Source: Melioribacter roseus
GTDB taxonomy: Bacteria; Bacteroidota; Ignavibacteria; Ignavibacteriales; Melioribacteraceae
Assembly (NCBI GenBank): GCA_020722085.1
Contig: DYLN01000010.1
Coordinates: 16,797-50,359 of the forward strand
Direction of reading: 5' to 3'
Length of the DNA stretch: 33,563 nucleotides
The notes beneath the pieces were generated by a model. It was given only the letters and a program-made list of their open reading frames with translations, ran no database searches and had not been told where the DNA came from. Positions within the stretch are counted from its first letter, which is position 1. Each line of letters starts with the position of its first letter. Below are positions 1 through 33,563 of this stretch, one piece after another. The translations under genes and the position numbers were made by a program.

Positions 1-8
1 TTTTTTTG

Positions 9-83
9 TGGGGGCTGAAGGATTCGAACCTACGACCCTCTGCTTGTAAGGCAGATGCTCTGAACCAACTGAGCTAAGCCCCC
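9..83 (-). tRNA. tRNA-Val (anticodon UAC)
   Basis: On the minus strand the sequence folds as a full cloverleaf. The acceptor stem is GGGGGCT paired with AGCCCCC, the discriminator base is A, and the T loop reads TTCGAAT. The anticodon stem TCTGC/GCAGA closes the loop CTTACAA, giving anticodon UAC for valine. One T-stem pair is a T-T mismatch. The CCA end is not encoded. It lies 79 bases downstream of tRNA-Gly on the same strand and is probably co-transcribed with it. Confidence 0.95.
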
Positions 84-162
84 AGTGCGATTAAAATTCC
101 AAAAAGCGGTTACAAGTATAGAGTTTTTAACTCACTTATTCAACAAATAACAAAAATATTGG

Positions 163-235
163 AGCGGGCGACGGGGCTCGAACCCGCGACAACCGGCTTG
201 GGAAGCCGATACTCTACCAACTGAGTTACGCCCGC
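163..235 (-). tRNA. tRNA-Gly (anticodon CCC)
   Basis: The minus strand gives a cloverleaf with acceptor stem GCGGGCG/CGCCCGC and T as discriminator base, as in known bacterial glycine tRNAs. The anticodon stem TCGGC/GCCGG closes the loop TTCCCAA, so the anticodon is CCC. CCA is not encoded. A promoter-like TTG-N20-TAATTTTG lies directly upstream, and this tRNA is probably the first gene of a two-tRNA transcript. Confidence 0.95.
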
Positions 236-241
236 ACACCT

Positions 242-272
242 CAAAATTATCTAACAGGTTTATCTAATTCAA
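242..272 (-). promoter_or_regulatory. Bacteroidota-type promoter of the tRNA-Gly/tRNA-Val unit
   Basis: Read on the minus strand, TTG (272-270) is followed after 20 bases by TAATTTTG (249-242), which fits the Bacteroidota consensus TTG-N19/21-TAnnTTTG. Only six bases separate the element from the 5' end of tRNA-Gly, so initiation would give a very short leader. This is a pattern match only. Confidence 0.55.
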
Positions 273-324
273 GATTTTTTTATTTATCTTTCTTCAAAAT
301 TTTTTCATTCTTTCTTCTCTGTAC

Positions 325-1005
325 TTGAAAAAGCAGCAAAGAAAATATATTGAATTACTGATTATTATCGGTTCCATTTTACTCTCTTTATTTTTATGGG
401 ATACGATTATTATTCTTCCAATTAAATTATTTGTTGTTTTACTTCACGAAATCAGCCACGCTATCGCTGCAATATTAAGCGGCGGTTCAGTAATTTCCTT
501 AAAAATTAGTGAGCAGCTTGGAGGCGTTTGCTCAACAAGCGGGGGAAACAATTTTATAATTGCCTCTGCAGGTTATCTAGGAAGTTTTGTCTTTGGTGCT
601 GTCTTATTTTATTCCGGGTACGAAACTAAAAAAATGTACTGGATAAATATTTTTATTGCCGTCACTCTGCTTTTATTCGCGGCAAATTTCATCGATGGAC
701 TTTTAGGAATTTTTATTGCTTTTTTTTACTCGGCTTTATTAATGATTATGCCAAAGTTACCAATGAAAAATTTCTATTCTTATTTAATAAAAATTTTAGG
801 CTTGATAAGCTGCGTTTATGTTTTATTCGACATTAAAGAAGACCTTTTTTCATCAACAAACCAAACAACCGATGCGCAACTACTTGCAGATTTAACATCT
901 ATTCCTGCTGTTTATTGGGCTGTTCTCTGGCTGGCAGTATCTGCTGCAGGGATTTATTTCCTAATTAGATTCGCCTATAACAAAGGATTCAGAAAATTAA
1001 GATAA
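325..1005 (+). CDS. M50-like integral membrane metalloprotease
   Basis: This 226-residue membrane protein carries the zinc-binding motif HEISH at residues 41-45, inside a hydrophobic helix, as in site-2-protease-like enzymes (M50 and M50B families). The next residues, AIAAILSGGS, resemble the stretch after HExxH in M50B proteins. About five or six hydrophobic segments follow, and the C-terminal tail is basic. Members of the family cleave substrates within the membrane, but no PDZ domain is visible and the substrate is unknown. The start is TTG with no clear Shine-Dalgarno sequence and no nearby ATG in frame. It is one of only two plus-strand genes here, and its 3' end overlaps that of the convergent transporter gene by 9 bases. 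Confidence in the fold is good; activity is uncertain because the third zinc ligand was not identified. Confidence 0.8.
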   Translation: MKKQQRKYIELLIIIGSILLSLFLWDTIIILPIKLFVVLLHEISHAIAAILSGGSVISLKISEQLGGVCSTSGGNNFIIASAGYLGSFVFGAVLFYSGYETKKMYWINIFIAVTLLLFAANFIDGLLGIFIAFFYSALLMIMPKLPMKNFYSYLIKILGLISCVYVLFDIKEDLFSSTNQTTDAQLLADLTSIPAVYWAVLWLAVSAAGIYFLIRFAYNKGFRKLR

Positions 1006-2328
1006 TTTTGCAAGTGATTTCTTTTTATCAGGATCCTTTACAAAAGATAAAACTCCGAGACCTGCTACAAAAAACAAACATATAGTAAGAATTGCAATTC
1101 TTTGGCTGCCGCTGACGTAGCTTGCATATCCAAAAATTAAAGGTCCAAGCACTGCCGAGCTTTTTCCAAAGAATGAATAAAAACCAAAAAATTCTGTTTT
1201 CTTTTCTTCGGGTGTTAATTTAGACATGAGGCTTCTGCTTGTAGCCTGTGTTGCACCCATGACACTACCTGCCAACAAACCAATTATATAAAAAACAAAC
1301 TTACCTAATGTTTCTCCGTCAGTATTAGTTATTCCGGCAATATATTTCATAAGAGGCAAATTATAATCACTGCCTAGAAAAGCAAGAAGTATTGTGAATA
1401 TCCAGATCAAAATTGATATCACAAGCGATTTTTTTTGACCTATGGAATCGGAAAGTATTCCAAATACCGTAGAGCCCAATATAGCAGTCGATTGAACAAT
1501 CAAAAAGAAAAAAATTAATTCTTCCACGGAAAACTTCAATGTTGTACTTGCATAATTACCTGAAAAGAAAATTACCGTATTGACGCCTTCTATATAAAAG
1601 AAAAAAGAGAGAAGAAATATTCCCAAGTTTTTATAATACTTTAGATTCCGGATTGTAGAAGAAACTCTTGTAAATCCGATTTTGAAATATGAAATATTTT
1701 CTTCCTTTTTTTTTCTTTTATCGTGGAGAAAAACAAAAATGGGCACAGCAAAGATTAAAAAGAAGAGTGCGGAAACGGGAAATGTTTCTTTGATCAACTT
1801 ATTTTGAATAAACGGGTATAAAACTGCCAGAGTTACCAGCGAACCTAAATACCCCATAGCAAATCCATACCCGCTTACCCTCCCATAATTTTTCGGCTGG
1901 GTAATTTCAGGCAGAAAAGCGTCGTAAAATACAAGTCCTGCTTCAAACCCAACATTCGCAAAAATAAAAAGGAGCAAACCAAAAAATATATCACCTTGCC
2001 CTATAAAGTACAGCAAGGAGGTGGCGGTAATACAAAGCAAAGTAAAAAACAAAAGAAATCTTTTTTTACCTGTTGAGTAATCTGCTATTGCACCAAGTAT
2101 CGGGGATATAACAGCCGTAATAATCATAGATACGCTCGTGCCGATACTCCAGTAAAAGTCACCGATCGGTTTATCCGAGGCTACAACCTGTTTGAAATAA
2201 ACCGCATACAAAAAAGTAACAACTACAATTGAATATGAGGTGTTGGCAAAATCGAAAAGCGACCAAATAAAAATGATGAATTTATTATTTGGTTTTTTTA
2301 TCTGATTTACTTGGAAGAGATTCTTCAA
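997..2328 (-). CDS. MFS transporter, UMF1 (Atg22-like) family
   Basis: The 443-residue protein has about twelve hydrophobic segments and opens with the family hallmark FIWSLFDFANTSYS near residue 20. GAIADYSTGKKR (about residues 79-90) is the loop 2-3 motif of the major facilitator superfamily, and LSDSIGQKK is its counterpart in the second half. Length and motifs fit the bacterial UMF1 group, relatives of the fungal vacuolar exporter Atg22. The substrate is unknown. The start is TTG inside nusB, a 44-base overlap, so translation is probably coupled to nusB; no ATG lies close to the first helix. It converges with the M50-like gene. Confidence 0.88.
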   Translation of the reverse strand: MKNLFQVNQIKKPNNKFIIFIWSLFDFANTSYSIVVVTFLYAVYFKQVVASDKPIGDFYWSIGTSVSMIITAVISPILGAIADYSTGKKRFLLFFTLLCITATSLLYFIGQGDIFFGLLLFIFANVGFEAGLVFYDAFLPEITQPKNYGRVSGYGFAMGYLGSLVTLAVLYPFIQNKLIKETFPVSALFFLIFAVPIFVFLHDKRKKKEENISYFKIGFTRVSSTIRNLKYYKNLGIFLLSFFFYIEGVNTVIFFSGNYASTTLKFSVEELIFFFLIVQSTAILGSTVFGILSDSIGQKKSLVISILIWIFTILLAFLGSDYNLPLMKYIAGITNTDGETLGKFVFYIIGLLAGSVMGATQATSRSLMSKLTPEEKKTEFFGFYSFFGKSSAVLGPLIFGYASYVSGSQRIAILTICLFFVAGLGVLSFVKDPDKKKSLAKLS

Positions 2329-2770
2329 TAAGTCCTCTGCCGGATTTATTTAGTTTACCGGTTTTCTTTAGGTCAGTTAAAATGGCATCCAGAATTCCGT
2401 TAATAAATTTACTGCTGTTCGACGTCGAATAATCTTTTGCAATTTCTATTACTTCGTTGATAGAAACCTTCGGGGGAATATCGGGGGCAAAAAGTAACTC
2501 ACTCATCCCAATTCGCAGCAATATTCTATCAATCAGCGCTATTCTTTCCATTTCCCAATTCGTAACACGCTCTTTTATTTTATCATCAAGTAAAGATTTA
2601 TTTGCAATTACATTATTCACAAGTCTTGCAGTAAATTCTCTGTCTGCTTTTGATTCGACGTCACTTGTTACGCCTTCAATTAATTCGTTTAGTCCGTCGC
2701 CATTTAATTCGTAGGCATATAATATTTGCAATGCTTTTTCGCGCAATATTCTTCTATAAAATTTTTTCAT
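2285..2770 (-). CDS. nusB: transcription antitermination factor NusB
   Basis: The 161-residue protein matches NusB in length and layout. It starts with the RNA-binding arginine-rich helix RRILREKALQILYAYE (residues 6-21). The C-terminal half holds the typical sequence LLRIGMSELLF and IPPKVSINEVIEIAKDYS, then SSKFINGILDAIL. NusB binds boxA RNA with NusE (ribosomal protein S10) and prevents premature termination in rRNA operons. The C-terminal 20 residues are lysine- and serine-rich and extend past the conserved fold. The start is ATG. The downstream transporter gene begins inside it. Confidence 0.97.
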   Translation of the reverse strand: MKKFYRRILREKALQILYAYELNGDGLNELIEGVTSDVESKADREFTARLVNNVIANKSLLDDKIKERVTNWEMERIALIDRILLRIGMSELLFAPDIPPKVSINEVIEIAKDYSTSNSSKFINGILDAILTDLKKTGKLNKSGRGLIEESLPSKSDKKTK

Positions 2771-2859
2771 TTTTTGAGCCGGGTGTTTCTATTTCCCAGT
2801 AAATTTCTGCCTATTTAATTTAATCTTTTTGCAAAAAATATCTATATCCAATTCAAATT

Positions 2860-3876
2860 CTAAATTGCAAAGAACCAAAAAAATAAAAGTGCTACACTTT
2901 CTTTTACCCTATAATTTATTGCACTTTTTTCAGTCAACTGGTGTTCGGAAGCAACAGCATCTGATTTTATGTTAAAAAAATTACAAATATCCAATACTCT
3001 GCTCAGATGGAATTTATCCGATATCAGCAATATAGATCTGGTTTTGAATCGTGGTATTAAATCTAACTTCAAATACTTTATTTGTTCAAGGGTAGTTCTT
3101 GTATCTTTCTCAAAAAATATTTTTGTAGTATCTACACCTTTTTTCTTTAAATATAAAAAAGCAGTTTCAGATTCACTTAATTCGCCAGGGGCATTTCCTC
3201 CGGTTAAAAATATTTTTTTTATCGTTCTGTTATCAAGCAGTTCTTTAGCTCTCAAAATTCTGCCTTCAAAGATAGGACTTGGTTTATCTTTGCTCCATAC
3301 CGCAGCGCCAAAAACGATACCAAAATCATACTCCTTTTTTATAGTGTTCTTTCTTTTATCTAATAATGTATAACCGTAAGCAAAAACCATTAGTAAGCTT
3401 ATTGTTACTGGTATTGCAATCAAAGGTCTTAAATAAGAAATTTTCCCGCTATCCAGAAAGGCAATCCATAACAAAAAAAGCACAAAGAAAAGCAAAAGCT
3501 GATGTACAACAAATAAAACGGCTGTAAGTACTTTTTTAATTGGAAAGTTTAGAAACGATGTATTTTTCAAAACAAAAAAGTTTTTTGTGATGAGAAAAAT
3601 AAAAATCAGAGGTATCAAAGCTGCAGCAAGTAAAATAAATAGAATCAATAATAATTTGTTGTCTATTTTTTTGTAGCGAATCTGATATGAAAAAAGACCA
3701 AGTCCAACTAAAAAAAACGTTATACAATTAAATATGTTTCCCAAAAAGTCCAGTTTAAAATCGCCGAGTGTCAGGTCATTCAAATAATATTTAATACCAA
3801 CAAGGGCAATCAAATTTACAAAGGCAAATAAAAGAACGCCAAACAGCTTACCACCATGTTTCTTTATATCTTTCAA
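2860..3876 (-). CDS. YdcF/SanA-family (DUF218) membrane protein
   Basis: This 338-residue protein has an N-terminal half of about five hydrophobic segments (residues 11-172) and then a soluble DUF218 domain (about 183-310). That domain shows DFGIVFGAAVW, FEGRILRAKEL, IFLTGGNAPGELSESE and the late SDKFHLSR segment, all typical of YdcF/ElyC/SanA proteins. Family members are linked to envelope and cell-wall precursor metabolism, but the reaction is not established. The start is TTG at 3876, supported by AGCAGGT upstream; the ATG at 3857 is out of frame. It is followed by nusB after 89 bases. Confidence 0.85.
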   Translation of the reverse strand: MKDIKKHGGKLFGVLLFAFVNLIALVGIKYYLNDLTLGDFKLDFLGNIFNCITFFLVGLGLFSYQIRYKKIDNKLLLILFILLAAALIPLIFIFLITKNFFVLKNTSFLNFPIKKVLTAVLFVVHQLLLFFVLFLLWIAFLDSGKISYLRPLIAIPVTISLLMVFAYGYTLLDKRKNTIKKEYDFGIVFGAAVWSKDKPSPIFEGRILRAKELLDNRTIKKIFLTGGNAPGELSESETAFLYLKKKGVDTTKIFFEKDTRTTLEQIKYLKLDLIPRFKTRSILLISDKFHLSRVLDICNFFNIKSDAVASEHQLTEKSAINYRVKESVALLFFWFFAI

Positions 3877-3990
3877 AGCTTTCGTACCTGCTAAGAAGTT
3901 TTTAACATTTTATAATTCCGAACAGTAAAATAGATAATTTTAAGCACTTTGTTAGAAACTTCTTCTAAGAAATGAAAGCCTATAAAGACT

Positions 3991-4016
3991 AAAAAAGCGC
4001 CTAAAGGCGCTTTTTT
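3991..4016 (-). terminator. Rho-independent terminator after tonB
   Basis: GCGCC (3997-4001) and GGCGC (4006-4010) form a stem with loop TAAA, extended by a run of A on one side and T on the other. The A/T flanks make it work in either direction. It begins two bases past the TAA stop of tonB, so it most likely ends the tonB transcript and separates it from the YdcF-family gene. Confidence 0.85.
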
Positions 4017-4017
4017 T

Positions 4018-4671
4018 TTATTGAAGCTTAAACACAATAGGTATTGAAACCTGCACCTTGACCGCCTTGCCTCTTTGCTTACCCGGTTTAAACTTTGTTT
4101 TCATAACAGCATCTACAGCAGCTTCATCGCAGCCGGCGCCAATTCCTTTAACAACTTCTGCTTTAACTACGTTTCCGTTTTCATCTACGAAAGCTTTTAC
4201 AAATACTCTGCCTTGAACGCCGGCTCTTTTTGCAATCTCCGGATAAATAATCCTCTGCTGAATAGCTTCGATTCCGCCGATCGGTTCAGGCAGTTCTTCT
4301 ACAGCGACAAAAAATACAGGTTCTTCTTCTGTCTTTTCTTCTTTGGGTGGTGGCGGAGGTGCAGCTACCTGCTGATTAACATCAAGTTCTGTAGTTCCAA
4401 TTTCTATATCCTCTAATACATCATCGGATGGTGCTTCTATTGGTATAGGCGGTTTTGGGGGTGGAGGCGGTGCACTTTCCTGTTTAGTGTGCACAATATC
4501 CTCAACATTTACCAGTTCTTGCGGTGCAACTAATTTAGCCTCACTCTTTTGGAATTTTGGGAAAAATTTAAATGCTACAATCAAGAATGCTAAAGATATA
4601 ATTAAACTTATCTCAAAAATTCTTTTGTACTTCAACTTAAGATCAAATTTTGGGTTTTTACTTAAAGCCAC
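4018..4671 (-). CDS. tonB: energy transducer TonB
   Basis: The 217-residue protein has the three-part layout of TonB: a cytoplasmic N terminus and single membrane helix (about residues 20-38), a periplasmic proline-rich linker (APPPPPKPPIP near 68 and PPPPPKEE near 106), and a C-terminal TonB domain from about 130. The latter contains YPEIAKRAGVQGRVFVKAFV and ends in the usual IPIVFKL. It couples the proton motive force, through ExbB/ExbD, to outer-membrane receptors; those partners are not in this window. The start is GTG with a strong AGGAGGT five bases upstream. It appears to be a single-gene unit with its own promoter and terminator. Confidence 0.95.
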   Translation of the reverse strand: MALSKNPKFDLKLKYKRIFEISLIISLAFLIVAFKFFPKFQKSEAKLVAPQELVNVEDIVHTKQESAPPPPPKPPIPIEAPSDDVLEDIEIGTTELDVNQQVAAPPPPPKEEKTEEEPVFFVAVEELPEPIGGIEAIQQRIIYPEIAKRAGVQGRVFVKAFVDENGNVVKAEVVKGIGAGCDEAAVDAVMKTKFKPGKQRGKAVKVQVSIPIVFKLQ

Positions 4672-4676
4672 TTTTT

Positions 4677-4683
4677 ACCTCCT
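4677..4683 (-). promoter_or_regulatory. strong Shine-Dalgarno site fixing the GTG start of tonB
   Basis: The minus strand reads AGGAGGT, five bases before GTG at 4671. It is the clearest ribosome binding site among the minus-strand genes here and settles the GTG start, since no ATG is available in frame at the N terminus. Confidence 0.8.
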
Positions 4684-4707
4684 AAAAATCACTTTCATAC
4701 GGGCATT

Positions 4708-4736
4708 AACATAAAAAATGATTTTTGTTTTGTCAA
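4708..4736 (-). promoter_or_regulatory. candidate tonB promoter
   Basis: TTGACA (4736-4731) and TATGTT (4713-4708) are separated by exactly 17 bases, a classic sigma-70 spacing. The same bases can be read as a Bacteroidota -33 TTG followed by a weak -7 TAnnTT after 20 bases. Transcription would begin near 4701, leaving a leader of about 30 bases that contains the Shine-Dalgarno site. Confidence 0.6.
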
Positions 4737-4785
4737 TGTAGTTTTTACCTTTTTTACAAATCTACGAAACTCAAGTTCCAGTTAA

Positions 4786-5223
4786 TTAGAGAGCTTCTTC
4801 TTTTGCTGTCTTAAAATTTTTAATGAACCGATAAACTAAAAGAACACCGAGAGATATGCCTAAAAAGTCCGAGGTCCAATCGAGTATATCACAATATCTG
4901 CCGGGTACAAAAAGCTGGTGTAATTCATCAACTAATGCATAGAATGACATAATGCCGATCGTATAAAATGAAGAATGTTGAGACAACTTTTCTACTTTTG
5001 ATTGAAAGTTCAGCATTAAATTAAAGAGCATAGACAATAAAAAATATGCCGCGAAGTGTTCCGCCTTGTCTTCCCAAATAAATATTTTCGGCAAAAGATT
5101 TACCGGCAGGCTTGTCCCTATAAACAAAGCAGTCCAGTAAAATACAAGCGGAAGATATATTAAAGAAACTTTTTTCTCTCTAAGTCTTCTGTACAAACGA
5201 ATCCCTAATAAACTTAATTGCAT
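4786..5223 (-). CDS. VanZ-like family membrane protein
   Basis: A 145-residue protein with four predicted membrane helices. It holds the VanZ-like signature: EDKAEHFAAYFLLSMLF in the middle, then DELHQLFVPGR and DILDWTSDFLGISLG. VanZ gives low-level teicoplanin resistance in enterococci, but most homologues, including those in Bacteroidota, have no known function. The ATG start lies 44 bases inside the upstream NAD(P)HX repair gene, so the two are probably translationally coupled. Confidence 0.87.
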   Translation of the reverse strand: MQLSLLGIRLYRRLREKKVSLIYLPLVFYWTALFIGTSLPVNLLPKIFIWEDKAEHFAAYFLLSMLFNLMLNFQSKVEKLSQHSSFYTIGIMSFYALVDELHQLFVPGRYCDILDWTSDFLGISLGVLLVYRFIKNFKTAKEEAL

Positions 5224-6754
5224 TTGGAATATTTTCCATTATATCTATTGATGTAATACCCAGTTCAGTCTTTTGTTCTAATAACAAATCTGCAGCAAGA
5301 CTATGTAAATAAACGGCCGATATTAAAGCATCTTCCTTATTATCAGATTGAGCCAAAAAACTAGCTATTGTACCAGTAAGTACATCGCCGGTTCCAAACT
5401 TTGCCATGCCAGGGTTGCCCGAAGTATTTATCAATGCTTCTCCTTCGGGTGTAAAAATAATTGTTGGTGCACCTTTTAATACTAAATAACAGCCGTATTC
5501 AGCAGCGAAAGATTTACCGATGGTAAGCTGCTCCTTATTTAATTTTTCCAAATCTATACCAAGCATATCGGCAAATTCTTTATGATGAGGAGTAAGTATG
5601 TTCCCTTTGATCATCATTTCTTTATACTTATTATTGCCGAGTGCAAAAACCGCATCAGCATCAATCACAAATGTTTTACTCTTAAAATCTGCTAAAATTT
5701 GTAAAACTGTCTCAACAGTCTCTTCTGTTCTTCCTAATCCAGGGCCAATAGCAACAACATCAGACCATTGAATTTTTTCTTTTAGCGGTTCGTAACCTTT
5801 CAAGCATAAGTATTCTTTTGAATCGTCTTCATAAGGGAAGACAATTGCACTTTCCAATTTTTCCTGTGCGAGGGTTTTAATTGAAGCAGGAAATGCAAGC
5901 AAACACGCACCGGCACCGGCTTTTAACACAGAATTCGCTGTAAAAAAAGAAGCTCCTGGCAGCAAGCCCGAGCCAGCAATTACCAAAACTTTACCAGCCG
6001 AATATTTATAATCGTCTAATTTCTTTTGCGGCAGTCCAAAATATGCATCTTCCGGCTCAATCAGATAATCGGTAACATCCAGTTCCTCAAAATATTTTTC
6101 ACCTATACCAATGCTTCCTTTTATTACTTCGCCGGAATACTTATACCCTTTCGAATAAAAAAGACCGGTTTTTAATTCTGCCAAAGTAATTGTAAGATCG
6201 GCATTAAAAATAGTTTCACCCCAGCCGTATTCCAAATCAAGACCAGTAGGAAGATCAACTGCTACTTTGTAGCAATCTAGTTCATTAATTTTATCAACGA
6301 TTGATTTATAAGGTTCGGTCAATTCTCCCCTTGAGCCTGTACCAAGCATTGCATCCAAAATCAGACTGCATTCGTTTAAGTCGGAAAGGTCTTTTACACT
6401 CTGATAGAAAATAATTTTAGAATCTTTATGAGAGGCAAGCGAATTTGTTAAGATTCTAAAATTGGTTAAGGCATCACCCTTTAACTCTTCTTCAGTCCCT
6501 AAAGAAACAACAATTACCCTAAAGCCGTTATTTAAGAAATGACGGGCGGCAGCAAAGCCGTCTCCCCCATTATTGCCCTTGCCGCAAATTATTCCAATCG
6601 TTTTAGGTTCAATATCGTTTCCTAGATTCAGCATCACATTTTCATAAATACTTCTCGCAGCATTTTCCATAAGAATAATGCTGGGCATTGCAAGAGAATT
6701 TACAGCAAAATTGTCTGCTTCTCTTATCTGGCTGGCTGAGTACAAAGGTATCAT
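5180..6754 (-). CDS. nnr: bifunctional NAD(P)H-hydrate epimerase / ADP-dependent NAD(P)H-hydrate dehydratase
   Basis: The 524-residue protein fuses two repair enzymes. Residues 1 to about 220 are the YjeF_N epimerase domain, with MENAARSIYE near 29 and the loop GKGNNGGDG at 58-66. Residues from about 230 are the ribokinase-like dehydratase domain, with AGSGLLPGASFFTANSVLKAG, GPGLGRTEETV, the DADA motif, TPHHKEFA and the anion-hole motif FGTGDVLTGTIASFLAQ. Together they convert damaged, hydrated NAD(P)H back to NAD(P)H: the epimerase interconverts R and S forms and the dehydratase dehydrates S-NAD(P)HX using ADP. Length equals that of E. coli YjeF-type fusions. The start is ATG. Confidence 0.95.
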   Translation of the reverse strand: MIPLYSASQIREADNFAVNSLAMPSIILMENAARSIYENVMLNLGNDIEPKTIGIICGKGNNGGDGFAAARHFLNNGFRVIVVSLGTEEELKGDALTNFRILTNSLASHKDSKIIFYQSVKDLSDLNECSLILDAMLGTGSRGELTEPYKSIVDKINELDCYKVAVDLPTGLDLEYGWGETIFNADLTITLAELKTGLFYSKGYKYSGEVIKGSIGIGEKYFEELDVTDYLIEPEDAYFGLPQKKLDDYKYSAGKVLVIAGSGLLPGASFFTANSVLKAGAGACLLAFPASIKTLAQEKLESAIVFPYEDDSKEYLCLKGYEPLKEKIQWSDVVAIGPGLGRTEETVETVLQILADFKSKTFVIDADAVFALGNNKYKEMMIKGNILTPHHKEFADMLGIDLEKLNKEQLTIGKSFAAEYGCYLVLKGAPTIIFTPEGEALINTSGNPGMAKFGTGDVLTGTIASFLAQSDNKEDALISAVYLHSLAADLLLEQKTELGITSIDIMENIPNAIKFIRDSFVQKT

Positions 6755-6819
6755 TTTTCACCTAATAGATTTTCTGTTATACGGCAAGATATAAAAGAAA
6801 AAGTCTATTTTAAATTTTA

Positions 6820-8253
6820 TTAGCGGATAAGTGCAGATGTGATTAGATTCAATAAAGTGTCGGGAAACAAACCAAAAATTATAACTAGGAGTCCGCTGAC
6901 AACCACAGCCGATAAGCTCAAATTATCGCTGTATATTTTTATTTCTTCCTGAGGTTCTCTAAAATACATATAAACAACTACTCTTAAATAAAAATAGACA
7001 CTAATAACACTTGAGATAACGCCAATAACTGCAAGCCACGTCAACCCGCCTTCAATGGCACCGATAAAAACATAATACTTCCCGAAGAAACCCGCCAACG
7101 GCGGTATGCCTGCAAGTGCAAACATAAATAAAGCCATAAATGCTGCAAGCACAGGGTTTCTGTTCCCAAGTCCGGCATAAGAACTTATCCCCAATTGTGT
7201 ATCGTTCTCGCCTTCAATTATTGAAACGATTCCAAACGCACCAATATTCATAAATGTATAAGCAGCTAAATAAAATATAATTCCAGATTCACTGGATATA
7301 TTGCCTGCTGCAAGCCCAATTGCCATATAACCGGCATGAGCAATCGATGAATAAGCAAGCATTCTTTTTACATTGTCCTGAGAAATTGCCACAATGCTTC
7401 CGTATAACATGGAAAGTGAGGCAATGGCAGCAAAATAAGGCGTGAATTTATTAATTGAATGAGTACTAAATATTGCAGCGAGAATAATTATAAAAACACT
7501 AAACGCTGCAGTTTTACCGGTTGTCGACATTAAACCCGTAACAGTGGTAGCAGAACCTTGATAAACATCAGGCACCCACATGTGAAACGGAAAAGCCGCA
7601 ATTTTGAAGCTAAATCCTATTAATAAGAAAATAAAGCCGGCGACAAACAACGGATTTGTAATTAATCTGTTAAAGCCTGAGATAATATCATCGATTTTTG
7701 TGGTTGCCGAAGTACCATAAATCAATGCAATTCCGTAGATAACAAATCCAGTAGCAAAAGCACCGAGCAGGAAATATTTCATAGATGCTTCATTTGCCGA
7801 GAATTTCTTGCGGTTTATTCCTGCAAGTACATAAAAACAAATCGACATCAATTCCAATCCCATAAAAATCATTATAATATCTTTTGCGCCAGACATCATC
7901 ATCATTCCCAGCACCGATGACTGAACGAGTATATAATATTCGCCGTAATATGTGCCATACTTTTTAATGTAATCAACAGAATTAAGAACAACCAATGCAG
8001 CCCCGACATTAAAAATGAAATTAAAGATAGCTGCTTTTCCGCCGGCTGCTATCATTCCGCCGAATAAAACACTTTCCTGTTGAATACCGGCAATAGAAAT
8101 TACTGCACTAACAGCAAAGATTAAAATTGAAAACCACGGCAGAATTAATTCGCTTTTTTTGATGCTCATTTCAACAGCTATGGAAAGAAGAATCCCTGCT
8201 CCAATAATTATAAACGGCATCATTTGAAATATTTCGGTTGAATTTTGGTACAT
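6820..8253 (-). CDS. nuoN: NADH-quinone oxidoreductase subunit N
   Basis: The 477-residue protein with about 14 membrane helices is one of the three antiporter-like subunits of complex I. Motifs include MGLELMSICFYVLAG (conserved glutamate in helix 5), FSFKIAAFPFHMWVPDVYQG (helix 7 lysine and the broken-helix region), MLAYSSIAHAGY and FALAGIPPLAGFFGKYYVF, all characteristic of NuoN. It translocates protons across the cytoplasmic membrane as part of the membrane arm. It ends the nuo operon and is separated from nuoM by the antiporter gene and an unrecognised gene. The ATG start is two bases after the stop of that gene. Confidence 0.97.
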   Translation of the reverse strand: MYQNSTEIFQMMPFIIIGAGILLSIAVEMSIKKSELILPWFSILIFAVSAVISIAGIQQESVLFGGMIAAGGKAAIFNFIFNVGAALVVLNSVDYIKKYGTYYGEYYILVQSSVLGMMMMSGAKDIIMIFMGLELMSICFYVLAGINRKKFSANEASMKYFLLGAFATGFVIYGIALIYGTSATTKIDDIISGFNRLITNPLFVAGFIFLLIGFSFKIAAFPFHMWVPDVYQGSATTVTGLMSTTGKTAAFSVFIIILAAIFSTHSINKFTPYFAAIASLSMLYGSIVAISQDNVKRMLAYSSIAHAGYMAIGLAAGNISSESGIIFYLAAYTFMNIGAFGIVSIIEGENDTQLGISSYAGLGNRNPVLAAFMALFMFALAGIPPLAGFFGKYYVFIGAIEGGLTWLAVIGVISSVISVYFYLRVVVYMYFREPQEEIKIYSDNLSLSAVVVSGLLVIIFGLFPDTLLNLITSALIR

Positions 8254-8255
8254 AA

Positions 8256-8621
8256 TTATTCTATAAATAAAATGTTATCGTCTGTTTCTTCAATTGTTAA
8301 TTTGTGATTCTCTCTTAAGTGCAATGCAAGTCTTCTGTGATTTTTAAAATCAAACAAATCATCTCCTATTTCTACAACAACCAATTTAATTGTTTCGTAC
8401 TTTGATACGGCTTCTTTCAAATCTTTATAATCATGGAAATAAATCTCAGTAAAATTTTCGCGGACAGAATAACCCGCACCTTCTTTCTTTTCGCTGAAAT
8501 CCATAATGATTTCATCTTCGATGACTGCTTTCAAAATTTCTGCGGCAAACGGAAGTAAGACTCTATTTCCGTAATAAAGTCCGTCAATTTTATTTTTTAA
8601 TACATCGTTCAATTTTCTCAT
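8256..8621 (-). CDS. hypothetical protein inside the nuo operon
   Basis: A 121-residue soluble protein that I do not recognise. It is acidic overall with no membrane segment, signal peptide or cysteine cluster. It mixes predicted helices (LLPFAAEILKAVIEDE near residues 22-37, and YKDLKEAVSKYETIK) with strands (IKLVVVEIGDD, NILFIE). There is no clear catalytic motif. Its genuineness is supported by tight packing: 11 bases from the antiporter gene upstream and 2 bases before nuoN, with an ATG start. The position suggests a role tied to complex I or the antiporter, for example in assembly or regulation, but that is a guess. Confidence 0.75.
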   Translation of the reverse strand: MRKLNDVLKNKIDGLYYGNRVLLPFAAEILKAVIEDEIIMDFSEKKEGAGYSVRENFTEIYFHDYKDLKEAVSKYETIKLVVVEIGDDLFDFKNHRRLALHLRENHKLTIEETDDNILFIE

Positions 8622-8632
8622 AAATCATCTCT

Positions 8633-10015
8633 CTAATAAAAGAGATACCATATTATTGCAAAAACAGGCAGCAGAATGGGAATTGAATATTTCACTAAAT
8701 AACCGAAGAAACTCGGCATTGTAATTCCTGCACGTTCACAAATAGATTTAACCATAAAATTCGGTCCGTTGCCTATGTATGTCATAGCTCCAAAGAAAAC
8801 CGCAGCAACAGAGATTGACTGCAGATAAACGGGGTACAACTGCTGAAACTGAAGAACTTGACTTTTTATATTAACATCAAAACCATACTTACCGAGCTCC
8901 GCGCTAAGGAAGTTCAGATAAGTCGGTGCATTATCTAAAAATGCAGAAAGTGTTCCAGTTGCCCAGTAAAATGTTCCGGGATTTAATTTATCGCCTAAGA
9001 CTTTTGATTCGTGCGCAATTAGCTGAAGCGCAGGAATCATAGTAGCAAAAATTCCTATAAATAAATAAGCAACCTCTTTAATCGGTTCAAAGTCAAACTC
9101 ATTTGCTCTCAAAATTTTCTGATCTGCATTTTTATATGATAAGTAAACTGTTGAGAACATTATAATTTCACGCAGGCCAACCGGCAAAGGCAAAAGACTC
9201 GGCACCCAGCTAAAGATTCCCGGGTCAACAAAAACCGAGATAAGTATTATCAATAAATAAAGAACGTTTTTAATCCCCTTAAATTCAATTTTACCGGAAT
9301 ACTCAGTGCTTTTGTCGTCCGGGGATTGGTTCCTCATATCAATCAAATAAAAAATTAATAAAACTAAAAGAACTGTCGGTAGCCAGATATACCACATATG
9401 CTGAATAAACCAGAAAAATTCTATGCCCCGTAAAAAACCAAGAAACAACGGCGGATCACCGATTGGAGTTAGTGCTCCGCCGATATTGCTTACAATAAAA
9501 ATAAAGAATATTACATGATACGCTTTGATTCTGTCTTTATTAACTTTTATAAAAGGACGAATCAAAAGAATCGATGCACCGGTTGTACCGATTAAATTAG
9601 CTGCAACAGCACCTATGAATAACATGATAACATTCAAAAGTGGAGTTGATTTTCTATCGACTTTAATCAATATACCACCTGAAGCAACAAACAGTGAGGA
9701 AAGCAGTGCAATAAATGAAAGATACTCGGTCAAAGTATGCAGCAGACTATGAGTGTCGTTAAGAAATATTAAATAATACACAACTGTTATTGAGCCTAAA
9801 AAAACTGCAACTTTAGGATAATGCTTTTCCCAGAAGTGGTGGTAGAATAACGGACCTGTGGCAATCATTAATAAAAGAACAATAAACGGAAGCACCATAA
9901 AAGTTTCCGGCAGTGTACTTTCCGGCTCCGCAGCAATACCATTAGAAGCAAAGACAAATTCACAACTTACAATTACAAAAATGGCAATATGTTTTACTTT
10001 GTCTAATAAATTCAT
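8633..10015 (-). CDS. Na+/H+ antiporter, CitMHS/NhaD-like (ion transporter superfamily)
   Basis: A 460-residue protein with about eleven or twelve membrane helices. The N-terminal 30 residues form a hydrophobic signal-like segment. Two conserved stretches identify it: GTTGASILLIRPF (residues 143-155) and SNIGGALTPIGDPPLFLGFL (176-195), typical of the NhaD/CitMHS_2 group annotated as sodium:proton antiporters. A related motif near the C terminus, GAMTYIGNGPNFMVKSI, is the second inverted-repeat substrate loop. It would exchange Na+ for H+ across the cytoplasmic membrane. It is placed 6 bases after nuoM, inside the nuo operon, which is unusual. Anion or citrate transport is a less likely alternative that sequence alone cannot exclude. 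Confidence 0.88.
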   Translation of the reverse strand: MNLLDKVKHIAIFVIVSCEFVFASNGIAAEPESTLPETFMVLPFIVLLLMIATGPLFYHHFWEKHYPKVAVFLGSITVVYYLIFLNDTHSLLHTLTEYLSFIALLSSLFVASGGILIKVDRKSTPLLNVIMLFIGAVAANLIGTTGASILLIRPFIKVNKDRIKAYHVIFFIFIVSNIGGALTPIGDPPLFLGFLRGIEFFWFIQHMWYIWLPTVLLVLLIFYLIDMRNQSPDDKSTEYSGKIEFKGIKNVLYLLIILISVFVDPGIFSWVPSLLPLPVGLREIIMFSTVYLSYKNADQKILRANEFDFEPIKEVAYLFIGIFATMIPALQLIAHESKVLGDKLNPGTFYWATGTLSAFLDNAPTYLNFLSAELGKYGFDVNIKSQVLQFQQLYPVYLQSISVAAVFFGAMTYIGNGPNFMVKSICERAGITMPSFFGYLVKYSIPILLPVFAIIWYLFY

Positions 10016-10021
10016 CAGAAA

Positions 10022-11548
10022 TTATTTTACTAAACTCAATGTAAACGAGCCAACACTCCTTAAAATTTTTTCGGTAGATAATCTAGTCATATCGAGAAAT
10101 GTACTGGGGTAAATGCCGATCCAAACAATAAAAATCAAAATCGGAACAATAACTATAAGCTCTCTTGCAGTCATATCTGTCAATTTATTTTGCAGTTCCG
10201 GATTTTTTACAGTACCAAACACAACACGCTGATACATCCATAATAAATAAACAGCGGCAAATATTACTCCCGAAGCTGCAAAAACTGTAAACCACCAGCT
10301 ATTAAGCACAGAGGATTTGAAGGAACCGAGTAAGATTAAAAATTCACCTATAAACCCGTTCAAACCGGGCAGGCCAATAGACGAAAGAGAAGTAATCATA
10401 AGAACAGCACAATAAACAGGAATTAATTTTGCTATTCCGCCGTAATATGCAATTTCTCTTGAATGGGTTCTTTCGTAAATGACACCAACTAAAAGGAATA
10501 AAGCGCCTGTAGATAAACCATGATTTATCATTTGAATTACGGCACCCTGTACTGCTTCTTCCGTCATTGCAAAAATTCCAAGCACAACAAATCCAAGATG
10601 TGCAACCGAAGAGTATGCCACAAGCTTTTTCATATCGGGTTGAACCATCGCAACCAAAGCGCCGTAGATAATACCAACAATTGCGAGCATAGAGATAAAG
10701 GGTGCGTAATAAACAGCAGATTGCGGAAAAAGCGGCAGACAAAATCGTAAAATTCCGTACGTACCCATCTTCAACAAAACTCCCGCTAATATTACAGAAC
10801 CTGCTGTCGGAGCTTGAACGTGTGCATCCGGCAGCCATGTATGCAGAGGAAATATAGGGACCTTTATAGCAAAGCTCAGCAGAAACGCAAAAAACATCCA
10901 GCTTTGAATTTCACGCGGGACGGAAGGACCTACTTTGTATAAGTCAAGTAAGTTTGTCGTAAACGAGCCAAGAGGACCGGAAGCATAAACAGCAAGCCAG
11001 ATTATTGCAACAAGCATCAACAAACTTCCAAACATGGTGTAAATAAAAAATTTCACGGACGCATAAATTCTCTGTTCACCACCCCAAATTCCAATGATAA
11101 AATACATCGGAATGAGCATTGCTTCCCAAAAAATATAAAACAGGAACATATCAAGAGACATAAACACGCCGATCATTCCAGTTTCCAAGAACAACATCAT
11201 AAAGGTGAACATTTTCACTTTTTTTTCAATAGCCTTCCAGCTTGAAAGCAAAGTCAAAGGAGTAAGAAAAGTGGTAAGTAAAATCAAAAGGAGCGATATG
11301 CCGTCTACACCGACAAAGTAGCTGACATTTAGACTTTTGATCCAGAGTATTTTATCCTGAAACTGAAAATCGGCTGCCGAAGCATCAAAACCAAAATAAA
11401 CAAAAAGTGAAATAATGAAAGCCGCAATCGAAATCAAGAAACCGAGCCACCGTATTAGTTTGGGATTTTCTTCTTTAAGAAAAAGAATCAGCAAGCTGCC
11501 CGCAATTGGCGTTAGAAGCAAATATGTCAATAAATGATTTTGTTCCAT
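10022..11548 (-). CDS. nuoM: NADH-quinone oxidoreductase subunit M
   Basis: A protein of 508 residues and about 14 helices, an antiporter-like subunit of the complex I membrane arm. Motifs: FYIFWEAMLIPMYFIIGIWGG split across the helix 5 glutamate, FAIKVPIFPLHTWLPDAH with the helix 7 lysine, YSSVAHLGFVVLGIF, and IGLPGLNGFIGEFLIL, the NuoM form of the helix 12 region. I chose ATG at 11548, four bases after the nuoL stop. A TTG at 11563 would add five residues and overlap nuoL. The gene continues into the antiporter gene. Confidence 0.97.
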   Translation of the reverse strand: MEQNHLLTYLLLTPIAGSLLILFLKEENPKLIRWLGFLISIAAFIISLFVYFGFDASAADFQFQDKILWIKSLNVSYFVGVDGISLLLILLTTFLTPLTLLSSWKAIEKKVKMFTFMMLFLETGMIGVFMSLDMFLFYIFWEAMLIPMYFIIGIWGGEQRIYASVKFFIYTMFGSLLMLVAIIWLAVYASGPLGSFTTNLLDLYKVGPSVPREIQSWMFFAFLLSFAIKVPIFPLHTWLPDAHVQAPTAGSVILAGVLLKMGTYGILRFCLPLFPQSAVYYAPFISMLAIVGIIYGALVAMVQPDMKKLVAYSSVAHLGFVVLGIFAMTEEAVQGAVIQMINHGLSTGALFLLVGVIYERTHSREIAYYGGIAKLIPVYCAVLMITSLSSIGLPGLNGFIGEFLILLGSFKSSVLNSWWFTVFAASGVIFAAVYLLWMYQRVVFGTVKNPELQNKLTDMTARELIVIVPILIFIVWIGIYPSTFLDMTRLSTEKILRSVGSFTLSLVK

Positions 11549-11552
11549 AATT

Positions 11553-13532
11553 TTATATACCAAGAATTAACCATAATAAAACGGCAGCTATTCCGACCAT
11601 CATTATCACAGCATAAAATTGAGCAACTCCGGTCTGCATTTTTCTTATAGTACCGGAAATTTTATCTATTAATTTAGCCGCACCGTTAACAATTCCGTCT
11701 ATTATAAATGTATCTGTAAACTTCCAGAGAATTTTTTCGGCTCCTTTTTGAATGGGCTGGACAACTGCTGCTTCGTAAAACTCATCCACATAATACTTGT
11801 TAAATAAAAGGGTGTAAATTCCTTTGAATTTCTTTGCCATTGTACCGGCAATGTCAGGTTTTTTAGTATAGATATAATAAGCTGCGTAAATTCCAGCCAA
11901 TGCAACTGCAACTGAAATTGTCATTAATAAAATTTCTTGTGCATGTGTGTACATACCGGTGTATGCCAGCTTCTCTTCGGCGGGTTTAAAGATCGGTTCA
12001 AGCCAAGATTCAAAGTTGTTTCCGCCTTCACCTGAAAATAAAGCAGGTATACCGATGAAGCCCCCGATCACAGAAAGAATGCCGAGTATAATTAAAGGAA
12101 CAGTCATAACTTTTGGAGATTCGTGAGGGTGTGGCACATTTTCAAACTCCCCCCTTCCTTCGGAAGCATGCTGCTGAGTATGCTTGAATCTTTCTTCACC
12201 GTAGAAAGTTAGCGAAACAAGACGAAACATATAGAAGGCAGTTAATAAAGCTGTAAAGACGCCAATAAACCAGAATATAAAATTCCCGTTGCTGAAGGCG
12301 TACCACAAAATTTCATCTTTGCTGAAAAAGCCGGAAAATCCCGGGAAGCCGGAAATTGCAAGTGCAGCGGTTAAAAATGTTAAATAAGTAACAGGCATAT
12401 ATTTTTTCAGACCGCCGTAATTTTGAATGTCCTGCTGCTCATGCATTGCATGAATAACCGAACCAGCACCAAGGAATAAAAGTGCTTTAAAGAATGCATG
12501 CGTCATAACATGAAAAATTGAAGCTGAAAAAGCTCCGACACCTGCTGCAAGAAACATATATCCAAGCTGGCTGATAGTTGAGTAAGCCAGAACTTTTTTA
12601 ATATCGTTTTGAACAAGTCCCATTGTAGCAGCAAATAACGCAGTTAAAAGCCCAATAATTGCAACTATTGTCATTACCGCTGGAGCAGAAGCAAAAATAA
12701 TTGACGCCCGTGAAACCATATAAACACCGGCTGTAACCATTGTAGCTGCATGAATCAAAGCCGAGACCGGAGTTGGACCTGCCATTGCATCGGGCAGCCA
12801 GACATAAAGCGGTATTTGTGCAGACTTGCCGGTTGCCCCGATAAACAAGAAAATTGCAATCAAGCTGAAAGTAGTTTCAGAAACAGGAAAGTGCTGCACT
12901 TTGGAAAAAACTTCGCTGAAATTAAGGCTATCGAATGTAGAATAAATCAAAAACATCCCCAGCAAAAAACCAAAGTCACCGATTCGATTTACAATAAACG
13001 CTTTTTTTGCAGCCTGGGCAACTGTTCCTTTTTCAAATCTTTTATCATACCAGAACCCGATAAGTAAATAAGAACAAAGACCTACACCTTCCCATCCTAA
13101 AAACAAGACTAAAAAATTATCTCCAAGCACTAAGTTCATCATTGTGAAAATGAACAGATTGAGGTACGAGAAAAATCTCCAGTATCCTTTATCACCGTGC
13201 ATATATCCGATTGAATAAACATGGATTAAAAATCCAACGCCAGTAACAATCAACGACATCACAAGAGAAAGCTGATCAACGAGATAGCCAAACTTAATGT
13301 TCAGTCCGGCTACATTCAGCCATGTAAAAAGTTCTACAGTATTGCTCCTCTGTTCAACAGGCAGGCCGAGAGTTTGAAAAAAAGCGCCAAGTGAAACAAG
13401 AAATGCTAATCCAACAGCGGCGCTGCCAATAATTCCAATAACTTTTTCATTCTTAATTTTTGAACCGAACAAACCGTTAATCAAAAACCCGATTAGAGGT
13501 AAAAGAATTGTTAAATAAATAAAATTAATCAT
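11553..13532 (-). CDS. nuoL: NADH-quinone oxidoreductase subunit L
   Basis: The 659-residue protein is the largest antiporter-like subunit. The core has GWEGVGLCSYLLIGFW (helix 5 glutamate), GATGKSAQIPLYVWLPDAM (helix 7 lysine), PTPVSALIHAATMVTAGVY, YSTISQLGYMFLAAGVG and SGFPGFSGFFSKDEIL. The last 130 residues, from about KFKGIYTLLFNKYYVDEFYE, are the C-terminal extension that forms the long lateral helix along the membrane arm and its anchor. It pumps protons as part of complex I. It begins with ATG, 7 bases after nuoK. Confidence 0.98.
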   Translation of the reverse strand: MINFIYLTILLPLIGFLINGLFGSKIKNEKVIGIIGSAAVGLAFLVSLGAFFQTLGLPVEQRSNTVELFTWLNVAGLNIKFGYLVDQLSLVMSLIVTGVGFLIHVYSIGYMHGDKGYWRFFSYLNLFIFTMMNLVLGDNFLVLFLGWEGVGLCSYLLIGFWYDKRFEKGTVAQAAKKAFIVNRIGDFGFLLGMFLIYSTFDSLNFSEVFSKVQHFPVSETTFSLIAIFLFIGATGKSAQIPLYVWLPDAMAGPTPVSALIHAATMVTAGVYMVSRASIIFASAPAVMTIVAIIGLLTALFAATMGLVQNDIKKVLAYSTISQLGYMFLAAGVGAFSASIFHVMTHAFFKALLFLGAGSVIHAMHEQQDIQNYGGLKKYMPVTYLTFLTAALAISGFPGFSGFFSKDEILWYAFSNGNFIFWFIGVFTALLTAFYMFRLVSLTFYGEERFKHTQQHASEGRGEFENVPHPHESPKVMTVPLIILGILSVIGGFIGIPALFSGEGGNNFESWLEPIFKPAEEKLAYTGMYTHAQEILLMTISVAVALAGIYAAYYIYTKKPDIAGTMAKKFKGIYTLLFNKYYVDEFYEAAVVQPIQKGAEKILWKFTDTFIIDGIVNGAAKLIDKISGTIRKMQTGVAQFYAVIMMVGIAAVLLWLILGI

Positions 13533-13539
13533 TCGTTTT

Positions 13540-13848
13540 TTACCACTTGAAAATATTTATCTTATCTATATCCACTGTTAATTTATTTCGGAAAATTGCA
13601 ATAATAATTGCTAGTCCCACCGCAGCCTCCGCTGCTGCAACAGTCATAACAAAGAAAACAAAAACCTGCCCTGTTACATTTCCTAGGTAAGAAGAAAAAG
13701 TAACAAGAGTCAAGTTAGCTGAGTTTAGCATAAGTTCAATGCTCATAAAAACTACAATTGCATTTCTTCTAATTAATACACCCACAATTCCCACAGAAAA
13801 CATGAAGCCACTGAGTACAAGGTAATATTCCATCGGTATTGAAGTCAT
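13540..13848 (-). CDS. nuoK: NADH-quinone oxidoreductase subunit K
   Basis: The 102-residue protein has three membrane helices, the standard NuoK size. Signatures are [20 protein letters not shown] at the N terminus, [16 protein letters not shown] with the conserved glutamate of helix 2, and [18 protein letters not shown] with the helix 3 glutamate. Both glutamates belong to the proton path through the membrane arm. The ATG at 13848 is used; a second ATG five codons later (MEYYLVL) aligns better with many homologues and could be the true start. Confidence 0.97.
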
Positions 13849-13852
13849 TTGT

Positions 13853-14368
13853 TTACTCGAATTTCTTCTTAGCTAAAATAAGTGCACCAATTGTAGCAGC
13901 AAGCAATAAAAAGCCGGCTGCCTCGAAGGGAATAATATAATTAGTATAGAGTTCTTTCCCGATATTTTGAATAGTGCCTATTTGTGAACTTACATTTAAA
14001 TTGCCTTTAACTGCATTTGATGGTTTTGTAAAAAATATCAAATATGCAAGTTGAACAAAAACAAAAGCGCTGATTAAAAGAGCAAAAAATTTGATAAATT
14101 TTTTGTCGGTTAAAACCTTAAACTCGCTCGAAGTATTAAGCAACATTAATACAAAGAGGAAAAGTACCATAATTGCACCGGCATAGACTATCACCTGAAC
14201 AACTGCAATGAACTGAGCATTCAAAAGTAAATACAGACCTGCCAACGCAAAAAAATTAAGTATTAAAAAAATGGCACTCATAACGGGATGTGACTGTGTA
14301 ATTACCATAACTGCAGAAACAGCAGCAATCAATGCCAGCACTATGAAAAGGATTAGTTCTAAATTCAT
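13853..14368 (-). CDS. nuoJ: NADH-quinone oxidoreductase subunit J
   Basis: A protein of 171 residues and five membrane helices. The family signature [20 protein letters not shown] lies around residues 58-77; this helix contains the pi-bulge region near the quinone-proton coupling site. It is the first complex I gene of the block. nuoA to nuoI are not upstream; instead the asparaginyl-tRNA synthetase gene ends two bases before it. The start is ATG. Confidence 0.96.
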
Positions 14369-14370
14369 AA

Positions 14371-15669
14371 TTAGGGAGTATTCCTATAAATCATTCTCGG
14401 AAAAGGTATTGCTTCTCTTAAATGTTCGAGCCCGCAAATCCAGCTAACAGTTCTTTCGAGACCAAGACCAAAGCCTGAATGCGGCACCGAACCATATCTT
14501 CTTAAGTCCAAATACCACTCAAAAAAATCCTGTGGGAGATTATGCTCCTTTATTCTTGAGAGCAGTAAATTAAGATCGTCTTCTCTCTGGCTGCCGCCTA
14601 TAATTTCACCGTAACCTTCAGGAGCCAAAATATCAACAGCCAGCGCAAGTTTAGGGTTAGCCGGATCACGCTTCATATAAAATGCTTTTACTTCAGCGGG
14701 ATATCTATGAACCATTACAGGTTTGTCAAATTCTTCCGAAATCAATGTTTCATCGGTTCCGCCCAAATCATTTCCCCATTGAAAATCTACCCCTTTCTTT
14801 TTCAAAATCTCAACCGCCTCATCATAACTTATTCTGGGGAAAGGGCGTTTTACTTTTTCCAGCTTGGAAGTATCTCTCTGAAGTTCTTTTAATTCTTCAG
14901 CTCTATCTTTAAGAACGGTTTGCACTATATATTCAAGAAATTCTTCTGCAAGGTCCATATTATCGTCTAAATCATAAAAAGCCATTTCAGGTTCGACCAT
15001 CCAAAATTCGGTTAAATGCCTGCGTGTCTTGGATTTTTCTGCTCTAAAAGTAGGACCAAAAGTATAAATTTTCCCGAAAGCCATTGCGCCGGACTCACCG
15101 TATAATTGTCCTGACTGAGTCAAGTAAGCCTTGCCCAGGTCAAAATAATCCATTTCAAATAAAGTAGAAGTTCCTTCGCAGGCATTTGGTGTGATAATAG
15201 GTGGATCAAAAAGCGTGAACCCTCTTTCGTCAAAAAAATCTCTAATTGCTTTTACTATTCTATGGCGGATTTTAAGAATTGCCACCTGTCTTCTTGATCT
15301 AATCCATAGGTGGCGGTGATCGATTAAAAACTCAACTCCGTGTTCTTTTGGTGTAATAGGATATTCATTAGCAAGAGAGATTATCGACAAAGATTTTGTA
15401 TCTATTTCATAACCGCTTACAGCACGCGGTTCTTCTTTTACTGTGCCTGTAATTTCAAAAGATGACTCTTGAGTAATCTTGTCCGCGTTTTCGAAAGTTT
15501 CTTCGGATACATTGCCTTTAACAACCACACATTGAGTATAACCCGTACCGTCGCGTAGTATCAAAAATTTAATCTTTCCACTCGATCTTTTGTTGTACAA
15601 CCAGCCTTTTAATGTAACTTCTTTGCCTGTATAATTTTTAAGGTCTTTGATATAAACTGTGGGTCTCAT
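14371..15669 (-). CDS. asnS: asparagine--tRNA ligase
   Basis: A 432-residue class II synthetase. The N-terminal OB-fold binds the anticodon ([20 protein letters not shown]). The catalytic domain shows [14 protein letters not shown], the motif 2 region [20 protein letters not shown] with EPEMAF, and motif 3 [17 protein letters not shown]. The ACEG and EPEMAF forms point to asparagine rather than aspartate. It charges tRNA-Asn with asparagine. I chose ATG at 15669; a TTG at 15678 would add three residues. It heads the transcript that runs into nuoJ, with a promoter candidate at 15698-15729. Confidence 0.96.
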
Positions 15670-15697
15670 TATAGGCAATTAGTTAAAAAGTGATTTT

Positions 15698-15729
15698 CAA
15701 ATATAAGGAAGGGCTTCATAATAATGCAA
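15698..15729 (-). promoter_or_regulatory. candidate promoter of asnS and the nuoJ-N operon
   Basis: On the minus strand TTG (15729-15727) is followed after 21 bases by TATATTTG (15705-15698), a full match to TAnnTTTG. Initiation about seven bases downstream would leave a leader of roughly 20 bases before the asnS ATG. No Shine-Dalgarno sequence is present in that leader. The rest of the 166-base gap up to the ppx gene shows nothing else. Confidence 0.5.
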
Positions 15730-15844
15730 AAAATTAAAGTGAAAGGTAAAATATCGAATAAAAAATTCCCCATAAAAATTGTTTATCTAAAAAATAACTA
15801 CAATCTAATATGGTAATTATAAAGATTACTTAAGGACTAAACTT

Positions 15845-17401
15845 TCAGATCGACTCAAATTTTTCGATAGTAATTTTTTTGCCAAAGATTTCTTCAAACA
15901 ATCCTTTGCGGCGTTCAAGATTCCACAGCTCAATATCCGGGATCTTACCGTCTTTGCATTTTAATGACAGTTCAACTTTATTATTGGTAATATTTGCATG
16001 AATATCCGTTATTATTTTTGAATGGGTTCTATCAAAAGCATCTGCAATTCTTAAAATAGAAGATAATTTCAAAATAGTAAGTCTGGATTTTTCCGGCAGA
16101 GTCGAAAATTCGCGGTGAGTTTCTTTTGGATGACTTTTCCGGTGGTATCTGGCAATATTAGCAATCATATCAATCTCATTTTCATTAAATCCAAGCAGTT
16201 CGCTGTTCTTAATTATATAGTATGAATGACGGTGATGATTATTGTGGGAAATATGGCAACCGATGTCGTGAAGCAGTGCGGCAGCTTCAAGATATTCTTT
16301 AGAATTCTCATCAAGCTTAAGCAAAGGTTTTAACTGTTCAAATAATTTCAATGAAAGAACCGAAGTATGTTTACAATGCTCCTTGTCGTAATTGCAAGTA
16401 TTCATCAAATGTTTAACGCTTTCTTTTCTGATATCGCTCAAAGTAGTGAAACCTTCTTTTTCCTTGTGAATTGTGTCAATTACTATTCCTTCTCTTAAAG
16501 CGTATCCCGAAATAGTCATTTTATCAAGTTCAAAAAGCTCAAATATTTTGCTTAGGATAATTAATCCCGCAGGGAAAATATCGGCTCTTTTTTCATCGAG
16601 CGCCTTAATTTTCTTTCTCTTTTCTACTGTTTTTGCTTTCAGCACTTCCTTGCTGATTTCGAAAAGTTCTTCGGCTGTAAATTCAAAATTATTTAGATAA
16701 GCAGACGATAATTCGGTATTCTTTCTGTGTGCAGAAATCATAAATCCGGCTGCCATTATTGTACCGGATGCACCGACACAAATATCAAAACCCATGCTTT
16801 TCATTTTTTTCGATATTGTAAAAATTTCTCCTTCGACCCAATCTTCACATGCTTTAATTCTTTGTTTTGTTAATTCATAGTCGGGAAAAAATTTCTGTGA
16901 AAGTCTAACGGCGCCCAATTTCACACTAACAGAAAATTCGGGAATGCCTTTTTTGCCCAAGATAAATTCCGTACTGCCGCCGCCTATATCAATTACGAGT
17001 GATTTCTTATTATAAATTGGCACAGCTTTCAACACACCGAGATAAATCAATCGTGCTTCTTCCTGTCCGCTTACAATTTCAATTTCGATTCCAGTTTGTT
17101 TAAGCACTCTTTCCAAAAAAATATTTTTATTCAGGGCTTCGCGCACTGCACTTGTAGCCACAGCTCTTATCTGCGCAGAATGTGAATCGGCAATTCCCTT
17201 AAACTTTTTAAGGGTAGAAACCGCTCGCCGGATCGCATCTTCCTTTATTTCTTTAATATCGCCGGCACTTCCTTCGCCCAAACGAATAACTTCTTTTTCC
17301 CGGTCAATTATTTCAAAATTGCCGTCATCTTTGATTCTGACAACAATCAAATGGAAAGAGTTCGTACCTACGTCTATCGCTGCAAAGTTTTTTGGTTCCA
17401 T
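15845..17401 (-). CDS. ppx: Ppx/GppA-family phosphatase with C-terminal HD domain
   Basis: The 518-residue protein has an actin-like Ppx/GppA core (residues 1 to about 310): AAIDVGTNSFHLIV at 7-20, SGQEEARLIY at 111-120 with the catalytic glutamate, and VIDIGGGSTEF at 136-146. The C-terminal part (about 320-518) is an HD domain, with LLHDIGCHIS (HD at 378-379) and later RYHRKSHP. Such enzymes hydrolyse polyphosphate or pppGpp; the domain order is that of long exopolyphosphatases of E. coli type. Which substrate dominates cannot be told. The ATG start is one base after the stop of the glycosyltransferase gene. Confidence 0.93.
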   Translation of the reverse strand: MEPKNFAAIDVGTNSFHLIVVRIKDDGNFEIIDREKEVIRLGEGSAGDIKEIKEDAIRRAVSTLKKFKGIADSHSAQIRAVATSAVREALNKNIFLERVLKQTGIEIEIVSGQEEARLIYLGVLKAVPIYNKKSLVIDIGGGSTEFILGKKGIPEFSVSVKLGAVRLSQKFFPDYELTKQRIKACEDWVEGEIFTISKKMKSMGFDICVGASGTIMAAGFMISAHRKNTELSSAYLNNFEFTAEELFEISKEVLKAKTVEKRKKIKALDEKRADIFPAGLIILSKIFELFELDKMTISGYALREGIVIDTIHKEKEGFTTLSDIRKESVKHLMNTCNYDKEHCKHTSVLSLKLFEQLKPLLKLDENSKEYLEAAALLHDIGCHISHNNHHRHSYYIIKNSELLGFNENEIDMIANIARYHRKSHPKETHREFSTLPEKSRLTILKLSSILRIADAFDRTHSKIITDIHANITNNKVELSLKCKDGKIPDIELWNLERRKGLFEEIFGKKITIEKFESI

Positions 17402-17402
17402 T

Positions 17403-18518
17403 TTACAAAATACTGGCTTCTTTTTGTACCGGAGACTTTTTGTTTAATATTAAGCGGCAGATTTCAAAAACATCTTCAACAGTTACATCATCGGTGATAT
17501 CGGATTTTTTCACAAAATATTTATTAGGACCCATCGGCGCCCAGTTATAAGGATTCGTAGGACCAAAAATTGAAATTTGGGGTGTATCTGTTGCCCCCGC
17601 TGCGTGCATTACTCCCGTATCATTAGTAATAAATAAATCTGACAACGAAATTAATGCTGTTAATTCCGGAATCGTATGATCTATAAAAGAACCCGTTTTT
17701 ACTTTTAATCTACTTTTTATTTGGTTGATCTCGTACACATCTTTTTTAGTTCCGGTAAAATAAAAAGCAGCATCTACGATTTGGAGAATTTTTTCCATCA
17801 GTTCTAAAAATTTTTGCGGGGACCATTTGTTCAAGCGTTTGCCGGCACCTATGTGCAAACCTATTACTTTCTGCCTGCTGTTCTTAAAGGAATTAAGAAA
17901 CTCCTTAACAGATTTTATATCGTTTTGGTCAAATGTTATTAGCGTTCTTAAGTTTTTGGTACTTATCCCAAACGGTCTTAAAATATCCTGTACAAAATCA
18001 GAAACATGAACATCCGGGTATTTCCGCCAATCGAGTTTAATTCTAAAATGGAAAAGTTCACCTAAGTCATTATCTTTGCCACTCAAAGAAGCAGGACCGA
18101 TTTTCATTTTAGCATCCGATAATCCGGCAAGCAGGCAACTCGTTCTGGAAACTGCAACAGTAGCCGGAACTATCGCAAGATCGTAGTTATTTTTCAATAC
18201 TTTCCTAAGTTTATCAAAATATATAGGATTAAATAACTTCTTTTTATCAAAGACAAATAATCTATCAACATAATTATTTTTTGTAACAGCATAATAATTT
18301 TCCGGCGAGGCAATTAATGTCAATCGGCAACCGGTGAATTTTTCTTTGACAGCTCTAAACAAGGGAACTGTGGCAAGCATATCCCCGAACTGGTTATGCT
18401 GCCTGATAATTAAAATGTTTTTCGGTTCACCCAGATTTTTACCGTTTAATTCTTTTACAGCAAGAATTTTTTTTATAATCTTTACAAAGATGTTTTGAAA
18501 AATTTTTCTAGCCGGCAT
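17403..18518 (-). CDS. glycosyltransferase family 9 protein (heptosyltransferase-like)
   Basis: A 371-residue GT-B enzyme of the ADP-heptose:LPS heptosyltransferase family. The N-terminal domain begins ILIIRQHNQFGDMLATVPLF (residues 35-54), the usual acceptor-side loop. The C-terminal donor domain has GLHIGAGKRLNKWSP and then ITNDTGVMHAAGATDTPQIS followed by IFGPTNPYNW, which carry the nucleotide-sugar contacts. It probably adds a sugar to lipopolysaccharide core or a related surface glycan at the inner membrane face. The donor sugar is unknown. The start is ATG. Confidence 0.9.
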   Translation of the reverse strand: MPARKIFQNIFVKIIKKILAVKELNGKNLGEPKNILIIRQHNQFGDMLATVPLFRAVKEKFTGCRLTLIASPENYYAVTKNNYVDRLFVFDKKKLFNPIYFDKLRKVLKNNYDLAIVPATVAVSRTSCLLAGLSDAKMKIGPASLSGKDNDLGELFHFRIKLDWRKYPDVHVSDFVQDILRPFGISTKNLRTLITFDQNDIKSVKEFLNSFKNSRQKVIGLHIGAGKRLNKWSPQKFLELMEKILQIVDAAFYFTGTKKDVYEINQIKSRLKVKTGSFIDHTIPELTALISLSDLFITNDTGVMHAAGATDTPQISIFGPTNPYNWAPMGPNKYFVKKSDITDDVTVEDVFEICRLILNKKSPVQKEASIL

Positions 18519-18524
18519 TAGATT

Positions 18525-18752
18525 TTAATGTGATTGCTTTTTCTTATTATTTTCCAAGTCTTCAAACTCTGCATCAATAATATCTTCTTTGTTAATTTTA
18601 TAACCGGAACCATTATTATCGTGTGATGTTTTTATTTTAGCTTCGTTGTCGGCATCCAGGCTCTTTTCTTCGGAAAAATATCTTGCGACATATTTTATAA
18701 CCTTGAAAATAAAATAGAAAACAAGCGACCAAAAAATAAATCTTATTAACAC
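18525..18752 (-). CDS. small single-span membrane protein (DUF4834-like)
   Basis: A 75-residue protein with one N-terminal membrane helix (RFIFWSLVFYFIFKVIKYVA, about residues 4-23) and an acidic, lysine-rich cytoplasmic tail. The tail contains INKEDIIDAEFEDLE, which resembles the tail of small Bacteroidota proteins grouped as DUF4834. No function is known. The start is GTG, one base after the stop codon of the deoxynucleoside kinase gene, and it ends 6 bases before the GT9 gene, so it is part of the same operon. Confidence 0.7.
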   Translation of the reverse strand: MLIRFIFWSLVFYFIFKVIKYVARYFSEEKSLDADNEAKIKTSHDNNGSGYKINKEDIIDAEFEDLENNKKKQSH

Positions 18753-18753
18753 T

Positions 18754-19398
18754 TCATCCTCTCGTTTCTGGATTAAAATATTCTATAAAACCTCTATCAT
18801 CGCGGAAAATTTGTTTATACAACACTTCAAAATCATCCTTATTACTTACAAAATCAATATCGTTCGAATTAACAATAAGCAGCGGAGTATTATTGTACTT
18901 GAAAAAGAAATTATTGTATGCTTCGGAAAGTTCGGTTAAATAAGAGCGAGTTAAATTTCTTTCTATTTTTCTTCCCCTTTTTCTAACATTGGAAATTAAC
19001 CTGTCGACTCCCGATTGCAGATAAATTACCAGATCGGGCTTAGGAATATTACGTTCCAGCAGCGGGAAAATAGTTTCGTAAAGTTTCAGTTCCTCCCCCG
19101 ATAAATTCAGATAAGCAAATATTTTATCTTTTTCGAAAATATAATCCGACACAATGAAAGAAGAAAATAAGTTTTCTTGATTCAATACCTGCAGTTGCTT
19201 AAATCGATTAATTAGAAAAAACATTTGAGTTTGAAAAGCATATCTTTTTCTATCCTCGTAAAATTTTTCGAGGAAAGGATTCGATTCAAATTCTTCAAGG
19301 ACAAGATTTGCTTTAAGCTTATCAGAAAGCTTTTGTGCAAGTGTTGTTTTGCCTGCACCGATTACACCTTCAATAGCAATATACCTTAATTCTGCCAC
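18754..19398 (-). CDS. deoxynucleoside kinase
   Basis: A 214-residue kinase of the dNK (dGK/dAK/dCK) family. The P-loop is GVIGAGKTT at residues 11-19, followed by a short LEEFESNPFLEKFY stretch that lines the nucleoside site. RFKQLQ, the SDYIFEKDKIFA segment and the lid region RKRGRKIERNLTRSYL are typical. It phosphorylates salvaged deoxynucleosides at the 5' position, with ATP as donor; base preference is not clear. The start is GTG. It sits directly after folK, an arrangement I regard as common but cannot check here. Confidence 0.9.
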   Translation of the reverse strand: MAELRYIAIEGVIGAGKTTLAQKLSDKLKANLVLEEFESNPFLEKFYEDRKRYAFQTQMFFLINRFKQLQVLNQENLFSSFIVSDYIFEKDKIFAYLNLSGEELKLYETIFPLLERNIPKPDLVIYLQSGVDRLISNVRKRGRKIERNLTRSYLTELSEAYNNFFFKYNNTPLLIVNSNDIDFVSNKDDFEVLYKQIFRDDRGFIEYFNPETRG

Positions 19399-19411
19399 GT
19401 TTATTTAGTGT

Positions 19412-19915
19412 TTATTCGTAATTAAACTGAAATTTACAAATAATATTTTTTGGAAGGGAAGAAAAATCTAACTCTTTTATACTTTTTCCTAACAGAGGGT
19501 GAACAAAATCCGGGTCAAGTTCCATCATCGGCACAAGCACAAAATCTCTGTTTAATAAATCTTTATGAGGTATTTCTATTTCCGGGTCTGAATAAATTGT
19601 ATCATTATAAAAAATAATATCAATATCGATTTCCCGCGGCTGCCACTTTTTGTTAAATTTGATTCTGCCGGTTTCCTTTTCGATTCTTTTTAATTCGCTT
19701 AACAAACTTTTTATGTCGTGCCCAGTAGTAATTTCAATCACTAAATTATAAAAATCATTTTGATTTGTGTTGCCATAAGGTTTTGTCTCGTAGAGGGATG
19801 AGACTTTCTTAATGGTTGTTTCCTTAAGTTCACTTATCTTTTTTAGTGCACCCTTAAGATATTCTTCTCTGTTCCCTTTGTTAGAACCGAGGGCAAGAAA
19901 AACCTTATTTTCCAT
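19412..19915 (-). CDS. folK: 2-amino-4-hydroxy-6-hydroxymethyldihydropteridine pyrophosphokinase
   Basis: A 167-residue HPPK. It starts with FLALGSNKGNREEYL, and SSLYETKPYG and the ATP-site segment KWQPREIDIDIIFYND are clear. IPHKDLLNRDFVLVPMMELD completes the family pattern. It transfers pyrophosphate from ATP to 6-hydroxymethyl-dihydropterin in folate synthesis, the step before dihydropteroate synthase. It overlaps folB, the preceding pathway step, by 11 bases. The start is ATG. Confidence 0.96.
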   Translation of the reverse strand: MENKVFLALGSNKGNREEYLKGALKKISELKETTIKKVSSLYETKPYGNTNQNDFYNLVIEITTGHDIKSLLSELKRIEKETGRIKFNKKWQPREIDIDIIFYNDTIYSDPEIEIPHKDLLNRDFVLVPMMELDPDFVHPLLGKSIKELDFSSLPKNIICKFQFNYE

Positions 19916-20273
19916 TTTCTTTTATTACCTCTGCTTCTACATAATCAATTACACCCCCCACAGGCACGTGATGTTTTCTAACGCGAACGGCAATTTTCTG
20001 AATAGCAGGATATCTTTTTAACAATTCATCTGCGATTAAAGCAGCAAGCGATTCAATCAAATAGTACTTTTTAGCATGAACAACGTCGTTTATATATTTA
20101 TAAACTTCGTTATAGTTGATCGTATGTTTAAGACTGTCTTTTTTAGCAGCTTCTGTAAAGTCGGTATAAATATCAACATCGGCTTCAAATTTCCCGCCCA
20201 TGTTTTGTTCTTCCTGCATCGCTCCATGGTAAGCATAAAAAGTAGCATTTTTCAATCGAATTACATTGATCAT
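19905..20273 (-). CDS. folB: dihydroneopterin aldolase
   Basis: A 122-residue protein of the tunnelling-fold FolB family. Signatures are the YAYHGAMQEEQNMGGKFEADV stretch around residues 13-33, which opens the active site, and TINYNEVYKYIN, LIESLAALIADELL and the late VRVRKHHVPVGG. It cleaves dihydroneopterin to 6-hydroxymethyl-dihydropterin and glycolaldehyde. The gene overlaps folK, consistent with coupled translation. The start is ATG. The 88-base gap upstream shows no clear promoter. Confidence 0.95.
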   Translation of the reverse strand: MINVIRLKNATFYAYHGAMQEEQNMGGKFEADVDIYTDFTEAAKKDSLKHTINYNEVYKYINDVVHAKKYYLIESLAALIADELLKRYPAIQKIAVRVRKHHVPVGGVIDYVEAEVIKENGK

Positions 20274-20361
20274 TTATAAACCGTGAGCAAGTTTGAATAA
20301 GTAATTTTTTTGTTGTTTAAAGTTAGCAAATAAAATTTCAATTAACACAAGTGAATTTGTC

Positions 20362-21096
20362 TTATTCTTTTAGCGCAATAATGCCAAGTGCTCTGCCGGA
20401 CTTTTCACCATCTCTTCTGTACGAATGGAGTAATTCTTTCTCTTCAAACGTACACAAGCTGCTTTTTTCGATATTTGTTTCAGGAATACCTGCATCAATC
20501 AGCATGTCGAAATTTGCCCCGGCAACATCTAAAAGGAACTTATTGTTTTTAGGTATTAAATATTTTTTGTCAAATAACTGAGCAACTTCTTTACCGACTT
20601 CGTAATTTTTTTGGGATATGGAAGGACCGATATAGACAAATAAATCACTAGGTTTTGAATTGAACTCGTTCTTTAATTTTACCAAAGTTTTGGCTAATAT
20701 TTTTTTGCTCGTACCCCGCCAGCCGGAGTGAACCGCGGCAATTATTTTATTTTTTGAATCGTAGACAAACACTGTTGTACAATCTGCAGTAGAAACTGCC
20801 AGTCCGATTTTTCTTTTTGCTGTTATCATTGCATCGCTCACACCGTTAAAACCGGGCTTATCCACAATTTTGATTATGTCGCAGTGAATCTGATTTTGAT
20901 ATGCAATTCGGTTATCTTCTAAACCAATTTGCCGGAGAAAATAATGTCTGTTTTCTTTTACAATTTCCGGATCATCGTTTACATTAAATGAAAGATTAAA
21001 ATAGAAGGGTGCAGTTCTTCCCAATCCTATTTTTGTAGACATACCGAAAACAATTTCTGGAAATTGCCGGAAAAGCAAACTGGAGATTATTTGCAT
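20362..21096 (-). CDS. pgeF: peptidoglycan editing factor PgeF (YfiH, DUF152)
   Basis: A 244-residue laccase-like domain protein. Metal ligands of the YfiH family are visible as His71 (QNQIHCD), Cys106 (STADCTTVFVYD) and His123 (AAVHSGWRGT). SLCTFEEKELLHSYRRDG near the C terminus is also typical. In E. coli the protein removes misincorporated residues from peptidoglycan precursors; purine nucleoside phosphorylase or polyphenol oxidase activity has been reported for relatives. The start is ATG. The gene lies 19 bases downstream of the methionine gamma-lyase-like gene. Confidence 0.93.
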   Translation of the reverse strand: MQIISSLLFRQFPEIVFGMSTKIGLGRTAPFYFNLSFNVNDDPEIVKENRHYFLRQIGLEDNRIAYQNQIHCDIIKIVDKPGFNGVSDAMITAKRKIGLAVSTADCTTVFVYDSKNKIIAAVHSGWRGTSKKILAKTLVKLKNEFNSKPSDLFVYIGPSISQKNYEVGKEVAQLFDKKYLIPKNNKFLLDVAGANFDMLIDAGIPETNIEKSSLCTFEEKELLHSYRRDGEKSGRALGIIALKE

Positions 21097-21115
21097 AAGT
21101 AGTCTTTCTTACCAG

Positions 21116-22441
21116 CTATATTGACTTCAATGCTTCATCTAAATCGAGTAAAAGATCATCTGGATTTTCAAGACCGATTGCAATTCTAATTCCACCGGCG
21201 TCAATTCCCCTGTTTGCTAGTTCTTCAGGCGGAACAACCGAATGTGTCATTGAAGCAGGATGCTCAACTAAAGTTCGTGTATGTCCCAGACTAACTGCAA
21301 GTGTCATAGTATAAGCATTGTCTGCAACGTAATCCATAAATTTTCTTCCGTTGTCTTTGCTTTCTGCCGGTGTATTTCCCTTAATGACGAAATAAATTAA
21401 AGCGCCTGGGGCAAAGTTGCCGCTGAAATCAACCATCTGTTTCCTTGCCGTTTCATAACCTCTGAAATTAGGCAGACCGGGATAATTAACAAACTCAACT
21501 TTAGAATTAGAGTTTAAAAACTCGGCAATCTGCATAGCAGTTTTGATCTGCTGTTTTTGTCTGAGAGCTAAACTTGGCAGTCCGTAAGTTAAAATAGACC
21601 ACGCATTTTTTGCACTTAAAACTCCACCAAAATCTTTCCTAATCAGATGTAAAATATCCCGAAATTTCTTTTTACCAATAACAGCTCCACCCATGTCTGT
21701 TCCGAATCCCCCGATTCCTTTTGTTAAAGAATGAACAACAAAATCAGCACCAAATTCTATCGGTCTCTGGCAGTACGGAGTTGAAAAAGTATTATCAATT
21801 ACAATATAGACTTTATTCTTATCGCCGCGGGATTTATTTATTTGATCAACAATTTTTCTTACAGCAGCAATATCAATTATATCGAGATTAGGATTTGAAG
21901 GAGTTTCAAAATAAACTACTCTAGTTTTTTCGGTAAGCGCATTAAAAATATTTTCAGGAATAGTAAGATCAATGGGATTCCATTTAATATTATAACGCGG
22001 ATACCAATTTTTGAGCAATGAAATTGTACATCCGTACAGAGTATTATGAGAAATTATCTCATCGCCTGCTACAGTTAAAATTCCCAGCACACCAGAGATT
22101 GCTGCCATGCCAGACGAAAAGCTGACAGCCATTTCACCTTTTTCTACATAAGCGAGGTTTTCTTCGAGCATATCTTTATTCGGTTCACCAAGACGATCAT
22201 AAATAAAAATCGGTGCATGTTCGCCAAATTCTTCGGTATGAGCAAACTGAGTAAAGCCTTGCGCACCTCTTTCGACGGAATCCAAACGAAATGTTGTTGA
22301 AGACGATATTGGCGCAGTTACGTGGTGAGAATAATCCCACTTATCCGATACGTCTTTGCCATAAATTATATGAGTATCCATTGAGTACTTAGTATCGTCA
22401 ATATCTGCTTTGCGACTTTTTATTTTGACATTGTTGGACAT
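21116..22441 (-). CDS. PLP-dependent Cys/Met metabolism enzyme, methionine gamma-lyase-like
   Basis: A 441-residue member of the Cys/Met PLP family. The Schiff-base lysine is Lys241 in VVHSLTKGIGG, the aspartate site is IDNTFSTPY, and FSSGMAAISG is the phosphate-binding region. TLYGCT (134-139) puts a cysteine at residue 138, where methionine gamma-lyases have their catalytic cysteine and most cystathionine enzymes have glycine. After the lysine the usual KYLNGHGD is replaced by KGIGGFGTD. It may therefore cleave methionine or homocysteine to a keto acid, ammonia and a thiol; O-acetylhomoserine sulfhydrylase is an alternative. The N-terminal 20 residues are extra. The start is ATG with GGGAGG upstream. 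Confidence 0.85.
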   Translation of the reverse strand: MSNNVKIKSRKADIDDTKYSMDTHIIYGKDVSDKWDYSHHVTAPISSSTTFRLDSVERGAQGFTQFAHTEEFGEHAPIFIYDRLGEPNKDMLEENLAYVEKGEMAVSFSSGMAAISGVLGILTVAGDEIISHNTLYGCTISLLKNWYPRYNIKWNPIDLTIPENIFNALTEKTRVVYFETPSNPNLDIIDIAAVRKIVDQINKSRGDKNKVYIVIDNTFSTPYCQRPIEFGADFVVHSLTKGIGGFGTDMGGAVIGKKKFRDILHLIRKDFGGVLSAKNAWSILTYGLPSLALRQKQQIKTAMQIAEFLNSNSKVEFVNYPGLPNFRGYETARKQMVDFSGNFAPGALIYFVIKGNTPAESKDNGRKFMDYVADNAYTMTLAVSLGHTRTLVEHPASMTHSVVPPEELANRGIDAGGIRIAIGLENPDDLLLDLDEALKSI

Positions 22442-22445
22442 AATG

Positions 22446-22474
22446 CCTCCCTTGCATAAATTTTACAATGCAAG
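22446..22474 (-). promoter_or_regulatory. inverted repeat abutting the ribosome binding site of the methionine gamma-lyase-like gene
   Basis: The minus strand reads CTTGCAT (22474-22468), a 10-base spacer, then ATGCAAG (22457-22451), a perfect 7-base inverted repeat. Its last base is shared with the Shine-Dalgarno GGGAGG (22451-22446), four bases before the ATG. In RNA the hairpin would reach the ribosome site; in DNA it could be an operator. No function is established. Confidence 0.5.
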
Positions 22475-22519
22475 TTAATAATTTGCAGATCGGGATTCTA
22501 ACTATATCGGAGACATTGT

Positions 22520-23653
22520 CTATTTAAGAGCATGCTCAATATCGGCAATAAGGTCCTCAACATCTTCAATCCCAACAGAGAATCTAATTAATCCTTCGGT
22601 AATACCGAGTTTTTCTCTTTCTCTTTTAGGAATAGAAGCATGAGTCATTGAGGCAGGATGTGAAATTAAACTTTCAACTCCACCCAAACTTTCGCCGAGA
22701 GTAAAAACTTTAACCCGATTCAAAACTTTCTTTGCTGATTTTAAGTCACCGAAATCGGCAGTAATCATGCCGCCATAACCACTCATTTGTCTTTTAGCCA
22801 AGCTATAATGGGGATGATTTCGGAGTCCCGGATAAATAACTTTTTTTACTTTAGGATTTTCCGACAGAAATTTTGCAATTCGTTTTGCATTTTCGTTGTG
22901 CTGTTTCATTCTTACAGCTAGAGTTTTAGTTGCCCTCAATGTAAGCCAGCAGTCAAAAGGTGAAGGCACGGCACCGATTGCATTCTGTAAATAACGAATG
23001 CGTTCATGAATTTTAGGATTATTAGTAATAACTATACCGCCTATTACATCGCTGTGACCGTTAATATATTTTGTTGTGCTGTGAAGGACTACATCTATTC
23101 CAAACAAAAGCGGTTTTTGAAAGTAGGGAGTCATAAATGTATTATCGACAACACTAATCAAATCATATTTTTTACAAATGCCTTTCACTGTTCTCAAATC
23201 GGTAAGTCTCAGCATCGGGTTAGTCGGCGTCTCAATGTAAATAAGCTTTGTATTCGGTCTTACTGCCTTTCTTATTTTTACAACATTTGATGTATCAACC
23301 CACGAAAATTCCAGTCCATAATCTTTGAATATCAATTCCATTAAACGGTATGTACCCCCGTAGACATTTTCTGTTGCAATAATATGATCACCGGATTTCA
23401 CAAGACCGAGTATTGACTGGATAGCTGCAAGTCCAGAAGCAAAAGCTATACCGTATTTCCCTTTTTCAAGAGCAGCAATATTTTTTTCAAGCGCTTCTCG
23501 AGTAAGGTTGTGAGTTCTGCCGTATTCGTAACCTTTATTTACACCCAAAGCATCCTGGGCATAAGTGGAGGTTTGATAGATCGGCGTTATTACTGCCCCG
23601 GTTGTCGGGTCAGGAATTTGTCCCGCATGAATTGCATCTGTTGAAAATCCCAT
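22520..23653 (-). CDS. cystathionine gamma-lyase / gamma-synthase
   Basis: A 377-residue PLP enzyme of the transsulfuration family. The lysine is Lys195 in VLHSTTKYINGHSD; EYGRTHNLTREALEKNIAAL near 43-62 gives the tyrosine and arginine that bind the cofactor phosphate, and ENVYGGTYRL (95-104) has glycine where methionine gamma-lyases have cysteine. The end contains SLGGVESLISHPASMTHASI, the substrate-binding arginine/serine region of CGL and CGS. It is placed 15 bases after a cystathionine beta-synthase gene, so lyase activity, which forms cysteine from cystathionine, is the likelier role. The start is ATG with GGGAG upstream. Confidence 0.9.
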   Translation of the reverse strand: MGFSTDAIHAGQIPDPTTGAVITPIYQTSTYAQDALGVNKGYEYGRTHNLTREALEKNIAALEKGKYGIAFASGLAAIQSILGLVKSGDHIIATENVYGGTYRLMELIFKDYGLEFSWVDTSNVVKIRKAVRPNTKLIYIETPTNPMLRLTDLRTVKGICKKYDLISVVDNTFMTPYFQKPLLFGIDVVLHSTTKYINGHSDVIGGIVITNNPKIHERIRYLQNAIGAVPSPFDCWLTLRATKTLAVRMKQHNENAKRIAKFLSENPKVKKVIYPGLRNHPHYSLAKRQMSGYGGMITADFGDLKSAKKVLNRVKVFTLGESLGGVESLISHPASMTHASIPKREREKLGITEGLIRFSVGIEDVEDLIADIEHALK

Positions 23654-23668
23654 TTAACTCCCTTTTTG

Positions 23669-25030
23669 TTATTCAAAATCAATTAAATCATATCTTGTAA
23701 TAATATCGGTTATTCTTCCGAAATTACTAACTAGCACTGCCGGTGCTTCTTTTAAGGCATTTCTTACCTCGGCAATACTGGATTTAGCATCTAATACCCG
23801 AAAACTTTCTTCCATAATTTCTTTTACAGGTGCATCAAGCATTTTGGGGTCATCAAGCATCCGCGAAAGAACATGTCCTTCTCTCAAACTGCCGACCGGT
23901 TTCAAACTCCCATTGAGTACTGGCAGATAAGTAAATCCTTTGCTGCTCATTATCTTTAACGCTTGGCGGATTGTAGCATTATCGTGCACATAAACCATCC
24001 CTCCGAATCCTTTTCTTTTTTTATTATAAGAAATATCTCCGAGAACTTTCACTTCTGTATCAAGCATTCTATTCATCTGGAGCCATGCTTCATTATAAAC
24101 TTTGGAAAGATATCTTTCACCGGTATCGCAAACAATAAATACTATTACATCGTTTTCTGTTAAATTTTTTGCAATTTCCAGAACCACATGAACAATTGTG
24201 CCGGTGCTTCCACCGCAAAAAATTCCTTCTTCTTTGGTCAATCTTCTTGCGGCAGCAAAAGAATCTTTATCACTTATATTTATAATTTTATCGATATACT
24301 GAAAATGTACGTTTGCGGGCAAACAATCCTGACCAATGCCTTCTACCAGATAAGGAGTACCCTTAATTATTTCGCCGGTTTCTTTGTAATGTTTGAATAT
24401 TGAACCAATCGGGTCGGCGCCAATTACTTGAATATTAGGATTTTTTTCTTTGAGAAATCTACCTGTCCCGCTGATTGTGCCGCCGGTTCCGATACTGGAA
24501 ACAAAATGAGTAATCTTGCCTTTTGTTTGTCTCCAGATTTCCGGGCCTGTAGTTCTATAATGCATTTCAGGATTAGAAGGATTCCCGTATTGATACGCAA
24601 AAACCGAATTAGGCGTTTCCTCATGAATTCTTCTCGCCACATTCACATAATATTCGGGATGGTCGGGTTCGTAAGTATTCGGAACAACAATCACATCTGC
24701 ACCGAATGCTTTCAAGTAATTAATTTTTTCCGAACTGACTTTATCGGTGCAAACAAAAAGGCATCTATAACCTTTCACAGCAGCAGTAATTGCCAGACCA
24801 ATCCCTGTATTGCCGCTTGTTGCTTCTATTATTGTTCCCCCGGGTTTAAGTGTACCTTTTTTTTCGGCATCAACTATCATGCTGTAACCTATTCTGTCTT
24901 TTACGCTTCCGCCCGGGTTAGCCGATTCCAGCTTAGCAAATATCTGCGGTCTTAATCCTTTGTTTATTTTGTTGATTTTAATTAACGGTGTATTGCCTAT
25001 CAAATCAAGAATTGTGTCTTTATATTCCAA
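23669..25030 (-). CDS. cystathionine beta-synthase with C-terminal CBS domains
   Basis: A 453-residue fold-II PLP enzyme. The lysine is Lys44 in SANPGGSVKDRIG; EATSGNTGIGLAI binds substrate carboxylate and SSIGTGGTISGTGRF the cofactor phosphate. From about residue 330 two CBS modules follow (VHDNATIRQALKIMSSKGF, then VKEIMEESFRVLDAKSSI), as in eukaryotic and some bacterial cystathionine beta-synthases. It joins homocysteine and serine to cystathionine. The CBS region may respond to a ligand such as AdoMet. The start is TTG; no ATG lies in frame nearby, and AAAGG is seven bases upstream. Confidence 0.92.
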   Translation of the reverse strand: MEYKDTILDLIGNTPLIKINKINKGLRPQIFAKLESANPGGSVKDRIGYSMIVDAEKKGTLKPGGTIIEATSGNTGIGLAITAAVKGYRCLFVCTDKVSSEKINYLKAFGADVIVVPNTYEPDHPEYYVNVARRIHEETPNSVFAYQYGNPSNPEMHYRTTGPEIWRQTKGKITHFVSSIGTGGTISGTGRFLKEKNPNIQVIGADPIGSIFKHYKETGEIIKGTPYLVEGIGQDCLPANVHFQYIDKIINISDKDSFAAARRLTKEEGIFCGGSTGTIVHVVLEIAKNLTENDVIVFIVCDTGERYLSKVYNEAWLQMNRMLDTEVKVLGDISYNKKRKGFGGMVYVHDNATIRQALKIMSSKGFTYLPVLNGSLKPVGSLREGHVLSRMLDDPKMLDAPVKEIMEESFRVLDAKSSIAEVRNALKEAPAVLVSNFGRITDIITRYDLIDFE

Positions 25031-25109
25031 TCCTATGCCTTTATAAAATACTTTTTAAATATTCTTTTAAAAAATTAACCGCAAAGTTAACCAATTTACT
25101 TGTTTATTT

Positions 25110-27194
25110 CTATTTCAACTGCATCCACAGATAAGAATAAATTAATGCTGATTCGAATGCTATCTGTTTATTGGTTACGCCGGCAGAATGCCCGCCTTCC
25201 GTATTCTCATAATAATAAAACGGTTTGCCGTATGATTCCATTTTAGCAGCCATCTTTCTTGCATGCCCTGGATGGACCCGGTCATCGCGTGTTGATGTCA
25301 TAAAAAACACTTTCGGATAATTTTTGTCTTTTGAAAGATTTTGGTATGGAGAATATTTCTTTATGTATGACCATTCTTCAGGAAGATCAGGATTTCCGTA
25401 TTCACCCATCCAGCTTGCACCGGCTAATAATTTATTGTATCGTTTCATATCAAGCAGCGGAACCCTGCATACAACGGCATTATATAATTCTGGTCTTTGA
25501 ACAAATACAGAACCGACAAGCAAGCCGCCGTTGCTTCCTCCCATTATTCCCAAATGTTTCGGAGAAGTAACTTTTCTTTTTATTAAATCTTCCGAGACTG
25601 CGATCATATCTTCATTAACTTTATGCCGGTTTTCTTTAATAGCACCAAGATGCCATTTTGGACCAAACTCACCGCCGCCTCTTAAATTTGCAAGCACATA
25701 AACACCACCCTTCTGAAGCCAAGCTGTTCCAATAACTGCCGAGTAACTTGGCTGCATCGAAATTTCGAAACCGCCGTAGGCATACAACAATGTTGGATTT
25801 GTTCCATCGTACTTTATTTCTTTTGGTTCTACAAGGAAGTAGGGTATTTTCGTACCGTCTAATGAAGCCGCTTCATATTGTTTTACCTGAAATTTTTTCC
25901 CTTCGAAAAAAGAAGGAAGACTTTTAACTTTTTCAATCACACCATTATCGTTTACAAAGTAGAGAGAAGTTGGCGTAAGAAAATTTGTGTAAGTAAAAAA
26001 GAATTTATTCGAAAAGTCGTCTGTTGAACCAATGCTAATTGTACCGAAGTCAGGTGCATCTATTTTGGAACCTGACCACCTCCCGTTGTCAAAAACATAT
26101 TTATAAAGTTCATTCCTAACGTTGCTAAGTTTATTAATTATAAGAAAATCTTTTGTAGTAGCAACAGCAACAATACTCTCCCGCTCTCCGGGAAGCTCTA
26201 TCTGCACAAAGTTTCTATCACCGTTTAAAAATTTATTATAGTCAATGCTAATTAATGCGCCTTGTTTAAATATTTTGCCCCCAACGTTCCAATCAGTTTT
26301 CATCTCAAGCAATATTTGGTTCTTAAAAATACCATCAAATTTAACATCCTCGGGAAAATCGAGTTTTGTCAGTTTTCCGTTTTCGTATGCATAGTAATCC
26401 GACGTATAAAATGTAATATCCCTTCCTACAATATTGTAACTCCTTTCAGGAGTATGTATTACGTAAGCAATGGCAGATACATCTGTAGAATCTCCTTCGA
26501 ACACTGCAGCCGCTTCATCTAAACCAGTTCCCCGTTTCCATACTTTTACAATCCGTGCATAACCGGATGTTGTTAATGTACCCTTTCCAAAATTTGTTCT
26601 TACAAACACTGTGTTCTTATCAATCCACGAAACCGAACCTTTTGCTTCTGGAAGCTCAAAACCGTTCTTAACAAATTGTTTCGTTTTCAAATCAAACTCT
26701 CTAATTACCACAGCATCGCTGCCGCCTTTTGATAAATAAACCATGCATCTATCAAAATCGGGATAAAGAAAATTTGCACCTTTGAAAACCCATTTAATGC
26801 TGTCGGTTTTAGACATCTCATCAATATCTAAAACTTTTTCCCATACCGGATTAGGTTTTAAATATTCTTTAAGAGTAGTTCTTCTCCAGAGTCCGCGTTC
26901 GTTCAGACTATCCTGCCAAAAATTATAGATGTAGTTTTTGTAAATAGAAGGATAAGCGATTCTTTCTTTGGAATTAAGTATTGTAAGATTTTCTTTGTAG
27001 ATTTCCTGAAAGCCGGGATATCCCTCTAATGCAGAAACTGTCGTTGAATCATGGGCTTTTACCCATTCCAATTGTTTCGCTCCGTCTATATCTTCCAGCC
27101 AGAGAAATGGATCTGTTTCATCTTGTGCATTAACTTGTGATATAAAAAAGATGAATAACAATAAAAATGAACTAACAAATAAACGCATTTTCAT
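25110..27194 (-). CDS. prolyl oligopeptidase, S9A family, exported
   Basis: A 694-residue serine peptidase. The N terminus (residues 1-23) is a signal peptide ending near SQVNA, so it is exported. A long beta-propeller region follows, then an alpha/beta-hydrolase domain from about residue 430. The triad is Ser554 in MGGSNGG, Asp637 or 638 in TRDDRVHPGH, and His669 in EGGHSAG. It cleaves peptides on the carboxyl side of proline. It stands between the CBS gene and a cysteine-synthase-like gene with no functional link that I can see. The start is ATG at 27194 with GGAG five bases upstream; ATG at 27188 is also possible. Confidence 0.95.
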   Translation of the reverse strand: MKMRLFVSSFLLLFIFFISQVNAQDETDPFLWLEDIDGAKQLEWVKAHDSTTVSALEGYPGFQEIYKENLTILNSKERIAYPSIYKNYIYNFWQDSLNERGLWRRTTLKEYLKPNPVWEKVLDIDEMSKTDSIKWVFKGANFLYPDFDRCMVYLSKGGSDAVVIREFDLKTKQFVKNGFELPEAKGSVSWIDKNTVFVRTNFGKGTLTTSGYARIVKVWKRGTGLDEAAAVFEGDSTDVSAIAYVIHTPERSYNIVGRDITFYTSDYYAYENGKLTKLDFPEDVKFDGIFKNQILLEMKTDWNVGGKIFKQGALISIDYNKFLNGDRNFVQIELPGERESIVAVATTKDFLIINKLSNVRNELYKYVFDNGRWSGSKIDAPDFGTISIGSTDDFSNKFFFTYTNFLTPTSLYFVNDNGVIEKVKSLPSFFEGKKFQVKQYEAASLDGTKIPYFLVEPKEIKYDGTNPTLLYAYGGFEISMQPSYSAVIGTAWLQKGGVYVLANLRGGGEFGPKWHLGAIKENRHKVNEDMIAVSEDLIKRKVTSPKHLGIMGGSNGGLLVGSVFVQRPELYNAVVCRVPLLDMKRYNKLLAGASWMGEYGNPDLPEEWSYIKKYSPYQNLSKDKNYPKVFFMTSTRDDRVHPGHARKMAAKMESYGKPFYYYENTEGGHSAGVTNKQIAFESALIYSYLWMQLK

Positions 27195-27307
27195 TTTGTC
27201 TCCTTTTAATTTACTGACTTGTCTGGGATGAACTTAACAAATTTAGGCAAATAAATTACAATTTACTGAGGAACTTATTTATCGTGCCATGTTACGATCT
27301 ATTATTT

Positions 27308-27337
27308 TTGAACGTTACTTTTCTATTTTAGTTTATA
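27308..27337 (+). promoter_or_regulatory. possible promoter of the 24-codon gene
   Basis: TTGAAC (27308-27313) and TTTATA (27332-27337) lie 18 bases apart, a fair sigma-70 match. Initiation would occur near 27344, just before the strong Shine-Dalgarno site. TATAAA at 27334 is an alternative -10 with a 20-base spacer. This is a weak prediction in an AT-rich gap. Confidence 0.35.
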
Positions 27338-27356
27338 AAAATTATTGGAGGGAAAA

Positions 27357-27431
27357 ATGAAAGTGTTCTTTTCAGTAATGTTAACAATAGCTGTTATTGT
27401 AATTTTTGGTTTGCTTTATATATACACATGA
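27357..27431 (+). CDS. 24-residue single-span membrane microprotein
   Basis: A short plus-strand frame encodes 24 residues beginning MKVFFSVMLTIAVIVIF and ending LYIYT. It is a single hydrophobic helix with one positive charge near the N terminus, so it would insert in the membrane with almost no soluble part. Its ribosome site GGAGGG (27347-27352) lies four bases before ATG and is the strongest in the plus strand here. A possible promoter lies upstream and a hairpin with a T-rich tail ends the unit. The gene lies alone between two minus-strand genes. I do not recognise the family. The alternatives are a toxin-like peptide, a leader, or chance; the good ribosome site and terminator speak against chance. 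Confidence 0.55.
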   Translation: MKVFFSVMLTIAVIVIFGLLYIYT

Positions 27432-27448
27432 ACATTCACATGTACACT

Positions 27449-27500
27449 AAAAGGAATCAATTTCGTGATCGTATCTATCACTGATATCCTTTTATTTTTT
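27449..27500 (+). terminator. hairpin with T-rich tail after the microprotein gene
   Basis: The stem is AAAAGGA (27449-27455) with TCCTTTT (27487-27493), ATCA with TGAT, and GTGAT with ATCAC, around the loop CGTATCT. A five-base bulge (ATTTC) interrupts the left arm and a single A the right. ATTTTTT follows (27494-27500). It fits a Rho-independent terminator for the plus-strand unit, although the stem is AT-rich and bulged. Confidence 0.6.
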
Positions 27501-27525
27501 GGTTAACAATTGCAGGGATTATCTT

Positions 27526-28503
27526 CTACAGAAGATTGTTTTTTTCAAGCCACTCATTGTTATAAATTGTACTGAAGTATTTATAGCCGGTATCACAAAT
27601 TACAGTTATGATGTTGGCTTGCCTGTCAATCTGTTCAGCAATTTTAACAGCACCCCACACATTTGCACCGCTTGAGCCGCCAGCAATTATGCCTTCTTCA
27701 AAAGCAAGTTTTTTTGCCCAGCCAATAGCTTTTTTGTCCGATACTTTTATCATATCGTCCATCAATTCAAGTTGTGCTGTTTTGATTAGAAATTCATCCC
27801 CGATTCCTTCAATTAAATAACGTGACGGCTTTATTATTTTCTTGTGCTTAAACCAATCAAAAAAAATTGAACCAACAGGATCTATGCCGATCAATTTAAC
27901 ATTCGGATTTTTTTCTTTTAGATATTTACCCGCACCTAGAAGCGTACCGCCTGTTCCAACTCCAGCTACAAAGTAATCGATTTCCCCTTTCATTTGCTCC
28001 CATATTTCTGGACCGGTAGTCATGTAATGACTTTCGTTATTATCAAGATTGTTATGCTGATCAATATAAAAAACATCCGGGTGTTCTTTAGCATAATTTT
28101 GTGCAAAATTATTATATGATTCGGGATGTTCGGGAGATAGCGAGCCGTCGACTTGAATAACATCAACACCGAGAATTTCAAGCATCTTAATTTTTTCTTT
28201 GCTCGTCGTATTACGGATAACAATTTTCAATTTATAACCTTTCTGTCGACAGACAATCGCCAGTCCCATAGCAGTATTTCCCGAAGAGTTCTCGAGTATT
28301 GTATCACCGGGTTTGATGCGCCCTTCCCTTTCGGCTTTCTCAATCATATACTTTGCAATTCTGTCTTTCATACTTCCGCCGGGATTCATAAACTCAAGCT
28401 TTGCCCAGATTTTAGCTTTAAAGTTTTTAGAAATATTCCCAAGCTTAACAATCGGTGTTTTTCCAATAGCATCAAGAATATTATTAAATCTTTGATTTCT
28501 CAT
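27526..28503 (-). CDS. cysteine synthase / cystathionine beta-synthase-like PLP enzyme
   Basis: A 325-residue fold-II PLP enzyme without CBS domains. Lys46 lies in FMNPGGSMKDRIA; ENSSGNTAMGLAI binds substrate and VGTGGTLLGAGKYL the cofactor phosphate. Much of the catalytic core matches the cystathionine beta-synthase at 23669-25030, for example TTGPEIWEQMKG against TTGPEIWRQTKG and the shared FLKEKNPN-type and DPxGSIF stretches. It could be O-acetylserine sulfhydrylase, which makes cysteine, or a second cystathionine beta-synthase without the regulatory part. It ends with a short palindrome over the stop codon. The start is ATG; fmt precedes it by 12 bases. Confidence 0.88.
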   Translation of the reverse strand: MRNQRFNNILDAIGKTPIVKLGNISKNFKAKIWAKLEFMNPGGSMKDRIAKYMIEKAEREGRIKPGDTILENSSGNTAMGLAIVCRQKGYKLKIVIRNTTSKEKIKMLEILGVDVIQVDGSLSPEHPESYNNFAQNYAKEHPDVFYIDQHNNLDNNESHYMTTGPEIWEQMKGEIDYFVAGVGTGGTLLGAGKYLKEKNPNVKLIGIDPVGSIFFDWFKHKKIIKPSRYLIEGIGDEFLIKTAQLELMDDMIKVSDKKAIGWAKKLAFEEGIIAGGSSGANVWGAVKIAEQIDRQANIITVICDTGYKYFSTIYNNEWLEKNNLL

Positions 28504-28515
28504 TTGCAGTCCGTT

Positions 28516-29439
28516 TTAATCAACCGGAAATTTATAGCCCCGAAGAAATTCTTCGACCGTCATTCTTTTTCTTCCTTCAAGCTGGATTTCCAATATTTGA
28601 AGAATTCCTCTGCCTGTTTTGGCAAACAATTGAGAATTAAGAATCGAGAATCGAGAATTCTGAAGGCTATTTACAATTAACTGATTATTTTCAATTACTC
28701 GTGTTTTAAAAATCTTGTAGAGTTTTCCTTTGTTATAAAAAAAAGCTGCTGGATAAGGTGATAATCCCCGAATCAAATTATGAATTTCTACAGCACTTTT
28801 ACTCCAATCAATTTTACATAGCTCTTTTGTTATTTTTGGTGCCGGAGTAGCAAGCGAATTATCCTGACTCAGCAACTGATAATTTCCTTCCTCAATTTTT
28901 TCAATTGTTTTTAAAACTGTGCCAGCACCTACTTTCATTAATTTATTGTACAAAATGCCGTAATCATCGTCGTCATCTATCGGTATTTTTTCCTGAAGGA
29001 TAATATTGCCTGTATCCACCTTTTCTTCCAAAAAAAATGTAGTAACGCCGGTTTCTTTCTCGCCGTTTATTAAAGTCCATTGAATGGGTGCGGCTCCGCG
29101 GTATTTAGGCAAAAGAGATGCATGCAGATTAAACGAACCGAATTTGGGAATCGTATAAACTTCTTTCGGCAATATTTTGAATGCGGCTACAACGAAAATA
29201 TCAGCTTCGAGTTTTTTTAATTCGTCAATAAAAATCTCATCTCTAAGTGTTTCCGGCTGAAGTAATCGAAGATTGTTTTTTACCGCAAATTCTTTAACAG
29301 GGTTAAAAGTAACTTTTCTTCCTCTGCCTCTTTCTTTATCGGGCGCAGTAACAACAGCAGCAATTTCATGCCGGCTTTCAAAAATTTTTTTTAGGGAAGC
29401 TACGGCAAATTCTGGGGTTCCCATAAAAACTATTTTCAT
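28516..29439 (-). CDS. fmt: methionyl-tRNA formyltransferase
   Basis: A 307-residue enzyme. The N-terminal Rossmann domain has MGTPEFAVASL and NLHASLLPKYRGAAPIQW (residues 104-121), which contains the catalytic HxSLLP pattern, followed by GVTTFFLEEKVDTGNI. The C-terminal OB domain begins near 205 (GLSPYPAAFF) and ends LEGRKRMTVEEFLRGY. It formylates Met-tRNA-fMet for initiation, with 10-formyl-tetrahydrofolate as donor. The sequence NSRFSILNSQ near residues 261-270 comes from a DNA tandem repeat in a loop of the OB domain. The gene follows def by 36 bases, a standard pairing. The start is ATG. Confidence 0.96.
   Translation of the reverse strand: MKIVFMGTPEFAVASLKKIFESRHEIAAVVTAPDKERGRGRKVTFNPVKEFAVKNNLRLLQPETLRDEIFIDELKKLEADIFVVAAFKILPKEVYTIPKFGSFNLHASLLPKYRGAAPIQWTLINGEKETGVTTFFLEEKVDTGNIILQEKIPIDDDDDYGILYNKLMKVGAGTVLKTIEKIEEGNYQLLSQDNSLATPAPKITKELCKIDWSKSAVEIHNLIRGLSPYPAAFFYNKGKLYKIFKTRVIENNQLIVNSLQNSRFSILNSQLFAKTGRGILQILEIQLEGRKRMTVEEFLRGYKFPVD
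28632..28659. repeat. four tandem 7-bp units inside fmt
   Basis: On the plus strand the units are GAGAATT, AAGAATC, GAGAATC and GAGAATT in direct succession, then CTGAAGG. Read on the coding strand it encodes the serine/asparagine-rich loop of Fmt near residues 261-270. Because the unit length is seven, gain or loss of one copy would shift the reading frame. Confidence 0.85.
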
Positions 29440-29475
29440 TTATTCTCCGATGTGGAAATATATAACTTAGATGTG

Positions 29476-30024
29476 TTATTTCATGCCGGTGATAGGGTAG
29501 TCAATTTTGATTTCTCTGTTCTTAATTTTTTTCAGCTCGCCCTGCATTTTTTTTCTTAACTCTGCATTTACTCTATCGGGAATCATCTTCCCTTGAAGGT
29601 GATCATATTCATGTAGAATAACTCTTGCGAACAATTCATCGGCTTCAACAATCTGTTCTTTCTCGTCGGTATCAAGGTATTTAATTTTTACTTTTTCAGC
29701 TCTTTCTACTTCAGCTTTTAGAAGCGGAAGACTTAAACAGCCTTCCTCCATAACAACCGTTTCAGAAGATTCTTCAACTATTTCTGGATTAATCATTACC
29801 ACAGGTTTAATATTTTCATAACCTTCAACCGGACTAATATCAATCACAAAAAAGGATTCATCAAAGCCAACCTGGTTTGCGGCAAGTCCGATGCCGTTAG
29901 CATTCCGCATTGTTTCAAACATGTTTTTTATTTTCAGAATCAATCCGTCGTCAATCTGTTTGACTTTCCGCGTCTTCTGTCTTAAAATTTTATCACCGTA
30001 AATTGTTATTGGTATTATTGCCAT
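29476..30024 (-). CDS. def: peptide deformylase
   Basis: A 182-residue metalloenzyme with all three family motifs: GIGLAANQVG (residues 44-53), EGCLSLP (94-100, with the cysteine ligand) and HEYDHLQG (138-145, with two histidine ligands and the catalytic glutamate). It removes the formyl group from the N-terminal methionine of new proteins. The partner enzyme gene fmt follows directly. The start is ATG, two bases after the membrane protein gene upstream. Confidence 0.97.
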   Translation of the reverse strand: MAIIPITIYGDKILRQKTRKVKQIDDGLILKIKNMFETMRNANGIGLAANQVGFDESFFVIDISPVEGYENIKPVVMINPEIVEESSETVVMEEGCLSLPLLKAEVERAEKVKIKYLDTDEKEQIVEADELFARVILHEYDHLQGKMIPDRVNAELRKKMQGELKKIKNREIKIDYPITGMK

Positions 30025-30026
30025 TT

Positions 30027-30920
30027 TTATATTTTTTCTCCCACCAGCTCTACCGGTATTTGTTCAGCACTAAGGTCTTTATATAAATTTACTTCGGTTG
30101 AAAAGAATAACATCCTAATATAAAGCCGAAAAATAATTAACATTTGCTGAAGAACAAAAGAGACAGCCAAAAAATAAAACGGGGTTCGCGGAATTTCCTT
30201 CTCAAGCAAATTGTACATCACGGCTCCAAGAGCGCCTAAAACTGCCACAATTAAAAAAATTATAAATACTTTGGTAAAATTATTTTTTAGGAATATTAAA
30301 GTGTTGTAGATTTCTCTTATTACTTTTCTCCGCTCCCTAACGGCAAGAGCAACTTTAGAGTAATCGGAAATTATTGTTACAATACCAATAAAAAAAACGA
30401 GCAAAATGTAACGAAGAGATCTTAAAATAAATTCCATCATCACGTTTTCAGAATTTATGAATGCGTCAGTAATTAAATCTCCCAGCCAATCATTGATCTT
30501 AAAGGCAAGCATAAAAAAGCTCAGCGAAACTAACAGCACTTTGGTAAATCTATAAAAGTATTTCACTCCACCGTAAAAAAAATCCACGTAAAGATTCTTC
30601 TTGGGATTATTGAATATCGAAATAAGTCCGCCGAGGAAAAATGTCTGCACCAAAGTATAAATACCGACAACGAAATATATATTCAGCGGCATCTGTTCAA
30701 TATTTAGTTTGTATAAATTCTGAAATTGAACAAACCAGAGGTAATCAAAACCATACACAAGTCTATCGCTTACTAGCGAATGCTCCAGATTATCAAGCAG
30801 AATATGAAAAACGGGAACAGATAGAACCAGAGCTGCAGACGCATTAAAAACCCAAAAGAGGAGCACAAATTTGCTGTTATAAATAACAGCTCTCACGCTT
30901 TTGAAAAATAAAACTTTCAT
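30027..30920 (-). CDS. multi-span membrane protein of unknown function
   Basis: A 297-residue protein with about six hydrophobic segments: near residues 18-40, 80-105, 125-150, 170-192, 215-240 and 253-275 from the chosen start. A charged loop, VALAVRERRKVIREIYNTLI, separates the fourth and fifth. No domain was recognised. I chose ATG at 30920, two bases after the stop of the M1 peptidase gene; an upstream extension to 30974 would overlap that gene and adds a polar, unlikely N terminus. The tight placement between the M1 gene and def suggests one transcript. Confidence 0.72.
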   Translation of the reverse strand: MKVLFFKSVRAVIYNSKFVLLFWVFNASAALVLSVPVFHILLDNLEHSLVSDRLVYGFDYLWFVQFQNLYKLNIEQMPLNIYFVVGIYTLVQTFFLGGLISIFNNPKKNLYVDFFYGGVKYFYRFTKVLLVSLSFFMLAFKINDWLGDLITDAFINSENVMMEFILRSLRYILLVFFIGIVTIISDYSKVALAVRERRKVIREIYNTLIFLKNNFTKVFIIFLIVAVLGALGAVMYNLLEKEIPRTPFYFLAVSFVLQQMLIIFRLYIRMLFFSTEVNLYKDLSAEQIPVELVGEKI

Positions 30921-30922
30921 CG

Positions 30923-32899
30923 TTAACCGATACTTCCAAGAATCATTAATGCATTTTGTATCCAGAAAAACCACCGGGCTGTCAACGAAAGGGAAGCGCC
31001 GTATCTCGGTTCGAGAGTGTATGAATTATTTGCAAAATTAATGTCCAAAAGATTTTTTCTCATCGGATCGATTTCCGCTGCGATAACTTTATTCTTAGTA
31101 TAGAAAATGAATATATGGTAATTTTCATTTTTATCCCATTTTTGATAGAGCGTATCTTTATCTGTTATTAAGGCAACATCGTTCTTGAAAAATCCGTCTC
31201 CCTTTTTCTTTACAAACACCTGATAAAAATTTTCACCGAGACTTGACACATTCGAAATCTTGTAATCGTATTGATGTGCATTTTTGTAAAATTCATCAAA
31301 GAACCAGTTCATATCTTCGTGGGTGTTTTCCTGGACTATATTAATAAAATCTTCAGCCGTTGGGTGCTTAAATTTATATCTGATGTAATAGTCTTTTAAG
31401 ATGTTCATCATTTTTTCGTAGCCTAAATATCTTTCGAGCGACTCGAGAGCCAATTGGGGTTTGAGATATGAATTTACAACATAAGATAATCTTGTCGGCA
31501 GCATATAAGATTTATCCTCAAGCGTACCAATTGTTATATTGCGGTAATAGCCCGTCAATTGATTGGCAGATTCCGGAACATCAATATCGGCAAGAGTGTA
31601 AATAATTGGAATTCCTTTGTAAGAGAGAAAATCCAGCCCGTAAACCGGCACAAAAGAAGCAACTTTAAAATAAGCCAGAGCATCTTTGTAATAATGATAA
31701 ACTATTTTGGTAGAAATATATGAAGTAAACCCTTCGTCCAGCCATGCTTCGTAGACTTCGTTATTCGCCAGCAATCCATAAAAGAACTGATGTGAAAATT
31801 CATGTGCGGTAACATATTCCGGCTGATGTGTTTCAATAGATGAAAACAATTCCGCGCCGGTTGTAAATAAAGTCGGATATTCCATACCGTCTGCAGCAGA
31901 TGTACGCGGCACATCAACGAGTGTAATATTTTCGTAAGGATAGACGCCGATATGATCTTCGAAATACTGCAATGAGTTTTTGACAGTTTCGAAATATCTA
32001 TTGAAATATTTTTTTCTTTCCGGCTGTACAAAAGCTTTAATTAAAATTTCACTTCCGTCGTTTCGTTTGTAAATTTCATTCCGGTAAAGAATATCGTCTG
32101 AGGCAAACCATGCAAAATCATGCACACCTGCCTGCAGATAATGATATGTAACATTATCAACAATCTCATCTTTTGAAGCAAGGGTGCCTGTAGCTCCAAC
32201 AACATAATTTTGGGGAACGGTAATGTTTACTTCGTAATCACCGAAATCGGAGTAAAAATTTGTAAAAGGATGATATTGACTGCAAATCCATTTCCCGTTT
32301 TCGAATACACCAACTTTCGGAAACCATTGCGAAACGAAATAAAAATTTCTTCCGCGTGCGTATCCTAATCTTTTTAGTGACTTAGGAATTTTCATCGAAT
32401 AATTAAAATAAATTTTTACCGAATCGCCTGGGTCAACAGGTTTACTTAAAATTGTTCTTGCTGCAGTGCTGTCATGCGGGTTATAAACCTCAGGCTGGAA
32501 ATAAATTAATTTTGCCTCTCTATCGTTAACGCGAAATGATTTCACATCAATTTGTGTCCGGTTTTCCGGCTGAATATTCCAGCCGGCGGCAAATAATGTT
32601 TTATTGCTTTTGTATGCATTCGGGTAAAGATGAAATTGAATCTCATTTGCAGTAAATGAAGTGTTATTAATCCAGGTAATATTTTCCTGCACTTCAATAA
32701 TTTTTGTCATAGGATCAAAATTAACATCCATGCTGTAGCTCGCCGTCTTTAAATAACTGTTCGATTCGCTCTTCAATAAACCTTTGTAGTAATTACCGCG
32801 TGGAGTTTTCGTTTGATTTAAAACATGAAAATTGTTCCCTGAGATATAAAGGAGGAGCGACAGAATAACAAGCAAAGTTATGGAAATAATTGTTTTCAC
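30923..32899 (-). CDS. M1-family zinc metallopeptidase, exported
   Basis: A 658-residue protein with a signal peptide or membrane anchor in residues 1-22. An N-terminal beta domain is followed by the gluzincin core: GMEYPTLF (338-345), the exopeptidase motif GxMEN-like position, then HEFSHQFF with zinc ligands His366 and His370 and the third ligand Glu389 in AWLDEGFTSY. It belongs to the M1 aminopeptidase family and probably trims peptides in the periplasm. The last 30 residues contain a hydrophobic stretch, WFFWIQNALMILGSIG, which may anchor it. The start is GTG, with no clear Shine-Dalgarno sequence. Confidence 0.92.
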   Translation of the reverse strand: MKTIISITLLVILSLLLYISGNNFHVLNQTKTPRGNYYKGLLKSESNSYLKTASYSMDVNFDPMTKIIEVQENITWINNTSFTANEIQFHLYPNAYKSNKTLFAAGWNIQPENRTQIDVKSFRVNDREAKLIYFQPEVYNPHDSTAARTILSKPVDPGDSVKIYFNYSMKIPKSLKRLGYARGRNFYFVSQWFPKVGVFENGKWICSQYHPFTNFYSDFGDYEVNITVPQNYVVGATGTLASKDEIVDNVTYHYLQAGVHDFAWFASDDILYRNEIYKRNDGSEILIKAFVQPERKKYFNRYFETVKNSLQYFEDHIGVYPYENITLVDVPRTSAADGMEYPTLFTTGAELFSSIETHQPEYVTAHEFSHQFFYGLLANNEVYEAWLDEGFTSYISTKIVYHYYKDALAYFKVASFVPVYGLDFLSYKGIPIIYTLADIDVPESANQLTGYYRNITIGTLEDKSYMLPTRLSYVVNSYLKPQLALESLERYLGYEKMMNILKDYYIRYKFKHPTAEDFINIVQENTHEDMNWFFDEFYKNAHQYDYKISNVSSLGENFYQVFVKKKGDGFFKNDVALITDKDTLYQKWDKNENYHIFIFYTKNKVIAAEIDPMRKNLLDINFANNSYTLEPRYGASLSLTARWFFWIQNALMILGSIG

Positions 32900-32969
32900 A
32901 GAGTGAAATTAATTAAATGAGGGTTGGTATTCAATTCACGATAAGAAAACATACTAAGAATTTATCCAG

Positions 32970-32987
32970 GGCCGGGACAACCCGACC
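32970..32987. repeat. GC-rich 7-bp hairpin between T9SS cargo gene and M1 gene
   Basis: GGCCGGG (32970-32976), loop ACAA, and CCCGACC (32981-32987) pair over seven positions, one of them a G-T pair when read on the minus strand. No T run follows in either direction, so a standard terminator is not supported. The rest of this 104-base gap holds only AT-rich sequence. Confidence 0.5.
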
Positions 32988-33003
32988 TCATAAGTTGTAA
33001 GGT

Positions 33004-33563
33004 TCACTTAACCAGCAGCATCTTCCTCACAAGATTTTCACTTCCCGCAGTAAGTCTGTAAAAATATATACCGCTTGGTAATTCAAATGCGTCAAACTCA
33101 ACTTCATATTTTCCCGCCGGCTTGTTTTCATTAACAAGTGTTGTTATCTCTCTTCCGAGAATGTCGTACACCTTCAACGTCACAAAACTCGCTTTGGGAA
33201 GTGAATAAGTGATTATAGTTGCTGGATTGAAGGGATTGGGGTAATTAATTGCTCCAAAACTCAGATTATCTTTTTCAACTTCATTAGCGCTATTAGCGGC
33301 TTTTTTCTCCAGATTATTTGAAATACTGAAAGAAGCTTTATTGACCGGAATCCCCAATGCTGCCATTAATCCGGCATCTATTTCATTTCCGTATTTTTCT
33401 GCAAGAACTTTCTTTGCATTGTTCGATGTTTCTCTGTAATTGGGATCAAATGCACTTAATGATGCAATAATCAGTAATGCCCTTTTTTCTACTTCACTGT
33501 TTGGATGTTCATCAATAAGTTGGTTTGCAAGTGCCTCTGTTTCCGAAGTTCTCCTTAATCCAG
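33004..33563 (-). CDS. T9SS type A sorting domain-containing protein (3' part; runs off the window)
   Basis: The reading frame stays open to the right edge, so only the C-terminal 186 residues or so are visible. The end is a type IX secretion sorting domain of about 80 residues: NYPNPFNPATIITYSLP, then VTLKVYDILGREI and GKYEVEFDAFELPSGIYFYRL, closing with RKMLLVK. Upstream is a helical stretch with SETEALANQLIDEHPNSEVE, suggesting TPR- or HEAT-like repeats. The protein would cross the outer membrane by the type IX system and be anchored or released after cleavage. The N terminus and function are not visible. Methionine codons at 33366 are internal, not the start. Confidence 0.88.
   Translation of the reverse strand, partial: GLRRTSETEALANQLIDEHPNSEVEKRALLIIASLSAFDPNYRETSNNAKKVLAEKYGNEIDAGLMAALGIPVNKASFSISNNLEKKAANSANEVEKDNLSFGAINYPNPFNPATIITYSLPKASFVTLKVYDILGREITTLVNENKPAGKYEVEFDAFELPSGIYFYRLTAGSENLVRKMLLVK

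Follow-up and report, generated by a model that had tools for sequence, protein, structure and literature searches.

In this bacterium, a Na+/H+ antiporter of the NhaD/NhaE type (nhaD) and a protein of 121 residues (U121) probably form a two-gene module, carried by the operon that encodes the second half of complex I. The module would be produced together with the proton pump, and U121 would be the cytosolic partner of the antiporter. This reading builds on what we observed directly: the gene order, the gene families, their conservation, the persistence of the pair in genomes without the 14-subunit complex I, and the presence of unrelated antiporters in the same slot. The window, i.e., the whole stretch of 33,563 nucleotides of Melioribacter roseus that we analysed, encodes the following genes in this order on its minus strand:

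14371-15678, minus strand: class II aminoacyl-tRNA synthetase, read as asnS (PF00152)
13853-14368, minus strand: nuoJ (PF00499)
13540-13848, minus strand: nuoK (PF00420)
11553-13532, minus strand: nuoL (TIGR01974, 799 bits)
10022-11563, minus strand: nuoM (TIGR01972, 630 bits, above the cut-off; TTG start as listed, with an ATG at 11548)
8633-10015, minus strand: antiporter of the NhaD/NhaE type (CitMHS_2), 460 residues (PF16980, E 4.5e-143)
8256-8621, minus strand: U121, 121 residues, predicted to be soluble and mostly beta, immediately downstream of nhaD; its family has no name
6820-8253, minus strand: nuoN (TIGR01770, 411 bits, above the cut-off)
5180-6754, minus strand: nnr, NAD(P)H-hydrate repair enzyme (PF01256 and PF03853)

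The gaps that separate nuoM, the antiporter, U121, and nuoN, all on the same strand, were given as 6, 11, and 2 bases in the sequence-only reading, and the coordinates of the open reading frames confirm these values. Because the gaps are so short, the four genes are likely to be co-transcribed. Promoter-like and terminator-like sites in the region show no excess over shuffled sequences, so separate transcription of the antiporter is not indicated. The asnS gene, which is 2 bases away from nuoJ (window 14368-14371), usually borders the block on its left, whether nuo genes are there or not, and provides its left-hand anchor in relatives lacking complex I; nnr is the right-hand anchor. A survey of gene order in relatives had been proposed for this arrangement, and it recurs there in 25 distinct loci, which shows that it is not due to chance.

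The antiporter matches PF16980 (CitMHS_2) over its full length (residues 38-460, 477.6 bits for a cut-off of 25.7) and also PF03600 (E 5.4e-15), with no match in NCBIfam. It has the hairpin motifs of NhaD/NhaE antiporters (NxGG..TPxGDPP, DNxPT, and GNGPN), present as the intact segments SNIGGALTPIGDPP, LDNAPT, and IGNGPN. The residues N177, D187, D361, N362, N416, and N419 are conserved across the 182 homologues examined, distant paralogues included, and the polar residues of the hairpin motifs presumably have the role attributed to their counterparts in the superfamily. The hydropathy profile reveals a hydrophobic, signal-like segment at about residues 10-28. In the antiporter and its orthologues, the region corresponding to residues 1-30 of the window protein has a signal-peptide-like hydrophobic stretch that ends in small residues and is followed by a variable linker, long and acidic or His-rich in the orthologues from the class of Rhodothermaceae. 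Sequence searches found no relative of solved structure.

The label 'NhaD-like' initially given to this protein is right at the level of the superfamily. Its nearest characterised protein is the NhaE (formerly NhaD) of Rhodothermus marinus, the prototype of the NhaE family, which gives resistance to Na+ but not to Li+ in E. coli (PMC9408914). As is predicted for the window protein, the members of this family (TC 2.A.111), from R. marinus and Neisseria meningitidis, are Na+/H+ antiporters of the IT superfamily; only the proteins of these two species are reported as tested (PMC9408914), and we made the comparison via the homologues found in the same operon slot, which are about 50-54% identical to the window antiporter. 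The likeness to the NhaD family (TC 2.A.62; Vibrio and Halomonas), which has the same kind of exchange, is set at the level of their common superfamily. The same-slot homologues and the tested R. marinus protein suggest that the window antiporter exchanges Na+ for H+. Its substrate could differ from Na+, as the Pfam name is 'putative citrate transport' and the IT superfamily includes anion transporters (PMC9408914). However, it is very unlikely that it moves citrate or another anion instead, because the R. marinus homologue confers Na+ resistance (PMC9408914) and because recognised families of Na+/H+ exchangers replace or join NhaD in the slot (see below). The window antiporter is a single-gene transporter whose family is unrelated to Mrp and to NuoL/M/N. 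Mrp, itself a Na+/H+ antiporter, has a common origin with NuoL/M/N. The genome also encodes a second CitMHS_2-like antiporter (G000:C35, L182:166-1542), about 42% identical to the first, which stands alone between genes that look by eye like those of an asparaginase and of DnaA.

The position of nhaD between nuoM and nuoN is not new. The nqoB operon of R. marinus (nqo10-14) reportedly has nhaD and pcd between nqo13 and nqo14, all of them co-transcribed. We found nuoM-nhaD-pcd-nuoN in 26 of the 29 high-scoring loci from the class of a Rhodothermaceae MAG, and the PCD was confirmed by PF01329 in two related loci. The presence of nhaD and pcd among the complex I genes of R. marinus was already reported in 2005 (Melo et al. 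2005, BBA 1709:95-103). The two operons have the same antiporter family in the same slot and on the same strand, with nuoJKLM before and nuoN after, but they belong to different bacteria—ours is of the Ignavibacteriales type—and the small gene that follows nhaD is pcd in R. marinus and the unrelated U121 in the window. U121 is the new part of the layout. The class of Rhodothermaceae also has more distant NhaD, encoded divergently beside pcd in L198, L200, L202, L204, and L205 and beside nuoL in L197, L199, L201, L203, and L206; in genomes of this class, the link between NhaD and PCD is therefore also found outside the nuo operon.

U121 represents a family that we have not seen described: it has no match in Pfam, NCBIfam, or PHROG, it has no relative of solved structure detectable by sequence, and we found no report on it in the literature searched, although one may exist. 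The models from two AlphaFold2 runs are consistent with each other and mostly beta (pLDDT 87-88, pTM 0.82); a fold search in the PDB and in a viral library gave no match at E ≤ 0.001. The protein is probably cytosolic, since its hydropathy profile lacks any hydrophobic segment. Within the order, G14, R20, P24, K31, F42, K79, and H95 are among the residues that never vary. The position between nhaD and nuoN and the similar size could suggest that U121 is a worn-down version of the PCD found in the R. marinus slot, but we regard this as extremely improbable. It lacks the HHP motif of PCD, its model does not show the PCD fold, it has no match to PF01329, and the profile comparison gives a probability of 0.2% for their relatedness. 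The mostly beta model has no PCD-like match in the PDB, the family is conserved over 121 residues with invariant positions of its own, and the genome has a separate PCD gene on another contig. The identification of U121 as a PCD was thus rejected.

We searched for both genes in 58 genomes, mostly MAGs, comprising that of the window and those of relatives from the same order or nearer. A close nhaD is present in 44 of them and U121 in 37. U121 is accompanied by a close NhaD in 36 of these 37 genomes, and in the exception a contig ends inside U121; the association between the two is significant (Fisher p 7.5e-7, not corrected for kinship). In contrast, the presence of U121 shows no dependence on complex I (Fisher p 1.0, ignoring shared ancestry), the gene being found in 13 of the 20 genomes that lack the 14-subunit enzyme, still beside nhaD. 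The antiporter itself is in 17 of these 20 genomes, against 27 of the 38 that have the enzyme (Fisher p 0.34, ignoring kinship). Neither gene is thus confined to genomes with the 14-subunit complex I, as an accessory subunit would be. Some relatives share the order of the window, nuoM-nhaD-U121-nuoN. Others have nuoM-nhaD-nuoN without U121 (L018, L028, L194, and L195) or nuoM-nuoN with nothing in between (L188-L193). In many genomes of the window's family, the order is asnS-nhaD-U121-nnr, with nuoJKLM and nuoN missing from either side of an intact pair; these genomes also lack high-scoring NuoN and NuoD, while retaining an 11-subunit complex I-like set. In the antiporter tree, the nuo-linked and unlinked states switch at least 6 times.

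A few other observations were made in these genomes. The genome of the window encodes one such 11-subunit set in a second cluster (NuoABCDHIJKLMN; G000:C32, L181:5735-16519), beside which we found no EFG genes. Clusters of this type occur in almost every relative, even where the 14-subunit enzyme is absent. In genome G054, two tandem copies of nhaD lie between nuoM and U121-nuoN (L049:661-3797). A 1,144-residue open frame of G071 that looked like a NuoM-NhaD fusion turned out to be two genes, with nuoM ending at 5028 and nhaD starting at 5058 (L148).

The pairing of U121 with NhaD extends beyond the order. A search of 395 genomes with the U121 profile retrieved distant relatives (E 1e-6 to 1e-13) in 46 genomes, all of them from a single other family of the phylum (f26), which we take to be Chlorobiaceae (green sulfur bacteria). 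Residues G14 and P24 are kept across both families. All 46 genomes have NhaD, about 50-57% identical in most of them. According to the coordinates, 38 of the 46 have U121 as the next gene downstream of nhaD, which identifies U121 as a conserved companion of the antiporter. There are no nuo neighbours in the flanks examined around this pair. The partnership is not obligate, since the two genes are apart in the other 8 genomes and some relatives of the window have nhaD without U121. The idea of U121 as a companion of complex I was rejected on account of the f26 genomes and of those lacking the 14-subunit enzyme. The gene called unknown in the sequence-only reading follows the antiporter and is tied to it, not to complex I.

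We then turned to the junction itself, using a class-level survey around a second anchor that provided 34 loci in which nuoM and nuoN were both visible. Since the loci were sampled by search rank and relatives are among them, their counts describe the sample and do not estimate frequencies. The junction is empty in 16 loci and filled in 18. Among the latter, 17 contain a Na+/H+ antiporter, 16 of them NhaD and one a PF00999 exchanger instead (L301:2392-3789), and the remaining one has an alpha/beta hydrolase (L321). Two of the 16 NhaD loci have additional antiporters: L303 adds an entire Mrp operon, and in L320 a further PF00999 exchanger is part of an added divergent cluster. The junctions between nuoJ and nuoK, nuoK and nuoL, and nuoL and nuoM are unbroken, apart from one spurious open reading frame. 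Beyond these 34 loci, L117 has NhaD with PF00999 and L128 has NhaD with Mrp. In the two MAGs with Mrp, the complete operon lies between nhaD and nuoN (L303:6141-13608 and L128:2355-9768). The PF00999 exchanger of L117 comes after NhaD (3394-4851), and that of L320 (4473-5738) is on the opposite strand, with a universal stress protein. We found no earlier report of Mrp or PF00999 genes in this slot, or of the junction as a hot spot, in the literature searched, which does not prove absence.

The order nuoM-nhaD-nuoN was found in Ignavibacteriales, in the class of Rhodothermaceae, and in other MAGs labelled as Bacteroidetes or Bacteroidia. In the trees, the NhaD clades largely track host groups, the nuo-linked order occurs in several of them, and the copies of Cytophagales and f26 are unlinked. 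The simplest reading of these phylogenies is that of an old linkage with repeated breaks. It could be argued that the position has no meaning and that the antiporter gene hitchhikes in the operon, from which it would merely obtain a strong promoter. The empty junctions fit such a scenario, as does the fact that nhaD works elsewhere without nuo neighbours. Yet, when this junction is occupied, it is nearly always by Na+/H+ antiporters, which come from several families, whereas the other nuo junctions are intact; this makes neutral hitchhiking unlikely. As the slot is shared by unrelated antiporters, one of which replaces NhaD, what is kept near complex I seems to be the exchange activity and not a particular protein surface. 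The shared slot therefore favours the co-expression of proton pumping and Na+ extrusion, and argues against a docked subunit.

The sequence-only reading had raised the possibility that the antiporter attaches physically to the membrane arm of complex I. In its strongest form, the antiporter would be docked beside NuoM and NuoN, with U121 as a coupling subunit, and the whole would function as a respiratory Na+ pump. The genes are indeed placed closely, between those of two antiporter-like subunits, in several lineages, and the complex I of R. marinus has been postulated to do Na+/H+ antiport (PMC5662883). Nevertheless, the pair outlasts the 14-subunit enzyme in 13 relatives and has no adjacent nuo genes in the examined stretches of f26, the slot can be occupied by a PF00999 exchanger on its own, related genomes have nothing between nuoM and nuoN, and the sole suspected fusion of NuoM with NhaD consists of two genes. 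Physical attachment is thus not supported, we give docking little credence, and we do not propose the antiporter as a complex I subunit. A looser version, in which the NhaD-U121 unit associates with complex I, perhaps transiently, and returns the exported protons through NhaD to make a respiratory Na+ pump—a purpose that PF00999, or NhaD with Mrp, would serve in relatives—seems to us hardly more than a slim chance. The proposal that the operon converts a proton gradient into a sodium gradient holds in part: many relatives have the antiporter among their complex I genes, unrelated antiporters share its slot, and co-expression is the best reading of both, but direct conversion by a single unit is not supported, given the presence of nhaD in most of the surveyed relatives without the 14-subunit complex I.

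Under the reading that we favour, that of an antiporter module made together with the proton pump, complex I would export protons and the antiporter would admit them in exchange for Na+ sent out. Such an exchange would keep cytosolic Na+ low and pH stable, and respiration would thereby charge a Na+ gradient. Should complex I also import Na+ as it pumps protons, as in the R. marinus postulate (PMC5662883), the antiporter would send this Na+ back out. U121 would most likely bind the cytosolic face of the antiporter, as a regulator or as an assembly factor.

The tie between proton pumping and sodium economy is usually studied via Na+ pumps such as NQR or Rnf. That a single junction in the complex I operon repeatedly hosts Na+/H+ antiporters of unrelated families suggests co-expression of proton pumping and Na+ exchange as a rule that can be tested. 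The nhaD-U121 pair, in turn, gives the poorly studied NhaE kind of antiporter a conserved, predicted soluble partner whose fold has no match.
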